Assembly: GCF_006714895.1 (NCBI RefSeq)
Contig: NZ_VFME01000001.1
Coordinates: 930,001-994,000 of the forward strand
Direction of reading: 5' to 3'
DNA length: 64,000 nt
From: Gramella sp. Hel_I_59
Lineage (GTDB): Bacteria > Bacteroidota > Bacteroidia > Flavobacteriales > Flavobacteriaceae
Positions 1-64,000 of this stretch are shown here, piece by piece. The position numbers and the translations under genes are program-made. Numbering within the stretch: the stretch's first letter is position 1; every line of letters begins with the position of its first letter. The notes under the pieces are model-generated. The model saw only the letters and a list, made by a program, of their open reading frames with translations. It had not been told where the DNA came from and did not search any database.

Positions 1-1
1 T

Positions 2-1066
2 AGTTTTGGAGCTGAAGGGATGCTGGAGTTCTACGAAGTTCAAACCTACCAGAACTTATATCAGGATTTTGAGAATCAAGGCAGCGTTCAGGGAAACAAT
101 CTAAGTAATAATGAGCAGGATCGAAATTATATCAATTTATTCGGACAGGTTCAGCTGGAATTAACCTCGAAATTAACTGCCGATTTTGGAGTGAATTTTA
201 ATACAACTTCCTACGATCTGCAGGATAATTTTAATCAGGATTCAGAAGATCAATCTGAAAATTATAGTTTTGATGCAGTACTTTCTCCGAGACTGGGATT
301 AAGCTATGAAGCTTTTGCTGGAAAGCACTTCTATGCTTCAGCAAGTCATGGGTTTTCTACTCCTACGGTAGCGCAAACTCTAACTCCGGAAGGAAATATC
401 AACACAGATCTTCAAACAGAAACTGGATGGAACTACGAAATAGGCTTTAAAGGTAACTGGCTCGAAAACAGGTTATATACTGAAGTCAACGCTTATTCTA
501 TACAGATTCGGGACCTTCTGGTAGCCAGAAGAATTGACCAGGATCGCTATGTAGGAGTCAATGCAGGAAAGTCTGATCATTATGGGCTGGAATTTACTTC
601 AGTTTACCAACAACCAATTTCGAATGATCTCTCGTTGAACTTTATGATGAATGCAAATCTTACCGATTATACCTTTGATAAATTCGTGGATCTTGGGGAA
701 AATTATTCTGGAAATGAATTACCAGGTGTTCCAGAATATATGTTGACACCAACAATTGGATTCGATTATAAGGATTTTTCAGCAAATATCAATTATCAGA
801 TGTTTGGAGAAATAGCTTTGGATGATTCCAATTCTGGTTATACTGAAGCTTACGAATTGCTGAATTTCAGAATGAATTACAATACAAAATTAACCAGTTA
901 TTTGCAGGCAGGTGCGAGCCTTGGAATCAATAATATCACAGATGAGCTTTATGCTTCAAGTATCGTAACTAACGCGGTAGGTTTTGGAGGTTCTGCACCA
1001 CGTTATTATTACCCGGGAATGCCAAGAAATTATTACGCGGGTCTAAATTTGAAATTAAGCCTTTAA
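2..1066 (+). CDS. TonB-dependent outer-membrane receptor, C-terminal part (5' end outside window)
   Basis: The frame is open from base 2, so the N-terminus lies upstream of the window. The roughly 354 visible residues alternate short amphipathic strands and loops rich in Asn, Tyr and Gly, as in the barrel of a TonB-dependent receptor. Family-like stretches are FSTPTVAQTL, the ETGWNYEIGFKG strand and the penultimate-strand pattern NNITDELYA. The protein would sit in the outer membrane and import a siderophore or other large ligand using TonB energy. The plug and any TonB box are not visible, so the ligand cannot be named. Its stop overlaps the end of convergent coaD by 4 bp. Confidence 0.85.
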   Translation, partial: SFGAEGMLEFYEVQTYQNLYQDFENQGSVQGNNLSNNEQDRNYINLFGQVQLELTSKLTADFGVNFNTTSYDLQDNFNQDSEDQSENYSFDAVLSPRLGLSYEAFAGKHFYASASHGFSTPTVAQTLTPEGNINTDLQTETGWNYEIGFKGNWLENRLYTEVNAYSIQIRDLLVARRIDQDRYVGVNAGKSDHYGLEFTSVYQQPISNDLSLNFMMNANLTDYTFDKFVDLGENYSGNELPGVPEYMLTPTIGFDYKDFSANINYQMFGEIALDDSNSGYTEAYELLNFRMNYNTKLTSYLQAGASLGINNITDELYASSIVTNAVGFGGSAPRYYYPGMPRNYYAGLNLKLSL

Positions 1067-1524
1067 GAAGACTGGGTTTTTACGACTTCAGGAACCATGA
1101 ATTCATAACTTCCACCGTGACGCATCACATCTCTTACCACGGTGGAAGAAATATGAGCGAGTCCAGAGCTTGAGATTAAAAATATGGTCTCAATACCGGC
1201 CATTTTGTAATTCGTTTGACCAATAGCTTTTTCAAATTCAAGATCCTGGCCATTGCGCAAACCTCTCAAAATAAATTCTGAATCTTTGGATTTGCAATAG
1301 TCTACGGTAAGTCCGCTATAAGTTTCTACCAGAATTTTTTCTTCGTCTTTATAAGTTTCTTTTAGAAAATGCAATCTTTCTTCCAGGCTGAACATATATT
1401 TTTTGCTGGAATTAGTGCCTATAGCCAGTATGATCTTGTCAAAAAGAGGCAAAGCTCTATCGATAATATCTGTGTGACCTAAGGTTAGCGGGTCAAAACT
1501 ACCTGGGAAAACTGCTATTTTCAT
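1063..1524 (-). CDS. coaD: Pantetheine-phosphate adenylyltransferase
   Basis: This enzyme of coenzyme A synthesis transfers AMP from ATP to 4'-phosphopantetheine in the cytoplasm. The 153-residue product has the usual length. It opens with the nucleotidyltransferase signature PGSFDPLTLGHTDII, containing the GH pair of the T/HxGH motif, and ends with the ISSTVVRDV motif that binds ATP phosphates. It starts at an ATG with MKIAVFPGS, the family N-terminus. It lies 16 bp downstream of ddl on the same strand, so the two are probably cotranscribed. Its stop overlaps the end of the convergent TonB receptor gene. Confidence 0.97.
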   Translation of the reverse strand: MKIAVFPGSFDPLTLGHTDIIDRALPLFDKIILAIGTNSSKKYMFSLEERLHFLKETYKDEEKILVETYSGLTVDYCKSKDSEFILRGLRNGQDLEFEKAIGQTNYKMAGIETIFLISSSGLAHISSTVVRDVMRHGGSYEFMVPEVVKTQSS

Positions 1525-1540
1525 AATTCGCGATTTAATT

Positions 1541-2518
1541 CTATTGATTCAATGCTGCTTCCACGGCACTACCAAATAGGTCTTTTAATGTGATTCCTGC
1601 TTTTTCGGCTTGTTGAGGTAAAATACTTGCCTGACTAATTCCCGGGTTGGTGTTCATTTCTATAAAGTGTGGTTCACCTTCATGAAAGATAAATTCTGAT
1701 CTTGAAAAACCTTTCATCTTCAGTTTACGGTAGATCATTTTAGCGATCTCCTGTACTTTCAAAGTATCTTCTTCAGAAATTCTAGCTGGTGTGATTTCCT
1801 GGGATTTTCCGAGGTATTTGGCTTCATAATCGAAAAACTCCCCATCAGGCACGATTTCAGTAACCGGCAAAGCAACAATTTCACCTTTGTACATAATCAC
1901 CCCAACAGAGACTTCAGTTCCATCCAGAAATGATTCAATGATTGCTTCATCATCTTCAGTAAAAGCAGTTTTTGCCGCAGAAACTATTTCTTCTTCGGTC
2001 TTAACTTTAGTTACCCCAAAACTGCTTCCCGCACGATTTGCCTTAACGAAACATGGAAGACTAACGCGATCTACGATAGCCTTTGTGTCGATATCCTCAC
2101 CTTTATTCAGGAAATAGTTTGTGGCAGTTTTGACTCCGTAGGGTCTTAAAACCGAAATAAGATCCCGTTTGTTGAAGGTCAATGCCGACTGGTAGTAGTC
2201 ACAACTGGTTTGCGGTACTCCAATAAGCTCTAAATATGCCTGCAGTAGTCCGTTTTCACCCGGTGTACCATGAATTGTGTTAAAAACGCAGTCAAAGCTA
2301 ATAACCTTATCATCTATAGTTACTGTAAAGTTGCTTTTATTGATAGGATAAGGGGTGTCATCTTCTGTAACCACGAACCATTCGCTTTGCAGGATATGAA
2401 CACGGTATGGCTCGTAAAGGTCACGATCAAGATTTTTATAAACGATATTACCACTGTTTATCGAAATGCGGTATTCACTGGAATAACCGCCCATAGCGAT
2501 GGCGATAGTTTTCTTCAT
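1541..2518 (-). CDS. ddl: D-alanine--D-alanine ligase
   Basis: This ATP-grasp enzyme joins two D-Ala molecules for peptidoglycan precursor synthesis. I start it at the ATG at 2518 (MKKTIAIAMGGYSSE), which gives 325 residues. A longer frame to 2560 adds 14 unlike residues and enters the divergent promoter region. Visible family features are the N-terminal GGYSSE loop, HGTPGENG near residue 80, the central ATP-binding segment VKANRAGSSFGV, and the C-terminal EMNTNPGIS metal-binding and catalytic segment. It is followed closely by coaD and is divergent from the PASTA gene. Confidence 0.96.
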   Translation of the reverse strand: MKKTIAIAMGGYSSEYRISINSGNIVYKNLDRDLYEPYRVHILQSEWFVVTEDDTPYPINKSNFTVTIDDKVISFDCVFNTIHGTPGENGLLQAYLELIGVPQTSCDYYQSALTFNKRDLISVLRPYGVKTATNYFLNKGEDIDTKAIVDRVSLPCFVKANRAGSSFGVTKVKTEEEIVSAAKTAFTEDDEAIIESFLDGTEVSVGVIMYKGEIVALPVTEIVPDGEFFDYEAKYLGKSQEITPARISEEDTLKVQEIAKMIYRKLKMKGFSRSEFIFHEGEPHFIEMNTNPGISQASILPQQAEKAGITLKDLFGSAVEAALNQ

Positions 2519-2594
2519 ATTCAATATTTCCGGTTTGAAGTCGTTAAACAAAAATATCACTTAATAGGGCAGTCACCAAAACCAAAGGGTTTTA

Positions 2595-2602
2595 TATCTT
2601 TG
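2595..2602 (+). promoter_or_regulatory. Candidate -7 box TATCTTTG before the PASTA-rluD pair
   Basis: TATCTTTG matches the Bacteroidota -7 consensus TAnnTTTG and lies 17 nt before the PASTA gene ATG. No clear TTG was found at the -33 spacing, so the call rests on one box. Confidence 0.45.
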
Positions 2603-2619
2603 TCCATTATCATGAAACT

Positions 2620-3243
2620 ATGGGATTTTTTCGATTTATTTTCAGCAAGACCTTTTTAATTCAATTGGTGCTTGCCGGTATTGTATTGGTTGTACTTGCT
2701 ATTCTGGCTATGCAATGGCTGGATTACTCCACGAACCAGGATCAGCGAATCGAAGTTCCCGACCTCGCCAAGATGAATCTGGATATTGTTGAGGATCGTC
2801 TGGATGAACTCAATCTTGATTTCGAAATCCTTGATTCTGCGAATTTCAATCCGGATTTCCCGAGGTATTCAGTAATAGAACAGGCACCTGCACCAGGTAA
2901 ATTTGTGAAGGAAGACCGTAAGATCTACTTAACCTTGAATCCTTCCGGATATCGTAAAGTTGAAATTCCGGAGAATTTGATTAGAAAAACCCGCAGACAG
3001 GTAGAACCAACCTTAAGATCTTTAGGTTTTGAGATTGGTGATGTTAGCTACAAGCCAGACATTGCTGAAGATGCTGTGCTGGAAATAAGACATAAAGGTA
3101 AACTGGTGGAAGCTGGTGAGAAATTAATGAAAACTTCTGTATTAGACCTTGTACTGGGCGATGGTAGTGGAAGATATAGAGAACTTGAAGACGATAGTCT
3201 GGATGTTCAACAGGAAACTGAAAGCGAAGTAGATGAATTCTAA
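2620..3243 (+). CDS. PASTA-domain membrane-anchored protein
   Basis: This 207-residue protein has a short cytoplasmic N-terminus, one membrane segment at about residues 10-30 (LIQLVLAGIVLVVLAILAM), two PASTA-like modules at about 40-110 and 110-180, and an acidic tail. PASTA modules are known from Gram-positive Ser/Thr kinases and penicillin-binding proteins, where they sense peptidoglycan. Here there is no kinase domain, as in many Bacteroidota stand-alone PASTA proteins. It lies divergently from ddl, which makes a cell-wall precursor. It overlaps rluD by 11 bp, so the two are translationally linked. Its exact role is not known to me. Confidence 0.88.
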   Translation: MGFFRFIFSKTFLIQLVLAGIVLVVLAILAMQWLDYSTNQDQRIEVPDLAKMNLDIVEDRLDELNLDFEILDSANFNPDFPRYSVIEQAPAPGKFVKEDRKIYLTLNPSGYRKVEIPENLIRKTRRQVEPTLRSLGFEIGDVSYKPDIAEDAVLEIRHKGKLVEAGEKLMKTSVLDLVLGDGSGRYRELEDDSLDVQQETESEVDEF

Positions 3244-4291
3244 TATAGACCAGAACGACGAAATTGAAGATAACGACCAGAATGAAAGTCTTTATGAACA
3301 TCATAAGTTCGTAGCAGATTCCGGTCAAAAACCACTAAGAGTGGATAAATTCCTGATGAATTTCATCGAGAATGCTACCCGTAATAAAATTCAGAAGTCG
3401 GCTAAGAGCGGAAACATCTATGTAAATGGTGAAACTGTAAAGCAAAATTTTAAGGTAAAAGCTGGAGACACCGTGCAGGTGATGTTCGAGCATCCTCCTT
3501 ACGAGTTTTTACTGGTGCCTGAAGATATTCCGCTTGATATTGAATATGAAGATGATACGCTGCTGGTAGTTAATAAACCTCCCGGAATGGTAGTACATCC
3601 CGGTCATGGTAATTATAGTGGGACACTTATCAACGCACTTGTACATCACTTTGATAATTTACCGAATAATAGTAGTGATCGCCCAGGATTGGTTCACAGG
3701 ATCGATAAGGACACGAGCGGACTATTGGTGATCGCCAAGACTGAAGAAGCGATGGCACACCTGTCAAAGCAATTTTTTGACAAGACCAGCGAAAGAGAAT
3801 ATGTAGCGATCGTCTGGGGGAACGTAGAAGAGGATGAAGGTACTATAGAAGGAAATATAGGAAGAAACCCAAAGAATAGATTACAGAACTTAGTTTACGA
3901 AGGAGACCTTGCAGAAGAAGGAAAACCAGCAGTGACGCATTTTAAAGTGATTGAAAGACTTGGGTATGTAACTCTGGTTTCATGTAAACTGGAAACTGGT
4001 AGAACACACCAGATACGAGTTCATATGAAATATATTGGACATACGCTTTTTAATGATGAGCGCTATGGAGGAGACAGGATCCTTAAGGGTACAACATTTA
4101 CCAAGTACAAGCAGTTTGTAGATAATTGTTTCAAAATACTACCAAGGCAGGCCTTGCATGCAAAAACCTTAGGCTTTAAACATCCAAAAACAGGAAAATG
4201 GATGAGCTTTAATACTGAAATTCCTGAGGATATTCAAAATTGCGTGGATAAGTGGAGAGCATATGCTAAAAGTCAGCTAGAGAATCTTTAG
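3233..4291 (+). CDS. rluD: RluA/RluD-family 23S rRNA pseudouridine synthase
   Basis: It isomerises uridine to pseudouridine in rRNA, probably in helix 69 of 23S rRNA if it is a true RluD. The 352-residue product has an acidic N-terminal extension, an S4 RNA-binding domain at about residues 35-85 (LRVDKFLMNF, GNIYVNGETV), and the catalytic domain with HRIDKDTSGLLV near residue 155, whose Asp is the nucleophile. The GRTHQIRVHM motif follows near residue 255. The ATG lies inside the end of the PASTA gene. RluD is the most likely member of the family, but RluA or RluC specificity cannot be excluded by reading. Confidence 0.93.
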   Translation: MNSNIDQNDEIEDNDQNESLYEHHKFVADSGQKPLRVDKFLMNFIENATRNKIQKSAKSGNIYVNGETVKQNFKVKAGDTVQVMFEHPPYEFLLVPEDIPLDIEYEDDTLLVVNKPPGMVVHPGHGNYSGTLINALVHHFDNLPNNSSDRPGLVHRIDKDTSGLLVIAKTEEAMAHLSKQFFDKTSEREYVAIVWGNVEEDEGTIEGNIGRNPKNRLQNLVYEGDLAEEGKPAVTHFKVIERLGYVTLVSCKLETGRTHQIRVHMKYIGHTLFNDERYGGDRILKGTTFTKYKQFVDNCFKILPRQALHAKTLGFKHPKTGKWMSFNTEIPEDIQNCVDKWRAYAKSQLENL

Positions 4292-4360
4292 GATAAAAGC
4301 TGTCTATTGATCTATCGATAACTAATTTTATTAGGCTTCAGAAATTTTAGTGATTCGGCT

Positions 4361-4368
4361 TATATTTG
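4361..4368 (+). promoter_or_regulatory. Candidate -7 box TATATTTG upstream of yaaA
   Basis: The sequence is an exact TAnnTTTG match 14 nt before the yaaA ATG. A -33 TTG is not evident at the usual spacing. Confidence 0.4.
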
Positions 4369-4382
4369 GGAAAAACAGGAAA

Positions 4383-5144
4383 ATGAAAATTGTTGTTTCC
4401 CCAGCTAAAAGTCTGGATTACGATTCAAAACTACCCAGCAATCGAGGTACACAGCCACAATTTCTGGAAACTACCGCTAAGCTCAATAGAAAGTTATCTC
4501 GCCAGACTAAGTCAGATCTTTCAGAATTAATGAGTATTAGCGATAAACTGGCTGACCTGAATTATACGAGGTACCAGGAATTCGAAGAAGATCATACCAA
4601 AAAGAATTCAAGACCCGCGATGTATGCGTTCGATGGGGATGTATATATAGGTTTGGATGCTTATACTATTTCTACAGATAAACTTGATAAGCTTCAGGAT
4701 ACCTTGAGAATACTTTCCGGGATGTATGGGATCTTAAGACCATTGGATTTGATGCAGCCGTACAGGCTGGAAATGGGCACTTCTATTGGGATTGAAAGAA
4801 ATGATAATCTTTATAAAGTCTGGAAAGAAAAGATCACGCAATCGCTGAATGATGAATTGAAAGAAGATGAGTTGTTTCTGAATCTTGCCAGTAATGAATA
4901 TTTTAAGGCAGTAGATACGAAACAATTGAAAGTTCCGGTTATTGCGCCAGTTTTCAAGGATTACAAAAACGGAAAGCTGAAAATTATCAGCTTTTATGCG
5001 AAGAAAGCCCGTGGTTCTATGGTAAGATATATTATCGATAAAGATTGTGAAACTCTGGAAGATATTAAAGGGTTCGATTACGATGATTATCGATTCAGTG
5101 AAGAACATACGGAAAAAGAAGATCATCCAACCTTTATAAGATAA
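4383..5144 (+). CDS. yaaA: YaaA family (DUF328) peroxide-stress protein
   Basis: The 253-residue product starts with the family hallmark [13 protein letters not shown] at an ATG at 4383. An 11-residue longer frame starts inside the probable promoter and is rejected. In E. coli YaaA lowers free intracellular iron and limits Fenton damage during H2O2 stress, and it binds DNA. Family segments are visible: [12 protein letters not shown] near residue 80, [16 protein letters not shown] near 110-125 and [12 protein letters not shown] near 170. The next gene follows almost immediately and may be translationally coupled. Confidence 0.93.
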
Positions 5145-5145
5145 T

Positions 5146-5814
5146 ATTCTGGAGCTTTTTCACCACACACATCCATTTCCGCCATTCATTCCTGAAAGCG
5201 CCACAAAACTCATTGTTGGTACTTTGCCGCCTCCACGTTTTACGCGTAGGGAATTAAAGCCAGATGATGTGGATTTTTGCTACGGAAGCAGGGATGGTTT
5301 ATTGTGGCCAGTATTGGATCGTATATTTCAGCTTAACCTGAAGTATGAGAATACTTCAGAAGCAATAAAACAGCGACAGGATTTTTTGAAAAGTAGAAAT
5401 ATTGGGATCTGCGATATAGTGGAAAGTAGCCGGCGCGAAAAGATCGATGCAAGTGACCTGGGAATGCAAAAAGTGGAGCTGCGTGATATGCTTAAAATTC
5501 TTCGTAAGCATCCAAAAATGGATACGCTTCTTTTTACCGGTGGTAATTCTAAAAACGGACCGGAATATTTCTTCAGAAAATATCTAAAAGAACAGTTGGC
5601 AGAGATTAAGCTAAAGATCGTGTCAAATAAATCACCCAGAGTTCATCAGTTTATTCTGGATGGGCGATCAATCAAGACTGTATCACTAATTGCACCATCC
5701 GGCGCTGCGAATATTTCAATTGGCAGTTCTGAACTTTATAAAGAGATGAAAAAGAAAAACCCTGAATTCAATACTCTTGATTTCAGGGTTCTTCAGTATA
5801 AAGAATTTTTCTAG
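5146..5814 (+). CDS. Uracil-DNA glycosylase superfamily protein (start codon unusual)
   Basis: The protein has features of the UDG/MUG fold. These are an N-terminal VGTLPPPRFT strand-loop resembling the GxxPG motif 1 and a C-terminal APSGAANIS resembling the NPSG/HPSPxS motif 2, so removal of a damaged base from DNA is likely. The first conventional initiator is TTG at 5224, inside the conserved GTLPPP segment. The open frame continues upstream to the stop at 5137 and reads through HTHPFPPFIPESATKLIVG, which looks conserved. No ATG, GTG or TTG lies between, so I place the start at ATT 5146 or CTG 5149, just after the yaaA stop. Family assignment is moderate. Confidence 0.6.
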   Translation: MLELFHHTHPFPPFIPESATKLIVGTLPPPRFTRRELKPDDVDFCYGSRDGLLWPVLDRIFQLNLKYENTSEAIKQRQDFLKSRNIGICDIVESSRREKIDASDLGMQKVELRDMLKILRKHPKMDTLLFTGGNSKNGPEYFFRKYLKEQLAEIKLKIVSNKSPRVHQFILDGRSIKTVSLIAPSGAANISIGSSELYKEMKKKNPEFNTLDFRVLQYKEFF

Positions 5815-5815
5815 A

Positions 5816-5950
5816 TCACTGCAATTCTTTTTTATCCTGATTAGCCAGTGTAGTAGGTTTGATCTTAAATTTTCGACGTTTTGGTCTTAGCTTCCCGCTG
5901 GTTCCAATCGCGATCTTACCTCTTTTAGTTTTCTTATCACCTCTACCCAT
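5816..5950 (-). CDS. Small ribosomal subunit protein THX (bTHX)
   Basis: This 44-residue, very basic protein begins MGRGDKKTKRGKI and continues GTSGKLRPKRRK. This is the THX pattern known from Thermus 30S subunits, where the peptide binds the head of 16S rRNA, and it is widespread in Bacteroidota. The ATG at 5950 and TGA at 5816 bound a clean frame. It follows, with no gap, the 47-residue gene encoded just upstream on the same strand, so the two probably share a transcript. The C-terminal extension after RRKFKIKP is longer than the Thermus peptide. It converges on the glycosylase-like gene. Confidence 0.85.
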   Translation of the reverse strand: MGRGDKKTKRGKIAIGTSGKLRPKRRKFKIKPTTLANQDKKELQ

Positions 5951-6094
5951 TTATTTTTTGTTTTGCTGATCTTTAATGGTCTTTTCATCTATATCCACCT
6001 TATTCGTTTCTTCGTTGCGATTTCCGGTTGGATTCGTTGGATTTTTCTGCTCTTTCGTTCTTTCTCTCTTGTTATCTTCAATTGGTCCTCCCAT
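5951..6094 (-). CDS. Small hydrophilic protein, 47 residues, unknown function
   Basis: The frame runs from ATG at 6094 to TAA at 5951 and abuts the THX start. The product is highly charged and rich in Asn, Glu, Lys and Thr, with NPTNPTGNRNEETN in the middle and no hydrophobic core. It is therefore likely disordered. A second protein of the same character (Asn/Pro/Asp-rich, 42 residues) lies at the right edge of the window. I do not recognise a function. The tight packing against THX is the main reason to believe it is translated. Confidence 0.55.
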   Translation of the reverse strand: MGGPIEDNKRERTKEQKNPTNPTGNRNEETNKVDIDEKTIKDQQNKK

Positions 6095-6171
6095 AACTAG
6101 TAATTTTTATGATTTACTCTAAGATAAGGACATGTAGTCTAATAAGCTGCCAAGAAGCTGTTACAATTAGG

Positions 6172-6936
6172 TTAAAGCTTGATAGGTTCGATAAAATTTG
6201 AAATTTTCGAGGTTCCCTCGATATCAAGATGTTTTATAAAAGCACTACCAATAATTGCACCTTTAGCAAATTGAGTTGCTGCTTTGAAAGTCTCCTTATC
6301 CTTAATACCGAAACCTACGATCTGAGGATTTTTTAAACCCATTTCATGAATTCTTCGGAAGTAATCAGTAGTTTCATTTCCGAAACCTGAAGTAGATCCT
6401 GTGACACTGGCGCTACTCACCATGTAAATAAATCCATTGGAAATAGAATCTATAAACCTGATTCTATCTTCTGAAGTTTGAGGAGTGATAAGAAAAATAT
6501 TGATCAATCCATATTTTTCGAAAAGCTCCTGATATTCTTCGTGGTACACATCTACTGGAAGGTCTGGGATAATAAGTCCGTCGATACCAGTTTCAGCACA
6601 CTTTTTACAAAATTCCTCCACTCCATATTGAAGCATAGGATTAAAATAACCCATCATGATCAGCGGAATCTCAACTTTGGGCCTGATATCTTTGAGTTGA
6701 TCAAAAAGCTTTTGAGTGGTCATCCCATTCCGAAGGGCTTTGGTAGAACTTTCCTGGATGGTAGGTCCATCTGCCAGTGGATCACTAAAGGGAAGGCCGA
6801 TCTCGATAAAGTCGACACCGCTTTTTTCAAGATCCACAATGATCTGTTCAGTATCATCAATATTTGGAAAGCCTGCACTAAAATATATGGAAAGAAGTTT
6901 TTTGTCTTCTTTTAATTTCTCCTGAATTCTATTCAT
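6172..6936 (-). CDS. trpA: Tryptophan synthase alpha subunit
   Basis: It cleaves indole-3-glycerol phosphate to indole, which is channelled to TrpB, and glyceraldehyde-3-phosphate. The 254 residues form a TIM barrel. The catalytic Glu and Asp are in IEIGLPFSDPLADGPTIQ (near residues 46-60), and the phosphate-binding loop is GFGIKD near residue 210. It is the last gene of the trp operon and starts 3 nt after the trpB stop, so translation is probably coupled. The 77 bp after it hold no further trp gene. Confidence 0.97.
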   Translation of the reverse strand: MNRIQEKLKEDKKLLSIYFSAGFPNIDDTEQIIVDLEKSGVDFIEIGLPFSDPLADGPTIQESSTKALRNGMTTQKLFDQLKDIRPKVEIPLIMMGYFNPMLQYGVEEFCKKCAETGIDGLIIPDLPVDVYHEEYQELFEKYGLINIFLITPQTSEDRIRFIDSISNGFIYMVSSASVTGSTSGFGNETTDYFRRIHEMGLKNPQIVGFGIKDKETFKAATQFAKGAIIGSAFIKHLDIEGTSKISNFIEPIKL

Positions 6937-6939
6937 TTT

Positions 6940-8121
6940 CTATAAATTGAAATATTCAATATATGTGTTCAAATCCTTGTCGCCTCTTCCTGATAGGTTG
7001 ACCACAACGATATCATCTTTCTTAAATTTTCGGTTTTCAAAAACTGCCAGGGCATGGGAGGTTTCTATTGCGGGAATAATACCTTCCAGCTTAGCTAGTT
7101 CTAAACCGGCTTTCATAGCTGCTTCATCTGTAATGCTAATAAAGTCTCCTCTTTTACTGGTAAAAAGGTTAGCATGCATTGGTCCAACTCCAGGATAATC
7201 CAGGCCAGCTGAAATACTATACGGTTCAGTGATCTGTCCGTCGCCGGTTTGCATAAGAAGCGTTTTACTACCATGGATAATTCCGGGTTTCCCCAATGCT
7301 GAGGTTGCTGCACTTTCCCCGGTATCAATGCCTTTTCCAGCTGCTTCTACCGCGATGATCCCAACCTTTGGGTTATCGAGATAATGGTAATAGGCTCCGG
7401 CAGCGTTGCTACCACCACCAACACAAGCGATCACATAGTCAGGATCCTCTGTATTTTCCTTTTCCATTAATTGATACTTGATCTCTTCAGAAATAACACT
7501 TTGAAACCTCGCCACCATATCTGGATAGGGGTGTGGTCCAACTACTGAACCAATAATATAATGAGTATCTACAGGATTATTGATCCAGTCACGAATTGCT
7601 TCGTTAGTTGCATCCTTCAAGGTACGGCTACCGGATTTTGCAGGAATTACTTTTGCTCCCAGCATTTTCATTCTGGCAACGTTTGGTGATTGTCTTTCAA
7701 TATCCACCTCTCCCATATAAACGATGCATTCCATTCCCATTAAGGCGCAAACTGTTGCCGTCGCAACGCCATGTTGTCCAGCTCCGGTTTCAGCAATGAT
7801 CCTCTTTTTTCCAAGTCTTTGCGCCATCAGGATCTGCCCGACAGTGTTGTTAACCTTATGCGCTCCAGTATGGCAAAGATCCTCACGTTTTAAATATACC
7901 TTAGTTCCATAATGCTCGCTAAAGCGTTTTGCATAATATAATGGGGTAGGTCTTCCTACATATTCTCTCAGTAGATCATGGAACTCTTCCTGGAATGAAT
8001 CTTCCTGCATGATCTTGATATACCTTGAACGCAGTTCTTCTACGTTAGGATATAGCATTTCAGGAATATAAGCTCCCCCAAAATCCCCGTAATATCCTTT
8101 TTCATCTACCTGATAGCTCAT
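6940..8121 (-). CDS. trpB: Tryptophan synthase beta subunit
   Basis: This PLP enzyme condenses indole with serine to give L-tryptophan. The 393-residue length is typical. The PLP lysine is in HTGAHKVNN near residue 85, the phosphate-binding glycines are in [10 protein letters not shown] near 230, and the active-site Glu follows in AVEAAGKG. The N-terminal [11 protein letters not shown] is the usual opening. It is tightly packed between trpF and trpA, with 1 nt and 3 nt gaps. It is the ordinary TrpB1 form, since the paired trpA is present. Confidence 0.98.
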
Positions 8122-8122
8122 C

Positions 8123-8821
8123 TTATGAATTTATCTTTTGTTTGAACTCTTTTAATTCTTTCAATTTCTTTAATCCGGGTTTCAATTCGAATTTACTATT
8201 TACATCTACGGCATAAAGAAGATCTGGTTTCCCTGCTCTATAGAAATGATTTTTCAACTCGGCGATGGCTTCCCCATGTTCGGGTCCAATGCCGCCACTA
8301 AGGAAAAATGGTGTATTAGAAGGATATTCTTTTAAAATCTGCCAGTCGAATTCCTTTCCATTGCCTCCTCGTAAAACTCCTTTAGTATCAAATAAGAAAT
8401 AGTCTGCAATACCCTCGAATGCCTGTATCTTCTGAAAATCAAAATGGTCACCAACACTAAAAACCTTAATCAACTCCGGAGTGCTTCCATGTTGCTGGAA
8501 ATTATTCTTCAGCTTTTGACAGAATTCTGCCGACTCCTCCCCATGCAGCTGAATTGCATCAAGCTTATGCTGCTTTGCAATCTCCAGAATCCTTGAAATT
8601 TCTTCGTTAACGAAAACTCCTGTTTTTTTGATATTAGTAGGGAGTTCAGGAAGTTTTCCTTCAAAATAGCGGGGAGATTTTTCGTAAAATATAAAACCCA
8701 TGTAAGTAGGTTTAAGATCGGCTACCTGCAACATGTTTCCGGGTTGCTGCATCCCGCAAACTTTAAGACTCAATCCAGAACTTTGTCCTGAGGCCGGGGT
8801 TGTTAAGTTTTGTTCCTGCAT
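8123..8821 (-). CDS. trpF: Phosphoribosylanthranilate isomerase
   Basis: It performs the Amadori rearrangement of N-(5'-phosphoribosyl)anthranilate to CdRP. The catalytic Cys is in LKVCGMQQP (near residue 22), the general-acid Asp is in FLFDTKG (near residue 145), and the phosphate-binding end is [11 protein letters not shown]. At 232 residues it is about 20-25 longer than most TrpF proteins. The excess is a Ser/Gly-rich N-terminal tail before SLKVCGM, and the ATG at 8821 is the only nearby initiator. It lies 8 nt downstream of trpC and 1 nt upstream of trpB. Confidence 0.95.
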
Positions 8822-8829
8822 AATGTGAC

Positions 8830-9621
8830 TTATGACTTCTTATTAATTTCGTTTATAAAATCTTTCGCTGCCTTCCCGGGATCTTCTGTTCTCATAAAAT
8901 TTTCTCCAACCAGAAAACCCTGATATCCATAATCTTTAAGTTCTGCGATTACTTTTGGGTCGCTAATTCCACTTTCTGATACTTTCACGAATTCGTCTGG
9001 TATATGCCTGGATAGATCTTTGGAGTTCTGGATGCTAACTTCAAATGTTTTGAGGTTCCGGTTATTCACCCCGATCATGTCCACATTCGCTTCAATCGAA
9101 TTCTCAAGTTCCTCAAGATCGTGTACTTCCAGTAAAACATCCATTCCAAGATTTCTCGCAAAAGTTGCCAGGCGTTTTAATTCTTCAGTCGGTAATACCG
9201 CCGCAATAAGCAAAACTACATCTGCTCCAAAAGCTTTAGCCTCAAGAATCTGGTAGTCATCTATCATGAAATCCTTTCGCAAGACCGGCATTTCTACTAC
9301 AGCCCTGGTGTATAAAAGATCTTCCAGAGAACCTCCAAAATATTTACCATCGGTAAGGACAGACATACCACAGACTCCGGCATCCTCATAACCACTCGCC
9401 ACATCCTGTACATTAAGATCGTGGTTGATGACCTGCTTAGACGGTGATCTTCTTTTGTGTTCTGCAATGATACCGCTGCTGGAATTTCTTAGTTTGTCAG
9501 CCAGTGAAACCGGATTTCTTTGAAATAAAATCGAATTTTCGAGCTGTTCTACCGGGAAAATCGACTTTTTCAGGCTTACTTCCCGACGTTTATCAGCAAC
9601 AATTTTATCTAGAATATTCAT
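8830..9621 (-). CDS. trpC: Indole-3-glycerol phosphate synthase
   Basis: It closes the pyrrole ring of CdRP with loss of CO2 and water to form indole-3-glycerol phosphate. The 263-residue TIM barrel begins MNILDKIVADKRREV. Catalytic residues are in IIAEHKRRSPSK (Glu and Lys near 53-57) and VLRKDFMIDDYQ (Lys near 118). The phosphate loop is SESGI and FLVGENFM. The gene is separate from trpF here, unlike the fused enterobacterial enzyme. It lies 12 nt after trpD. Confidence 0.97.
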   Translation of the reverse strand: MNILDKIVADKRREVSLKKSIFPVEQLENSILFQRNPVSLADKLRNSSSGIIAEHKRRSPSKQVINHDLNVQDVASGYEDAGVCGMSVLTDGKYFGGSLEDLLYTRAVVEMPVLRKDFMIDDYQILEAKAFGADVVLLIAAVLPTEELKRLATFARNLGMDVLLEVHDLEELENSIEANVDMIGVNNRNLKTFEVSIQNSKDLSRHIPDEFVKVSESGISDPKVIAELKDYGYQGFLVGENFMRTEDPGKAAKDFINEINKKS

Positions 9622-9633
9622 AATCTCAGCTTA

Positions 9634-10626
9634 TTATTTACTTAAGTCCTGTAATTTCTTGAAACATTTAAATGCATTTCCAGATGCAATAGATTCCTTA
9701 GCTCGGGCGAAACCATCCTGGGCACTTAAATTTTCAACAGTTGCAATGGCCATACCGGCATTTGCGCATACGACATTCTCCTGCGCCTGTGTTCCATTGC
9801 CTTTCAGAATACCGGTTAATATTTCTGCGGAAGATTCAATCGAACCACCTCCGGCAATTTGTGATTGTTGCAATTCTGAAACTCCAAAATCCTCTGGTTT
9901 CAACATACTTTCAGAATCGTTCCGAATGCTTTTGGTCTCACAGGTTAACGAAATTTCATCGTAACCATCGAGAGCATGGAGTATTGTGTAATTCTTATCG
10001 GTATTTTGATAAAGATACGCATACATTCGCGCCAGCTCCAAACTGAAAACGCCTACCAGTTGATTCTTAGGAAATGCAGGATTTACCATAGGTCCGAGCA
10101 TATTGAAGAATGTTTTTACAGCCAGACTTTTTCTTACCGGTGCAACGTTTTTCATCGCGGGGTGAAAAAGTGGAGCGTGCAGGATGCAGATATTGGCTTC
10201 TTCCAATGTTTTCTGAAGAAATCCCTGTTCACTGCTAAACTTGATACCAAGATATTCCATGACATTGGAACTTCCACTTACTGAAGATACACCGTAATTA
10301 CCATGTTTGGACACCTTAACTCCGGCACCTGCAGTCACGAATGAGGCAGTTGTTGAAATATTGAAAGTATCCTTTCCATCACCGCCGGTCCCACAAAGAT
10401 CCACGGTGTTGTAATCCTTAAGATCTACCTTTACACATAGTTCGAGTAATGCATCTCTGAAACCTTCCAGTTCCTGAATGGTAATACTTCTCATCATATA
10501 AACCGTAAGAAATGCTGCGATCTGTGTTTCTGAATATCTCCCTTCAGAGATATTAAAAATAGCCTGTTTTGCCTCGCTGGTTGTAATAGTTTCGTGACTA
10601 ATTAGTCTGTTTAAAAGATCTTTCAT
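9634..10626 (-). CDS. trpD: Anthranilate phosphoribosyltransferase
   Basis: It transfers phosphoribose from PRPP to anthranilate. The 330-residue product carries the PRPP-binding motif DLCGTGGDGKDTFNIST near residue 80 and KHGNYGVSS near 107, with the metal-site Asp-Glu pair in DGYDEISL near 223. Its start codon overlaps the trpG stop by 4 nt (ATGA), a classic sign of translational coupling of the two subunit genes. Confidence 0.97.
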   Translation of the reverse strand: MKDLLNRLISHETITTSEAKQAIFNISEGRYSETQIAAFLTVYMMRSITIQELEGFRDALLELCVKVDLKDYNTVDLCGTGGDGKDTFNISTTASFVTAGAGVKVSKHGNYGVSSVSGSSNVMEYLGIKFSSEQGFLQKTLEEANICILHAPLFHPAMKNVAPVRKSLAVKTFFNMLGPMVNPAFPKNQLVGVFSLELARMYAYLYQNTDKNYTILHALDGYDEISLTCETKSIRNDSESMLKPEDFGVSELQQSQIAGGGSIESSAEILTGILKGNGTQAQENVVCANAGMAIATVENLSAQDGFARAKESIASGNAFKCFKKLQDLSK

Positions 10627-11249
10627 GAGGTTGTTTGCTCGTTTTCTTTATTCTGAAGTGTTTCTTTTGAAGATTCATGTTCAACCCAGTTTTTTATCAT
10701 CTTTTTGCCATCTGGTGTCAAAACAGATTCCGGGTGAAACTGAACTCCCCGAACATCAAATTCTTTGTGTCTTAAAGACATGACCTCACCTTTAATATCA
10801 TAACTGGTAGCCTGCAGCTGTGGCGGAAGCTCTTTCGCAACTACCCAACTGTGGTATCTTCCAACTTCCAGTTCTTGTTCCAGACCCGAGTATAAATATT
10901 CATCTTCTACGAATACCTCAATACTGGTAGCAACTCCATGATAAACTTCTTTAAGGTTCAATAATGTGCCTCCATAAACTTCACCTATTGCCTGCATGCC
11001 GAGACAAACCCCCAGAATACTTTTGGTAGCGCCATATTCCATGATGATCTGTTTTAAAAGCCCTGCCTCATCTGGAATACCCGGACCCGGGGAAAGCAAT
11101 ATTTTATCATATTCAGCCACATCCTCAAGATCAAGCTGGTCATTTCTCTTTACGGTCACCTCACAATCCAGTTCTTCAAGATAATGAACAAGATTATATA
11201 CGAAAGAATCGTAATTGTCTATTACAAGGATCTTTTTCATCTTTTCCAT
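10623..11249 (-). CDS. trpG: Anthranilate synthase component II (glutamine amidotransferase)
   Basis: This class I glutaminase domain supplies ammonia to TrpE. The catalytic triad is readable: the nucleophilic Cys in GVCLGMQAIG near residue 82, and the His-Glu pair in QFHPESVLTPDG near residue 170. PGPGIPDEAG forms the oxyanion region. It starts with MEKMKKILVIDNYDSF, and the second Met may equally be the start. It lies 1 nt after trpE and overlaps trpD by 4 nt. PabA cannot be excluded by sequence, but the context makes TrpG the main role. Confidence 0.96.
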   Translation of the reverse strand: MEKMKKILVIDNYDSFVYNLVHYLEELDCEVTVKRNDQLDLEDVAEYDKILLSPGPGIPDEAGLLKQIIMEYGATKSILGVCLGMQAIGEVYGGTLLNLKEVYHGVATSIEVFVEDEYLYSGLEQELEVGRYHSWVVAKELPPQLQATSYDIKGEVMSLRHKEFDVRGVQFHPESVLTPDGKKMIKNWVEHESSKETLQNKENEQTTS

Positions 11250-11250
11250 T

Positions 11251-12645
11251 CTAAATTTCTTCAGCTATTTCCAGAGCCTTGGTAAGTGCTCCCAGTTTAT
11301 TATATACTTCCTGTAATTCATTCTCAGGCTTTGATTCTGAAACAACCCCGGCACCTGCCTGGTAATGCAATTCGTGATTTTTACTCACGAAAGATCTAAT
11401 GATGATCGCATGATTAAAATTACCTTCAAAATCCATAAAACCAATCGCGCCTCCATAAGCTGAACGATTCACATTTTCGAATTTTTCAATAAGTCGTAAA
11501 GCCATTGGTTTTGGAGCACCGCTTAAAGTTCCGGCAGGAAAAGTGTCTGCAACGATCTGTGGTGTTGGCACATTGGCGGCGATCTTTCCGGTGACTTTGC
11601 TAACTAAATGAATAACATGAGAAAAGAATTGAATTTCTCGGTAATTCTCAACCACAACATCACTTCCATTTCGGCTTAGATCATTACGTGCCAGATCAAC
11701 AAGCATTACATGTTCCGAATTTTCCTTGCGATCTGCGGCGAGTTCCTTGGCGAGCTCTGCATCTTTTTCATCATTCCCGGTACGTTTAAAAGTTCCGGCA
11801 ATAGGATGAATTTCAGCTCGCCCCTCGCTAACTATTAATTGAGCTTCAGGTGAACTTCCGAAGATTTTAAAGTTTCCGTAGTCAAAATAGAAGAGATAGG
11901 GGGAAGGGTTTACATTCCTTAGCGCCCGGTAAACATTGAATTCATCTCCCTTAAATTTTTGAGAGAAACGTCTTGAAAGTACCAGCTGGAATACGTCACC
12001 ACGTTGGCAGTGTTCCTTAGCAGCTTCTACAACATCACGATATTGATCATCATTCAGGTTAGAGTATGGCTGCTCGGTTCTGGAAAAATTATAGGAAGCG
12101 AAATTCTTCACCTTCAGCAGTTGTTCTATCTCCTCCAGTTTGGATTCAGATTTATAGCTATGGTCGAAGATATAAGCCTCGTTCTTGAAGTGGTTGATCG
12201 CGATAATGTTTTGATATACTGCATAATAAACATCCGGGATTTTTAAATCCTTTTCTTTGCGGTTGATCTCCACATTCTCGAAATACCGAACGGCATCATA
12301 TCCTATATAACCAAATATGCCATTATTGATAAACTTAAAATCTGAAGCATCAGCTTTAAAACGCTTGGAGAACTTCTGTATCGCAGCAGGAACTGAAACG
12401 GTTTTATCGGTTTTAGTCGTTTGAACCGTGCCGTCTGGCAGACTTTCGGTAATAATATCATTTTCCACCTTAAAGGAGGCTATAGGATTGCAGCAGATAT
12501 ATGAAAAGCTATTATCACTTGCATGATAATCACTACTTTCCAGCAAAAGACTGTTTGGATAACGGTCGCGAAGCTTCAAATAGATACTTACCGGAGTGAT
12601 AGTATCTGCAAGGATCTTTTTTGAAGTTGTCTTTAATTCGAACAT
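11251..12645 (-). CDS. trpE: Anthranilate synthase component I
   Basis: It converts chorismate plus ammonia to anthranilate, the first committed step of tryptophan synthesis. The 464-residue product has the N-terminal LLESSD segment (near residue 34) that in other TrpE proteins forms the allosteric Trp site, so feedback inhibition is likely retained. The chorismate-binding core shows PIAGTFKRTG, DLARNDLSRNG and GTLSGAPKPMA. It is the first structural gene of trpEGDCFBA, about 22 nt after the attenuator U-tract. The operon therefore has both enzyme-level and transcriptional control. Confidence 0.97.
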   Translation of the reverse strand: MFELKTTSKKILADTITPVSIYLKLRDRYPNSLLLESSDYHASDNSFSYICCNPIASFKVENDIITESLPDGTVQTTKTDKTVSVPAAIQKFSKRFKADASDFKFINNGIFGYIGYDAVRYFENVEINRKEKDLKIPDVYYAVYQNIIAINHFKNEAYIFDHSYKSESKLEEIEQLLKVKNFASYNFSRTEQPYSNLNDDQYRDVVEAAKEHCQRGDVFQLVLSRRFSQKFKGDEFNVYRALRNVNPSPYLFYFDYGNFKIFGSSPEAQLIVSEGRAEIHPIAGTFKRTGNDEKDAELAKELAADRKENSEHVMLVDLARNDLSRNGSDVVVENYREIQFFSHVIHLVSKVTGKIAANVPTPQIVADTFPAGTLSGAPKPMALRLIEKFENVNRSAYGGAIGFMDFEGNFNHAIIIRSFVSKNHELHYQAGAGVVSESKPENELQEVYNKLGALTKALEIAEEI

Positions 12646-12666
12646 TGAATCTTAATTTTTTTGAAT

Positions 12667-12695
12667 AAAAAAAGGCTTGTCGTGAGACAAGCCTT
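12667..12695 (-). terminator. trp attenuator terminator
   Basis: On the minus strand, AAGGCTTGTC, loop TCAC and GACAAGCCTT form a perfect 10-bp hairpin followed by a run of T. It lies between the leader peptide stop and trpE. Its loop region (12680-12686) is complementary to the 3' end of the leader ORF, so the hairpin should be conditional. Confidence 0.9.
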
Positions 12696-12731
12696 ATATA
12701 TCTATATATGAAATGGCGTATCAGCTCACGA
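12680..12731 (-). promoter_or_regulatory. trp antiterminator pairing
   Basis: TCGTGAG at 12725-12731, which includes the last sense codon and stop of the leader peptide, is exactly complementary to CTCACGA at 12680-12686 in the terminator hairpin. A ribosome stalled at the Trp codons would leave TCGTGAG free to pair and break the terminator. A ribosome at the stop codon would cover it and let the terminator form. Confidence 0.7.
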
Positions 12732-12782
12732 TTTATTGCGTAAGTTGCTCCACCACCAGTTATGTGTATTCGTTATAAACAT
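12726..12782 (-). CDS. trpL: trp operon leader peptide
   Basis: This 18-residue frame reads MFITNTHNWWWSNLRNKS and has three successive TGG codons at positions 9-11. It lies between a good promoter and a terminator in front of trpE, which is the arrangement of classical ribosome-mediated attenuation: Trp shortage stalls the ribosome on the TGG codons. The ATG is only 5 nt after the -7 box, so the mRNA may begin at or next to the AUG, with no ribosome-binding site. It was not in any list of long reading frames and was found by reading the leader. Confidence 0.88.
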   Translation of the reverse strand: MFITNTHNWWWSNLRNKS

Positions 12783-12787
12783 AGCTT

Positions 12788-12817
12788 CAAAGATAGAAAT
12801 CAATTATTTCTTATCAA
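12788..12817 (-). promoter_or_regulatory. trp operon promoter
   Basis: On the minus strand TTG (12815-12817), 19 nt and TATCTTTG (12788-12795) match the Bacteroidota -33/-7 consensus exactly. Transcription should begin within a few bases of the trpL ATG at 12782. Confidence 0.75.
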
Positions 12818-12862
12818 ACTAAATTTTAAAAAGAATCCCAAAGAATTACTCTTGGAGTCAAT

Positions 12863-13432
12863 TTAGAATTTCAAATTGATATCAAGGTCAAAATTGTCGT
12901 AGATCGTTTTGTCTCCAAGATTGTCAAAGAAACTACCTGACCCGTAACGAACGTCATATTTGGTTCTATCAATAGTTACCTGTGTAGTAGCCGTATCACC
13001 GTTCATGTTAAGATCAAAAGTTAAGGGGTGTGTTTGTTCCTTGATAGTAAGATCTCCAACAATTCCGTATTTACCATTACCTTTAGATGCAGCACTGGTA
13101 ATTACAAGTTTTGCTTTAGGATGATCACTTGTTCCAAAGAAATCATCTGACTTCAAATGACCTTCAAGTTTTTCTTTACTGTCACCAGAAAGGTCGGTCA
13201 CTGTAATAGTACTCATATCCATTACAAACTCTCCGCCAGTGATCTTGTCATCTTCCATCATTAGGTATCCGCTTTCCAGTTGGATAGTTCCTTCATGAGA
13301 ACCGGTCACTTTTTCTCCGGTCCAGTTAATAGTACTTTCAGAGGTTTTTACTTCTTTTTTTGAATTGGTAAATGCTACGGTAGTCAAAACTACCAGCATA
13401 ATTACTGCTGAATTAATTAATTTACTTTTCAT
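12863..13432 (-). CDS. YceI family secreted lipid-binding protein
   Basis: The 189-residue product has a signal peptide (MKSKLINSAVIMLVVLTTVAF) and the YceI lipocalin-like beta barrel. Typical features are STINWTGEKVTGSHEG near the start, MSTITVTDLSG, HLKSDDFF and the VGDLTIKEQTHP strand. Family members bind isoprenoid or other amphiphilic molecules in the periplasm. It begins 16 bp after the nitroreductase stop and is likely the third gene of a marR-nitroreductase-yceI operon, an arrangement suggesting a response to quinone-like or oxidative stress. Its ligand is unknown. Confidence 0.93.
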   Translation of the reverse strand: MKSKLINSAVIMLVVLTTVAFTNSKKEVKTSESTINWTGEKVTGSHEGTIQLESGYLMMEDDKITGGEFVMDMSTITVTDLSGDSKEKLEGHLKSDDFFGTSDHPKAKLVITSAASKGNGKYGIVGDLTIKEQTHPLTFDLNMNGDTATTQVTIDRTKYDVRYGSGSFFDNLGDKTIYDNFDLDINLKF

Positions 13433-13448
13433 GATGTTTGTTATTAGA

Positions 13449-14102
13449 TTATACGAAATGAATTAGATCTGAAGTTGATTTTCTAACCTTTGCAAGGTGC
13501 TGATACTGATCTTCAGCGCTACGATATCCAATAGGAGCGATTACTGCAGTAGTTAGATCTTTATTTTCAAGCTGAAGAATTTCATCAAACTTGTCAGCGT
13601 TAAAACCTTCCATTGGACAGGCGTCTATCTTCATATGAGCAGCTGCAGCTAATAAATTACCTAAAGCTATGTAGGCTTGTTTCGCAGCCCATAAGTTCTG
13701 CTTTTCCTGAGGCAATTGTAGTGTTGTGCTCTTGATCATGTCCTCCATTCCTTTCAGATCTTCCCGAGACATGTCACGTGTAGCCGCAATATTATCTAAA
13801 TAAGTGTCAACATACTTTTCAGTTACCTTAGTAAGATTTGCGAAAATCACTAGATGAGAAGCTTCAGTGATCTGGGTTTGATTCCAGGCTTCAGCTTTAA
13901 GTTTTTCTCTTATTTCAGGATTTTCAACTACGATCACCTCATAAGGCTGCATTCCATAGGAGGAGGCGGTTAGCTGAACGCTTTCAAGTAATTGATCAAG
14001 GTCTTCGCGATTGATCTTTTTCTCGCTATCAAATTTCTTTGTAGCGTATCTCCAGTTCAGGTCTTCGTTAAATCTAGTTTTAGTTTGTGTTTCTAAGCTC
14101 AT
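13449..14102 (-). CDS. NAD(P)H-dependent FMN nitroreductase family oxidoreductase
   Basis: This 217-residue protein has the nitroreductase fold. It begins NWRYATKKFDSEKKI, has SSYGMQPYEVIVVENPEIR for the FMN site and CPMEGFNADKFDEIL toward the end, and finishes with APIGYRSAEDQYQ before KVRKS. Family members reduce nitroaromatics, quinones or flavins with NAD(P)H. The start overlaps the marR stop by 23 bp, so the regulator and enzyme are cotranscribed, and the regulator probably senses the enzyme's substrate class. E. coli NfsB is the nearest well-known relative. Confidence 0.93.
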   Translation of the reverse strand: MSLETQTKTRFNEDLNWRYATKKFDSEKKINREDLDQLLESVQLTASSYGMQPYEVIVVENPEIREKLKAEAWNQTQITEASHLVIFANLTKVTEKYVDTYLDNIAATRDMSREDLKGMEDMIKSTTLQLPQEKQNLWAAKQAYIALGNLLAAAAHMKIDACPMEGFNADKFDEILQLENKDLTTAVIAPIGYRSAEDQYQHLAKVRKSTSDLIHFV

Positions 14103-14538
14103 TTAATTTGTTATTTAAATCTGTTAATTCTTTTGTTGTCAATTTTTCTGAAAATCTATTCTCCATTGATTCTACCACTGGATCAATCTCTTTTAAAAGG
14201 TCTTGTCCAGCTTCAGTAATAGTAATTTCAACTTTCCTTCTATTGGAAGGACAGGTGATTCTCTGGCAAAATCCTTTTTCGATCAGTTTGTCAACCAGTC
14301 TTGTTGTGTTGCTCATCTTGCTTACCATTCTTTCCTGAATGGTGCCTAAGTTGGCAGGTTTACCTTTTTGACCTCTCAATATCCTTAGCACATTGAACTG
14401 CTGAGAACTTACACCATATGGTTTTAATACTTCCTGCATCTCTTCACTTAAAAAATTTGCAGTTACAATAAGATTTAGAACCAGTTTTTTGGTTTCTGAA
14501 ATCTGACCGGAAGTTTTTAAAAGATCCTCTATTTTCAT
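14080..14538 (-). CDS. MarR family transcriptional regulator
   Basis: This 152-residue winged-helix protein has a helical N-terminal dimer region. The recognition part is GVSSQQFNVLRILRGQ, then MVSKMSNTTRLVDKLIEKG, and the wing is CPSNRRKVEITITEAG. MarR proteins are usually repressors released by phenolic or oxidised ligands, and they often control their own operon. It is the first gene of the marR-nitroreductase-yceI unit and is divergent from the rhodanese. The 137-bp region between them probably holds its operator, but I could not pick one palindrome with confidence. Confidence 0.93.
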   Translation of the reverse strand: MKIEDLLKTSGQISETKKLVLNLIVTANFLSEEMQEVLKPYGVSSQQFNVLRILRGQKGKPANLGTIQERMVSKMSNTTRLVDKLIEKGFCQRITCPSNRRKVEITITEAGQDLLKEIDPVVESMENRFSEKLTTKELTDLNNKLNELRNTN

Positions 14539-14675
14539 TTGTTGTTACAACATTTGTACATACAAATATAAAGAGATTTGAAGAAGCTGATAATAAAAAA
14601 TTGTTAAAAGTAGAATTGAAGACTTTACGGTTTTTAAGCAATCCTATCTTTACAGTAACCAAAAACTTGAGTAGT

Positions 14676-14990
14676 ATGAAAGAATTATCACAGGATGAGT
14701 GGCAAAAGAAGGCCGAAAACGACGATAAGGCAGTTCTCCTGGATGTGAGAACAGAGGAAGAAGTTGATGAGGGATATATTCCAAATTCTAAAAATATAGA
14801 TATATATAAAGGTCAGGAATTTGTTGATGAAGTGGATAAACTTGATCGTGACAAACATTACTATATATACTGTCGTTCCGGAAAAAGAAGTTCCCAGGCT
14901 TGTACCTTATTAGATCAAATGGGCTTTGCAGAAACTTATAATCTCGCTGGCGGTTTTTCTGAATGGGAAGGCGAGAAGGAGACGAATTAA
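14676..14990 (+). CDS. Single-domain rhodanese
   Basis: This 104-residue cytoplasmic protein has the rhodanese fold with active-site loop YCRSGKRSSQA. The Cys, near residue 67, accepts sulfane sulfur. LLDVRTEEEVDEGYIPNSKNI is the usual N-terminal part and YNLAGGFSEW the end. I start at ATG 14676 (MKELSQDEW). An ORF starting 25 residues upstream runs through the probable promoter. It is divergent from marR, so it may belong to the same stress response. A terminator follows. Confidence 0.92.
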   Translation: MKELSQDEWQKKAENDDKAVLLDVRTEEEVDEGYIPNSKNIDIYKGQEFVDEVDKLDRDKHYYIYCRSGKRSSQACTLLDQMGFAETYNLAGGFSEWEGEKETN

Positions 14991-15010
14991 CATATTCAAT
15001 ATCAGATTGA

Positions 15011-15036
15011 AAGCACCACTTGTTGGTGCTTTTTCA
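15011..15036 (+). terminator. Rho-independent terminator after the rhodanese gene
   Basis: AAGCACCA (15011-15018) and TGGTGCTT (15024-15031) form a hairpin with a 5-nt loop and a following T-rich tract. Confidence 0.85.
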
Positions 15037-15147
15037 TTTTCAGTAATACTGAAACACCTGTTTATGCGTTAAAAACTTAAAGCGGATTATTTGATTAGTC
15101 TATTTAATTGATATATTTAACCCCGATTGACCTCGAATTAAAGCATC

Positions 15148-15831
15148 ATGAATAAATCTTTATCTTTTTTAATTACAGCGCTATTGTTCGCTACGAGTCT
15201 AACTGCCCAGGATTTTAGCTTCGGAATAAAGGGAGGACCTAGTTACTCCTCAGGTGGTACTATTACCGGAAATAGTTCGAATGGATTATATTTTGACGGT
15301 GTAGTAGAAGCTGAATCTGAGATAACTTTTCACGCAGGAGCCTTTTTCGAGGTAAGATTCGGAAAATTCCTACTTAGACCAGAATTTATTTACAGCACTA
15401 TGGAAACGGAATTTCCTTTTCCAACAGTACCTTCAATTTACGCAGTTGATAAAATTAATGTACCCTTATTAATAGGATATAATGTTTGGGGTCCAATAGA
15501 TATTTATGCAGGCCCAGCTTATCAGAATATTTTAGATGCTTCACTTGAAGGAACTGAACCACCAGACCTTGAAATAGTAGCGCAAAATACTCCGCTTAGT
15601 GGACAGATAGGAATCAAGGGTTCATTCGGAAGGTTTGAACTTGATTTGCGATATGATCGTTCTTTGTCTTCAGAGGAAAATCAGGAGATCGACATTGTAA
15701 ATAGTGATTACGGGATTAACCGTGCTACTTTTAATGATACGAGGTTAAACCAGATCATGCTGAGCATTGGTTTTAAAATCTTCGATAGTTCAGCTAATCC
15801 TGGAAGAAGAAAAGGTGGATGTTACTTCTAA
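15148..15831 (+). CDS. Outer-membrane beta-barrel protein (PorT/OmpW-like)
   Basis: The 227-residue product has a signal peptide ending near TSLTAQ, then FSFGIKGGPSYSSGG and alternating strands such as FHAGAFFEVRFGKFLLRPEF and VPLLIGYNVWGPIDIYAGP. These are typical of the small barrels annotated PorT in Bacteroidota. The end is atypical, RKGGCYF, with a Cys near the C-terminus. It stands alone with its own terminator. The function is unknown, and a role in envelope transport is only an inference from the fold. Confidence 0.82.
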   Translation: MNKSLSFLITALLFATSLTAQDFSFGIKGGPSYSSGGTITGNSSNGLYFDGVVEAESEITFHAGAFFEVRFGKFLLRPEFIYSTMETEFPFPTVPSIYAVDKINVPLLIGYNVWGPIDIYAGPAYQNILDASLEGTEPPDLEIVAQNTPLSGQIGIKGSFGRFELDLRYDRSLSSEENQEIDIVNSDYGINRATFNDTRLNQIMLSIGFKIFDSSANPGRRKGGCYF

Positions 15832-15857
15832 TTTGGTAATACATAAGAATATTATTG

Positions 15858-15883
15858 AAGGCTCCATTGGAGCCTTTTTTTAT
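15858..15883 (+). terminator. Terminator after the beta-barrel gene
   Basis: AAGGCTCC, loop ATT and GGAGCCTT are followed by T7. The run of T is on the plus strand. The convergent symporter gene ends at 15880, inside this element. Confidence 0.88.
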
Positions 15884-17703
15884 AGTACCTGGGTTCGGAT
15901 CTTGAACCAAAGCCTTCTTAAGACAAATGCTAGAATTAGAACAATGCCAGTCGTAATACTTGCCTTGAAATATTCACCATAAATCCAATATCCGGTGCTG
16001 AATAGTGCACTGTATACTGCAAAGCAACCAAGTATAGTAGCTAGAATTCCAGAAGGAACATTCCAGGAATTATTCTTGCGATCTGTGATATCTTGAATAC
16101 CGATTGCTTTCCATCCCGGTCCACCGGGCTGCGTACGTTTATAAAAGTTGATGAGTACTTCATTTTCCTCAGGTCTTGTAAAGAAGGTGACTATTAGCCA
16201 GGATAAGGTTGTGATGCCGACCACCACCGGGTACGTTGCCCAACCAGGGAGTAAACCTGCTATTTTTGTATTTGTAGCATTTTCCATACCTCCAAACATA
16301 TAAATACCTACACCGGTAAAATTAAAAACTACCGAGATAACTCCGGAAACCAACATGGCTGTAATTTCACTCCAGGCATTAATTCGCCACCAGAACCAGC
16401 GGAGTAAGAAGATAAGACCGGTTCCTGCACCAAACATCAGTATGATATTGAATAGTTGAAGTGCATTCTGTAATACCAGAGCCAGAACTGCACTAATAAG
16501 CATGAGTACTACGGTACTTATTCTTCCAACGTTTACCAGTTCTTTTTCTGAAGCAGTTTTTTTGATATAGCGAGAGTAAAAGTCATTCACTATATAGGAG
16601 GATCCCCAATTTAAATGTGTGGAGATAGTAGACATGTATGCAGCAACTAAAGATGCAATAACCAATCCCAATAGCCCTGCTGGCAATTTGGTTAACATTG
16701 CAGAATATGCAAGATCCTGTCCAAGCTTATCTTCGCTTACATTAGGAAAGGCTACCTGAATGCTATCCAGATCTGGATAGACGATCAATGAGGCGAGAGC
16801 GACCAAGATCCACGGCCATGGTCTTAATGCATAATGAAGCACATTAAAAAAGAAAGTGGCTCCAATTGCATGATTTTCGTTCTTTGCAGCCAGCATTCTC
16901 TGAGCTACGTAACCACCACCTCCTGGCTCTGCACCAGGATACCAGGCGCTCCACCATTGAACTGCCAGTGGAATAATTAATAGAGTAATCAGTGCTTCGG
17001 TGTTGGAGAAATCTGGAAGCATACTCAGTTTACCTGAGACATTTTCGTGAGTTAGTAAACTTTCGAGTCCGCCAACCTCAGGTAAGTTCACACAATAATA
17101 GGCTGCTCCAACACCACCAATAATTGCCGTGAAAAATAGTATAAAATCTGTGTAAACTACTCCTTTGAATCCTCCGAGAGTACTAAATATCACTGTTACG
17201 ATTCCAGCTAGTGCCAAAGTTTCGATGGCAGAAAGACCAAGCATCACCTGTCCAATTTTAATAGCGGCAAGGCTTACTGCTGCCATGGCCATAACATTAA
17301 AAACGACACCTAAATACAGTGCACGAAATCCTCTTAAAAACTTCGCAGGTTTTCCTCCATATCTCAATTCGTAGAACTCAATATCTGTATCAACATTGGA
17401 TTTACGCCATAATCTGGCATATACGAATACTGTTAACAGGCCGGTTAGTAAAAATGCCCACCAGACCCAGTTACCAGAAACTCCGTTATTACGTACAATA
17501 TCAGTTACCAGGTTTGGGGTATCAGTGGAAAAGGTGGTCGCGACCATAGAAACACCAAGGAGCCACCACGGCATTGTTTTACCAGATAGAAAATATTCTT
17601 TGGAACTTTTACCGGAGGTTTTGGAAACGTAAAATCCGATTCCCAGGGTAAGCGCGAAAAAAGAGAAAATAAGGATATAATCTATTGTAGCTAATTCTAT
17701 CAT
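15880..17703 (-). CDS. Sodium:solute symporter (SSS family)
   Basis: The 607-residue inner-membrane protein has about 13-14 membrane segments and the LeuT-like SSS pattern. It begins LATIDYILIFSFFALTLGIGFYVS, then SGKSSKEYFLSGKTMPWWLLGVSMVATTFS, which is the family N-terminus with a Na+-site Ser/Thr region. GEPGGGG-like loops (GAEPGGGGYVAQRML near 260) and AAYMSTISTHLNWGSSYIVND (near 365) are also family features. The substrate, which could be a sugar, sialic acid or proline-like, cannot be read. It is monocistronic. A hairpin terminator lies about 75 bp upstream, separating it from rlmF. Confidence 0.9.
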   Translation of the reverse strand: MIELATIDYILIFSFFALTLGIGFYVSKTSGKSSKEYFLSGKTMPWWLLGVSMVATTFSTDTPNLVTDIVRNNGVSGNWVWWAFLLTGLLTVFVYARLWRKSNVDTDIEFYELRYGGKPAKFLRGFRALYLGVVFNVMAMAAVSLAAIKIGQVMLGLSAIETLALAGIVTVIFSTLGGFKGVVYTDFILFFTAIIGGVGAAYYCVNLPEVGGLESLLTHENVSGKLSMLPDFSNTEALITLLIIPLAVQWWSAWYPGAEPGGGGYVAQRMLAAKNENHAIGATFFFNVLHYALRPWPWILVALASLIVYPDLDSIQVAFPNVSEDKLGQDLAYSAMLTKLPAGLLGLVIASLVAAYMSTISTHLNWGSSYIVNDFYSRYIKKTASEKELVNVGRISTVVLMLISAVLALVLQNALQLFNIILMFGAGTGLIFLLRWFWWRINAWSEITAMLVSGVISVVFNFTGVGIYMFGGMENATNTKIAGLLPGWATYPVVVGITTLSWLIVTFFTRPEENEVLINFYKRTQPGGPGWKAIGIQDITDRKNNSWNVPSGILATILGCFAVYSALFSTGYWIYGEYFKASITTGIVLILAFVLRRLWFKIRTQVL

Positions 17704-17775
17704 TCTAAGATCATGGTATTTGCTACAATAACGAAAATTAATTCGATATATATAAGACCTATATTAGCATAGAAT

Positions 17776-17806
17776 AAAAAAGGGATAACTATGTTATCCC
17801 TTTTTC
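17776..17806 (-). terminator. Hairpin terminator between rlmF and the symporter gene
   Basis: AGGGATAAC, loop TAT and GTTATCCCT are flanked by A5 and T5, so the element can work in both directions. On the minus strand it lies about 170 nt after rlmF and upstream of the symporter. Confidence 0.8.
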
Positions 17807-17973
17807 GGTTGGTTAGTTAAAGAATAAGGTAATTATACACCTATGCTATACTTACTCGATAACCAAAACTTCAAGTTTTAAATGTAGACATTTTAATGGA
17901 AATACCTAATACTGGTTTCCACTTAAAATTCAATGGTTTAGGAACAGATTGAGTTTTAAAAATTCTAGTAGTT

Positions 17974-18822
17974 TTAAAACTTCCAAGCTACAAATCTTGT
18001 CTTTTTGTTTCCTAATTCCATGTGAATTATTTCAAAATCTGCATTGAGTTTGTTTAATTGTTTTTCTATGGTCGGTAAGTTTTCCTGTTTTGAAACCAGA
18101 GAAGTGAACCAATGAATTTTTTTATTTACACTTATACTATCTCTTATCATTCTCTTCAGAAATAAAGCTTCACCGCCACGGCACCATAGTTCATTAGAAC
18201 GTCCCCCAAAATTTAATCTTCTGGTCTCGATTCCAAGATTAGTATTTTTCCTGAAATTAGCTTTATTAGCTTCTTCTGCGGAATCATGAAAGGGTGGATT
18301 ACACATACTGAAATCAAAAGACTCGTTTTCTTTTATCACATTTTTCAAAATGGATCCACGGTCTTCCTGTAATCGAATTTCTATTTGGGATTGAAGCTTA
18401 TTGTTGACGACGTTTTGCTGCGCTGCTTCAATAGATTTGATTTCGATATCACTACCAAGCATTTTCCAGCCCATATGCTTTGCAGCCAGAATCGGGTAAA
18501 TACTGCTGGCTCCCACACCAATATCCAGTCCGGAATAGTATTCTTTTCCAATCTTCTTATCCAGAAAATCTTTAAGATGTAACAAATAATCCATTCTCCC
18601 CGGAATAGGAGGGCAGAGATATCCTTGCGGAATACTCCAGTTCTTAACCTGGTAATGGTAGTTTAAGAGCGCTTTATTTAAATTGAGTACAGCTTCAGGA
18701 ATACTAAAATCTATAGTAAGATTATCATATTTATTTCTGAAGACATAAGATTTAAGATCGCTATTGACCTTAACTAATTCAGTAAAATCGTATTGTTCCT
18801 TGTGAGGATTATCTGGATGCAT
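17974..18822 (-). CDS. rlmF: 23S rRNA (adenine(1618)-N6)-methyltransferase
   Basis: The 282-residue product matches the RlmF/YbiN family. N-terminal family segments are LNKALLNYHYQVKNWSIPQGYLCPPIPGR near residues 48-75, the SAM motif is GLDIGVGASSIYPILAA near 97, and the N6-adenine methylase signature is MCNPPFHDS near 175. It methylates A1618 in domain IV of 23S rRNA. It starts at ATG 18822. About 170 bp of AT-rich sequence follows before the terminator. That sequence contains a protein-like frame but no start codon. Confidence 0.95.
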   Translation of the reverse strand: MHPDNPHKEQYDFTELVKVNSDLKSYVFRNKYDNLTIDFSIPEAVLNLNKALLNYHYQVKNWSIPQGYLCPPIPGRMDYLLHLKDFLDKKIGKEYYSGLDIGVGASSIYPILAAKHMGWKMLGSDIEIKSIEAAQQNVVNNKLQSQIEIRLQEDRGSILKNVIKENESFDFSMCNPPFHDSAEEANKANFRKNTNLGIETRRLNFGGRSNELWCRGGEALFLKRMIRDSISVNKKIHWFTSLVSKQENLPTIEKQLNKLNADFEIIHMELGNKKTRFVAWKF

Positions 18823-18882
18823 AAATTCTTTTCAGAAGGTAAAAATAGGCGAAATATAAATGTCTCAACGGTGATCAGGCAT

Positions 18883-20304
18883 CTAACCAAACCAAATATC
18901 ATTTTCCACCAATTCTTCGGAAGAATTTAATTTTACGGGAGAGAGATTTTTCTTCGTGTTCAAATACCGACTTACAATTCGATCTGCATAGCTGGAAGTT
19001 TTCGCCTGCACCAAAAAATTTCGGAATTCATCGGGATGGTTAAAGTCATCTGAGGGTCCAATGTACCCGTAGCCGGCATACTTTCCTTTATTTAAATAAA
19101 TAAAACTTTTTTCACCTTTAGTTCGACCTTTTTCCATCAATAGGCAGGACTCATCATAGGTGCCAATAAAATCTACTGCTTTGGCGACCCGTGAATTATA
19201 TTCTGTTACTGAGATTTCTTCTTTACAAACTCCGCTACAGGCTTCCAGTTTGTAATGATTACAAGCGGAAGTAGCGCTTTGTAAACCAGTATATTTCGGG
19301 CAGAGATCAAAATCCTTACATAGGTTTTCTAAAAAACTTACCGCTTCTTCACGGGTATAGAATTTCATCCAGCTAACCGGAGCAATTTTATTTTTATGCA
19401 AGGCAAATACTTCAATGCCTTTCTGATTATGATAAGAGGTGAGCGTATAAGGTCTCGAAACTTTCTTCTGAGCCTTATTATATTTCGGATAAAACTTCAG
19501 AATCAATTCGGCTTCACGAAGGAGCGCGAGAAATTCAGAACCAGTCAGCTCATAATCGATGCTATAGGTTTCCTGCATCAATTGGTACTTGCGATTACTA
19601 CGTTCCTGGAAGTGCGATTTTATTCGGGTTTTGATATTTTTCGCCTTGCCAATATATAATGGAATACCATCTTTATCCCTGAAAAAGTAAACGCCGGTAG
19701 ATTTCGGAAGCTTTTCAAAATCGGCATTTTTAAAGTGTGGTGGTAAATATTCTGCACCACTTTTTCTATTCAAAAATTCGGTGACAACTTCGAGTTCAGG
19801 ATCCAGCGAAAGACAGCGTTTTAACAAAATCACCGTTGCTTCACAATCGCCCTGTGCACGATGTCTATCGTAAATAGGAATGTTGATGGAAGTGCAAATA
19901 TTTCCCAGACTGTAAGAAAACAATCCTGGAATTAATTTCTTCGTAAGTCTGACTGTGCAAAGACGCTTTCTCTTAAAATCCATGGCAAGCATCGCAAACT
20001 CGGCTCTCAATATATTGTAATCAAAGTTCACATTATGAGCGACGAAAATACAGTCTTTTGTGATTTCCATAATCTCTTCTGCGACTTCAGAAAACTGCGG
20101 TGCACTGCTTACCATTTCATCATTGATTCCGGTAAGACTTTCGATATACAATGGAATGGACTGGCTGGGATTTACAAGCGAAGTGAAGGTCTTTGTGATT
20201 TCACCATTCTCAAGAATGATCACGCAAACCTCTGTGATCCTGTTTCCTTTGATACCGTTCCCGGTAGTCTCAATATCAACAACCGCGTATTTCAACTCCT
20301 CCAT
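18883..20304 (-). CDS. DEDDh 3'-5' exonuclease fused to a UvrC-type GIY-YIG nuclease domain
   Basis: The 473-residue protein begins with a DnaQ-like exonuclease. DIETTG (Asp/Glu near 7-9), HNVNFDYN near 90 and HRAQGDCEA near 155 give the DEDDh set. After a linker, TGVYFFRDKDGIPLYIGKAKNIKTRI (near 205-230) is the GIY-YIG nuclease of UvrC/Cho, followed by UvrC-like KFYPKYNKAQ. The C-terminal part has a Cys cluster (CPKYTG, CNHYKLEACSGVC). It lacks the UvrC C-terminal RNase H-like and HhH regions, so it resembles Cho joined to an exonuclease. A role in DNA repair is likely. Confidence 0.9.
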   Translation of the reverse strand: MEELKYAVVDIETTGNGIKGNRITEVCVIILENGEITKTFTSLVNPSQSIPLYIESLTGINDEMVSSAPQFSEVAEEIMEITKDCIFVAHNVNFDYNILRAEFAMLAMDFKRKRLCTVRLTKKLIPGLFSYSLGNICTSINIPIYDRHRAQGDCEATVILLKRCLSLDPELEVVTEFLNRKSGAEYLPPHFKNADFEKLPKSTGVYFFRDKDGIPLYIGKAKNIKTRIKSHFQERSNRKYQLMQETYSIDYELTGSEFLALLREAELILKFYPKYNKAQKKVSRPYTLTSYHNQKGIEVFALHKNKIAPVSWMKFYTREEAVSFLENLCKDFDLCPKYTGLQSATSACNHYKLEACSGVCKEEISVTEYNSRVAKAVDFIGTYDESCLLMEKGRTKGEKSFIYLNKGKYAGYGYIGPSDDFNHPDEFRNFLVQAKTSSYADRIVSRYLNTKKNLSPVKLNSSEELVENDIWFG

Positions 20305-20403
20305 GGCTGCAAATTACTACAATCTGCAGAAAAAATAAAGGAAAAAATCCAAACTAATGGAATTAATCCAAAAACGTTAATAATTCGAGCATTTGAGTTC
20401 AGC

Positions 20404-21528
20404 CTACAATTTTCGTTTTTTCTTCTTCATTTTATTCAGCCAGATGATAGTTCCAGTCACGGGTAGGGAAGTGGCAATCAGGCAAGCCAGGAAATAGATG
20501 ATCTTTGATAGAGTTCCAAAAATTTCGCCAGTATGTAAAGGTTTTATGAGAGATGCGACCTGTACATTTAGATCCTTATCGTCAAAAAGTTCCTTTTTTA
20601 ATACAGATCCATCCCTCTCCAAAACCAGCAGATCTGAAGTTGATGGAGACCAGTTGTCGTCACCATATTTTCTTATTTCCAATACTTCGGTTTCTTTTTG
20701 TGGGATGCTGATACTTGTTTTTCCGGCATATTTCAACTCTGAATTGGAAATGGTATAGGCTTCTGAAAGTGAAATTACTTTAGAACCTGGTTTTTCAGAA
20801 GTTATTCCAGGACCACCTCTTCCTCCAAAGATCTTCGTTCCCAGAACCTGACTTCCAGCTTCCCGATACCATTCAAATGACCAGCAAAGTCCTGTGAGGA
20901 TCATGATCACCAAAACTATACACGAATAGAAACCAAGAGTGTTATGTAGATCGTGATTAATCCTTTTCCAGTTTGCAGACCATTTGATCTTAAAACCTGG
21001 TTTGAAAGCTTTCCATTTCCATTTCTTCGGAAACCAGATAATAATTCCACTAATGGATAGAAATAAAAAGATGATTGTAGCAACACCTACAATGGGTCTT
21101 CCAATGCTCGTATCTAAAAGAAGCCAGCGATGCATTCTAAACATTACACTGAAGAATCCGTCCAGAGGTGAAGGTTCAGGTTTGAGGATATCTGCCGAAT
21201 ACGGATCCATCATAAAGGTGGTTCCAAGACGATCTTCCGGTGAGGTCTTTACCCGAAATTCATAGGCTTCAGAAGCTTCAGTTGGAATTGAAACAGAAGA
21301 AACTGTCCCTTTTTCCGACATTCTGGAAGTTAATTCATCGATCGATAACTTTTCCGAAGAGGGAACAACGTGAAGTTCTTCAGCAAAAATTGATTCGATC
21401 TCCTTTTCAAAAACCAGCATGGTTCCGCTAAAACAAACCAGAAATAGAATAATTCCGCTAGCCAGACCCAACCAGAGATGGACGTCTGTCATAAACTTTC
21501 GAAAAGTATAGGCTTTCTTTTTTTTCAT
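20404..21528 (-). CDS. PepSY-associated membrane protein (PiuB-like, siderophore-linked)
   Basis: The 374-residue inner-membrane protein has four main hydrophobic segments: near 20-40 (WLGLASGIILFLVCFSG), near 145-165, near 195-215, and at the C-terminus (IIYFLACLIATSLPVTG). PepSY-type regions lie between them. The family is common next to ferric-siderophore receptors and is thought to reduce or release imported iron, but the mechanism is not proven. It lies 60 bp after the TonB receptor gene on the same strand, so the two form an iron-uptake pair. Confidence 0.88.
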   Translation of the reverse strand: MKKKKAYTFRKFMTDVHLWLGLASGIILFLVCFSGTMLVFEKEIESIFAEELHVVPSSEKLSIDELTSRMSEKGTVSSVSIPTEASEAYEFRVKTSPEDRLGTTFMMDPYSADILKPEPSPLDGFFSVMFRMHRWLLLDTSIGRPIVGVATIIFLFLSISGIIIWFPKKWKWKAFKPGFKIKWSANWKRINHDLHNTLGFYSCIVLVIMILTGLCWSFEWYREAGSQVLGTKIFGGRGGPGITSEKPGSKVISLSEAYTISNSELKYAGKTSISIPQKETEVLEIRKYGDDNWSPSTSDLLVLERDGSVLKKELFDDKDLNVQVASLIKPLHTGEIFGTLSKIIYFLACLIATSLPVTGTIIWLNKMKKKKRKL

Positions 21529-21588
21529 TTTTAATATTTAAGGTTAGGAACCACGCTGTTTAGATTGTTATTAATGTAAATCGTTTAA

Positions 21589-23964
21589 TTAGAATCTATA
21601 GGAAATTACTCCGCTAAAAGTTCTTGGGTCCGTTTGATTGATAAACCTGGTTCTATAGGCATTGTAGCCAATTTCATCAAAAATATTATTTGCGAGAATC
21701 CTAACATTCCAGTTCTTATCGATCTGGTATGCAGCCTGTAAGTTTACCAGCGTGAGACTTTCCACATCGAAAGGTTTTTGATTTGGTACAATCCCCTGGT
21801 GAGTTACTGCTCCGGCAGACCAGTCATTAACAGGTCTTTCACCCGTGTAATAAACACCTCCACCAAGAGATAATCCTTCAAGATGCTTTAAAAATGAATA
21901 ATTTACATAGGTGTTGAAGGTGTGTTTTGGTGTATTTAGAGGTGCAGAACCATATACAAAGGAAGTGTGATCCTTATACTGCGCATCGATATACGAATAT
22001 CCAGCGATCACTTCCAGATTTTGCAATGGTCGCCCCGTAAGTTCTACTTCAACTCCCTGCCGTTGATCATTTCCACCTTGTTGAAAAAATCCAGTTGCAA
22101 TCCAGTTTTCATCGTATACCGGAAGGTTGATGTTCTTATTATTTATTCTGAAGAGGGTAAGGTTAAAACGCAACCTGCTATTGAGCCAGTTGGTTTTGAT
22201 ACCTGCTTCTACCTGATCGTAACGTTCATTCCCCAATTCTTCACCATTTTCTCCAATTCTTGCTGCTGTTCTAGGGTAAGAGCTATTGGTATAAGAAGCA
22301 AAAACATTTACATTTTCAAACGGAGAAACGATAATTCCAGCAAGCGGATTAAATGAATCACTTCTATTATTTTCATCGCCGTTAATGGTTTCTACGGAAG
22401 AGTAACGTACTCCTAAAAAAGTCTTGAACCAGTCAGTAAAAGTGATCACATCCTGGGCAACAAAACCTATTGCTTTAGACCTGGCAGCTCCTTCATTTGC
22501 TGCCGCAAAATTAATTCCCTGTGGTAACGACCGGCTATTTGAATTATTGAAAACATCAATAGTATCTACTGCTGAAGCAGACTTGCTGAAGGTTTCGTAA
22601 TTGGTTGTACGATAATCAAAACCAACCTGAAATGTATGACTCACGGCACCGGTTTCGATTTCATCTCCAATTAGATCAAATTGTACCACGCTATTCTTAT
22701 CACTACGAGTGCTTATTCCGTAGCCACGAGTTCTCTGATTATAGACGGGTACATCGTTTTCCATTACCACATTTCCAAAACTCGCACCCTTGTTATCGAG
22801 ATCCAGATTAGACCTGTAGTAGGCGGCGCGAAGGCTAAGTTTATCGCTTAGATCCCGATTGATTCTAATGGCGTAAGTAGTATTTTCTGTATTATTGCGA
22901 TCGTTTTCGTAACCTAAAAAGACATCGTATGGCAGGTCGTAAATCGCGTTTTGATCATTTTCAGCAAGATTAACTGTTCCCACATCTGGAGTTCTGCTAT
23001 CTGAGAAATAATCCATTTCAAGAGTTATTTCGGTTTTATCATCTGGCTTCCATTCCAGCGAGGGATTGATGTAGAAGCTCTCTCCAGAAATTCTGCTGCG
23101 GTAAGAGTCTTTTCTCTCCAATGCTGCATTTATTCTGAAGGCAATATTCTTCTGTTCATTTAGAGGACCATAAACATCGAAAGCCGGTCTCACCAGTCCA
23201 TAGCTGCCAACTCTCATCGAAGCTTCACCACCAAACTGATATTTTGGAGTTTTGGTAACGATATTCACAACACCACCAGGACTTCCCAGGTCGGTGGCAA
23301 CGCCTTGTGTAATGGAAGCTGCACCTTTAAGAACCTGGATATTGTCAACACCCTGCATATCGGTTAGAATACCTATTCCTCTAAAATCTGAATGTACACG
23401 CACTCCGTTTTTTAAGATCGGAATTCCACGAAAACCTCTGGAAGAAATACTCTCACTTCGGTTTCCATAAGTAGCAAATGTATAAACTCCGGGAACATTC
23501 CTTGTCGCTTCTGATATGCTGAGTGCTCCCTGTTGTTGGATGAGCTTATCTGAGATTACTGAGATACTTTGAATCTGTTCGTAAGGTTCTAAAGGCAATC
23601 GGGTAAGGGCCTCGATCTTATCTGGATGGCTAAACCTGTTTCCAAAAACCTCAACTTCCTGCAATTGATCATCAATTTCGAGATCAATATTTAATTCAGC
23701 TGGTCGATCGCTGAATTCTACTTTCACTTCAGTAGTCTGGTATCCAATCGCAGAAATGCTTAGTTGAAGCTCTACATCTGGTAAATTGTAAAATCTGAAT
23801 TCGCCCTTAGCATTAGCCGAAGTTCCCTTGTTTAATTTATTGATTACAATGGTCGCAAATGGAACAGGTTCAGAATTATGAAGTATTTGACCTTTGATGT
23901 CTGGTTCGGATTGAGCTAATGTTAGAAAGGGTATTGCGAGTAGTAGAAGTAGTAATTTTTGCAC
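21589..23964 (-). CDS. TonB-dependent siderophore receptor with N-terminal carboxypeptidase-regulatory domain
   Basis: The 791-residue product begins at GTG 23964 with a signal peptide (LLLLLLAIPFLTLAQ). Next is a CarboxypepD-reg-like domain at about 20-100 (KGQILHNSEPVPFATIVINK), then the plug at about 120-240 (ISVISDKLIQQQGALSISEA, GSPGGVVNIVTKTPK) and a 22-strand barrel ending in the typical terminal Phe (SGVISYRF). The plug wording resembles FhuA/FecA-type siderophore receptors. It is followed by the PepSY protein gene. A short inverted repeat directly upstream may be a metalloregulator site. Confidence 0.94.
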   Translation of the reverse strand: MQKLLLLLLAIPFLTLAQSEPDIKGQILHNSEPVPFATIVINKLNKGTSANAKGEFRFYNLPDVELQLSISAIGYQTTEVKVEFSDRPAELNIDLEIDDQLQEVEVFGNRFSHPDKIEALTRLPLEPYEQIQSISVISDKLIQQQGALSISEATRNVPGVYTFATYGNRSESISSRGFRGIPILKNGVRVHSDFRGIGILTDMQGVDNIQVLKGAASITQGVATDLGSPGGVVNIVTKTPKYQFGGEASMRVGSYGLVRPAFDVYGPLNEQKNIAFRINAALERKDSYRSRISGESFYINPSLEWKPDDKTEITLEMDYFSDSRTPDVGTVNLAENDQNAIYDLPYDVFLGYENDRNNTENTTYAIRINRDLSDKLSLRAAYYRSNLDLDNKGASFGNVVMENDVPVYNQRTRGYGISTRSDKNSVVQFDLIGDEIETGAVSHTFQVGFDYRTTNYETFSKSASAVDTIDVFNNSNSRSLPQGINFAAANEGAARSKAIGFVAQDVITFTDWFKTFLGVRYSSVETINGDENNRSDSFNPLAGIIVSPFENVNVFASYTNSSYPRTAARIGENGEELGNERYDQVEAGIKTNWLNSRLRFNLTLFRINNKNINLPVYDENWIATGFFQQGGNDQRQGVEVELTGRPLQNLEVIAGYSYIDAQYKDHTSFVYGSAPLNTPKHTFNTYVNYSFLKHLEGLSLGGGVYYTGERPVNDWSAGAVTHQGIVPNQKPFDVESLTLVNLQAAYQIDKNWNVRILANNIFDEIGYNAYRTRFINQTDPRTFSGVISYRF

Positions 23965-23970
23965 CTGTAT

Positions 23971-23993
23971 TTATTTAGACTAATTATAAATAA
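23971..23993. promoter_or_regulatory. Inverted repeat upstream of the siderophore receptor
   Basis: TTATTTA, 9 nt and TAAATAA form a perfect 7-bp inverted repeat ending 7 bp before the GTG. The embedded TTAGACTAA is itself palindromic, like half-sites of DtxR/MntR or Fur-type boxes. The region is AT-rich, so chance is possible. Confidence 0.35.
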
Positions 23994-24092
23994 GCTTCAA
24001 ATTTATTTATATTTTTAAGATTTTAAAAATTGTTTAGAATGATTTTAAATAAAATTTTATTCTGAAATGGCCAAGTGGTTGAGGTTCAAAAG

Positions 24093-24123
24093 AAAAAAGC
24101 TTTCGCATCGCGAAAGCTTTTTT
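24093..24123 (-). terminator. Bidirectional hairpin terminator
   Basis: AAAAAAGCTTTCG, loop CATCG and CGAAAGCTTTTTT form a 13-bp stem. It ends transcription of the minus-strand small membrane protein gene, and possibly of the long gene upstream. Confidence 0.88.
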
Positions 24124-24133
24124 CTTTTTTGAT

Positions 24134-24265
24134 TTACTGAAACAAATAGAGCAGGATCATAATTCCTATTCCAGTAGTTAGAATAGCATACTTCGTCATG
24201 TTGTAGCTTCTTTCTAAACGTTCGATCTTCTCAGTAAATTCATGGTCTTCATTTGATCTGTCCAT
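24134..24265 (-). CDS. Small membrane protein, 43 residues
   Basis: From ATG 24265 the product has a charged N-terminal half (MDRSNEDHEFTEKIERLERS) and one C-terminal membrane helix (YAILTTGIGIMILLYLF). A longer frame to 24394 overlaps the end of the macroglobulin gene and looks non-coding. It lies 68 bp after that gene and before its terminator, so it shares the transcript. The charged coil plus single helix suggests a membrane-anchored partner or regulator, but no family is recognised. Confidence 0.5.
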   Translation of the reverse strand: MDRSNEDHEFTEKIERLERSYNMTKYAILTTGIGIMILLYLFQ

Positions 24266-24332
24266 GATTTTTAATTTGGGTGCTTCAATATCTAAAAATT
24301 TTGTTAAAACCCCAAATCGGTTCTCTATTTTA

Positions 24333-27300
24333 TCATTGTTGTTCTCTGATTTCCACTCGAATTCCGCTGGTGTGTCCAGAAAATTCAGGAGCATACATTG
24401 ATTCTATTGTGCTAATTCCATTCGAGAAGGATCCAGCATTATTGGCTCTTACGGTATATTCAAGTACATAAGTTCCCTTTCTAAGCGTATCAAAGAAGAA
24501 ATGGGTTGCAGCATCTCTGGTGCTCTCATAATAGCTGGTACTATTTTGATACTTATGTTCACTAATCACGTTTGTTGGCTCAAAACCACTGGCACGCATA
24601 TCCTTCAAATGAATGAATTCCATATCTGCTTCAGCTCGTACGACTAATCGAACACTTACCAGATCTCCAACTTTCAGTGGAGTATCGGTATCTATTCTTT
24701 TGAGTTCATTATTTCCAGTATTGAGATATAACTCTTTTTCGATATTAAGCGGACTCTCAGAATGAGTTTTGATCTTATCCAGATTTTCAAAATACTGCCA
24801 GTAGGCGCCACCATAGCCTGCGGTAGTATTATTATTCTCTATTTTAATATTTCCGAAATCTTCTGAAAATTCTCCGGCTTTCCAGGTTGTTTTCACATAG
24901 CCAGATCCAGCTTCAGCAGGTGTATTACTCAATTCTTCCATGTCCAGTTTATCTCCGCCAATCACGAATTGAGTATTCGAGGATACTGGAAGTATATCCA
25001 TTCCCTGCATAAGTAACGCGTAGACCGCTGCAGTTGTAGATTTAGTAGTTTCCCAGTAGTTGGTTCTTTTATTCTGAATTAACCAGATCTTGAGTTCTTC
25101 AATTGATTCCATATCCTTAGAAACTTCAGCAAATGCCTGAATTATTTGAGACTGCACTTCAACAGGAGTATTAAATGATCTCCAGCTTGCCGTATTTTCT
25201 TTCCAGTACATACCGTAAGTTTCAGATTTTACTGCTGTTTGTTTCAGCGATTCTAAGATCTCCAATGCTTCTATGGAGTGCCCGAAACGATCTAAGGTTA
25301 TTGCCAGTTCTGCTTTTTCTGAAAGACTATAATCTGTCCATCGTTGCTTTTGATATTCCAGAGATTTGTTAACGAGGTCTTTTTGTTCAGCCGGGATTGG
25401 AAATTCTTCCTGGTGCATACTTCTGGTATGTGCATAGGCAAGCACAGTGTAGCTCTTATAAAAGTCAGTTGAATTCTCTGACTCTCTTCTTATCTTCTGC
25501 TCCATCAATTCCTTATCCAGATAAGCAATCGCATTGGCAAGAATTCTTCGATCATCCAGCTCAATATTCATGTTCTTCAGTTTTCCGAAGCCCTCGATGA
25601 TATGAGAAGTGATATAATAATTATCTCTACCGCCAGGGAACCATGGAAATGCTCCCGACGAATTTTGCATTCTGCGTAACCTGGTCATCATAGAAGTCAA
25701 TTCTTTGTCCATTCGCCCGGTTTCAAACAATAAACCTATTCGTTGTTGCTGTAGACTTTCAGATTCAGCATCCTGTACCCACGGAGTCTCAGCAAGCAAA
25801 AGGCTCTTGAGTTCTTCATTTTTCTGAAGATTGCTCACCATACTGGAATCTTTTCTCCATGCTTCATAAACTTCAGCAATCTCCGGTTTTGAGTTCACAA
25901 TTTTCTGTCCAACAGAATTAGCGAAGATCTTTGAAAATATCTGTTCAGAACAATCATGTTCGTACTCCATGAGGTATGGCAAACTTTGTAAGGCAAACCA
26001 ACCGGGATTGGAAGTATATTCAAATGTAAATTGATGATTCTTCATGGTTTCAGAGTCATTCGATTTCAGGTTTTCAAATTCAAAGTTTTCAGTTTCTCCT
26101 GCTCTTACAAATAGTGGGATACTTTCGTAAACCAGCATCCTGTTCTTCAAAACGGGAAGTAAATTTTCTTCCCCATCACTAAAATCACCTGCTTTCGCAA
26201 GGATTCTATAGGTCACCGCAGGAATAGTTTCGGGTACAAACAGTTTCCAGCTTACCACCCTGGTCTTTCCTGCCTGGATCTGGAAGGCTTGCAGCGTTTC
26301 AGTATTTCCCATCGGGATATCTGCCGGTTCCATCGTCACGGCATCAAACAACTTCAGTACTGCGTTACCGGTCATTGGTTCACTGGAAAGGTTGGTTACT
26401 TTCACCTTGAAAATGATACTATCACCTTCTCTTAAAAATCGCGGTGCATTTGGTACTACATTTAGATCCTTGCTTGTGGTTACAATTTTCTCGAGTTCAC
26501 CGGTGCTCCAGTTGCTGTTATGAGCCAGTAATCGTAATTTCCAGCTGGTTAGTGCTTCCGGAGTAGTAAAGCTGAACGATAAACTTCCATTTTCATCCAG
26601 TCTAAGATCCGGGAAGAAAAAAGCTGTTTCCTGTAGATTTGTTCTTGCATCAACATTTTCAAGGTCTTCCAGGGATTTGCTGGTGGTAATGATCACAACA
26701 CCATCAGCCGCTCTGCTTCCATAAATTGCTGTAGCTTCAGCACCTTTCAGAATTTCAACGCGCACAATATCTTTTGAATCCAGATCATAGTCTTCAACAG
26801 GCTTACCATCTACGATAAACAATGGACTTCCACTTATGCTTGAACTACCTCTAATCTTAAACTCGGTGTTGGCTCCGGTTCTGGATACCTCTACGCCGGC
26901 AACCTTGCCTTGTAACAAGGCTACAGATTGACTTTCCTGTTCGGTAACTTCCATAACTTCTTCTGCTGCTGCCTCACCGTAACCTGTAACTACGACTTCA
27001 TCCAGGCTGGAAGAATCTGCTTCAAGATCAATAAACACTTCGGTTTCATCACCAAGTTGGTATTCCTGACTTACAAAACCTACAAAACTAAAGGTGAGAA
27101 GTGAGTTTTTAGGAGCATCGATTCCAAATTCACCATCAAAATCAGTTTGGGCAGCAAGGCTCGAACCTTTGACCATTACATTGACTCCTGGAAGTGGTTC
27201 TCCATTTTCATCAACTACTCTTCCTTGCACACGAGCTCCGGAATCTGCTTTATTGCTAACTTTTAAAGTGCTCAGATAATTCCTGTATTGGTAACTGTTG

Positions 27301-30300
27301 GGCTGTCCAAAATCAAAACCAAATTGAGAGAGCTCATCAAAGCGAAGATTAACTCGTCTATAATAATTATACCTGCCAAAAAATCTATTCAGGTTGGTGC
27401 TTCGACCTAAATTATCAAAATATAAGGATGGATAATCAGATCTAAATCCAGTAAACCCGGTATCTGTATTCCACTCATCCTTTTTAAATTGATCAAGCGA
27501 AATATCATACATAGAAGCCAGAACTTCAGCTTCTTTTTTCTCACCAGGAGTTGATACATTGAAACTCCAGGTTTCTTCAAGTCCAGGTCTTATTTTATTT
27601 CTGAAGGTTTCCGTAGAGATTTCAAGATCTTCGAAATCTTTTCTGAAGTTTACAACCTCGCTGAATTCAATTTGCCGGTTGTTCATCACTGAAGAAACAA
27701 CCAGTTTAAATTCAGGATCTTCCAGAGCTTTTAGCGGAATCTTCAATTTTAACTTCCCATCAAGCTTATAGTATTCTCTAAAAATAGAAGTACGACCGTT
27801 CCTGAATGCTGAAACGCGAATTCGTAAATTATTTATAGGAGAGCTGATCTCAACCTGCGCGTTTTCATCTGAAGCTAATGTTTCTTTATTGATAATACTT
27901 ACCAGAAGATCCTGATCGGTAAAGGCTTTATTACTTTTAGGATCCTGAATACTAATAACCTTTAGTAATTCTTCTGTTTTATTTTCATGTCGGAGTTCGA
28001 AACTTAGTAAGTAACTACCTTCTTTCCAATTTCTGGTAGCGATCTCATCCTCAAAATCTCCATCTGAATCAAAACTGGATTCGTATACTTTCTCAAGTTT
28101 TTCCCAGTTTTCTGGTTTAGTCAGCTTTCGATAAGGTTCATTCGGGAATAATCTTTCAAATTCATCTTTAGAAATAAGTTCGAATTCAGGTGCCTCCCAC
28201 CATCTGTTTTGATAGTGCTTTTCAGGACTCTTGAGTCTATAGATCTTATAAGTACCCGTTGCAGGGACCTTTTGATCATTAAGATTCCTTGTTGCCAGAT
28301 CGATTTTAAGCGTATCATTAATATCGATCTTTTCTGCAATTTCAAGCTTTGGAAGAAAATTCTTATTCCCGATTTTAAGCGACTGCTGTGTATCTCTCGT
28401 TTCTCCACTCACATCGGTTACAGAGGCAGATACGGAGTATCGATATATAAGATCATTAAGGTTGGTGTTCTGGTCTGCCTTCGCTTCAAAAGGAATGATA
28501 AATTCACCATTTTCATCAGTTTCAGTAGTATCAGTTTCAATAATTACTGGATCTGAATAATAACTTCTCCACCACGAATAATTCATTCGTTCCCTGGTAA
28601 CAGTGTAAGCAACTTTAAGATTAGGAAGCGAGGCACCAATATAAGCTTCAGCAGAACCCTTAAGTTCAATTTCTTCACCCAACTCGTAAGCCTTATTTAT
28701 AGTATCAAAACTTACTTCAAAAGTTGGTCGTTTATATTCTTCTACACTAAAGTATTTGTAATCATCCTGAAAGTCATCCAACTCATCCCAGAATTTAGAA
28801 TCGGTTTCAATATATTCTTCGGCATAAATAGAGAACTGGCCGGTAAGATTATTGACTGGAAGATCAAAACTACCTGTAAAAGATCCGTACTCATTGGTCT
28901 TGAATCTAAATTCATGAATTTCATTTTCATTCGGGTCATCTACGAATACGTCTATATATTCATTAGGAACTACGCTGGTAGAATCATTTCTATGCTGAAG
29001 AAAAACGCCTTTAAAATGCACTTTCTGACCCGGACGGTAGATCGCACGATCCAGGAAGAAAAGTACCTTCGCCTGTGAATCTTCATCTTCATTATTACTA
29101 TAGTTATAACGATTACCACCGCGATTGTAAGATGAAGAGTAGAAATCATCTCCCTTTGTAAATTCGGTATGTTCTTCCCAATATCGATTACCCGAATAGT
29201 TCTCCAATGCTATCTCCCCATTACGATCAGAGGTCCTGGAAAGAATGGTGGTATTACCCTTTTTTACTCTTAGAATAACATCGTTTAGATTTTCTCCTGA
29301 CTTTCGATCAACTACATGAAACAGGTTCTTTTTCTCAAAATCTGTTCTGGAGACGGCGATGTTGGTTACCAGGTAAGTCCCGGAAGTATGATTGCCTTCT
29401 GAATCGTATAAATGAACAAGATACCTTCCGAAGTCATTCCCCGGAATTACAATTTCCGTTGAATGTTCATTATAATCTGTTTCTCCTGGTAAAACGATCT
29501 GTACGCTATCTGAAATTTTTGCAGCTTCTTTTTTTATAAAATCTGCTCTATCTCTATAATTTACTTTGTCCAGGAAATTCATGCTAACCTTACCTATTTT
29601 CATATAGATAGTATCTACATTTTTATAAGTAAGCTTAGCTCGACCCGTTTCATTCCGGGTCAGGATATTTTGTAATTGTGCCTCAAGACTTAGTGCGGTA
29701 AGTCTTTTCAATAGATTCTGAGCATTCTGCCGGGTAAGCGTATTGCTATAGTTAGACTCAATAAGTTTTAAAAGATTAACAGCTTTAGCATTATATTCGG
29801 GATACTTCAGTAGTCCTTCTTCATCTCTATCTGAAGCTTTCTCAGCATATGCATTGGCCAGTTCAAACATAAGCTGAGCCTTAATTTTCCGGTCTTTAGA
29901 ATTTTCTTCCAGCTTCTCAATTGCACTGATGTATTCCTGAAAGTCATCATGAAATTCAGCATAAACAAACTCAATACGTTGTAGCTTCCAGTAATTCAGC
30001 GATACATCACCTTTATCTTTTGAATGGATTCTTTCCAGTTCCTGATATTGTCGTAGAGCAAGCAGCTTTGAATTCTCAACCTCAGCAATTTCAGCATTTA
30101 CAAATCGCGAGTCTGTAGCAAAAAGAACCTCTTTGCTAACGTTTGTTTTCGCAGCTTCAAACTCTGAATTGAAAAAGCTTCCATCTTTAAGAAACTCCAG
30201 ATAACGTCCAGCAAGAAGATCATAGATAGACGGTCTGAAATCTCTGGTTATAGTCTTTGCATTTAAAAGCACATCAATTTCAGAATTGGAGAAATTAACA

Positions 30301-30785
30301 AGTTTGCCAGGATTGGCAACAGAATTTTTATGAGCTGTATGAATACTGTCTTTTATAGTTTCCAGAGACCAGGTAGTCAAATCTTTTTGATCTGGATCAT
30401 CGATCTGTTTCTGTGCGCGGCGGCTCCACCGGTTCTGTCTGTAATAATCACTTAGTAATTCAGCTTTATAACTTTGAAGCACCTGATCAAATGGAAAAGG
30501 AATCTGAGCGATAGAATTGTTGATATCCTGAAGTATGTGGCTCTCAGCGTTCTCGTGATTGATCTGATATAGACGGTAATGGTAGATCTTAGACTTAATA
30601 AGCTCATCATAGCTTTTATCACTTTTTGCGCGCTGCATTAAATTATTGGTACGCTCTAATGCAGTCTCAACTTTTCCCACCTTCTCAAGTGAATTGATCT
30701 GTAACCAACTTTCTTTATAACTAGGGTTTTGAGCGAATAGTAAACTTTGGGATATGATGAAGATCCCTAAAAGCAATTTTTTCAT
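24333..30785 (-). CDS. Alpha-2-macroglobulin family protein with inserted carboxypeptidase-regulatory and TonB-plug domains
   Basis: The 2150-residue protein has a signal peptide (MKKLLLGIFIISQSLLFAQ) and a helical N-terminal part. Macroglobulin MG domains include YRPGQKVHFKGVFLQ near 582. A CarboxypepD-reg domain lies at about 1183-1260 (VQGRVVDENGEPLPGVNV), and a SusC-type plug at about 1280-1375 (IRGSSSISGSPLFIVDG, AIYGSRAADGVVIITT). The A2M core then resumes with RTNLQETAFFFPDLR. The thioester motif CSEQ is near residue 1611, so covalent trapping of proteases is chemically possible. No lipobox is seen. Bacterial relatives are periplasmic protease inhibitors, sometimes paired with PBP1C, which is absent here. 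Confidence 0.9.
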   Translation of the reverse strand: MKKLLLGIFIISQSLLFAQNPSYKESWLQINSLEKVGKVETALERTNNLMQRAKSDKSYDELIKSKIYHYRLYQINHENAESHILQDINNSIAQIPFPFDQVLQSYKAELLSDYYRQNRWSRRAQKQIDDPDQKDLTTWSLETIKDSIHTAHKNSVANPGKLVNFSNSEIDVLLNAKTITRDFRPSIYDLLAGRYLEFLKDGSFFNSEFEAAKTNVSKEVLFATDSRFVNAEIAEVENSKLLALRQYQELERIHSKDKGDVSLNYWKLQRIEFVYAEFHDDFQEYISAIEKLEENSKDRKIKAQLMFELANAYAEKASDRDEEGLLKYPEYNAKAVNLLKLIESNYSNTLTRQNAQNLLKRLTALSLEAQLQNILTRNETGRAKLTYKNVDTIYMKIGKVSMNFLDKVNYRDRADFIKKEAAKISDSVQIVLPGETDYNEHSTEIVIPGNDFGRYLVHLYDSEGNHTSGTYLVTNIAVSRTDFEKKNLFHVVDRKSGENLNDVILRVKKGNTTILSRTSDRNGEIALENYSGNRYWEEHTEFTKGDDFYSSSYNRGGNRYNYSNNEDEDSQAKVLFFLDRAIYRPGQKVHFKGVFLQHRNDSTSVVPNEYIDVFVDDPNENEIHEFRFKTNEYGSFTGSFDLPVNNLTGQFSIYAEEYIETDSKFWDELDDFQDDYKYFSVEEYKRPTFEVSFDTINKAYELGEEIELKGSAEAYIGASLPNLKVAYTVTRERMNYSWWRSYYSDPVIIETDTTETDENGEFIIPFEAKADQNTNLNDLIYRYSVSASVTDVSGETRDTQQSLKIGNKNFLPKLEIAEKIDINDTLKIDLATRNLNDQKVPATGTYKIYRLKSPEKHYQNRWWEAPEFELISKDEFERLFPNEPYRKLTKPENWEKLEKVYESSFDSDGDFEDEIATRNWKEGSYLLSFELRHENKTEELLKVISIQDPKSNKAFTDQDLLVSIINKETLASDENAQVEISSPINNLRIRVSAFRNGRTSIFREYYKLDGKLKLKIPLKALEDPEFKLVVSSVMNNRQIEFSEVVNFRKDFEDLEISTETFRNKIRPGLEETWSFNVSTPGEKKEAEVLASMYDISLDQFKKDEWNTDTGFTGFRSDYPSLYFDNLGRSTNLNRFFGRYNYYRRVNLRFDELSQFGFDFGQPNSYQYRNYLSTLKVSNKADSGARVQGRVVDENGEPLPGVNVMVKGSSLAAQTDFDGEFGIDAPKNSLLTFSFVGFVSQEYQLGDETEVFIDLEADSSSLDEVVVTGYGEAAAEEVMEVTEQESQSVALLQGKVAGVEVSRTGANTEFKIRGSSSISGSPLFIVDGKPVEDYDLDSKDIVRVEILKGAEATAIYGSRAADGVVIITTSKSLEDLENVDARTNLQETAFFFPDLRLDENGSLSFSFTTPEALTSWKLRLLAHNSNWSTGELEKIVTTSKDLNVVPNAPRFLREGDSIIFKVKVTNLSSEPMTGNAVLKLFDAVTMEPADIPMGNTETLQAFQIQAGKTRVVSWKLFVPETIPAVTYRILAKAGDFSDGEENLLPVLKNRMLVYESIPLFVRAGETENFEFENLKSNDSETMKNHQFTFEYTSNPGWFALQSLPYLMEYEHDCSEQIFSKIFANSVGQKIVNSKPEIAEVYEAWRKDSSMVSNLQKNEELKSLLLAETPWVQDAESESLQQQRIGLLFETGRMDKELTSMMTRLRRMQNSSGAFPWFPGGRDNYYITSHIIEGFGKLKNMNIELDDRRILANAIAYLDKELMEQKIRRESENSTDFYKSYTVLAYAHTRSMHQEEFPIPAEQKDLVNKSLEYQKQRWTDYSLSEKAELAITLDRFGHSIEALEILESLKQTAVKSETYGMYWKENTASWRSFNTPVEVQSQIIQAFAEVSKDMESIEELKIWLIQNKRTNYWETTKSTTAAVYALLMQGMDILPVSSNTQFVIGGDKLDMEELSNTPAEAGSGYVKTTWKAGEFSEDFGNIKIENNNTTAGYGGAYWQYFENLDKIKTHSESPLNIEKELYLNTGNNELKRIDTDTPLKVGDLVSVRLVVRAEADMEFIHLKDMRASGFEPTNVISEHKYQNSTSYYESTRDAATHFFFDTLRKGTYVLEYTVRANNAGSFSNGISTIESMYAPEFSGHTSGIRVEIREQQ

Positions 30786-30886
30786 AGGTAGCGGGTTAGG
30801 TTGTATAGCAATTAAAAGGTACTAAAAGATTTAGCACAGCAATAGTTATGCCTGTAATTTTACAACTTTATCTGAACCTTGAAAAT

Positions 30887-31651
30887 TTAATTATTGAGAG
30901 ACGTACGCAGTTTATGAAATTCTTCCTCTAAAAAACTCATTTGCTGTTTAATGTCGGTATTCCTGCTATCTGGAATACGATGATAAAAGGCATATTTGAT
31001 CTCCCATAGCTCTTTTACATCGGCGTAAGGAATCTCAATATCTTCAATACCTTTATGATCTGCTTTTAAAATGAATTTTTTAGCCGACTGGTATATCCTT
31101 CTCAGGAATACTTTTTCCTCGGAAACTACCAGGAACAAACATGCGCTCGCGAGATTAGGGTATTCCTTCTTCTGAACTTTCACACCTATCACTACATCTT
31201 TCGGATAAAAGCCATCAGAATCTGTGCTCATTTCGAGGTCATGAATTACGAAAGCTCGTAGATCTGCCTCATTATAGATAGGTAGATGAATTTCCGGTAG
31301 ATCTGCTATAAAATTATCTTTAGCGTGATGCTGTATATAATCCTGTTGTCCTTCCCGGGTGATACAGGGCACTTTTTTGCAAATATCTGGTTTAGCTTTA
31401 AGGTCATCATGCTCAGGTTTGCCTCTAAACTTCAGCAGTTCATTTACTGTAAGTTCGTTAGTAAGCAGATCATCTATAGGAATGCTAAAATAATTAGCAA
31501 TCTTAATGATGGTTTCAATCTTAGGTTCGCTTCGCCCTTCTTCGTAAGCGCCCAGTGTACCACGTTTGAGGTCGAATAGCTCAGCAAATGCCTGCTGACT
31601 CAAACTACGAACCGATCTTATTTTCCTGATATTTTTTCCGAATAATGACAT
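30887..31651 (-). CDS. XRE-family transcriptional regulator
   Basis: The 254-residue protein has an N-terminal helix-turn-helix (LSQQAFAELFDLKRGTLGAYEEGRSEPKIETIIKIA, residues 18-53). Its C-terminal half resembles the LexA/CI-like fold only loosely (VIHDLEMSTDSDGFYPKDVVIG), and no Ser-Lys protease pair could be assigned. The end is a coiled coil. Three copies of the octamer TTGCTAAT lie immediately upstream of its start, which suggests autoregulation. It is divergent from the PspA/flotillin/AAA cluster, so it may control that cluster too. This is an inference from position. Confidence 0.88.
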   Translation of the reverse strand: MSLFGKNIRKIRSVRSLSQQAFAELFDLKRGTLGAYEEGRSEPKIETIIKIANYFSIPIDDLLTNELTVNELLKFRGKPEHDDLKAKPDICKKVPCITREGQQDYIQHHAKDNFIADLPEIHLPIYNEADLRAFVIHDLEMSTDSDGFYPKDVVIGVKVQKKEYPNLASACLFLVVSEEKVFLRRIYQSAKKFILKADHKGIEDIEIPYADVKELWEIKYAFYHRIPDSRNTDIKQQMSFLEEEFHKLRTSLNN

Positions 31652-31652
31652 T

Positions 31653-31735
31653 TATTGCTAATAATATTTGCAGAATTGATTATTTATTGTAAATTAGTCT
31701 AACAATATTAGCAAATACATTTCAGTATTGCTAAT
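31653..31735. promoter_or_regulatory. Operator repeats TATTGCTAAT for the XRE regulator
   Basis: TATTGCTAAT occurs at 31653-31662 and again at 31726-31735. The inverse ATTAGCAA lies at 31707-31714. The last two form a perfect 8-bp inverted repeat with a 13-nt spacer. The first copy touches the XRE start codon. Confidence 0.6.
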
Positions 31736-31917
31736 TTTTTTAGTCTGAAATGTTCGAACACTCAGAGATCTGTTATTAACCAACTAAAGAATTAGAATTA
31801 TGATCTCATTTATTATCGATATAGCCACCGAGCTTATCACGTTTCTTTAACAAAGTCTTAATACTTTTTTGTATTATTAGGCTCTCAAAATAGTAGTACT
31901 AACCGTAATAACCACCT

Positions 31918-32313
31918 ATGAAAAATCACTTTAATATTACGAGAGATTTTTTGCTGGAATTGAATTTTAATATCACCCGGGAGAATCCGGAAGATGGACT
32001 TTTAGTGATTCAAAAAGAAAATTCTGGAATTAGAAATCTCATCGTAGGCGTTGCTCCGCCAATCTTAATTATGGAGCAGTACATTTTTAAGATCAATAAC
32101 CAGTCTGAAAAGATCTTTAAAAGTTTGTTACAGAAGAATCGCGATATCGTTCACGGTGCTTTTGTACTGGACGAGTCTGGTGAAAAAGTCATTTACCGCG
32201 ATACCCTCCAGATTGAGAACATGGATCTGAACGAATTGGAAGGGAGCTTAAACTCACTCAGCTTATTAATGAGTGAATATTCAGATCATATCATAGAATT
32301 CTCAAAATATTAA
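31918..32313 (+). CDS. YjfI (DUF2170)/YbjN-like chaperone-fold protein
   Basis: The 131-residue cytoplasmic protein has a pattern seen in the type III chaperone/YbjN fold: an N-terminal helix, strand DGLLVIQKENS, IKLIVGVAPP-like strand (RNLIVGVAPPILIMEQY), FKSLLQKNRDIVHGAFVLDESGEKVIYRDTLQ and a long C-terminal helix. In gammaproteobacteria a DUF2170 protein (YjfI) lies next to a PspA paralogue, which is the reason for the name suggested here. It is the first gene of the cluster, 11 bp before pspA. The assignment to YjfI rather than YbjN is not certain. Confidence 0.6.
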   Translation: MKNHFNITRDFLLELNFNITRENPEDGLLVIQKENSGIRNLIVGVAPPILIMEQYIFKINNQSEKIFKSLLQKNRDIVHGAFVLDESGEKVIYRDTLQIENMDLNELEGSLNSLSLLMSEYSDHIIEFSKY

Positions 32314-32324
32314 AATTCAGCATT

Positions 32325-33041
32325 ATGAACATCTTTAAGAGATTATTTAAAATAGGAGAGGCAGAAACAAATTCTGCCCTGGACAAAATGGAGGATCCAA
32401 TCAAAATGACCGAACAGGGCATTAGAGATATGAAACTTGACCTGGACAAAAGTCTGGAAGCACTGGCACAGGTGAAAGCACTTGCCATTAGAGCTAAGAA
32501 CGATCAGGAAGAATTTCAGAATAAAGTGGACGATTATCAGAATAAAGCGATCATCATCCTGAAGAAAGCACATTCTAAAGACATGGAACAGGTAGAAGCA
32601 GATCGCCTGGCGCAGGAAGCTCTCGTGCAAAAAGAAGCAGCAGAGCATCAGGTTCTAAGAGCTAAGGAAGAGTCGGTTAAATTCGATAATAATGTTGCTC
32701 AATTGCAAAAGAATATCCAGACCATTAAAGCAAATATCGGGAACTGGGAAAACGAACTCAAGACGCTAAAAGCAAGAGTTAAAGTATCGAATGCCACCAA
32801 AAACCTGAATAAGCAAATGGCTGAACTTGATAGCACTGGTACGGTATCTATGCTGGAAAGAATGAAAGAAAAAGTAGCCCAGGAAGAAGCACTGGCCGAG
32901 GCTTACGGAGATATTGCCAATGCTTCTAAATCTATCGATGAGGAAATCGATAAGGCGGCAGATACCTCGAAAGCCAAAGCAAGTGATGAACTGGCGAAGC
33001 TTAAAGAACAACTTGGAATGAAAGATTCTAAAAACGAATAA
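32325..33041 (+). CDS. pspA: PspA/IM30 (ESCRT-III-like) membrane-remodelling protein
   Basis: The 238-residue protein is almost wholly helical. It begins MNIFKRLFKIGEAETNSALDKMEDPIKMTEQGIRDM, the PspA/Vipp1 amphipathic N-terminus and first hairpin. Long coiled coils run to about residue 215. PspA proteins polymerise on membranes, repair leaks and buffer proton-motive-force loss. It is followed after only 2 nt by the YqiJ-like membrane protein gene. No pspF, pspB or pspC is present, so this is a non-proteobacterial type of Psp locus. Confidence 0.93.
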   Translation: MNIFKRLFKIGEAETNSALDKMEDPIKMTEQGIRDMKLDLDKSLEALAQVKALAIRAKNDQEEFQNKVDDYQNKAIIILKKAHSKDMEQVEADRLAQEALVQKEAAEHQVLRAKEESVKFDNNVAQLQKNIQTIKANIGNWENELKTLKARVKVSNATKNLNKQMAELDSTGTVSMLERMKEKVAQEEALAEAYGDIANASKSIDEEIDKAADTSKAKASDELAKLKEQLGMKDSKNE

Positions 33042-33043
33042 AC

Positions 33044-33754
33044 TTGGATAACCTAATCAACATACTTTTTTCAGAGGTAAACGTGATCCTGAGCGTGTTA
33101 CTCATGATTCTAATCCTCTACTGGATCATCACTATGATAGGTGGTCTGGATTTCGATCCGGACTTCGATATCGACGTGGATATGGATGCAGATGTGGATC
33201 TGGATTCCGGGATCGAAGGTGGAAATATGGATTTTGAAGATATTTCCAATACCGAGATCAACCAGGAAGACGTGGTTGGGAAGAGACGAAAACCTTTAAA
33301 GTGGTGGCAGATATTCCTGATCTATTTCAATTTCGTGGGACTGCCATTTATGTTCACTTTTACCTTCTGGATCTTTGTCTGGTGGTTTATAACCACACTG
33401 GTTACGGCGATCACTGCAAGCTATGATAACTTTATAGGTTTTGGGATCATGCTGCTGGCTTTATTTCCGGCACTGTTCGTCACCAAGATTCTGACTACAC
33501 CTTTTAAAGGTTTCTTTAAAAACCTGAATAAGGATGGTGACGCACCCATCGATTATCTTGGTAGAAAGGCAACTTTGATGTCGACCATTTCAAAAGACAG
33601 GATGGGAAATGCTGAGGTGAGCGTAAATGGTGATAGCTTATCTATTTATGTAAAATCACTTACCGGCGATGCGCTCCCTTATGGAAGTAGTGTCCTTATT
33701 ATCAAGCGGTCTCCAGATCGCAATTATTACCTCGTACAATCATATAACGAATAA
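33044..33754 (+). CDS. YqiJ-like inner-membrane protein with C-terminal OB-fold domain
   Basis: The start is TTG at 33044, 2 nt after the pspA stop. The 236 residues show a first membrane helix (VILSVLLMILILYWIITMIGG), and then an extremely acidic, Asp-rich stretch near 35-60 (DFDPDFDIDVDMDADVDLD). Membrane helices follow near 95-150, and an OB-fold-like end starts at LGRKATLMSTISKDRMGNAEV. YqiJ/NfeD-type proteins pair with flotillins, and a flotillin gene follows directly. The Asp-rich loop could bind Ca2+ or other cations, but it has no exact EF-hand. Confidence 0.8.
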   Translation: MDNLINILFSEVNVILSVLLMILILYWIITMIGGLDFDPDFDIDVDMDADVDLDSGIEGGNMDFEDISNTEINQEDVVGKRRKPLKWWQIFLIYFNFVGLPFMFTFTFWIFVWWFITTLVTAITASYDNFIGFGIMLLALFPALFVTKILTTPFKGFFKNLNKDGDAPIDYLGRKATLMSTISKDRMGNAEVSVNGDSLSIYVKSLTGDALPYGSSVLIIKRSPDRNYYLVQSYNE

Positions 33755-33770
33755 AACTAATCTAACTACA

Positions 33771-35846
33771 ATGGAATCAATCTTACCAATTATTGGAATT
33801 GGAATAGGCGTATTGCTATTTCTAATCATCGTTTACTTCGCGATCATCGCGATGTTCTATAAAAAAATTCCCCAGGGACAGGCGCTCATCAGGACCGGTT
33901 TTGGAGGAACAAAGGTCGCTACAGATAAAGGTCTGTACACGGTACCTGTTTTTCATAAAACTGAGATCATGGATATTTCTGTCAAGAAGATCCAGATCGA
34001 AAGACTGGCGCATGAAGGTCTTATTTGTAGAGACAATATGCGTGCAGATATCAAAGTTGCCTTTTTCGTTCGGGTGAACAATGATATTGAATATATTAAA
34101 AAAGTAGCGCAGACCATAGGTGTGGACCGTGCATCAAAGATTGCTACGCTGGAAGATCTTTTTGAAGCAAAGTTTTCAGAAGCATTAAAGACAGTAGGTA
34201 AAAAATTCGATTTTATCGAACTCTATGAAGCCAGACGTGAATTTAGAGATGAGATCGTAAATATTATCGGTACAGATCTTAACGGCTATACGTTGGAAGA
34301 TTGTGCGATCGATTTCCTGGAGCAGACTTCAGTAAAAGAATTAAAGCCAGACAATATTCTGGACGCTGAAGGGATCAAGAAGATCACCGAGCTTACGGCA
34401 GTTCAGAATATGAAAGCCAACCTTATCAAGCGTGATGAGGAAAAAACCATCAGAAAGCAAGATGTGGAAGCCAGGGAAGCAATTCTTGAACTGGATAAGC
34501 AGTTAGCTGAAAAAGAAGAGCAACAGAAACGCGAAATTGCGAATATCAAAGCTCGTGAAACTGCAGAAACTCTGAAAGTAGACGAAGAAGAAAGACTTAA
34601 ATCTGAAACTGCCAGAATTGCTACGGAAGAAAAAGTGAAAGTTGCAGAAGAAAATATGCAACGCCAGATCATTGTAGCACTTAAAAATAAAGAGCGTACC
34701 GATGCTGTGGAGTCTGAAAGAGTTGAAAAAGACAGATTGCTGGAGGCTACCGAGCGTGAAAGAGTGGTAACTCTTGCGCAGATCGAGAAAGAAAAAGTAG
34801 TGGAGGTTGAGAAGAAAAACATCCAGGATGTGATTCGTGACCGTGTGATGCTGGAAAAAGGAGTGGTAGAAGAGCAGGAAAACATGAAAGATATTCAGGC
34901 ATTTAAAACTGCCGACAGGGATAAGCAGGTAAAAATTACTACTGCGGAAGCTTCTGCCCAGGAAGAACTTATTAAAACGACCATTGCTGCGGAAGCACAA
35001 AAAGAAGCTGCCAAGCAAAAAGCCGAAGAGATCAATATCGAAGCACTTGCTCATAAAGAAGCCAGCCAGAAACAAGCTGAAGCGAGGAAAATTCTTGCTG
35101 AAGCCCAGGCGAAAGAAGAAGCAACTGTTGGTATGTCTGAAGCTCAGGTAATGCATGCGAAGGCTGATGCCAACGAGCGTCAGGGACTTGTAGAAGCGAA
35201 TATCATCGAGAAAAAAGCACGTGCTGAAGCGGCCGGAATGGAAGCTAAGGCAGATGCTAAACGGAAAGATGGACTTGCCGAAGCAGATGTAATTAAAGAG
35301 AAAGCAATAGCCGATGCTTCAGGAATTGAGGAGAAAGCTGCTGCAATGAAGAAACTGGATGGTGTTGGAAAAGAACACGAAGAGTTCAAATTAAGACTGA
35401 ACAAAGATCTTCAGGTAGATCTTGCCAATATCAATATTCAGAAGGAAATTGCAGACGCACAGGCGCAGGTAATTGGCGATGCGTTGAAAGCTGCTAAGAT
35501 CGATATCGTTGGAGGAGAAACTATGTTCTTCGATCAAATCGTTGGCCAGATCACCAGAGGTAAAGGATACGACAGGCTTGTACAGAACTCTACGAACATC
35601 CAGGAGGTAAAAACCGCCATTCTTGGTAGTGAAGATGTGAAAGGGAATCTGCTTGAAAAAGTAAGAGACTTCGCTTCTAAATATGGAGTAAGTACCGAGG
35701 ATATTAAAAACCTTAGTATTGCCTCTCTTATTACAGATCTTAAAATAAAATCTGATGATAAAGAAGAGCAGACCATGCTCGGCAATCTTCTGAACCTGGC
35801 GAAAGGCCTGGGAATTCAGGATAAACCTATCTCAAAACTTAGATAA
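33771..35846 (+). CDS. Flotillin-like protein (YqiK type)
   Basis: From ATG 33771 (MESILPIIGIGIGV) the product is 691 residues. It has one N-terminal membrane segment, then an SPFH/band-7 domain at about 35-230 (IPQGQALIRTGFGGTKVATDKGLYTVP), a long Ala/Glu/Lys coiled coil at about 230-590 with EAxAKE-type repeats, and a C-terminal globular end. Bacterial flotillins oligomerise into membrane scaffolds that affect fluidity and protein clustering. The order YqiJ-like then flotillin matches E. coli yqiJ-yqiK. A longer frame to 33669 overlaps the previous gene and is rejected. Confidence 0.93.
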   Translation: MESILPIIGIGIGVLLFLIIVYFAIIAMFYKKIPQGQALIRTGFGGTKVATDKGLYTVPVFHKTEIMDISVKKIQIERLAHEGLICRDNMRADIKVAFFVRVNNDIEYIKKVAQTIGVDRASKIATLEDLFEAKFSEALKTVGKKFDFIELYEARREFRDEIVNIIGTDLNGYTLEDCAIDFLEQTSVKELKPDNILDAEGIKKITELTAVQNMKANLIKRDEEKTIRKQDVEAREAILELDKQLAEKEEQQKREIANIKARETAETLKVDEEERLKSETARIATEEKVKVAEENMQRQIIVALKNKERTDAVESERVEKDRLLEATERERVVTLAQIEKEKVVEVEKKNIQDVIRDRVMLEKGVVEEQENMKDIQAFKTADRDKQVKITTAEASAQEELIKTTIAAEAQKEAAKQKAEEINIEALAHKEASQKQAEARKILAEAQAKEEATVGMSEAQVMHAKADANERQGLVEANIIEKKARAEAAGMEAKADAKRKDGLAEADVIKEKAIADASGIEEKAAAMKKLDGVGKEHEEFKLRLNKDLQVDLANINIQKEIADAQAQVIGDALKAAKIDIVGGETMFFDQIVGQITRGKGYDRLVQNSTNIQEVKTAILGSEDVKGNLLEKVRDFASKYGVSTEDIKNLSIASLITDLKIKSDDKEEQTMLGNLLNLAKGLGIQDKPISKLR

Positions 35847-35854
35847 CTGGAAAT

Positions 35855-35882
35855 GCCGGTGCCTGGCACCGGCTTCTTTTTT
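35855..35882 (+). terminator. Internal terminator between the flotillin and AAA ATPase genes
   Basis: GCCGGTGC, loop CTG and GCACCGGC are followed by a T-rich tract. This strong GC stem lies 8 nt after the flotillin stop and 40 nt before the ATPase start. It should reduce the amount of ATPase relative to the membrane proteins. Confidence 0.85.
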
Positions 35883-35921
35883 AATCTACATCAATTACAT
35901 CACAAACTTCAGGAAGAGAAC

Positions 35922-38900
35922 ATGGCAAAGGAACCCATAAAGGAAGAGAATGCGCAAAAACTGGATGTTGGTACCTACGAGGTGATCCAGGGAAGACTGC
36001 AAAAGCAAAAAACTGAGTTACAATCCCGACTTCAGAAATTAAATGAAGAGCGACAGAAAGTTTTTGGTTCTTTGGAAACCAGGCTTATTGCCAATGACCG
36101 CATCAATACTGAAAACAACTGTATTGCGAGGGATATCGTTTCGCTTGGCAACACCTGCATTTTTGGTTACAATGTGCATTTTGGTTTGCGTACAGAAATT
36201 TCTTTGAACGATGTGATGAGTATTTACAGGTTTGAGAATAATTCTTTTGAAGCCATCGATACAGATCTACTGAAAAACGATGTTTTCGAATCTGATTTCA
36301 AAAATCTTTACAAGTATTACAGAAATACCATTTTCTCCAAATTTGCGGTTATTGGGAACTATCTTTATATGGTTTTCCGGTTAAGTGAGAGTGTGACCGA
36401 TATTAAGACCTTCAAATGGCTTATTAAAGATGAAGGTTTGCAATATGTGGACAATCGCAGTGATCACGAGTACAGACTACCGTCACAACATGAATTTAAC
36501 TGGCAGGAAGTTTCCAGGGATCAACACAGGCAGGGAGTTCATGCTCATGTTTCTATTCTGGATCGTGTTTTTGTAGAGACAATTGGCGGTGATCTTACGA
36601 TCAAGATCGAGGATAATACCAATGATGGAAAAGGAATCTTTTCCGAAGAAGTAGAGCACCGGGATCAAACGCTGGATGACGCACAGTATAGATTTGCAAA
36701 TCTTGGTAACCTGATAATTCTTGAGATTAAACCATTTCAGGAAGGTCCGCGTTATTTCGTGTATAATCATAAACTTCGGGAAGTTCAAAAGATCAGCAGT
36801 ATCAAGGATACCTGCGTTTTATTACCAGACGACCAGGGGATAATATTTCCAACTGGTTACTACTTACAAACCGGGGAATATCATTTGTTCGATCATAGTA
36901 TTCCGAATTTAAGATTTCAGGAAAAGATAAGTTCTCCAAATGGCGAGGATTTTCTGTATGTCTTCTATGCTCCGGAAAATGGACTCTACAACCTGATGAG
37001 CTATAATGTGATCTCTCAGGAAATCCAGACTCCAATTATTTGCAATGGTTTTACCATCCTTGAAAAAGGTGAACTATGCTATTTCAAGAACGAAAATGAA
37101 CAAACCAAACACCATGTGATCCAGATCTGGCAAACGCCATATCTTAAAGGTGATTTTGTGCCTTCCAGTCATGAGGATAGCATGTTATATAAGATAGGGA
37201 ACAAGGATATCGTAAAGGCGATGGCCGAGGTCAACGGACTCGTAAATCTTCTGAATAAAGAGGATAATTATGATGGTTTGTATGCAGATCTTTCCAAACG
37301 TTCCAAGGATATTCTGGATGCTTATTACTGGCTGAAAGAAGAGGAAACTCAGCTTCTAAATGAGCCACTTGGAGAAATAAACCAGGCTGCAAATGCTGCC
37401 ATGGATGAATTTCAGAAGGTGCTGGAACTCAAGAAGAATGCTAGGCAGAAAACTAACGAAATAGGGAAAGAAGCCGAGCAAATCTTTAATAAGATAAAAA
37501 GTTCAGGTTTTCGGAATATCAATGATTTCGTAAATGCATTGACGCAGCTCAGGTCATTAAGAGGAGAAGCGATCAGTCTTAAAGAAGTACGTTATGTAGA
37601 TGAACAATTTATTCAAAACCTCGAAGAGCAAATAGCTGAGCAAACTACAAAGATCTCGCGAAGATGCGTGGATTTCTTACTGGATGAGAAAGCTCTGAAT
37701 CCATATCATAAGGCAGTAAGTGATAAAGAAGAAAAGCTATCTGATATTAAAAAGGTGGTTGATGCCCGAAAACTTGAGGAAGAAGTCAATAAAACTTCAG
37801 AAGACCTTGAATTATTGATTGATATTGTTTCAAATCTTGAAATAGAGGATACTTCGCATTCTACAAAGATCATCAATAATATTTCCCTTATTTTTTCTTC
37901 GATCAACCAATTAAAGGCAGAGATCAGGAAGAAGCGAAAATCCCTTGGAAGTGCAGAAGCTCAAGCCGACTTTGCCGCGCAGTTAAAGCTTATCGATCAA
38001 AGTATCATCAATTACCTGGACATCGCCGATACTCCGGAAAAATGTGATGATTTTCAAACCAGGATTTCCATTCAGCTAGAAGAATTGGAGGGCAAGTTTG
38101 CCGATTATGAAGAATTTATTGAGCTGATTATTGAGAAGCGGGAAGAAGTTTATAATGCATTTGAAGCGCGTAAGAATACACTCGTAGAAAAACGGAATAA
38201 ACGTGCGGTAACTTTACAAAATTCCGCAGAAAGGATCCTGAAAGGTGTGCGGAAGAAATCTGAATCCTTTGATGAGGTTTCCGAGATTAATGCTTATTTC
38301 GCATCAGATATCCTGGTGAACAAAGCCAGAGATATTGCCACGCAATTACAGGAAATGGATGACAGTGGAAAGGCTGAAGAGATACAGTCTATGCTGAAGT
38401 CTGCCCGCGAAGATGCGCTTCGAAAACTGAAGGATAAGAAAGAAATTTACGAAGATGGCGATTCGATCATCAAGCTTGGGAAACATAAATTTGGCGTTAA
38501 TAAACAGGAGCTTGATCTTACGATCTTATTCGTGGACGATGCTTTGCATTATCATATTACTGGGACAGATTTCTACCAGAAGATCGAGAACGAAACACTT
38601 ATAAAATCTGAGCAATACTGGAGTCAGGATTATATTTCAGAAAACAAGAGTATATACCGAGCCGGTTTTCTTGCCTATAAATTATTCCGAAGATTTGGTG
38701 AAGAACTAAAGGACCATACGGAGGAAGATTTGATCAGGCTAGTGCAGGAGGAAAGTAGCAAAGACTATTCTGAAGGATACGTGAAAGGAATTCATGATCT
38801 GGATGCGGCAAAAATACTATCTGTGCTTCTGGAAAAGCATGAGGCTTTGGATCTGCTTCGGTTTCACCCCGTAATTAGGTCCTGCGCACAATTTTTCTGG

Positions 38901-40799
38901 AAATTTTCTTCTTCGGAAATCCGGTCAAATTTAGATCAGAATATAAAAGCTGCGGGAGAAGTGTTGCAGGTATTTCCAAATTCCAGAGAATACCAGTCAT
39001 TGCTGAAAATACTTACCAAAGATATTTATGAATTTGGACAGGAATCAGGAATTTTTGAACCGGAATTGGCTTCTGAAGTTGCTGAATACCTGTTTGAAGA
39101 ATTGCAAAATGATGATGATTTTCAAAAAAGCGGAATAGCCATCGGGATCAAAGAAGATTTCCTGAATATGCTGAAGTCGGAAAACGCCGATCTAAAATTT
39201 AAGGACAGTCTTAAAAGCCTGAGTTCAAACCAGGCAAAAGTTTCCTTGATCGAGCAGTGGTTAAAAGCATTTTTGCAAAGCAAACTAGATGATCAAACGA
39301 GCTTAAAAACCAAATATGTAAGTGAAGCAGCAGCGCTTATACTTTTTGAAGATGAATCTGTTCTAAATACGAAATTTACTTCACCATCTCAGCATATTGA
39401 GAATTTGAGAGGTGAGCATCGCCTGGTTCAAGCAGGAGTTTTCGATTTTAACTATCATGATTTTATAGCGACCTACAGAAGCTATTTTGAGATCGATGTT
39501 CCAGCTTACCACGAATTTAGAAAAGCCAGGCATGAAGTGACTCTTCAGCTCAAGGAAGATCTTAAACTTGAAGAATTCAAGCCGGGAACACTAAACTCCT
39601 TTGTTCGAAATAAATTAATAGACCAGGTTTATTTTCCACTATTTGGAGATAACCTGGCCAAACAGCTGGGCACCGTTGGAGATCAAAAAAGAACAGATCG
39701 AATGGGATTGCTGTTGCTTATTTCTCCTCCAGGTTACGGTAAAACTACCTTGATGGAATATATTGCCAACAGACTTGGACTGGTTTTTATGAAGATCAAT
39801 GGTCCGGCGATTGGTCACGATGTAACTTCAGTGGACCCATCTTCAGCTACTAATTCGGCAGCCAGGGAAGAGCTTAAAAAACTGAATCTTGCCTTTGAAA
39901 TGGGGAATAATGTGATGTTGTATCTTGACGATATCCAGCATTGTAATCCTGAATTTCTTCAGAAGTTTATATCTCTTTCCGACGGAACCAGGAAAATCGA
40001 AGGGATTTACAACGGTAGATCGAGAACTTATGATATGCGTGGGAAGAAATTCTGCTTGATCATGGCTGGGAATCCTTATACAGAAAGCGGCGAGAAGTTT
40101 CGAATTCCAGATATGCTGGCGAACCGTGCAGATATTTACAATCTTGGTGATATTATTGGCGATACTGCTCACCTTTTCAGATTGAGTTTGATCGAAAATT
40201 CATTGACCTCCAATCCTGTTCTGCATCAGCTTAGTAGCAAGAATTTTGATGATGTGTATAGATTGCTTGACAGAATCGAGAATAATAACCAGGAAGTACA
40301 GCTGGAAGGGAATTACTCGAACCAGGAAGTACAGGAATATGTGTCGGTTCTGGAAAAGGTCATACAAATACGGAACAATGTTTTGAAAGTGAATGCGGCT
40401 TATATCAAAAGTGCTGCGATGGAGGATGAATATCGAACAGAGCCATCTTTTAAATTGCAGGGTTCCTATCGTGATATGAATAAACTGGTGGCGAAAGTGG
40501 TTCCGGTAATGAATGATGCGGAATTGCAAACGCTTATTCTGTCACATTATGAAAGCGAATCTCAAACCCTTACTTCAGCTGCGGAAGCAAACTTGTTGAA
40601 ATACAAGGATCTTATTGGCAGTTTGAACGAAGAGGAACGTAGCAGATGGAATACCATTCAGGAAACTTTTCAGAAGAATAATAAACTAAAAGGTCTTGGG
40701 AACAAAAATGAGATGGCGCAATTGCTTTCTCAAATGATGGAATTTACAGATAATCTAGAGGGAATTAAACAAGTGTTGCAAAATGGATTCAATAAATAA
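35922..40799 (+). CDS. Very large AAA-family ATPase (annotated in relatives as DNA repair ATPase)
   Basis: I start at ATG 35922 (MAKEPIKEENAQKLD), because the frame open from 35853 lies in the terminator. The 1625 residues show an N-terminal coil at about 20-65, a beta-rich region to about 430, and coiled coils at about 430-850. The AAA core has Walker A PPGYGKTTLMEY near 1268, Walker B NVMLYLDDIQH near 1328, and a sensor-1 Asn in LIMAGNPYTESG. Relatives carry the name DNA repair ATPase, but the PspA/flotillin neighbours argue for a membrane-linked role, perhaps disassembling PspA polymers as Vps4 does for ESCRT-III. That is inference. Confidence 0.85.
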   Translation: MAKEPIKEENAQKLDVGTYEVIQGRLQKQKTELQSRLQKLNEERQKVFGSLETRLIANDRINTENNCIARDIVSLGNTCIFGYNVHFGLRTEISLNDVMSIYRFENNSFEAIDTDLLKNDVFESDFKNLYKYYRNTIFSKFAVIGNYLYMVFRLSESVTDIKTFKWLIKDEGLQYVDNRSDHEYRLPSQHEFNWQEVSRDQHRQGVHAHVSILDRVFVETIGGDLTIKIEDNTNDGKGIFSEEVEHRDQTLDDAQYRFANLGNLIILEIKPFQEGPRYFVYNHKLREVQKISSIKDTCVLLPDDQGIIFPTGYYLQTGEYHLFDHSIPNLRFQEKISSPNGEDFLYVFYAPENGLYNLMSYNVISQEIQTPIICNGFTILEKGELCYFKNENEQTKHHVIQIWQTPYLKGDFVPSSHEDSMLYKIGNKDIVKAMAEVNGLVNLLNKEDNYDGLYADLSKRSKDILDAYYWLKEEETQLLNEPLGEINQAANAAMDEFQKVLELKKNARQKTNEIGKEAEQIFNKIKSSGFRNINDFVNALTQLRSLRGEAISLKEVRYVDEQFIQNLEEQIAEQTTKISRRCVDFLLDEKALNPYHKAVSDKEEKLSDIKKVVDARKLEEEVNKTSEDLELLIDIVSNLEIEDTSHSTKIINNISLIFSSINQLKAEIRKKRKSLGSAEAQADFAAQLKLIDQSIINYLDIADTPEKCDDFQTRISIQLEELEGKFADYEEFIELIIEKREEVYNAFEARKNTLVEKRNKRAVTLQNSAERILKGVRKKSESFDEVSEINAYFASDILVNKARDIATQLQEMDDSGKAEEIQSMLKSAREDALRKLKDKKEIYEDGDSIIKLGKHKFGVNKQELDLTILFVDDALHYHITGTDFYQKIENETLIKSEQYWSQDYISENKSIYRAGFLAYKLFRRFGEELKDHTEEDLIRLVQEESSKDYSEGYVKGIHDLDAAKILSVLLEKHEALDLLRFHPVIRSCAQFFWKFSSSEIRSNLDQNIKAAGEVLQVFPNSREYQSLLKILTKDIYEFGQESGIFEPELASEVAEYLFEELQNDDDFQKSGIAIGIKEDFLNMLKSENADLKFKDSLKSLSSNQAKVSLIEQWLKAFLQSKLDDQTSLKTKYVSEAAALILFEDESVLNTKFTSPSQHIENLRGEHRLVQAGVFDFNYHDFIATYRSYFEIDVPAYHEFRKARHEVTLQLKEDLKLEEFKPGTLNSFVRNKLIDQVYFPLFGDNLAKQLGTVGDQKRTDRMGLLLLISPPGYGKTTLMEYIANRLGLVFMKINGPAIGHDVTSVDPSSATNSAAREELKKLNLAFEMGNNVMLYLDDIQHCNPEFLQKFISLSDGTRKIEGIYNGRSRTYDMRGKKFCLIMAGNPYTESGEKFRIPDMLANRADIYNLGDIIGDTAHLFRLSLIENSLTSNPVLHQLSSKNFDDVYRLLDRIENNNQEVQLEGNYSNQEVQEYVSVLEKVIQIRNNVLKVNAAYIKSAAMEDEYRTEPSFKLQGSYRDMNKLVAKVVPVMNDAELQTLILSHYESESQTLTSAAEANLLKYKDLIGSLNEEERSRWNTIQETFQKNNKLKGLGNKNEMAQLLSQMMEFTDNLEGIKQVLQNGFNK

Positions 40800-40969
40800 A
40801 TTGGTGAAATGATGAGAATTTAAGTAAACAACTGTTAATTTAAAACGTTGTTTTTAGTTAAAATGTGGATGCAGTCAAGATATAGTTTAATAGAGTCAAG
40901 TTGGATATGGAAAGGTCGATATAGAATGATACATTCGCCTCAATCTTAATAAAAACTTAAAATTATACT

Positions 40970-41992
40970 ATGAAGAAGACTTACCTACAAAACTTCTCAC
41001 TTATCGCTTTATCTGCAGCATTTCTAGGGCTAGGATCCTGTTCGAATGATTCTGCAGAATCTATAGATACTGATAGTATGAATCCAAGTGCAACTTCATT
41101 CGAGCTTGCGCATAATGAGAATGATTTCGTACAACTATCTGGACAGAAAGGTGCGTTTGAAAATGGATTGAAAACAACTACAGCTCCAGGTGATGATCGA
41201 GGGAGATACAATATCAGTCTAAGATATTTAGTACCACCAACTGAAAGACAGCAGGATGTTTTCGAATCTGCTGCTGCAAGATGGGAAAGAATTATAATTA
41301 AAGATGTACCATCGATTACTGGTACAATTCCTTCAGCTTTCTCAGGTGTGCCGCCAATTATCGAGAATGGAACTATAGATGATATTGTAATCGAAGTAGT
41401 GATTGCACCAATTGACGGACCAGGAAATATTCTTGGACAGGCAGGACCAAGGTTTACCAGAAATTCAGATGGATTAACCGTAACTGGTTTGATGTTCTTT
41501 GATGTAGCAGATCTTGAAACTCTTGATAGATTGGATCTATTTGAAAATGTTATCGTCCATGAAATGGGACATGTATTAGGTATAGGAACACTTTGGGACA
41601 GTAAAGGTTTACTTGCTGGAACAGCCGCTGAACCATATTTCGCAGGTCGTAAAGCAAATGTATTCTGGAATGCTGAAGGAGGAGTTGGAGAACTTCCAAT
41701 AGAAAATACAGGTGGTCCAGGAACTGCTTATGGGCACTGGAGAGAATCTATACTTAGAAACGAATTGATGACAGGTTATATAAATCTTGGAGAAAATCCT
41801 CTAAGTAGAATAACTGCTGGGTCATTAAAAGATCTTGGTTACGGAGCCGCATCTGTAGGGGAAACTTATGACCTTGTAAAAGGTGCACCAGGAGTAGATC
41901 TTGATGAATTGAATACAACATCTAAAGAAGGTCTATACATAGCTAAGATGGAAGAAGTTCTTCTACCAATTGGTGTTATTGAAGACAACTAA
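40970..41992 (+). CDS. Leishmanolysin-like (M8) zinc metalloprotease lipoprotein
   Basis: The 340-residue product has a lipoprotein signal with lipobox LGSC near residues 22-25, a Ser/Asp-rich linker and a metzincin core. HEMGHVLGIGTLW (near 195) gives two zinc His and the catalytic Glu. The third His is in AYGHWRESILRNELMTGY (near 255), which strongly resembles the M8 pattern HW...NELMTG. The protein is probably surface- or periplasm-exposed. It stands alone with a strong terminator. Its target is unknown. Confidence 0.88.
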   Translation: MKKTYLQNFSLIALSAAFLGLGSCSNDSAESIDTDSMNPSATSFELAHNENDFVQLSGQKGAFENGLKTTTAPGDDRGRYNISLRYLVPPTERQQDVFESAAARWERIIIKDVPSITGTIPSAFSGVPPIIENGTIDDIVIEVVIAPIDGPGNILGQAGPRFTRNSDGLTVTGLMFFDVADLETLDRLDLFENVIVHEMGHVLGIGTLWDSKGLLAGTAAEPYFAGRKANVFWNAEGGVGELPIENTGGPGTAYGHWRESILRNELMTGYINLGENPLSRITAGSLKDLGYGAASVGETYDLVKGAPGVDLDELNTTSKEGLYIAKMEEVLLPIGVIEDN

Positions 41993-42019
41993 TATTTAAA
42001 ATTCATATTTAGTTTTTCG

Positions 42020-42050
42020 AAGAATCCTGCCCCCGGCAGGATTCTTCTCT
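42020..42050 (+). terminator. Terminator after the metalloprotease gene
   Basis: AAGAATCCTGCC, loop CCC and GGCAGGATTCTT form a perfect 12-bp stem followed by CTCTTT. Confidence 0.85.
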
Positions 42051-42134
42051 TTATAAGCTAATCCAGGTAAAATTTAATTTTCAGTTTTCAATTAAATGAC
42101 AGAACTTTCGAAGTTCTAACCAAACCAACTTTTT

Positions 42135-43013
42135 ATGGCTTCAGGATTTTTTGCTTTACTGGATGATATTGCTGCATTGATGGATGATGTTGCGGTGATG
42201 AGCAAAGTTGCCGGTAAGAAAACTGCCGGATTGCTCGGTGATGATCTTGCTGTAAACGCAGAAAAAGCCAGTGGTTTTATTTCTGATAGAGAATTGCCGG
42301 TATTATGGGCCATCACTAAAGGTTCCCTTTTAAACAAGCTTATCATTCTGCCGGTCGCATTTTTACTAAGTGCCTTTGTTCCGGTGGCCATAAAGATCAT
42401 ACTCCTTATTGGTGGATTGTATCTGGCTTATGAAGGTGCAGAGAAGATCCATGAATACTTGTTTCCTCATAAACATGCGAAATCCACACCTGTTCCAGAA
42501 GATCTAACAAAGGAACAGATGTTAGAACGAGAAGATGAGAAAGTAAAATCGGCTATACTTACAGATTTTATACTTTCTGTAGAGATCGTAATTATTGCAT
42601 TAGGAACGGTGAGCGGGGAGGAGTTACCAACTCAAATTGGAGTAGTAAGTATTATTGCGCTTGTAGCCACTGTAGGTGTATATGGAGTAGTCGCTCTAAT
42701 TGTAAGAATGGACGAATTTGGAGCCAAGCTTATCAACATGAATGAGCAAACAGACAGCTTTTCAGATAAAGTAGGTCAATTCTTAGTAAATGCTTTACCG
42801 TGGGTGATCAAAGGATTGGCGCTTATCGGTACCATAGCATTGATGCTGGTTTCTGGAGGGATCTTCGTACACAATCTGGAATTTATTCATGACCTGGTAC
42901 ATTCTCTACCCACTATTCTTGGGGAATTCTTAGTTGGACTGGTTGTAGGAGCAATTGTATTACCTCTGGTTGGATTAGGGAAAAAGATATGGAAGTCGGT
43001 TTCCAACAAATAA
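42135..43013 (+). CDS. DUF808 (YedI) family inner-membrane protein
   Basis: The 292-residue product starts with the family opening MASGFFALLDDIAALMDDVAVMSK and has KTAGLLGDDLAVNAEKASGF soon after. About six hydrophobic segments follow (for example near 75-95, 140-160, 175-195, 225-245 and 260-280). The family is widespread in bacteria, and its function is not established. It lies 21 bp before an MscS-type channel gene on the same strand, so the two may form an envelope-stress pair. Confidence 0.9.
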   Translation: MASGFFALLDDIAALMDDVAVMSKVAGKKTAGLLGDDLAVNAEKASGFISDRELPVLWAITKGSLLNKLIILPVAFLLSAFVPVAIKIILLIGGLYLAYEGAEKIHEYLFPHKHAKSTPVPEDLTKEQMLEREDEKVKSAILTDFILSVEIVIIALGTVSGEELPTQIGVVSIIALVATVGVYGVVALIVRMDEFGAKLINMNEQTDSFSDKVGQFLVNALPWVIKGLALIGTIALMLVSGGIFVHNLEFIHDLVHSLPTILGEFLVGLVVGAIVLPLVGLGKKIWKSVSNK

Positions 43014-43034
43014 ATTTTAAATTTAATTACATAC

Positions 43035-43892
43035 ATGAATAGAAATTTCTGGCTCGAACTTAAAGAACAACTCCTTGACTTTTTGATCGAAATTGGTCCA
43101 GAGATATTTTATTCTGTCGTTACGCTTATCATTGGAATTTTTGCTATCAAAATTCTAATGAATTTGCTGAAAGGCGCTTTGCGAAGATCTAAAGTGGAAC
43201 TTTCTCTGAAAACTTTTGTAGAGAGTCTGAGTGTCTTTGTGCTCTACGGTTTTTTGTTTTTTGTAATTGGATCCATTCTAGGAATTAAGACGACCTCGTT
43301 TATTGCAGTATTTGGAGCAGCAGGTATTGCCATTGGTCTCGCCTTACAAGGCAGTTTGTCCAATTTTGCAGGTGGAGTGCTAATTCTGGTGTTTAAACCT
43401 TTTAAAGTTGGAGATCTAATCTACGTCAACGAGAATCTGGGGTTTGTAGAGCAGATAGATATTCTGTACACACGTATAAAAACCTTTGACGGAAGGATTA
43501 TTACAATGCCTAATGGTAATGTTTCCAATAGTGATGTAGATAACCGAACGATGGAAAAGTATCGCCGGATAGATCTAAATCTAAAGTTTGCTTTTGGTGA
43601 AGACATTGATAATTTAAGAAGGGTCATTATCGCAGGAATGAACAAGCATCCAAAATTAGCTACGCACTTACCGGTTGATGTCTGGCTAGATGAAATTGGA
43701 GAGTACGAAATGAAACTCAAGGCCAGATGTTGGGTTGAATCGATTGAATTCTGGCCGGCATACTGGGAACAATTGGAGGCGGTTAAAAAGGAACTTGATC
43801 GTGAAGGGATCAGAATCCCAATTCCACGCCATGAAATCTATAGAGGTGCTCAGGAAACCACTGAAATAGATGTAAAACCTTCTAATAATTGA
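43035..43892 (+). CDS. MscS-family mechanosensitive channel
   Basis: The 285-residue protein has three N-terminal membrane helices. The pore helix TM3 (SFIAVFGAAGIAIGLALQGSLSNFAGG, near 85-110) carries the usual Gly/Ala packing and is followed by VLILVFKPFKVGDLI. The beta domain includes DGRIITMPNGNVSNS, and the C-terminal alpha/beta domain ends PIPRHEIYRG. The length matches small-conductance MscS of E. coli. It would release solutes on hypo-osmotic shock, which suits a marine organism. Confidence 0.94.
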   Translation: MNRNFWLELKEQLLDFLIEIGPEIFYSVVTLIIGIFAIKILMNLLKGALRRSKVELSLKTFVESLSVFVLYGFLFFVIGSILGIKTTSFIAVFGAAGIAIGLALQGSLSNFAGGVLILVFKPFKVGDLIYVNENLGFVEQIDILYTRIKTFDGRIITMPNGNVSNSDVDNRTMEKYRRIDLNLKFAFGEDIDNLRRVIIAGMNKHPKLATHLPVDVWLDEIGEYEMKLKARCWVESIEFWPAYWEQLEAVKKELDREGIRIPIPRHEIYRGAQETTEIDVKPSNN

Positions 43893-43965
43893 TTCGAACA
43901 AACATAATTGAGCGTAACTAGCTAGAATTAATTAAAATTTTCTAAACCAATAACTGAATATATCT

Positions 43966-44619
43966 GTGAAAAGTAAAAAACCATGGCCTACCAAAGAAGC
44001 GATGGAACAGGTGTATGCCATGAATCTATGGGGGAAAGGTGAATCTGCGTTCTACTCCGGGAATGGTTCACATAATGAAGTTCTGGTGCAGCCGTATATA
44101 GAAGTAGTTAGAAACTTTCTAAAGGCACATCATAATAAACTTTCTGTATGTGATCTTGGTTGTGGTGATTTCAACATAGGTATGCAGTTGCTGGAGTATG
44201 CAAAGCATTACATAGCTGTAGATATCGTACCGGCTTTAATAAACTACAACAAAACCCATTTTAAGTTTGATCAACTGGAGTTTCGATGTCTTAATATCGC
44301 GGCTGATGAGCTTCCAAAAGGAGATGTGGTGATTCTGAGACAGGTTTTGCAGCATTTATCCAATCCTGAAGTGCAAAGTGTGCTGAATAAAATTAAAGCC
44401 TTCAAATATCTCATATTAACGGAGCATCAACCCGCATCTGATTTTATTCCGAATAAGGATATTATTTCTGGCCAGGGAATAAGATTAAAGAAGAACAGTG
44501 GCCTAGAAATTACTAAACTGCCTTTCAATTTTAAATTTAAAACCAGAGAGGAGCTTCTATCGATTCCAGATCCAGACGGGAAAGGTGTTATAAAAACTAT
44601 TCTCTATAGAATTCAGTAG
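43966..44619 (+). CDS. Class I SAM-dependent methyltransferase, substrate unknown
   Basis: The start is GTG 43966 (MKSKKPWPTKEAMEQVYAMNLWGKG), preceded by AT-rich sequence. The 217 residues contain SAM motif I VCDLGCGDFNIGMQLL near 62, an acidic motif II in YIAVDIVPALI, and DVVILRQVLQHLSNPEV near 125, typical of class I Rossmann methyltransferases. The C-terminal part carries TEHQPASDFIPNKDI. Similar stand-alone proteins are common in bacteria without known substrate. The N-terminal WGKGESAFYSGNGSHNE is distinctive. Confidence 0.85.
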   Translation: MKSKKPWPTKEAMEQVYAMNLWGKGESAFYSGNGSHNEVLVQPYIEVVRNFLKAHHNKLSVCDLGCGDFNIGMQLLEYAKHYIAVDIVPALINYNKTHFKFDQLEFRCLNIAADELPKGDVVILRQVLQHLSNPEVQSVLNKIKAFKYLILTEHQPASDFIPNKDIISGQGIRLKKNSGLEITKLPFNFKFKTREELLSIPDPDGKGVIKTILYRIQ

Positions 44620-44639
44620 AGAATATACGCAATGAATTT

Positions 44640-44939
44640 TTTAGAAGTCCGAATAGAAAACTCTGGGTTAGATTAATTCTTCGCTCGCAAGTATTTTAAG
44701 GATCTTAGACGAGGGTTACTAGACAAATTGGAATGCACTATCTAGTGCGATAATCAATAAGTACGTTTAGATGGAAGATGAGCAGGACTACTAGAAAAAT
44801 CTGAGGTACAATGGAAAAGAAAGGAATTACTATACCTGTAGCAAATTCAGGATTTGCTTCGGAAGGTAAGAATGAGCGAGTTGTAACTAGTAGTTTAACT
44901 CGCTCGATATTCTTTAAAAGTTATCTGAAGATTTTCAGA
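44640..44939. other. Intergenic stretch with one hairpin
   Basis: These 300 bases between two convergent genes hold no convincing gene. GAGCGAGTT at 44874-44882 and AACTCGCTC at 44897-44905 form a perfect 9-bp hairpin with a 14-nt loop. It may serve as a shared, weak terminator, because the following T tract is poor. Confidence 0.4.
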
Positions 44940-45155
44940 TTAGGATTCAAGTCCTGGAATAGGAGTGAACTTACCATTAGTGGATTTTCCAAGAATGATC
45001 ACATCTTTAATATCGCGGTACTCTTCAATCGCTAATTTTAGTTGATCTACTGTATCCCGGCGAACTTTAACTCCTCCTGTTTTTTTATTTTTGTTTCTAA
45101 CTTCAATATAATAACCGTCTCTGAGATCTTTCGGTTTTGTAGAAGGTCTGCCCAT
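44940..45155 (-). CDS. Small basic protein, 71 residues, unknown function
   Basis: The product starts MGRPSTKPKDLRDGYYIEVRN and is rich in Lys/Arg, with a compact alternating pattern (GGVKVRRDTVDQLKLAIEEYRDIKDVIILGKSTNGKF). The AT-hook-like GRPSTKPK start followed by a helix suggests nucleic-acid binding, but no family is recognised. Codon use and the clean start support translation. An antisense frame at 44811-45035 looks like its shadow. Confidence 0.55.
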   Translation of the reverse strand: MGRPSTKPKDLRDGYYIEVRNKNKKTGGVKVRRDTVDQLKLAIEEYRDIKDVIILGKSTNGKFTPIPGLES

Positions 45156-45700
45156 AATTTTGATTATTCGAGATTAAATTAAATTTAGTCTTATATCTAT
45201 AAAACTAAACAGTTATAAACTAGCAACTTGAGTGAATATATAAAATTCAGAACAATTTTTAAGAATTGATTTTCAAACAGTAATTTAGCGGCTGAAAGCA
45301 TAAAAAAGTTGAATGTCAAAAATTGTTGATAGCAATAACTACATTATACTATAATTAGGCAAAGATAAGGAGTCTAAAAATTTATTACCTGAATTTTGTA
45401 ATATTTTTACTCAAATAATTTTAAATTCTATAATTTTTATCGTAGAAACCCATTCAAAGTTAGGATTTGATTTGGAGAATACCACTCTTTTTGAAGATTT
45501 TCAAAACAAGATAACATGATTCAGGTCGTTCAAAGTGAGCAGAATTTTAGAAATGAGAAATTCCTTTTCAGAGATATGCTCAACGAAGTTTTCTTCTTGT
45601 ATTGAACCCACAGAAAACTAGATAATATCAGCATATTAATTTATTCAGCAGGAATAAATTTTGACTTTCATTTAAGCATTTAGATTTGCCATAATATAGA
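45156..45700. other. AT-rich intergenic region with possible gene remnants
   Basis: These 545 bp hold no gene with a normal start. A 54-codon open frame without ATG (45355-45519) reads like protein (LGFDLENTTLFEDFQNK). It is joined by an ATGA overlap to a 29-codon ATG frame (45516-45605). They may be leftovers of a decayed gene. Confidence 0.35.
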
Positions 45701-45704
45701 AAAA

Positions 45705-45738
45705 AGCTCCATACATGCATATTAAAATGTATGGAGCT
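45705..45738 (-). terminator. Terminator of the aceB-aceA operon
   Basis: AGCTCCATACAT and ATGTATGGAGCT form a 12-bp stem with a 10-nt loop. On the minus strand a T-rich run follows, 20 bp beyond the aceA stop. Confidence 0.88.
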
Positions 45739-45758
45739 GTCTATTATATAGTTTGAAA

Positions 45759-47378
45759 TTAGCTTACCAGTTCGAGTTTCTTCCCGGCAACTTTTTCACC
45801 AAACTGATTACTGGTGTTCTTTTCGCCGCCAGCTTTCAAGGCCTTTTCTCCTGCAAAGAAACTTTTGTGGTCATCTCCAAGATCAGATCCTGCCATTCTC
45901 TGGTGCTTAACGCAGGATACACCTTTTCTGATCTCCTGTCGCTGTACACCTTCTACATAGGCCAACATCCCTTCTTCGGAAAAATAGCCTTTCGTTAGAT
46001 CGTTCATATGTAAAGCAGTGGTGTGATATGTTGGAAGGGTGATCAGGTGATGGAAAACCCCTGCTTCTTTAGCGGCATCCTTTTGAAATGTTCTGATCTT
46101 CTCGTCTGCACGATGGCATAATTCAGATCCATCATATTCTACAGCCATCAGGTTATTTCTATCGTACGCAGTCATATTCTCACCTTCTGCAAGCATTTCT
46201 TCATAGGCCTGGTTTCTGAAGTTCAATGTCCAGTTAAATGAAGGGGAATTATTATAAACCAGTTTAGCATTTGGGACAACCTCTTTTACACGGTTTACCA
46301 TATGGGCTATCTGTTTGACATTAGGAGTTGGTGTTTCTATCCATAATAGATCTGCACCATGCTGCAAACTGGTAATACAATCCAGAACAACCCTGTCTAT
46401 ATTAGATCCATCCTTGAATTTATACAATCCGTTAGGTAAACGAACAGGGCGTACCAGCTTCCCATTTCTTTTAAGAAGGACATCGTCTTCTTTTGCTTGG
46501 CTGATATCAATGCTTTCAGCTTCCACAAAAGAAAGGTATTTTGAAGCCAGATCTCCTGGTTCATTACTTACCGGTAACTTCTGAGTTAGACCGGCACCTT
46601 CAGAATCTGTTCGGGCTACAATCACTCCATCTTCTACTCCTAATTCAAGAAAGGCATATCTAACGGCGTTGAGCTTGGCGATAAAATCTTCATGAGGCAC
46701 AGTTACTTTTCCATCCTGATGTCCGCATTGTTTTGCATCTGAAACCTGATTTTCTATCTGAATCGCACAGGCTCCAGCTTCAATCATTTCTTTAGCCAGA
46801 AGATAAGTTGCTTCCTCATTTCCGAAGCCAGCATCAATATCAGCAATAATTGGAACAATGTGAGTTTCGAAATCATCGATCTCGGCCTGTACATTTTCAC
46901 CTTTTTCCAGCCTCTTAAAAAGATCGTTAAGTTCTACAGCATCTGCCTGTCTCAGGAAAGTATATATTTCCTTTATCAAAGCAGGAACTGCGGTCTTTTC
47001 ATGCATGGATTGATCTGGCAATGGACCAAATTCTGAACGTAAGGCAGCAACCATCCAGCCCGATAGATAAAGGTATTTTCTATTAGTAGTTTTATGATGT
47101 TTTTTAACCGCGATCATATTTTGCTGAGCCACGAATCCATGCCAGCTACCAAGGGATTGGGTGTATTTAGAGGAGTCGGCATCATAAGCTGCCATGTCCT
47201 TTCTCATAATTCCAGCGGTATATTTTGCAATATCCAGTCCTGTTCTAAACCGGTTCTGGCTCATCATTCTTGCGGCGTGTTCAGGTTTTACTGAGTTCCA
47301 GCTTTCCCCGTACTTTAGTTTAAGATCTTTCACCGTCTCCAGGGCAGATTGATAATTCGATTGCGATAAATTTTCCAT
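45759..47378 (-). CDS. aceA: Isocitrate lyase
   Basis: It splits isocitrate into glyoxylate and succinate, the first step of the glyoxylate shunt, which allows growth on acetate or fatty acids. I start at ATG 47378 (MENLSQSNYQS), giving 539 residues. The longer frame adds 26 unlikely residues. The catalytic Cys loop is KQCGHQDGK near residue 215, a variant of KKCGH, and it is preceded by IADIDAGFGNEEATYLL with the metal-binding acidic residues. The protein is about 100 residues longer than E. coli AceA, as in the eukaryote-like long class. It is the second gene after aceB. Confidence 0.96.
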   Translation of the reverse strand: MENLSQSNYQSALETVKDLKLKYGESWNSVKPEHAARMMSQNRFRTGLDIAKYTAGIMRKDMAAYDADSSKYTQSLGSWHGFVAQQNMIAVKKHHKTTNRKYLYLSGWMVAALRSEFGPLPDQSMHEKTAVPALIKEIYTFLRQADAVELNDLFKRLEKGENVQAEIDDFETHIVPIIADIDAGFGNEEATYLLAKEMIEAGACAIQIENQVSDAKQCGHQDGKVTVPHEDFIAKLNAVRYAFLELGVEDGVIVARTDSEGAGLTQKLPVSNEPGDLASKYLSFVEAESIDISQAKEDDVLLKRNGKLVRPVRLPNGLYKFKDGSNIDRVVLDCITSLQHGADLLWIETPTPNVKQIAHMVNRVKEVVPNAKLVYNNSPSFNWTLNFRNQAYEEMLAEGENMTAYDRNNLMAVEYDGSELCHRADEKIRTFQKDAAKEAGVFHHLITLPTYHTTALHMNDLTKGYFSEEGMLAYVEGVQRQEIRKGVSCVKHQRMAGSDLGDDHKSFFAGEKALKAGGEKNTSNQFGEKVAGKKLELVS

Positions 47379-47459
47379 AATTTTGTGTTTGATTATTAAG
47401 TTTTTTGAAAGTTTGATAATTGGGTCTCGCAATCTATGCCAGTAGTTGCGAGACATTTT

Positions 47460-49058
47460 TTATATATGTTTATATGCTGGGAGCGTTAAGAACTCTTCGA
47501 ATCTTTCAGAAATAACCAGCGTGTCAAAAAGTTTAAAAGCCAATTCGAATTTTGTGTTCTTAATATTGGACTCGCCATATTCGGTAATGATCTTCTCAAT
47601 TTCATCTTCAAAGATTTCAATATAAAGTTCCATATTGAATTTCCTGCCGTCTGCGAGAACCACTTCATTTTTAAGCCATTGCCATAATTGTGTTCGTGAA
47701 ATTTCAGCAGTAGCAGCGTCCTCCATCAGGTTGTATAGAGCGACCGCACCATATCCACGCAGCCAGGCTTCCATGTACAGTATGCCTACATTAATATTTT
47801 TTCTAATTCCTTCTTCGGTAACCGTTCCATCAGGAATTTTGAGTAGATCCTGTTCTGTTATTTTCAAATCATCCCTGGATACTTTTAGTTGATTAGCTTC
47901 AGGCATATGCTTATCGAACTCCTTGAGCGCTACTTCAACCAAAGCAGGATGAGCTACCCAGGTGCCGTCATGACCATTCATAACTTCTCTTTCCTTGTCT
48001 TTTCGAACTTTTTCGATCGCTTCGTCATTGGCACGCGGATTATTCTTAATTGGAATTTGGGCAGCCATTCCGCCAATAGCCAGAATTCCTCTTTTGTGAC
48101 ATTTCTGAATTACCAGTTTCGAATAAGCATCCATAAATGGAGAGGTCATGGTGACCTGATCACGATTAGGAACAACGAAATCAGGACGGTTTCTGAACTT
48201 CTTGATATAGGAAAATATATAGTCCCAGCGACCGCAATTAAGTCCAACAATATGGTCTTTTAGTTCGTAGATAATCTCATCTAACTGGAAGCTGGCTGTG
48301 ATCGTTTCAACCAGTACCGTTGCTTTAAATGTACCTGTGGGAACATTGAGGTATTCCTGTGCGAAAACAAAAACCTCATTCCACCAGCGGGCTTCTTCGT
48401 AGTGTTCGAGTTTTGGCAAGTAAAAGTAAGGTGCTGTACCATTTCCAAGCATCGTTTTGGTATTATGAAATACATACAGGCCAAAATCTACAAGGCTTCC
48501 AGATGCTTCTTCTTCACTAATTAAAAGATGCTTTTCGTTAAGGTGTAAACCTCTTGGTCGCACGAGGAGGACTGCTGGGTCAGGGTTCAAAGTATAGGAT
48601 TTTCCACGTGCAGCGTCTTCCAGTGAGATAGTTCCTGCATTTGCATCTTTAAGGTTTTGCTGACCTTCAATCACATTTTCCCAGGTAGGAGAGGTACTGT
48701 CTTCCAGGTCTGCCATGAAAGTTTTGGCGCCCGAGTTTAATGCATTGATGATCATTTTCCTGTCTACCGGTCCGGTGATCTCAACTCGCCGGTCTTGAAG
48801 ATCTGCTGGGATCTGACCTGCTTTCCAGTCTCCATTTCTTATGGAAGCTGTTTCAGCAGGAAACTCAGGTACGTTACCGGAATCAAAATGTTGCTGCTGT
48901 GCTTCTCTTTTCTCCAGAAGTGCAAGTCTTTTGTGGTTGAATCTTTCATGTAACGTGATTAGAAACTCTAGTGCTTTTTCGGAAAGAATTTGCGGATAGT
49001 AATTAGTAACCTCTTTACTGAAGTGTAATTGTAATGAGTTTAGTGTGTTGTTTTCCAT
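47460..49058 (-). CDS. aceB: Malate synthase A
   Basis: It condenses glyoxylate with acetyl-CoA to malate. The 532-residue product starts at ATG 49058 (MENNTLNSLQL). Family features are LEDSTSPTWENVIEGQ near 120, RPRGLHLNE near 170 with the catalytic Arg, GLNCGRWDYIFSYIK near 270 for Mg2+ binding, and NVGILYMEAWLRGYGA near 420-445. It is the first gene of the aceB-aceA operon, and the probable promoter lies in the 119 bp between aceB and the RamB-like regulator. Confidence 0.97.
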   Translation of the reverse strand: MENNTLNSLQLHFSKEVTNYYPQILSEKALEFLITLHERFNHKRLALLEKREAQQQHFDSGNVPEFPAETASIRNGDWKAGQIPADLQDRRVEITGPVDRKMIINALNSGAKTFMADLEDSTSPTWENVIEGQQNLKDANAGTISLEDAARGKSYTLNPDPAVLLVRPRGLHLNEKHLLISEEEASGSLVDFGLYVFHNTKTMLGNGTAPYFYLPKLEHYEEARWWNEVFVFAQEYLNVPTGTFKATVLVETITASFQLDEIIYELKDHIVGLNCGRWDYIFSYIKKFRNRPDFVVPNRDQVTMTSPFMDAYSKLVIQKCHKRGILAIGGMAAQIPIKNNPRANDEAIEKVRKDKEREVMNGHDGTWVAHPALVEVALKEFDKHMPEANQLKVSRDDLKITEQDLLKIPDGTVTEEGIRKNINVGILYMEAWLRGYGAVALYNLMEDAATAEISRTQLWQWLKNEVVLADGRKFNMELYIEIFEDEIEKIITEYGESNIKNTKFELAFKLFDTLVISERFEEFLTLPAYKHI

Positions 49059-49078
49059 TATGTTAGGGTTTTGCACGA

Positions 49079-49109
49079 CAATATTATAATAAAGAACTCA
49101 ATAAAACAA
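49079..49109 (-). promoter_or_regulatory. Candidate aceB promoter
   Basis: On the minus strand TTG (49107-49109), 20 nt and TAATATTG (49079-49086) are close to the -33/-7 consensus, with one -7 mismatch. The -33 element touches the palindrome at 49109-49122. Confidence 0.45.
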
Positions 49110-49159
49110 GCGAACGTTCGCTAAAAGTAAATATTCGCAAATAATTCATATTCGCAAAT
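49109..49159. promoter_or_regulatory. Operator region between aceB and the RamB-like regulator
   Basis: The palindrome AGCGAACGTTCGCT lies at 49109-49122. The 12-mer ATATTCGCAAAT occurs exactly twice, at 49131-49142 and 49148-49159. Its complement contains ATTTGCGAA, close to the TTTGCAAA-type core described for RamB regulators. One set would cover each promoter. Confidence 0.65.
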
Positions 49160-49164
49160 TTGTT

Positions 49165-49172
49165 TATATTTG
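49165..49172 (+). promoter_or_regulatory. -7 box TATATTTG for the RamB-like regulator gene
   Basis: The sequence is an exact TAnnTTTG match 5 nt before the ATG, so the transcript may be leaderless. No TTG is present at the -33 spacing. The 12-mer operator repeat occupies that place. Confidence 0.5.
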
Positions 49173-49177
49173 ATTCT

Positions 49178-50656
49178 ATGCAGGAAGATTATATCAAACT
49201 AATTTTTGGATTGAAGTTAAAGCAGATAAGGACTGAGAAGAGTTTATCTCTATTTGGATTGTCTAAACTTTCAGGACTTTCCAAGTCATATTTGAATGAG
49301 ATCGAGAATGGAAAAAAATATCCTAAACCTGATAAAATTGCTTTACTATCAGATAAATTAGAGGTTCCTTATGATCAAATGGTCTCCCTTAAGCTTGATA
49401 AGAACCTCGCGCCAATAGGAGAATTACTTCAGTCAAAAATACTTAAAGAAATTCCGCTTGAATTATTCGGGATTAAGGAGAGCAACCTTATCGATATAGT
49501 TTCCAATGCTCCGGCAAAGGTGAATGCCTTCATTAGTACCATTATTGAAATAGCCAAGCACTATAACTTTAGCAGGGAAAGCTTTTTCCTGGCTTCGGTT
49601 CGATCTTTTCAGGAAGCGAATAACAATTACTTTGATGATCTGGAACAGCAGGTTTTAAAATTTTCAAAAGCTTACCAGGTAGATCTTACCAAATCACCAG
49701 GTTCCAAAGTGCTTGAGGAGATTCTGGTAGAGGAGTATCAATATGTAATTAACGAAGAAGAGCTAGATAAATTTGAAGCTTTAGAGAATTTGCGCTCTGT
49801 CTTTGTTCCGAAAACCAATACCCTTCTGCTGGCAAAGGGAATAGATGAAGCTCAGCGCAGTTTTATATTTGCAAAGGAACTCGCATATAATTACCTCGAA
49901 ATTTCAGATCGGCTGCATTCTTTTCCGTGGATAAAATTTGAAAGATTTGATCAGGTCTTAAATAACTTTTATGCCTCCTATTTTGCAGGAGCATTAGTGA
50001 TCCCGAAGGATGAACTTACCATCCAGTTGGAAAATCTATTTCAGAAGGAAAACTTTGATCATATTCATTTTCTGAATATGATGCATAATTTTAATGCTTC
50101 TCCGGAAACATTCTACCAGAGGCTTACCAATATCCTTCCGAAGGAATTCAACATAAAGAACCTGTTTTTCCTAAGGATCACGCATAAAGCGGATAGCGGT
50201 AAGTTTTATTTGAACAAAGAATTGCACTTAACCCACCATCATTCCCCTCGTGCGAATGAAACCAACGAGCATTACTGTAGGCGCTGGATGTCGTTAAAGG
50301 TGATCAAAGAAATCAGTAAGTCTAAGAACTCACACGAATTTGATGTGCAGATCTCCAATTATCCCAGTCATGAAAACAGGTATCTAATTTTTTCTTCAGC
50401 AACCAAAGACCCTTTTAGAGAAAATCAATTTAGAAGTATCAGCATTGGTTTGCTAATTAATAAACAACTGGAGCGAAAGCTAAAATTCCTCGAGGATCAA
50501 AATATTGTTAGAAAGAATGTTGGAGTGACCTGTGAGCGTTGCGCTATTTCCGACTGTAAAGTAAGAAAGGCACCTGCGATCGTTCTGGAAAAGCGCGAGA
50601 AGAACAGTAAAATAGAGTCTATTGTAGATGAATTAACGGCTAAGTTCCAAGCTTAA
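49178..50656 (+). CDS. RamB/ScfR-type transcriptional regulator of the glyoxylate shunt
   Basis: From ATG 49178 (MQEDYIKLIFG) the product is 492 residues. An XRE helix-turn-helix is at about 10-60 (LSLFGLSKLSGLSKSYLNEIENGKKYPKPDKI). The middle resembles the IrrE/M78 domain, but the zinc motif is lost: FAKELAYNYL stands where HExxH is expected. The C-terminal domain ends with a Cys cluster CERCAISDCKVRKAPAI, as in the short-chain-acyl-CoA-responsive family with RamB. RamB controls aceA and aceB in Corynebacterium and mycobacteria, and here the gene is divergent from aceB-aceA. A sensor for acyl-CoA or acetate status is the likely role. Confidence 0.88.
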   Translation: MQEDYIKLIFGLKLKQIRTEKSLSLFGLSKLSGLSKSYLNEIENGKKYPKPDKIALLSDKLEVPYDQMVSLKLDKNLAPIGELLQSKILKEIPLELFGIKESNLIDIVSNAPAKVNAFISTIIEIAKHYNFSRESFFLASVRSFQEANNNYFDDLEQQVLKFSKAYQVDLTKSPGSKVLEEILVEEYQYVINEEELDKFEALENLRSVFVPKTNTLLLAKGIDEAQRSFIFAKELAYNYLEISDRLHSFPWIKFERFDQVLNNFYASYFAGALVIPKDELTIQLENLFQKENFDHIHFLNMMHNFNASPETFYQRLTNILPKEFNIKNLFFLRITHKADSGKFYLNKELHLTHHHSPRANETNEHYCRRWMSLKVIKEISKSKNSHEFDVQISNYPSHENRYLIFSSATKDPFRENQFRSISIGLLINKQLERKLKFLEDQNIVRKNVGVTCERCAISDCKVRKAPAIVLEKREKNSKIESIVDELTAKFQA

Positions 50657-50665
50657 TAACTCTTT

Positions 50666-51064
50666 CTAGTTTTTAAGTAAATTGAAAAATACATAGGTAA
50701 AGAACAGGAAGAAAATCCAGTCATTCACACCATACACCGCATAGAACATTCCGGCAAAAAGATCTTTATCGAACACCTCTGTAATGCTATTATTAAGATG
50801 CCAGTTGATCCATGTAAAACCATAAATAAATTTTTCTATAGCAAAAACTGCGATTAGCCACTTCACTCTATGGTAATTATTTGCGACTGAAATATAAGCC
50901 AAACCCCATATCAGGATCATTAATAAGCCGAAATTAGACATTACCACCGGGTCAAACTTAGGAATAACCGGGTTGGTAAATAGTTTTGAAAATAAGAGCA
51001 CCGACATGTTCATTAAACCGGCGAGAATAAATCCTTTGCGAATGCTTGATGGGCTACTTTCCAT
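50666..51064 (-). CDS. Membrane protein, four predicted helices, unknown function
   Basis: From ATG 51064 (MESSPSSIRKGF) the 132-residue product has four hydrophobic segments near 10-30, 42-62, 68-88 and 105-130, with short loops. It resembles small uncharacterised membrane proteins of Bacteroidota (WGLAYISVANNYH). It converges with the RamB-like gene, with only 9 bp between the stops. No function can be read. Confidence 0.72.
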   Translation of the reverse strand: MESSPSSIRKGFILAGLMNMSVLLFSKLFTNPVIPKFDPVVMSNFGLLMILIWGLAYISVANNYHRVKWLIAVFAIEKFIYGFTWINWHLNNSITEVFDKDLFAGMFYAVYGVNDWIFFLFFTYVFFNLLKN

Positions 51065-51073
51065 GTTCTTCAA

Positions 51074-51403
51074 TTTAAATACTTCTGAAATTTAGAAGGA
51101 TCGTCTTGTTTGACGAAATTTCAGAGGAAAGTTAAGTCTTTTCGGGTCATGAGAAATTATAACTCCAGACTTATTCAGAATACTACATATTTAGGGAACT
51201 TCGATGATGGAGATATTTTCTAATTTCCACAGCTAGAATTTATTCTGAATGCTGAAGCGTAGTAAAGGATATTTCCGAAGAAAAAAATAGAGAATGACGG
51301 AGCTGAGAGTAAATTGTGCTTAGTCTGAAGAAAATGACGGAAAAAGGTAAGTTTCAGATGCTTTCAGGATTGAAGGATCAGCTGCCTTCTGAGTTTGGTG
51401 CTT
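51074..51403. other. Intergenic stretch of 330 bases
   Basis: No convincing gene or hairpin was found. A short GACGGA word occurs twice (near 51294 and 51341), but nothing else supports a repeat. Confidence 0.4.
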
Positions 51404-51919
51404 CTAATCTGTAAAACTTTTAAAATTCATGCGTTTGGCTAAGATCAGGTAATTCTTGAGAAGTCTGTTAATTCGCGCTTTACCTTCAGGATTAGTGCTG
51501 TGAGAAGACCATTGCGGTGGTAGCAGTTGATGATTATAGCAATAATCGATCAGTACTTCGGCACAATCAAAGCCATTGAATGAATTGCTTAAATCGTAAT
51601 CAAAACAAATTGCATCTGGCAATCCATTTGTATGGATCCAGGTTTGAAATTCATTGATCTCTTTCAGCCATATAATATTGACATCACGGCCAATGGGACT
51701 GAACGCCAGCCAATCCATTTTTTTCTCAAGGGGATTGATTCGGTCATCCAACCATATTAGCGTTTTACGATGAGACTTTCTGTTTTTTTTAATAGCAACT
51801 GAGACTGATTCTTTTAGTAAAGCTGGTCTATTCAAAGTAAAGAGATTCTGCGACCCAATTGAAAATAAGTCTTTCAGGTTCAAAAGATTCCGAAGAATAT
51901 GACTGTGGTAAGCTTTCAT
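51404..51919 (-). CDS. cREC (cyclic-phosphate processing receiver) domain protein
   Basis: From ATG 51919 (MKAYHSHILRN) the product is 171 residues. The C-terminal domain matches the cREC pattern: TLIWLDDRINP with the receiver-like Asp pair, ICFDYDLSNSFNGFDCAEVLIDYC, and the diagnostic SSHSTNPEGKARINRLL. Family members were proposed from gene neighbourhoods to process cyclic phosphate RNA ends. Here the context is different: glutamate dehydrogenase and Gre-factor genes lie upstream. The roughly 55-residue N-terminal region is not recognised. A longer TTG-started frame to 51934 is possible. Confidence 0.75.
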   Translation of the reverse strand: MKAYHSHILRNLLNLKDLFSIGSQNLFTLNRPALLKESVSVAIKKNRKSHRKTLIWLDDRINPLEKKMDWLAFSPIGRDVNIIWLKEINEFQTWIHTNGLPDAICFDYDLSNSFNGFDCAEVLIDYCYNHQLLPPQWSSHSTNPEGKARINRLLKNYLILAKRMNFKSFTD

Positions 51920-51988
51920 TAAAAAATATCTCAAAGGTTGGTGAATTTAAAAACAGAGGAGGCTATAGTAAAATGAACCCGGGATCTC

Positions 51989-52168
51989 CTAAATTTTTTG
52001 AATTCGCACCACGAGAAAAATGAATAGCATGAAAATGGCTCCAATAAATAATACGGTGTACAGATTTTCTTCCCAAATGCGATAGTAGAATTCCTGGTGT
52101 AGATAAATTGACCTGCATAGAACTGCAGCGATCACTAAACACAAGCTCTTGTAAAATTTACTTTTCAT
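51989..52168 (-). CDS. Small membrane protein, 59 residues
   Basis: From ATG 52168 (MKSKFYKSLCLVIAAVLC) the product has two hydrophobic segments, near 6-18 and 35-54 (LYTVLFIGAIFMLFIFLVV), and a positively charged end. No family is recognised. It lies between the helical protein and cREC genes on the same strand. The first segment is short for a membrane helix and could be part of a signal anchor. Confidence 0.5.
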   Translation of the reverse strand: MKSKFYKSLCLVIAAVLCRSIYLHQEFYYRIWEENLYTVLFIGAIFMLFIFLVVRIQKI

Positions 52169-52292
52169 AATATTGATCTTTAAAAAACCAGATAGCCCGC
52201 GCATTAATAGTGCTGAAAATTAACTTCTTCTCTAAACCCTACGAGAAGAAAATGGCGAAGACTATCTGGACCAACTAGGTTTGTTGAATTAA

Positions 52293-52715
52293 TTAATCTA
52301 AAAACTTTTCAATCCCATCCTTCAAAAAGCAGAAGGCTGAATATTTTATATTCCGCACCTCCTTCAGGTGCTTTTCAATCTTTTTACGTAAAACGATATG
52401 AGCATTAATAAAAGCATGGTCACACTGTATATCATCACATTCATTCATCTCATCCAGCCTGGGAAGAAATTTCTGACAGGTTTTCAAAATGTTGTGATTT
52501 ATCTCTCTTAGATCCTGGAATTGATCGAAGAGATATTCAGAATCAACACGATTTACCTTTGTTCTTTTAATAAGTGAAGAATTAAAAATATCCAGGTAAA
52601 ATTCAATTTCCTGAGCCACAAAATCCAGTTCGAGTTTCCATTGCCTAACCTCATTTTGAAGCCTGATCGTTTCTATCTCCTCTTCACTGTGGTGTTCCTG
52701 AATGTTGCTTATCAT
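52293..52715 (-). CDS. Helical cytoplasmic protein, unknown function
   Basis: This 140-residue acidic protein is made mostly of long helices (IETIRLQNEVRQWKLELDFVAQEIEFYLDIF; LRKKIEKHLKEVRNIKYSAFCFL), suggesting a small helical bundle. Four Cys and several His (CDDIQCDHAFINAH near 93-106) could bind metal. The start overlaps the Gre-like gene by 32 bp, so both are cotranscribed and the product may be co-produced with the Gre factor. No known family was recognised. Confidence 0.72.
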   Translation of the reverse strand: MISNIQEHHSEEEIETIRLQNEVRQWKLELDFVAQEIEFYLDIFNSSLIKRTKVNRVDSEYLFDQFQDLREINHNILKTCQKFLPRLDEMNECDDIQCDHAFINAHIVLRKKIEKHLKEVRNIKYSAFCFLKDGIEKFLD

Positions 52716-53127
52716 AGTTCATATTCATTATTCCTGATTCTATTTGTTTTACTTCCTGGATATGTATGTGACTTTCTCCAAGTGGAAAGGTCCAGGTAAT
52801 GTTGTCTCCCTTTGCGTATCCAAAAAGCGCAAGTCCCATGGGAGCCAGAACAGAGATCCTGTTCTTACGCAAATCACCTTTGTCTGGAGTCACGATCTGG
52901 TAGGTTCTTTCTACTGAGTATGCAGTTTTAATACTTACAAACGAATTCAGTCGAATCACATCTGCAGGCATCGTAGCATTGCTTACCACCTTTGCACTTT
53001 TGAGCTCTTCATTCAATTTATGGATCGATGCTTTGTAGGAGGTGTCTTTGTAGTATTTAGCCAGCGACATGATTTGTTTTAGAAAATCATATTCCTTCTT
53101 CTCAATTATTAATTCTCCGTATTTCAT
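52684..53127 (-). CDS. GreA/GreB/Rnk-type RNA polymerase-binding factor
   Basis: The 147-residue protein has an N-terminal helical part (KKEYDFLKQIMSLAKYYK, residues 9-50) and the C-terminal FKBP-like Gre domain (RLNSFVSIKTAYSVERTYQIVTPDKGDLRKNRISVLAPMGLALFGYAKGDNITW). The coiled coil is short and lacks a clear acidic DxxDE tip, so transcript-cleavage activity is doubtful. A Rnk-like role that binds RNA polymerase is more likely. It lies 26 bp after gdhA and overlaps the next gene. Confidence 0.87.
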   Translation of the reverse strand: MKYGELIIEKKEYDFLKQIMSLAKYYKDTSYKASIHKLNEELKSAKVVSNATMPADVIRLNSFVSIKTAYSVERTYQIVTPDKGDLRKNRISVLAPMGLALFGYAKGDNITWTFPLGESHIHIQEVKQIESGIMNMNYDKQHSGTPQ

Positions 53128-53153
53128 TTCTTACTTATTTATTTGCAGTCCTA

Positions 53154-54434
53154 TTAAGGAAAAATCCCTCTTTGTTTGTAGGCCGTTTCTACTCTGGAAA
53201 TAGCCAGGATAAATGCCGCTGTTCTCCAGTCCACCTCACGCTTATTTACTTCATTATGGATCTTATGAAAGTTTTCGGTTAATTTCTTCTGGATCTTGGC
53301 CATCACCTCATCCAGCTGCCATAACTCTCCGTTTCTATTCTGAAGCCATTCAAAATAACTTCCAATTACACCACCAGAGTTGCAGAAAATATCAGGAATG
53401 ATCTTCACTGCATTTTGAAGCAGAATTTGTTCACCCTCTTTATCTGTAGGTCCGTTGGCTCCTTCAGCAACGATCGAAGCTTTGATTTTAAAGGCATTTT
53501 CAGCAGTGATCTGGTTCCCTAGAGCTGCAGGAATGACGATGTCGCAATCCAGTCCGAAGAATTCATCAGCATCTATTTCCGTAGCGCCATCGAATTCTTT
53601 TATAGATCCTTTTCTGGGTTCACAATGCTGAGCCAAAGCTTCAGTATCTATCCCATTTTCGCTGTATACTGTCGCGTGCGCATCCTGAACAGCTATTAGC
53701 TTTGCGCCATCCTGAGATAAAAAGTGGGATGCCCAGTAGCCTACATTTCCAAAGCCCTGTACGATGAATCTTTTATCTTTTAGTTCCTGCTGTTCGGTTT
53801 CCAGCAATAACTTAATGGAAAGATACACCCCAAACCCGGTTGCACGATCACGACCTTCCAGACCTCCTGCTCCTACGGGTTTGCCAGTTACCACATGCTG
53901 ATTATGTGAACGTTCTGATGATGAGATGGTAGACATATAGGTGTCTACGATCCAGGCCATGGTCTGCGGATTGGTATTTACATCTGGCGCAGGGATGTCA
54001 TGTTCCGGTCCAATGTTTTCGCCCAAAGCATAGGTGAATCTACGGGTAATGCGTTCCAGCTCTGAATCGGAATAATTTCGAGGATCTATCTGAATACCTC
54101 CTTTTGCGCCACCGAATGGTAGTCCGGCGAGGGAAGTTTTCCAGGTCATCCACATCGCAAGTGCCTTGGCAGCATCAATATCTACCGTATCGTGGTATCG
54201 AAGTCCGCCTTTGTAAGGTCCTAATGCATTATTATGTTGAACACGGTATCCGGTAAAAACCTCCACTTTGCCATTGTCCATTTTAACTGGAAAATGAACA
54301 ATGATCTCATTATTGGTAATACCCAGGATCTTTCTGATATTTGGGTTCAAATCTATCATATCTGCCGTATTGTTGAACTGGTTCATTACGGTCTCGTACA
54401 TAGATTGTTTAATCACTTTTTTAGTGTTTATCAT
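53154..54434 (-). CDS. gdhA: Glu/Leu/Phe/Val dehydrogenase (glutamate dehydrogenase)
   Basis: The 426-residue enzyme interconverts glutamate with 2-oxoglutarate and ammonium. The substrate region is VQHNNALGPYKGGLRYH near 65, with the catalytic Lys in LPFGGAKGGI near 110. The Rossmann motif is VQGFGNVGYWASHFL near 225. Its place two genes below a sigma-54 activator and kinase suggests control by nitrogen or carbon state, though this is inferred. Six bases separate its start from the preceding small Cys-rich gene. Confidence 0.95.
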   Translation of the reverse strand: MINTKKVIKQSMYETVMNQFNNTADMIDLNPNIRKILGITNNEIIVHFPVKMDNGKVEVFTGYRVQHNNALGPYKGGLRYHDTVDIDAAKALAMWMTWKTSLAGLPFGGAKGGIQIDPRNYSDSELERITRRFTYALGENIGPEHDIPAPDVNTNPQTMAWIVDTYMSTISSSERSHNQHVVTGKPVGAGGLEGRDRATGFGVYLSIKLLLETEQQELKDKRFIVQGFGNVGYWASHFLSQDGAKLIAVQDAHATVYSENGIDTEALAQHCEPRKGSIKEFDGATEIDADEFFGLDCDIVIPAALGNQITAENAFKIKASIVAEGANGPTDKEGEQILLQNAVKIIPDIFCNSGGVIGSYFEWLQNRNGELWQLDEVMAKIQKKLTENFHKIHNEVNKREVDWRTAAFILAISRVETAYKQRGIFP

Positions 54435-54440
54435 TTTGTA

Positions 54441-54602
54441 TTATTGAAAGTGTTCACAATGGAATTTTCTGTCCTCTTTCCAGGTACAGGTTCTGCGATT
54501 GTCGCAGTTGAAGCATAAGCCTTTGAGCATTTCCTGGGTGATACCTTCAGGATGCTCCCTATTTGGAATAGTGACTTTAGCTATTTCCTTAATCAAATTC
54601 AT
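54441..54602 (-). CDS. Small Cys-rich protein (zinc-ribbon-like), 53 residues
   Basis: The frame from ATG 54602 to TAA 54441 reads MNLIKEIAKVTIPNREHPEG and ends with CFNCDNRRTCTWKEDRKFHCEHF. Four Cys and two His arranged C-x2-C-x5-C-x10-C suggest a metal-binding knuckle. It is too short for the usual gene-length cut-off, but it abuts gdhA (6 nt) and the spacing of Cys looks selected. It would be the first gene of the gdhA-gre operon. No family name can be given. Confidence 0.65.
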   Translation of the reverse strand: MNLIKEIAKVTIPNREHPEGITQEMLKGLCFNCDNRRTCTWKEDRKFHCEHFQ

Positions 54603-54644
54603 TCGGTCATAGATTTAATTTTTTCTGATTACAGAAAGTCAAAA

Positions 54645-54660
54645 CCTATGCCCGTGCTAA
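54645..54660 (-). promoter_or_regulatory. Weak candidate sigma-54 promoter upstream of the Cys-rich/gdhA operon
   Basis: On the minus strand TTAGCACGGGCATAGG has the GCACG core and spacing of the -24/-12 pattern, but it lacks the exact GG and GC. It lies about 40 nt before the first gene and just downstream of the sigma-54 activator gene. Confidence 0.3.
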
Positions 54661-54791
54661 GAATTTTTCACAAATTATAATTTATGCTACTGATATCCAG
54701 TAACTTATATAATAAAAGAATATTTATGACTCTATTTAAATCGAGGAGAAACGCCCCAGCTGGGAAGAAACGTACCGGTACTATTTGATCG

Positions 54792-56114
54792 TTAGTTTAG
54801 CTTTTTTCGAAGTGTTTTACGATCTATTTGGAGAATTTCGGCTGCTTTGGTTTTATTATTATCCACACTGGCCATTATTTTAAGAATATGTTCCATTTCC
54901 ACTTCCTTCAAAGATTTTGAAGTAGAATTATGGTCTGGGACTGGGTATTTGAGATGATCTGGAAGTTGTTCTAAATCGATACAGTCTTCGCTCATAATAA
55001 TTGCTCTCTGAACCACATTTTCCAGTTCACGCACATTTCCAGGCCAGTTATATCTTTCCAGTATTTCCAGGGCTTTTGGAGTGAACTCTATTCGTGGTCT
55101 GGCATATTCTGAAGCATATTTTCGAAGAAAATTCTTAGCGAGTAGCGCGATATCACTCTTATGGTCCCGAAGTGGAGGGGTTTCGATATTCACAACATTT
55201 AACCTGTAATAGAGATCTTCTCTAAAACTTCCTTTTTCAACCATCTGTAGGAGGTCACTATTTGTTGCAGCGACTATGCGGAGTTCTATTTTTTTAGCTT
55301 TCTGTTCTCCAATTCTCCGAACTTCTTTCTCCTGAAGTACTCTCAATAATCGTGTTTGAACAGTTAATGGAGCAGTGCCAATTTCATCCAGGAAGATTGT
55401 ACCACCGGCAGCAGCCTGGAAAAAACCGGGTCGATCCTCATTGGCTCCTGTAAATGCTCCTTTCTTATAACCAAAAAGTTCGGCTTCCAGAAGTTCTCCC
55501 GGGATAGCTCCGCAGTTAACGGCGATAAAAGGGTTTGCAGCAAAGGAACCTTTATAGTGAATAGCTCGTGCAACAAGTTCTTTACCCGTCCCGCTTTCGC
55601 CCTGAATTAATACGGTGGCGCGGTTATTCTTAACCCGTTCTATAAGATCAATAAGTTGTTCGATCTTTTCTGAATTACCTACAATTCCGGCATAAGCGGT
55701 TGCTTTGTTAGTGGACGGAATTGTAACTTCAGAATTCTGGGACTTTTTAGGAAGTGATTTTTCTACAGATTGTTTTAATTCTTCCGCAGTAAATGGCTTT
55801 ACGATATAATCCAGTGCACCAGATCTCATGGCATTCAATGCGCCGTCCATGGAAGGGTATCCGGTGATGACCAGTTTCGGAACTTTTGGAAAATGTTCTT
55901 CTACATATTTTATGAGTTCCATTCCACCAATACCAGGCATTTGCAGATCGGTAATTAGAAGATCCACAGCATTGAACTTTAGAATATCGATCGCTTCCTT
56001 TACTGAAGCCGCCTTGTAAGAGTGAAAGTGTTGCTCCTGAAGTTGACGTTGTACTAATTCAAGCATGTCATAATCATCATCAACTATAAGAATATTAGCC
56101 TTTTTTAGCAGCAT
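54792..56114 (-). CDS. NtrC-family sigma-54-dependent response regulator
   Basis: The 440-residue protein has a receiver domain at 5-120 (ILIVDDDYDMLEL; phosphoacceptor Asp in LLITDLQMPG near residue 56; Lys in YIVKPF near 107). Its AAA core has Walker A GESGTGKE near 172, the sigma-54 contact loop GAFTGA near 222, and FLDEIG. A Fis-type HTH closes the protein (KTKAAEILQIDRKTLRKKL). All motifs needed to remodel sigma-54 polymerase are present. It lies 3 nt after the histidine kinase gene. Its targets probably include the neighbouring gdhA operon. Confidence 0.95.
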   Translation of the reverse strand: MLLKKANILIVDDDYDMLELVQRQLQEQHFHSYKAASVKEAIDILKFNAVDLLITDLQMPGIGGMELIKYVEEHFPKVPKLVITGYPSMDGALNAMRSGALDYIVKPFTAEELKQSVEKSLPKKSQNSEVTIPSTNKATAYAGIVGNSEKIEQLIDLIERVKNNRATVLIQGESGTGKELVARAIHYKGSFAANPFIAVNCGAIPGELLEAELFGYKKGAFTGANEDRPGFFQAAAGGTIFLDEIGTAPLTVQTRLLRVLQEKEVRRIGEQKAKKIELRIVAATNSDLLQMVEKGSFREDLYYRLNVVNIETPPLRDHKSDIALLAKNFLRKYASEYARPRIEFTPKALEILERYNWPGNVRELENVVQRAIIMSEDCIDLEQLPDHLKYPVPDHNSTSKSLKEVEMEHILKIMASVDNNKTKAAEILQIDRKTLRKKLN

Positions 56115-56117
56115 AAC

Positions 56118-57215
56118 TTACATTTTTAGAGGTAGCTTAATTTGAAAAACAGTTCCTGTAGGTTTATTATCAAAATTAATGATTTCTCCGCGATGACTTT
56201 TAATAATTCCATGAACTACACTAAGTCCTAACCCGGAACCTTCTCCTACAGGTTTTGTAGTAAAAAATGGTTCGTAGATCCTGGCATTTAGATCGGCTGG
56301 AATACCAGGGCCCTGGTCTTCAATTCCCAATAAAAAATGGGAATCCGTGCTGGTTACTTGAATAGAGATGAGGCTTTTTTTAGGGGAAGCGTAAATAGCA
56401 TTTATAAGCAGATTAAAAAGTACCTGGGTAAACTGAATCGTATCAATTTGAGCTTCCAGATCGGGATTGTCAATTTTAAATTTATGACTAACCTCTGCTT
56501 TGTAAAAATTTTGAGATAGTAATTTTAATGCCTGGTCAATGATTGGTTTGATCTGAACGAACTCCTGATGCTGCGGCATTTCACAGGCAAAGAACATTAA
56601 TTTTTTTACAATTTCGCGAGAATAAATAGCTGCTTTAATGATCTTGCCTGTATCTTTTCCGGTTTGGTTTTCCTGAGTTTTTGATTTGATCAATTCAGCA
56701 AAACCCAGAATATTTCCAAGAGGTGTATTTAGTTCATGGGCAATCCCCGCAGTTATTTCTCCTAAAATGGAAAGTCGGTCATTTCGCTCTGCACTTCTTT
56801 TTAAAAGTTCTTCTTTTCTGGTGATTTCTCTGCGTTCAAAAAATTCACTAATCTCGATCGATATCTTGTTTAAAAGTTTTTGTTCCTCTTCCAGAAAGTA
56901 TGCGTTCTTCAGCTTTGCAGTATCATAATAGACTTTTATCGAACCATTACTTTCCTTGAAAAAAGTGATATGGCTTTCCTGGACAATAGAATTTTCTGGA
57001 ATATCTGAAGTTGAAATCTGAAGCTCATCTACTTTTAACTCAACGATCGCATGGTCAGGATAAAACCAGGCTTTTTTGGTTATCTCACAAATTTCTTCCA
57101 TCGTGTTTTCAACTGAATCTGAATGTTTACGAATCGCGGAGGAAACCTCGTAAAGGCAGGACAGTTCCTTGATACGTTCTTCGAGTTTTTTAGATAAGGA
57201 AATTTCTTTCGGCAT
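56118..57215 (-). CDS. Soluble sensor histidine kinase
   Basis: The 365-residue protein has no membrane segment. The N-terminal half (residues 10-135) has a GAF-like pattern (ELSCLYEVSSAIRKHSDSVENTMEEICEITKKAWFYP). The H-box GEITAGIAHELNTPLGN is near 155-170, and the ATPase end shows NLLINAIYA (N box), GIEDQGPGIPADL (G1) and GEGSGLGLSVVHGI (G2). It must sense a cytoplasmic signal. It pairs with the NtrC-type regulator 3 nt downstream. The NtrB-like architecture fits a nitrogen or redox input. Confidence 0.94.
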   Translation of the reverse strand: MPKEISLSKKLEERIKELSCLYEVSSAIRKHSDSVENTMEEICEITKKAWFYPDHAIVELKVDELQISTSDIPENSIVQESHITFFKESNGSIKVYYDTAKLKNAYFLEEEQKLLNKISIEISEFFERREITRKEELLKRSAERNDRLSILGEITAGIAHELNTPLGNILGFAELIKSKTQENQTGKDTGKIIKAAIYSREIVKKLMFFACEMPQHQEFVQIKPIIDQALKLLSQNFYKAEVSHKFKIDNPDLEAQIDTIQFTQVLFNLLINAIYASPKKSLISIQVTSTDSHFLLGIEDQGPGIPADLNARIYEPFFTTKPVGEGSGLGLSVVHGIIKSHRGEIINFDNKPTGTVFQIKLPLKM

Positions 57216-57769
57216 TTATATAGGTTTTCGAACTGAATAATAAATAGCGAAATTTCGAAATTGCATTTTATTGACCGTTATTATTTTTTTTTCAGAATAA
57301 TAGAATGTACTGCAGCTGTATATTATAAAGATCGAATTTCGTGCTATAATATAATTATTTTAATCGTAGGAGTAGTTGTATAGGGTCTGACCACCAAATT
57401 TTCCTAAAAGCGATACATTTTTTCTTAAGTTTTAGATTGACAAATACTTCAAATTTTATTTCGAGCAAAATTTAGTGTAACCATTATTTCAGTTTTTGGC
57501 ATTTCTGTAATTCATATCTAAATATCCTCATTGGAAGCGTTAATATGCAAAAATAGCATCCTTTTAATTAGCTAAATACTTCAGAAAATTGATGTAAAAC
57601 TGAGACTTATAACTTTAGAAATTTCAGAAGAAATTCATCGATACACTACCGAGCGCGATGAGTGATTTATCGAAGGGTACGGGAAACCGTAAGGTTAGTT
57701 GAAAACATCTTCTTTATTTTGAATTTCCTAGAAATTTATAAAAGTTAATTATCAACTAAATCCAAATTA
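57216..57769. other. AT-rich intergenic region, divergent promoters
   Basis: These 554 bases separate the histidine kinase and a lipoprotein gene. They are AT-rich and hold short palindromic words, but I see no coding frame, tRNA or strong promoter box. Confidence 0.35.
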
Positions 57770-58126
57770 ATGAAGAAATTATTACTTAGAATCTCATTTA
57801 TTATGTGCATTACCGTTTTGTTCTCAAGTTGTGCAGCGGGTCTTACGGGCTACATGAATAATTCAGCAGCATTGAGTGCAAATAATTACACTTATGTAAA
57901 AAGAGATTTGCAAGGCATGTCCCAGGCCACTTACGTGCTGGGTATCGGAGGAATGAACAGAGAAGCCATTGTCGATGAGGCAAAACAACAAATGCTCGAA
58001 AATTTCACTTTACAGGATGGTCAGACTTTGGCGAATACTACTGTCAATTTTAAATATTCCAACTTCTTAGGGATTGTTGCCACAACGAAGTGTTATGTCA
58101 CTGCAGATATTGTGGAATTTAAATAA
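57770..58126 (+). CDS. Small lipoprotein, DUF6567-like
   Basis: The 118-residue product has a lipoprotein signal with LFSSC (Cys near residue 21) followed by AAGLTGYMNNSAALSANNYTYVKRDLQG. The rest alternates strands and helices and ends in TTKCYVTADIVEF. Similar small lipoproteins, often found in pairs, are known in Flavobacteria and have no function assigned. It is followed by a terminator and another small lipoprotein gene. Confidence 0.72.
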   Translation: MKKLLLRISFIMCITVLFSSCAAGLTGYMNNSAALSANNYTYVKRDLQGMSQATYVLGIGGMNREAIVDEAKQQMLENFTLQDGQTLANTTVNFKYSNFLGIVATTKCYVTADIVEFK

Positions 58127-58142
58127 AATAAATTCAATTTTT

Positions 58143-58177
58143 AAAACGGATTAAACTAAATATTTGATCCGTTTTTT
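58143..58177 (+). terminator. Terminator after the DUF6567-like lipoprotein
   Basis: AAAACGGAT (58143-58151) and ATCCGTTTT (58167-58175) form a 9-bp stem with a 15-nt AT-rich loop and a T run. Confidence 0.75.
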
Positions 58178-58190
58178 TATACCTATTCAA

Positions 58191-58544
58191 ATGAGATGCA
58201 AAAATCTGATTGTATATAACCTAATAGTAGTCTTTTTGTTTTCAAGTTGTGCCAGCACTACATTGATTGATTCTTCTCCTTCAAATGCAAAAATTTATAT
58301 CAACGGTGAAAATGTTGGAACTACACCTTATAAACATCGAGATACAAAGATAGTAGGTAGCACGAATCAAGTAAGAATTGAAAAACAAGGCTTTCAAACC
58401 TATAACACAACATTTTCAAAAAACGAAGAAATAGCAGTTGGTCCTTTAATTGGGGGATTGTTTGTCCTGGTTCCTTACTTATGGATAATGAAATACAAAA
58501 AAGCGAGGGTTTATGATTTGAGACCTGTGAGTAAGCGGAAGTGA
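58191..58544 (+). CDS. PEGA-domain lipoprotein
   Basis: From ATG 58191 (MRCKNLIVYNLIVVFLFSSCAS) the product is 117 residues with a lipobox FSSC. A PEGA domain follows near 25-70 (SSPSNAKIYINGENVGTTPYKHRDTKIVG), a beta-sandwich linked to surface polysaccharide or S-layer proteins. A hydrophobic segment comes near 85-100 (VGPLIGGLFVLVPYLW), and the tail is basic. The lipid anchor plus a C-terminal membrane helix with a basic end is unusual. No partner gene is obvious. Confidence 0.75.
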   Translation: MRCKNLIVYNLIVVFLFSSCASTTLIDSSPSNAKIYINGENVGTTPYKHRDTKIVGSTNQVRIEKQGFQTYNTTFSKNEEIAVGPLIGGLFVLVPYLWIMKYKKARVYDLRPVSKRK

Positions 58545-58993
58545 TACGGCGAGATAGCTTATGATAGAGAAGCATGGAGAATCAAATTTCAGTAATAACA
58601 GTAGTTACTCATACAAGTTTGAACTGTTGAAAACAATATATCGCTAGTGAATCAAGATATCATAGATCAGCAGACTCGATATAGTATCTCAATTTAGAAT
58701 TAGTGTGCAAAAAAAATCCTGCTTGATAAAATTCGGAAGGATTTCTTTGATACAAATCGCAATGCGATTGTGAGTGATTGTCGAACTTGTTTTGTCTTGT
58801 TTTTACCTAACCGTTATGTTTGCTTGTTAAGAGTCTGATTTGTTGAAAGACTTAAACTTTTTATCCTTTGATTATATAGTAAGCGATACGTAATCCTGTC
58901 ACTTTAAGTTATCACCGGATCTGTAAATGATGATCCAAATCAAAAAAGGATTCATTAGTATACTTTTCTTATTATTTTCAGGAAAATTTAATT
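58545..58993. other. Intergenic region with a weak hairpin
   Basis: These 449 bases have no convincing gene. AAATCCT (58714-58720) and AGGATTT (58738-58744) can form a terminator-like hairpin. A 43-codon frame from 58927 overlaps the next gene out of phase, but its signal-like start may be chance. Confidence 0.35.
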
Positions 58994-59566
58994 ATGAGAA
59001 CTTTTTTGATTCTAATTTTCTGTGCATTTGGCTCGATGGTCTATTCGCAAAATCGTTGTAAAGTTAGAGCAGATATTTCATACACTAGTTCGGAAAAAGA
59101 GTATAAAATCGAACTTGACAGAAGGCAAAATGTCTCTAGTTTAATCATATATAAGCTCTCTTCGGAAAGAAAAAGCTATAGTCTGCGTGATCAAAAAAGA
59201 GTAGATGAATTACGTGGAAAGTGGAAAACTGCTGAGGAGCATAGAGAACTCGAAGAAATAAGAAATAGATATAAAATTTTTGATAAGGATTCTATATTAA
59301 TCTCCAACAATAGTAAAACATTCAAATATTCTGACTCCCTATTATTTCACAGTGAAAAATTTCTGAAGGAAAAATTAAATCAACCAGTATATACCGATGC
59401 TATGTATGTAGAGATCTATGAAAATGGATTTCAAAAGTATAATGTCTATAATCCTCAGACAGATATTTATTCAATTTTTTATTACTTTATTCAATCGGCA
59501 TTACAAGAATACTGGAAGAAAGTTTCAAGCCCTATCTTAACAAAAGACTATACCTCTATTCATTAG
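58994..59566 (+). CDS. Secreted protein of unknown function
   Basis: The 190-residue product begins MRTFLILIFCAFGSMVYSQ, a signal peptide with cleavage after SQ. The mature part is rich in Lys, Glu and Tyr, with helix-forming stretches (DELRGKWKTAEEHRELEEIRNRYKIF) and a final aromatic segment (FYYFIQSALQEYWKK). No family is recognised. It has only one Cys after cleavage, near the N-terminus, and no membrane anchor. It is bounded by non-coding stretches, so it may be accessory. Confidence 0.62.
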   Translation: MRTFLILIFCAFGSMVYSQNRCKVRADISYTSSEKEYKIELDRRQNVSSLIIYKLSSERKSYSLRDQKRVDELRGKWKTAEEHRELEEIRNRYKIFDKDSILISNNSKTFKYSDSLLFHSEKFLKEKLNQPVYTDAMYVEIYENGFQKYNVYNPQTDIYSIFYYFIQSALQEYWKKVSSPILTKDYTSIH

Positions 59567-59590
59567 TCACCTATTTTGTCACCTGCAAAT

Positions 59591-59621
59591 AAAAAACCCC
59601 GTAATCATTGATGATTCGGGG
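59591..59621 (-). terminator. Terminator on the minus strand downstream of ssrA
   Basis: CCCCG-AATCAT and ATGATT-CGGGG pair with one bulged T. On the minus strand the stem is followed by T6. It lies 170 nt past ssrA and a first ssrA terminator. Confidence 0.7.
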
Positions 59622-59628
59622 CTATAGA

Positions 59629-59802
59629 GTGGAGTCGGAGTGGCTGGCTTCGCCTCAACCTTGTTCTCCCCATCCGGTAAATGCATCTGGCTGTCCTTTC
59701 AGTCCAGGTGTTTTGAAACAAAAAGATCTGCTCAGGTAAGTACCTGGCAGATCTTTTAAATTTTAATCCGCAGCCCGGCTGCGTTTAATTGTGGAGTCGG
59801 AG
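59629..59802. repeat. Partial duplication of the ssrA 3' end (GTGGAGTCGGAG)
   Basis: The 12-mer GTGGAGTCGGAG, which covers the acceptor end of ssrA at 59791-59802, is repeated at 59629-59640. The 150 bp between hold the ssrA terminator and a minus-strand frame with no start. This fits an old att site or element remnant. Confidence 0.5.
59721..59757 (-). terminator. ssrA terminator
   Basis: AAAAGATCTGC and GCAGATCTTTT form an 11-bp outer stem, with AGGTA/TACCT inside. It lies 35 nt after the tmRNA 3' end. Confidence 0.85.
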
Positions 59803-60189
59803 GGGTTCGAACCCTCGTCCAAACAAGCAATTCAGATGCTTTCTACACGTTTAGTTTTCACTTGATTGTCGATGCAAAGCCGGCCGAAAACCACCAACTT
59901 TACACGTATTCTCGATTAAGTTTCAGAAACTCATCAAGACCCTGAGCTTCCTATATTTACTTTATCGGTGCCTCTGTTGTGGATGCCGTAAATCAAGGCC
60001 TCCACGAGACATCTCGGCTCCCTGCCTTGCAGGGACTAAGTATAACCTACTGTAATTCGGTTACGCAGCCAAGGCGTAGTTATTCTCGCCGTTTGAAAAA
60101 GTGTGAAACATGAGATTTAAGAGCTATATCCCCGGCGCTCTACGTGCTTACAACTCAATTAGACTCGCTGTCAAAACCAAGTCGACCCC
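59792..60189 (-). ncRNA. ssrA: Transfer-messenger RNA
   Basis: The minus strand from 60189 begins GGGGTCGACTTGGTTTTGAC and ends with T-arm GAGGG-TTCGAAC-CCCTC and acceptor CGACTCC-A. GGGGTCG pairs with CGACTCC with one G-U. The tag frame at 60090-60061 reads GENNYALAA then TAA, the type known in Bacteroidota. The molecule rescues stalled ribosomes and marks the peptide for degradation. The terminal CCA is not fully encoded (ACAA follows), so it must be added after transcription. The length is about 398 nt. Confidence 0.96.
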
Positions 60190-60219
60190 ATAAAATAATG
60201 AACATTTTCTTTGTAATCT

Positions 60220-60350
60220 TCTGGGCGTTCCGCTCCTCCCTTCGTCCCTTCGACAAGCTCAGGGCTCAGGACGTCGCGGCGGGCTATTCGCTTCAATCTT
60301 TTTGCTCATACTTCACAAAAAGGATTTCCGCTGCTATCCCTAACGCAACT
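60220..60350. repeat. Repeat-like intergenic element upstream of ssrA
   Basis: CCCTTCGACAAGCTCAGGG (60247-60265), and later CTTCAATCTTTTTGCTC with CAAAAAGGATTTCCGCTGC, resemble dispersed palindromic repeats often found between flavobacterial genes. The second part forms an imperfect hairpin (AATCTTTTTG/CAAAAAGGATT). The copy number cannot be tested in one window. Confidence 0.5.
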
Positions 60351-60441
60351 ACTATTTATTTCAAATAATAGTACTCAGAATCTCAAAGAATAACCGATCT
60401 CTAAAAGAGTTCGGGCCTGCAAAGATACTCATTTTAATTTA

Positions 60442-60449
60442 TATCTTTG
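60442..60449 (+). promoter_or_regulatory. Candidate -7 box TATCTTTG before the saccharopine dehydrogenase-like gene
   Basis: The sequence is an exact TAnnTTTG match 33 nt before the ATG. A -33 TTG was not found. Confidence 0.4.
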
Positions 60450-60482
60450 AGACACATCAAATTCTACAAAAGCTATACCATA

Positions 60483-61691
60483 ATGATAAAATTCGCCCTT
60501 ATCAGGGAACGAAAAACTCCACCAGACAGGCGAGTGGTTTTTTCTCCTCAAATGCTTCAGGAAGCCCAGAAACAGTTTCCGAAGGCAGTATTTAAAGTCG
60601 AAAGTTCTGATATCAGGATATTTAGCGACCAGCAATACAGAGAGGCTGGTTTTGAGGTAAGCGATGATGTGACAGATTGTGATGTGCTAATAGGAGTAAA
60701 GGAAGTTCCAATTCCAGATCTGGTACCTGACAAAAAGTACTTTTTCTTTTCTCATACGATCAAAAAGCAGCCATATAATCGTGACTTGCTTCGTGAAGTC
60801 CTGGAAAGGAGAATCGAATTGTATGATCATGAGGTCATCACCAATAAGAATAATGGCAGGTTGATAGGCTTTGGGCGTTATGCTGGATTAGTAGGAGCTT
60901 ATAATGGGATTCGAATGATTGGTAAGAAGGAAGATCGGTTTGATCTTCCCAAAGCAGAAGATCTTCCAGATCTCGATTCACTATTGAAAGAACTCGATAA
61001 GATAGATCTTCCTAAGTACAAATTTGTATTAACCGGAAGTGGTAAAGTAGCGCACGGAGCCAGGGAAATCCTTGAGCATTTAAAAATAAAACAGGTTGAT
61101 CCAGAAACCTACCGTGTTAGTGAGTTCGATGAACCGGTGTTTTGTCATATCGATGTGCTGGATTACGCCAAACGAAAAGATAAGGCTGAAGGCAGCCGAA
61201 TGGAATTTTATAAAGTTCCGGAGAACTATGATCCTGATTTCATGAAATTCGCCAAAACCAGTGATGTCTTTATTGCTGGTCATTTTTATGGCGAAGGCGC
61301 TCCAGTATTTTATTCCGAAGAAGATATGCAGCATAAAGATTTCAGAATAAAATATGTGGCAGATATTTCATGTGATATTGCCGGACCAGTTGCAAGTACC
61401 ATACGACCTTCCACGATAGCGGAACCTTTTTATGGTGTTGACTTAAACACAAATGTTGAGGTAGATTTCAAAAGCAAAAATGCTATAGCCGTAATGGCCG
61501 TAGATAACTTGCCATGTGAATTACCTAAAGATGCCAGCGAAGGTTTTGGAGAGATGTTTCTTAAACACGTAATTCCGGCATTTTTTAATGAGGATAGGGA
61601 TACTATTCTTGGAAGATCGAAAATGACCGAAAATGGAAAATTAACTCCATTGTACTCTTATCTACAGGATTTTGTAGATGGAAAAGAATAA
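60483..61691 (+). CDS. Saccharopine dehydrogenase / alanine dehydrogenase-like NAD(P)-dependent oxidoreductase
   Basis: From ATG 60483 (MIKFALIRERKTPPDRRVVFSP) the product is 402 residues. The N-terminal AlaDh/PNT-type domain (residues 1-130) shows the KTPPDRRVVFSP substrate segment and DVLIGVKEVP. A Rossmann-like domain carries VLTGSGKVAHGAREIL near 190, and the C-terminal part has ADISCDIAGPVASTIRPSTI near 300. This layout fits lysine-forming saccharopine dehydrogenases of Bacteroidota, but the substrate remains uncertain. The ATG at 60483 is chosen over an upstream frame that begins in the promoter. Confidence 0.83.
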   Translation: MIKFALIRERKTPPDRRVVFSPQMLQEAQKQFPKAVFKVESSDIRIFSDQQYREAGFEVSDDVTDCDVLIGVKEVPIPDLVPDKKYFFFSHTIKKQPYNRDLLREVLERRIELYDHEVITNKNNGRLIGFGRYAGLVGAYNGIRMIGKKEDRFDLPKAEDLPDLDSLLKELDKIDLPKYKFVLTGSGKVAHGAREILEHLKIKQVDPETYRVSEFDEPVFCHIDVLDYAKRKDKAEGSRMEFYKVPENYDPDFMKFAKTSDVFIAGHFYGEGAPVFYSEEDMQHKDFRIKYVADISCDIAGPVASTIRPSTIAEPFYGVDLNTNVEVDFKSKNAIAVMAVDNLPCELPKDASEGFGEMFLKHVIPAFFNEDRDTILGRSKMTENGKLTPLYSYLQDFVDGKE

Positions 61692-61695
61692 AACT

Positions 61696-62529
61696 ATGAT
61701 CAAAATTCTTAGTAGCTTCTTAGTTATTCTGATAAGTGCATTTTGTAGTGCGCAGGAAGTTAGCGTGATGAGCTATAATATTAAGTATGCCAACGAGAAT
61801 GATGGTGAGAATAGCTGGTCTAAGCGGAAAGATTTTATTACTGATCAAATCCAGTTCTACGAGCCTCAAATCCTGGGACTTCAGGAAGCGGTAAAAATTC
61901 AGATCGAGCATTTTCTAGCTGAGGTCGATGGTTATCAATCGATTGGAGTAGCCCGGGAAGATGGCCTTGATAAAGGTGAATATACCGCAATACTTTACAA
62001 AACCGAAGATTTTGAAGTTGTAGAGTCCAGTACTTTCTGGCTTTCAGAAACTCCAGAAGCAGTTTCAACTGGATGGGACGCAGCATTGCCCAGGATCTGT
62101 ACCTATGCACTTTTCAAAAATAAGAACAGCGGGAAAAGGTTCTGGGTATTCAATACTCATTTTGATCACATTGGTAAGAATGCCAGGACTAATAGTGCTG
62201 AGTTGATCCTTAAAAAAATTGCAGAACTTAATACGAATCAACTTCCGGTATTTCTAATGGGTGATCTCAATTTAGAACCAGATGCAGAAGGAGTACTTAA
62301 TATTCTGAAACAACTTCAGGATTCCAGGGAAATTGCACAAAATACATTCGGGCCACAGGGAACTTTTAATGGATTCCAGTTCGATAAACCAGTCAAACGC
62401 CGAATTGATTATATTTTTGTGAGTGACCAGATTAGTGTCAACAAATACGCTGTATTAACAGATTCAAATGATCTTAAATATCCTTCAGATCATTTCCCGA
62501 TTTACATTGAAGCTGAATTCGAGGAATAA
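61696..62529 (+). CDS. Secreted endonuclease/exonuclease/phosphatase (EEP) family hydrolase
   Basis: From ATG 61696 the product is 277 residues with a signal peptide (MIKILSSFLVILISAFCSAQ). The EEP fold is clear: MSYNIKYANENDGENSWSKR near 25, LGLQEAV with the metal-binding Glu near 60, NTHFDHIGKNAR near 155, LMGDLNLEPD near 190, and SDHFPI with the catalytic His near 265. Phosphodiester cleavage is likely, and the substrate could be nucleic acid, sphingomyelin or a sugar phosphate. It lies 4 nt after the preceding dehydrogenase gene. Confidence 0.9.
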   Translation: MIKILSSFLVILISAFCSAQEVSVMSYNIKYANENDGENSWSKRKDFITDQIQFYEPQILGLQEAVKIQIEHFLAEVDGYQSIGVAREDGLDKGEYTAILYKTEDFEVVESSTFWLSETPEAVSTGWDAALPRICTYALFKNKNSGKRFWVFNTHFDHIGKNARTNSAELILKKIAELNTNQLPVFLMGDLNLEPDAEGVLNILKQLQDSREIAQNTFGPQGTFNGFQFDKPVKRRIDYIFVSDQISVNKYAVLTDSNDLKYPSDHFPIYIEAEFEE

Positions 62530-62646
62530 TCGAGATAGTAAAAGCATCCTTGTTCCAGATTTCTATTTTCAATATAAAAAGGTGAACAAGTGCTTTCATA
62601 TTGTTTGGTAAAGCTTTTATAGTATAGTTACTCTGTAATTAGAAGT

Positions 62647-63417
62647 CTATTCAATTTCAATTACTTCTCCATCATTTGGTATAAAAGTCTTCTGTAAAAG
62701 ACCGTTTTCTGCCAGTTCCTTGCGTAACTGAGTTCTTGTAGTGGGACAATGATTGACAGCTTCTAAATGATTTGCCACTACAGATCCTGGTGCAGCTTTG
62801 GTGAATTTTACAATATCTTCCATAGTCATTAGTAAAGGTTGAAATAAAACCAACTGTGCCGTTCCACAAGCAACAACAGCGACATCTGGTTTGTATTTAT
62901 GAAGTGCTTTCTCTACATCATTCGTGTAAATCGTGTCAGCACTCAAATACATTGACTTCTCGCCTGGAAGTTGAACGTAAAAACCCATTACATTTCCCAT
63001 TGGTTTAGATACAAATCCATAACCGTGTTTGGCAGGGATGCCCTCAATAGTTCCATCTAAAGAATTAGATTCTTCCCAGTAATTAACTGTATTAACCACA
63101 TTCAAACCTCGTTTCTTCAGGTCTTCTTCGTCTTTGATACTACAGGTGATGGGTATTCGATTTGATTTTAGAAATTCTTCTCCGGCAGTATCAAGATGGT
63201 CAGGGTGTAGATGAGTGATAAGACAATGTGTTGTCCTCCTAACGATTTCCATAGCATTAGTGGGTAAATCGAGGATTGGATTTCTTTTTGGTTTAAATCT
63301 GAATAGTGTAAAGGTTGGTCCCGCTGTTCCTTTTTCACCCAACATAGGATCCACTAAGATAAATCTGTCTCCTGACTCTATTACCATCGTGGCATTACGC
63401 AAATGATGTATCCTCAT
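62647..63417 (-). CDS. MBL-fold metal-dependent hydrolase (UlaG-like)
   Basis: The 256-residue protein carries the metallo-beta-lactamase motif THLHPDHLD near residue 70, preceded by IESGDRFILVDPMLGEKG near 15-30. Later metal ligands are in YLSADTIYT near 160 and VANHLEAVNHC near 220. It lacks a signal peptide, so it acts in the cytoplasm. The family includes UlaG-like lactonases and other hydrolases, and the substrate cannot be read. It ends 117 bp after the convergent EEP gene. Confidence 0.9.
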   Translation of the reverse strand: MRIHHLRNATMVIESGDRFILVDPMLGEKGTAGPTFTLFRFKPKRNPILDLPTNAMEIVRRTTHCLITHLHPDHLDTAGEEFLKSNRIPITCSIKDEEDLKKRGLNVVNTVNYWEESNSLDGTIEGIPAKHGYGFVSKPMGNVMGFYVQLPGEKSMYLSADTIYTNDVEKALHKYKPDVAVVACGTAQLVLFQPLLMTMEDIVKFTKAAPGSVVANHLEAVNHCPTTRTQLRKELAENGLLQKTFIPNDGEVIEIE

Positions 63418-63480
63418 ATATACTGTCTTTTTTTAATCGATCGATGCTCTGGTTCTAACATCGTCTTCAAAATCTTAAAT

Positions 63481-63765
63481 TTAACTACCAGCGAAAGGGG
63501 TGCCAAAAATTCCGACTGCAAGTTCTGCCCAGATGATGAAAAGTAATATAAGAATCGCCGAGCTAGCAATAATTCTCTGTTTTCGGCTTTTTAGTTTATG
63601 ACGTACAAATTGAATAGCAAGTCCGCTAAGAAATAAGAGACTTCCTATCACTAAAAAATCAAAACCACTCCAATTTACTTCATTGGTAAATTGCATAGCC
63701 AATAAGGGAATGAGTGAAATTGTTACTACTACAAATAAAGTAACAGATAGATCTTTAGTTCTCAT
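63481..63765 (-). CDS. Small membrane protein, three helices
   Basis: The 94-residue product has three hydrophobic segments near 8-24 (VTLFVVVTISLIPLLAM), 32-52 (FDFLVIGSLLFLSGLAIQFV) and 65-90 (IIASSAILILLFIIWAELAVGIFG), with a basic loop KLKSRKQR. This pattern is common in uncharacterised Bacteroidota membrane proteins. It lies upstream of the MBL hydrolase gene on the same strand, 63 bp away, and may share its transcript. Confidence 0.7.
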   Translation of the reverse strand: MRTKDLSVTLFVVVTISLIPLLAMQFTNEVNWSGFDFLVIGSLLFLSGLAIQFVRHKLKSRKQRIIASSAILILLFIIWAELAVGIFGTPFAGS

Positions 63766-63830
63766 TTTGCTGAAATTATAATTCCTTTCAATAAAGTTAA
63801 GTATTTATGCCTTACTGTATGAAACAAAAA

Positions 63831-63856
63831 AACCCGCAAAATTTGCGGGTTTTTTA
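63831..63856 (-). terminator. Terminator after the right-edge small gene
   Basis: AACCCGCAAA and TTTGCGGGTT flank a minimal loop, with A7 on one side and T6 on the other. It can act in either direction. The minus-strand gene ends 14 bp away. Confidence 0.85.
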
Positions 63857-63869
63857 TTCTAAATCTGGA

Positions 63870-64000
63870 TTACAGATCCAGCCTGTTTTCATCAGACCTT
63901 CCCGGGGAGGGATTATCTGGCCTGTTTGGATTTGCAGGATCATTTATATTTCCCGGTCTTGTTCCGGTATTTTCATCCTGTCTGGTGTTTCCAGTCATTC
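63870..64000 (-). CDS. Small hydrophilic Asn/Pro-rich protein (possibly partial)
   Basis: From ATG 63998 the 42 residues read MTGNTRQDENTGTRPGNIND and end SDENRLDL. The product is rich in Asn, Pro, Asp and Arg, without hydrophobic residues, and likely disordered. Its style resembles the 47-residue protein at 5951-6094. The frame remains open to the window edge, so a longer gene cannot be excluded. A terminator follows closely, which supports expression. Confidence 0.5.
   Translation of the reverse strand, partial: MTGNTRQDENTGTRPGNINDPANPNRPDNPSPGRSDENRLDL

Follow-up and report, generated by a model that had tools for sequence, protein, structure and literature searches.

A predicted ribosome-mediated trp attenuator upstream of trpE in Gramella sp. 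Hel_I_59, with a putative near-leaderless leader mRNA

Results

We analyzed a 64,000-nucleotide stretch of the Gramella sp. Hel_I_59 genome (hereafter, the window) that carries a trp operon on its minus strand. The operon begins with trpE (11251..12645, minus strand), followed by trpG, trpD, trpC, trpF, and trpB; TrpG, TrpD, TrpC, and TrpB passed the curated NCBIfam cut-off, and TrpE and TrpF matched their own families below it. On the minus strand 5′ of trpE lie a promoter, a leader open reading frame (ORF), a pair of complementary words, and an intrinsic terminator, each where a first-pass annotation of the sequence had placed it. The leader ORF (12726..12782, minus strand) encodes MFITNTHNWWWSNLRNKS in 18 codons followed by UGA, and trpE starts 80 nt past this stop. 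Within it are three tandem Trp codons, TGG TGG TGG (12750..12758, minus strand), which are the presumed sensing site and also form part of a predicted default hairpin; a short ORF with tandem Trp codons is what characterizes a ribosome-mediated trp attenuator. The word TCGTGAG (12725..12731, minus strand) overlaps the end of the leader ORF and contains its stop TGA, and its partner CTCACGA (12680-12686, minus strand) lies in the terminator region. The terminator itself (12672..12695, minus strand) has a 10-bp stem, the loop TCAC (12685-12682), and 7 T, with the T run extending to 12667. The sole further occurrence of TGGTGGTGG in the window is at 7412-7420 (minus strand), within trpB. We also searched the window's genome for a His-run leader (five CAY codons) and obtained five matches, two of them overlapping; as none was attenuator-like, we claim no second attenuator. 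Elsewhere in the window, a tmRNA (59789-60189, minus strand) lies about 80 nt from a Flavo-1 RNA (RF01705; 60273-60354) on the same strand.

For comparison with relatives, we performed a TrpE scan and kept the best 80 of 582, which together with the window gave 81 sequences ranging from Gramella/Christiangramia (TrpE identity up to 88%) to other Flavobacteriaceae (down to 71%). In this set of the best 80 relatives plus the window, a Trp-run leader ORF and a terminator were found 5′ of trpE in 81/81 sequences; the word pair was 5 bp or longer in 81/81 and 6 bp or longer in 75/81. For one relative (L073) the script chose a different word for this count; TCGTGA/TCACGA is present there too. The first-pass annotation had proposed a check against related Flavobacteriaceae; comparison of their leaders showed both the Trp run and the word pairing to be conserved. 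The start of the word relative to the leader stop ranged from −10 to +7 and its reading frame varied too; because the word is kept even so, it is the RNA word and not the peptide end that appears to be conserved. Among 92 distinct leaders of the family, 7/7 word pairs formed in 47, 6 in 38, and 5 in 7, and at least 3/5 word bases paired upstream in the default fold in 91 (the exception being L077). Two further leaders of the window's own family (L137 and L140), with 5/7 word pairs each, lay outside the 92 and outside the partner-swap test described below.

In ten of the best 80 relatives, over 200 nt separate the leader and trpE (L013, L016, L017, L019, L020, L035, L040, L068, L081, and L083; 221 to 531 nt from leader stop to trpE), and a leader search confined to 400 nt misses seven of them. 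The extra DNA in these relatives lies after the attenuator, and several of these stretches begin alike (TTTCCGCGAAGG or similar), which suggests a shared repeat between attenuator and trpE in several relatives.

We next consider the predicted folds. The region 12650-12800 folded with a z of −3.9 relative to shuffled sequences, and 0/200 shuffles folded as well. The first-pass statement that one strong hairpin is enough is wrong: three alternative hairpins were predicted, as in the classical trp scheme, a default hairpin, an antiterminator, and the terminator. The default (1:2, protector) hairpin (12712..12757, minus strand) has an inner helix of CUUACG (12744-12739) with CGUGAG (12730-12725); when the leader is folded without a ribosome, CUUACG and part of the Trp codons pair with CGUGAG and the bases 3′ of it. 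The antiterminator hairpin (12680..12731, minus strand) has UCGUGA/UCACGA outside and GAUA/UGUC and GCC/GGC inside, and is predicted to take up the loop of the terminator and most of its 5′ arm. The 7-nt pairing described in the first-pass annotation is present as claimed, as the outer part only of this longer hairpin (12731-12680). The predicted antiterminator and terminator are mutually exclusive and show co-variation, as would be expected of an attenuator.

Stalled ribosomes were modeled by masking 12 nt beyond the A site, taken as the ribosome footprint. With the A site on the second or third Trp codon (W2 or W3), the freed word is predicted to pair with UCACGA, forming an antiterminator of −13.9 kcal/mol. 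At the point where 4 nt of the terminator 3′ arm have emerged, the outer-helix pairs of this antiterminator reach probabilities of 0.99-1.00 (0.83 for the outermost). In the fold without a ribosome, the default helix has a probability of 0.72-0.74 at this same point and of 0.98-1.0 at full length, and with a ribosome at the stop the terminator alone is predicted to remain. Once the whole 3′ arm is present, the terminator is favored in all states (−18 to −20 vs. −13.9 kcal/mol; antiterminator probability 0.0), so that the switch must be kinetic, decided during transcription. Stalling at W1 leaves a small 1:2 helix possible (0.92-0.95 at full length, 0.04 when 4 nt of the 3′ arm have emerged), and W2 or W3 should therefore give the clearest signal. 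The word sits where a terminating ribosome would hide it if, as stated in PMC4833913, such a ribosome covers up to 12 nt past the stop codon; masking of the word by a terminating ribosome, as the first-pass annotation proposed, is well supported by the comparison of leaders.

We then assessed co-variation, which the first-pass annotation had suggested seeking in both pairings. It was found in each: within the family, where the core word hardly varies, L038 carries the compensatory word pair TCGTAA/TTACGA, and 7/92 family leaders have changes on both sides of the terminator stem (GGCCTGTC/GACAGGCC, AGCCTGTC/GACAGGCT, and GGCTTATC/GATAAGCC in two leaders each, GACTTGTC/GACAAGTC in one). Other families gave the stronger evidence. 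Across the phylum, TrpE was sought in 148 genomes, of which 33 matched at 1e-100, and we took 29 loci besides the window's own (G037, G064, and G095 had a TrpE match without a locus and are outside the 29). A leader with WWW, WW, or WLW was present 5′ of trpE at 29/29 of these loci. In other families the words were unlike the window's yet fitted the terminators of their own loci, as in L136 (CGCTGTGA with TCACAGCG) and L141 (CGGGGTTCTG with CAGAACCCCG); these words were identified by eye and the duplexes computed. When partners were swapped among the 14 loci outside the family, 0/20,000 permutations were as good as the true pairing; with a single locus for each genus (12, all outside the family; L128 and L135 were left out as sharing a genus with L127 and L134), 0/50,000 were as good, a result that held after row and column centring. 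The mean leader-terminator duplex energy in these 12 genera was −16.2 kcal/mol with the own partner vs. −11.1 kcal/mol with swapped partners.

The signal was uneven at the level of single loci. The own partner was best both ways in only 4/14 (L127, L128, L136, and L139) and did not stand out in both directions in L130, L132, L142, and L143; in L130, L134, and L142 the duplex lay almost wholly on the 5′ arm, unlike in the window. L131 had no terminator by the script's rule and is included neither in the swap test nor among the 28 further leaders; by eye, it has a terminator with one mismatch and a 7-nt word match. In L127 and L128, which belong to another family, the word is located 25-28 nt ahead of the stop, with a second segment (AAGCC/GGCTT) closer to the stop, making a two-part antiterminator. 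In a masked-fold test against shuffles, with at most 3/60 shuffles reaching the observed value, 37/81 close and 5/28 further leaders passed by paired fraction and 71/81 and 18/28 by energy; for the window, 0/60 shuffles reached its paired fraction and 3/60 its energy. As the paired-fraction test is weak for single sequences, we relied on the swap test.

The element corresponds to a known RNA family, Bacteroid-trp (RF01692). This model matched the window at full length (1-131) with 46.8 bits (E = 7e-5), below its 49-bit gathering score, and a whole-genome search returned the same 46.8 bits at this element. Of the 80 relatives fetched, 19 were scanned, and 18/19 passed the cut-off at the orthologous place (L024 failed); all eight Gramella/Christiangramia loci given reached it. 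On this basis, the window's element is an orthologue of accepted members, though it falls below the curated score. Its placement agrees with that of the family, just 5′ of trp genes in Bacteroidota, with the nearest relatives in Flavobacteriaceae, and the sequence fits the consensus default hairpin including the UGG codons; some non-standard pairs are marked, and our own fold agrees. The window thus shares with RF01692 (Weinberg et al. 2010) its position before trp genes, the Trp-codon leader, the default hairpin, and the start of the terminator arm. The RF01692 model, in contrast, ends inside the terminator 5′ arm and covers neither terminator nor antiterminator, and its consensus has an A-rich stretch before the AUG where the window has a −7 box ending 5 nt before it.

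Searching 394 phylum genomes with RF01692, using Infernal's stricter filters, which lose some weak matches, gave a match in 43, of which 38 were above the cut-off. Under the same stricter filters, 13 of the 29 examined trpE loci, all of which have a Trp-run leader, were in genomes with an RF01692 match and 16 in genomes without one, which indicates that the model covers only part of the class. The first-pass remark that such attenuators are rarely described for flavobacteria needs qualifying: RF01692 is listed as a cis-regulatory motif of Bacteroidetes in PMC2864571, Bacteroid-trp is noted before the trp operon of Flavobacterium psychrophilum in PMC6414381, and PMC9723704 speaks of strong clues for leader-peptide attenuation before amino-acid operons in that species.

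Finally, we examined the promoter and the predicted 5′ end. The promoter consists of a −33 element, TTTG (12815..12818, minus strand), and a −7 box, TATCTTTG (TAnnTTTG; 12788..12795, minus strand), which ends 5 nt before the leader AUG. TTG occurred at the −33 spacing in 68/76 close leaders, against 13.3 expected. The word TAnnTTTG by itself is no commoner than chance (73 in the window vs. 69), and the promoter call therefore rests on conservation. The promoter named in the first-pass annotation is present, with its type corrected to that of Bacteroidota. A weak sigma-70 reading of the same bases was rejected as being at chance level (3 sites vs. 2.1 expected). PMC6847099 accepts flavobacterial promoters whose box and start are 4 or 5 nt apart, and PMC9723704 places the box at −12 to −5. 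Given a box that ends 5 nt before the AUG, the leader mRNA is predicted to be near-leaderless, with its 5′ end at or 1 nt before the AUG (5′UTR of 0-1 nt).

This spacing recurs among the relatives. The gap between box and AUG was exactly 5 nt in 34 of the 74 close leaders with a scored box and at most 6 nt in 40/74, vs. 2/38 background genes (other genes with a box within 60 nt, taken from the window and the same loci); the Fisher test gives a p value of 1e-7, an overstatement because the leaders are related to one another and orthologues recur in the background, where 14 genes share one gap. Seven of the 81 close leaders had no gap to score (L007, at a contig end, and L016, L017, L038, L053, L072, and L079). 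Start choice matters slightly: L025 has a gap of 0 with its first ATG and of 9 with the next, and taking the start nearest 8 codons before the Trp codons gives a gap of at most 6 nt in 39/74 instead of 40/74. Of the 74 close leaders, 40 have a predicted 5′UTR no longer than 2 nt and 54 one no longer than 5 nt; in 19 it measures 9 nt or more. For the 28 further leaders, the gap was 4-10 nt in 14, 16-20 nt in 9, and 32 nt in one, with no box in 4. A content over the 10 nt before the AUG was 72% for the 19 long-gap leaders and 29% for the 55 short-gap leaders, a difference that arises partly by construction, since in short-gap leaders these 10 nt take in the −7 box; between box and AUG only, A content was 61% vs. 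42%.

Discussion

Taken together, the element is a well-supported candidate for a real and complete trp attenuator of a known kind, as predicted from comparison among relatives. That a classical three-state, ribosome-mediated transcription attenuator controls trpEGDCFB is, in our assessment, very probable; the reading is based on the sequence parts, their conservation, their co-variation, and the predicted folds, and from these we infer the ribosome positions, kinetics, start site, and Trp response. The first-pass proposal of ribosome-mediated trp attenuation is in this sense well supported by the comparison of leaders, word pairing, and co-variation. In the proposed mechanism, RNA polymerase would start at the leader AUG or 1 nt upstream of it, and the almost leaderless 5′ end would be loaded with a ribosome. 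When Trp-tRNA is scarce, the ribosome would stall on the WWW codons and block the default hairpin, leaving UCGUGA and the following bases to pair with the 5′ arm and loop of the terminator, so that transcription would continue. When Trp-tRNA is plentiful, the ribosome would reach the UGA inside the word and cover it, and the terminator would form. Were no ribosome present, the word would be tied up in the default hairpin and the terminator would again form.

Terminators are common between genes, and it could be asked whether the hairpin is a plain terminator, or a small RNA unit between genes, next to a Trp-rich ORF that is incidental. Such an arrangement would account for the intrinsic terminator, yet it would account neither for a Trp-run ORF in every one of the close sequences and of the further trpE loci nor for the co-variation of word and terminator across families, and we regard it as highly improbable. 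RNA-binding proteins, T-boxes, and riboswitches control trp genes in other phyla, and sensing of the leader by one of these would make translation irrelevant. There is very little likelihood of this here: no Rfam T-box or riboswitch matched 12600-12900 at E values up to 10, no match to the TrpR family was obtained in the window's genome, and a conserved ORF with Trp codons would be left unexplained.

The attenuator could also be right and its mRNA not near-leaderless, if transcription began further upstream or the peptide started at an upstream in-frame TTG, which would yield LISIFEAMFITN... The chance frequency of the TAnnTTTG word speaks for a longer 5′ end of this kind, which we nonetheless consider unlikely: the TTG extension has the TAnnTTTG box inside it, at the recurrent 5-nt gap, the −33 element is conserved, and a comparable spacing is published, whether as 4-5 nt between box and start (PMC6847099) or as a box at −12 to −5 (PMC9723704). 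Leaderless mRNAs, to which the predicted start would come close, are rare in the phylum. They are put at 5.5% in F. psychrophilum (PMC9723704); in B. thetaiotaomicron about 3.7% of 5′UTRs are under 10 nt (PMC7366714), and in F. johnsoniae 87% of predicted transcripts have a leader of more than 10 nt (PMC6847099). A-rich upstream bases are described as favoring initiation in Bacteroidota (PMC7366714, PMC6847099). Short box gaps in some leaders and A-rich long gaps in others suggest that two start modes may serve one attenuator. We think it somewhat probable that many of these flavobacteria, together with several further families in the phylum, translate the trp peptide from a near-leaderless mRNA, and that other lineages use an mRNA with an A-rich 10-16 nt before the AUG, giving one attenuator with two loading modes.

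The trp attenuator of E. coli has three alternative hairpins, Trp codons, a stop near region 2, and a terminator with a U run, all of which the window shares. Unlike in E. coli, the antiterminator pairing in the window would span the 5′ arm and reach the terminator loop and the top of the 3′ arm, and promoter and ribosome loading differ, the start being predicted as near-leaderless. The trpL leader of Sinorhizobium meliloti, an alphaproteobacterial element, has a different promoter type from the window's. Its RNA (rnTrpL) is stated in PMC7298713 to have a 5′ end that begins with the ATG of the ORF, a 5′ end that in the window is only predicted. We found no report of a leaderless trp leader in Bacteroidota among the titles and abstract openings returned by searches of open-access PMC papers.

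The analysis goes beyond RF01692 in three respects: a complete antiterminator, the way in which leader and terminator co-vary from family to family, and a start that is predicted to be near-leaderless. The comparative set also provides the terminator, which the RF01692 entry lacks. If true, near-leaderless loading would let a ribosome engage the RNA once the AUG emerges and would allow tight coupling without a Shine-Dalgarno site. Because classical attenuation needs ribosome and polymerase together, a leader retained across these families implies that the two are coupled close to the promoter, in organisms with no Shine-Dalgarno sites in their mRNAs.
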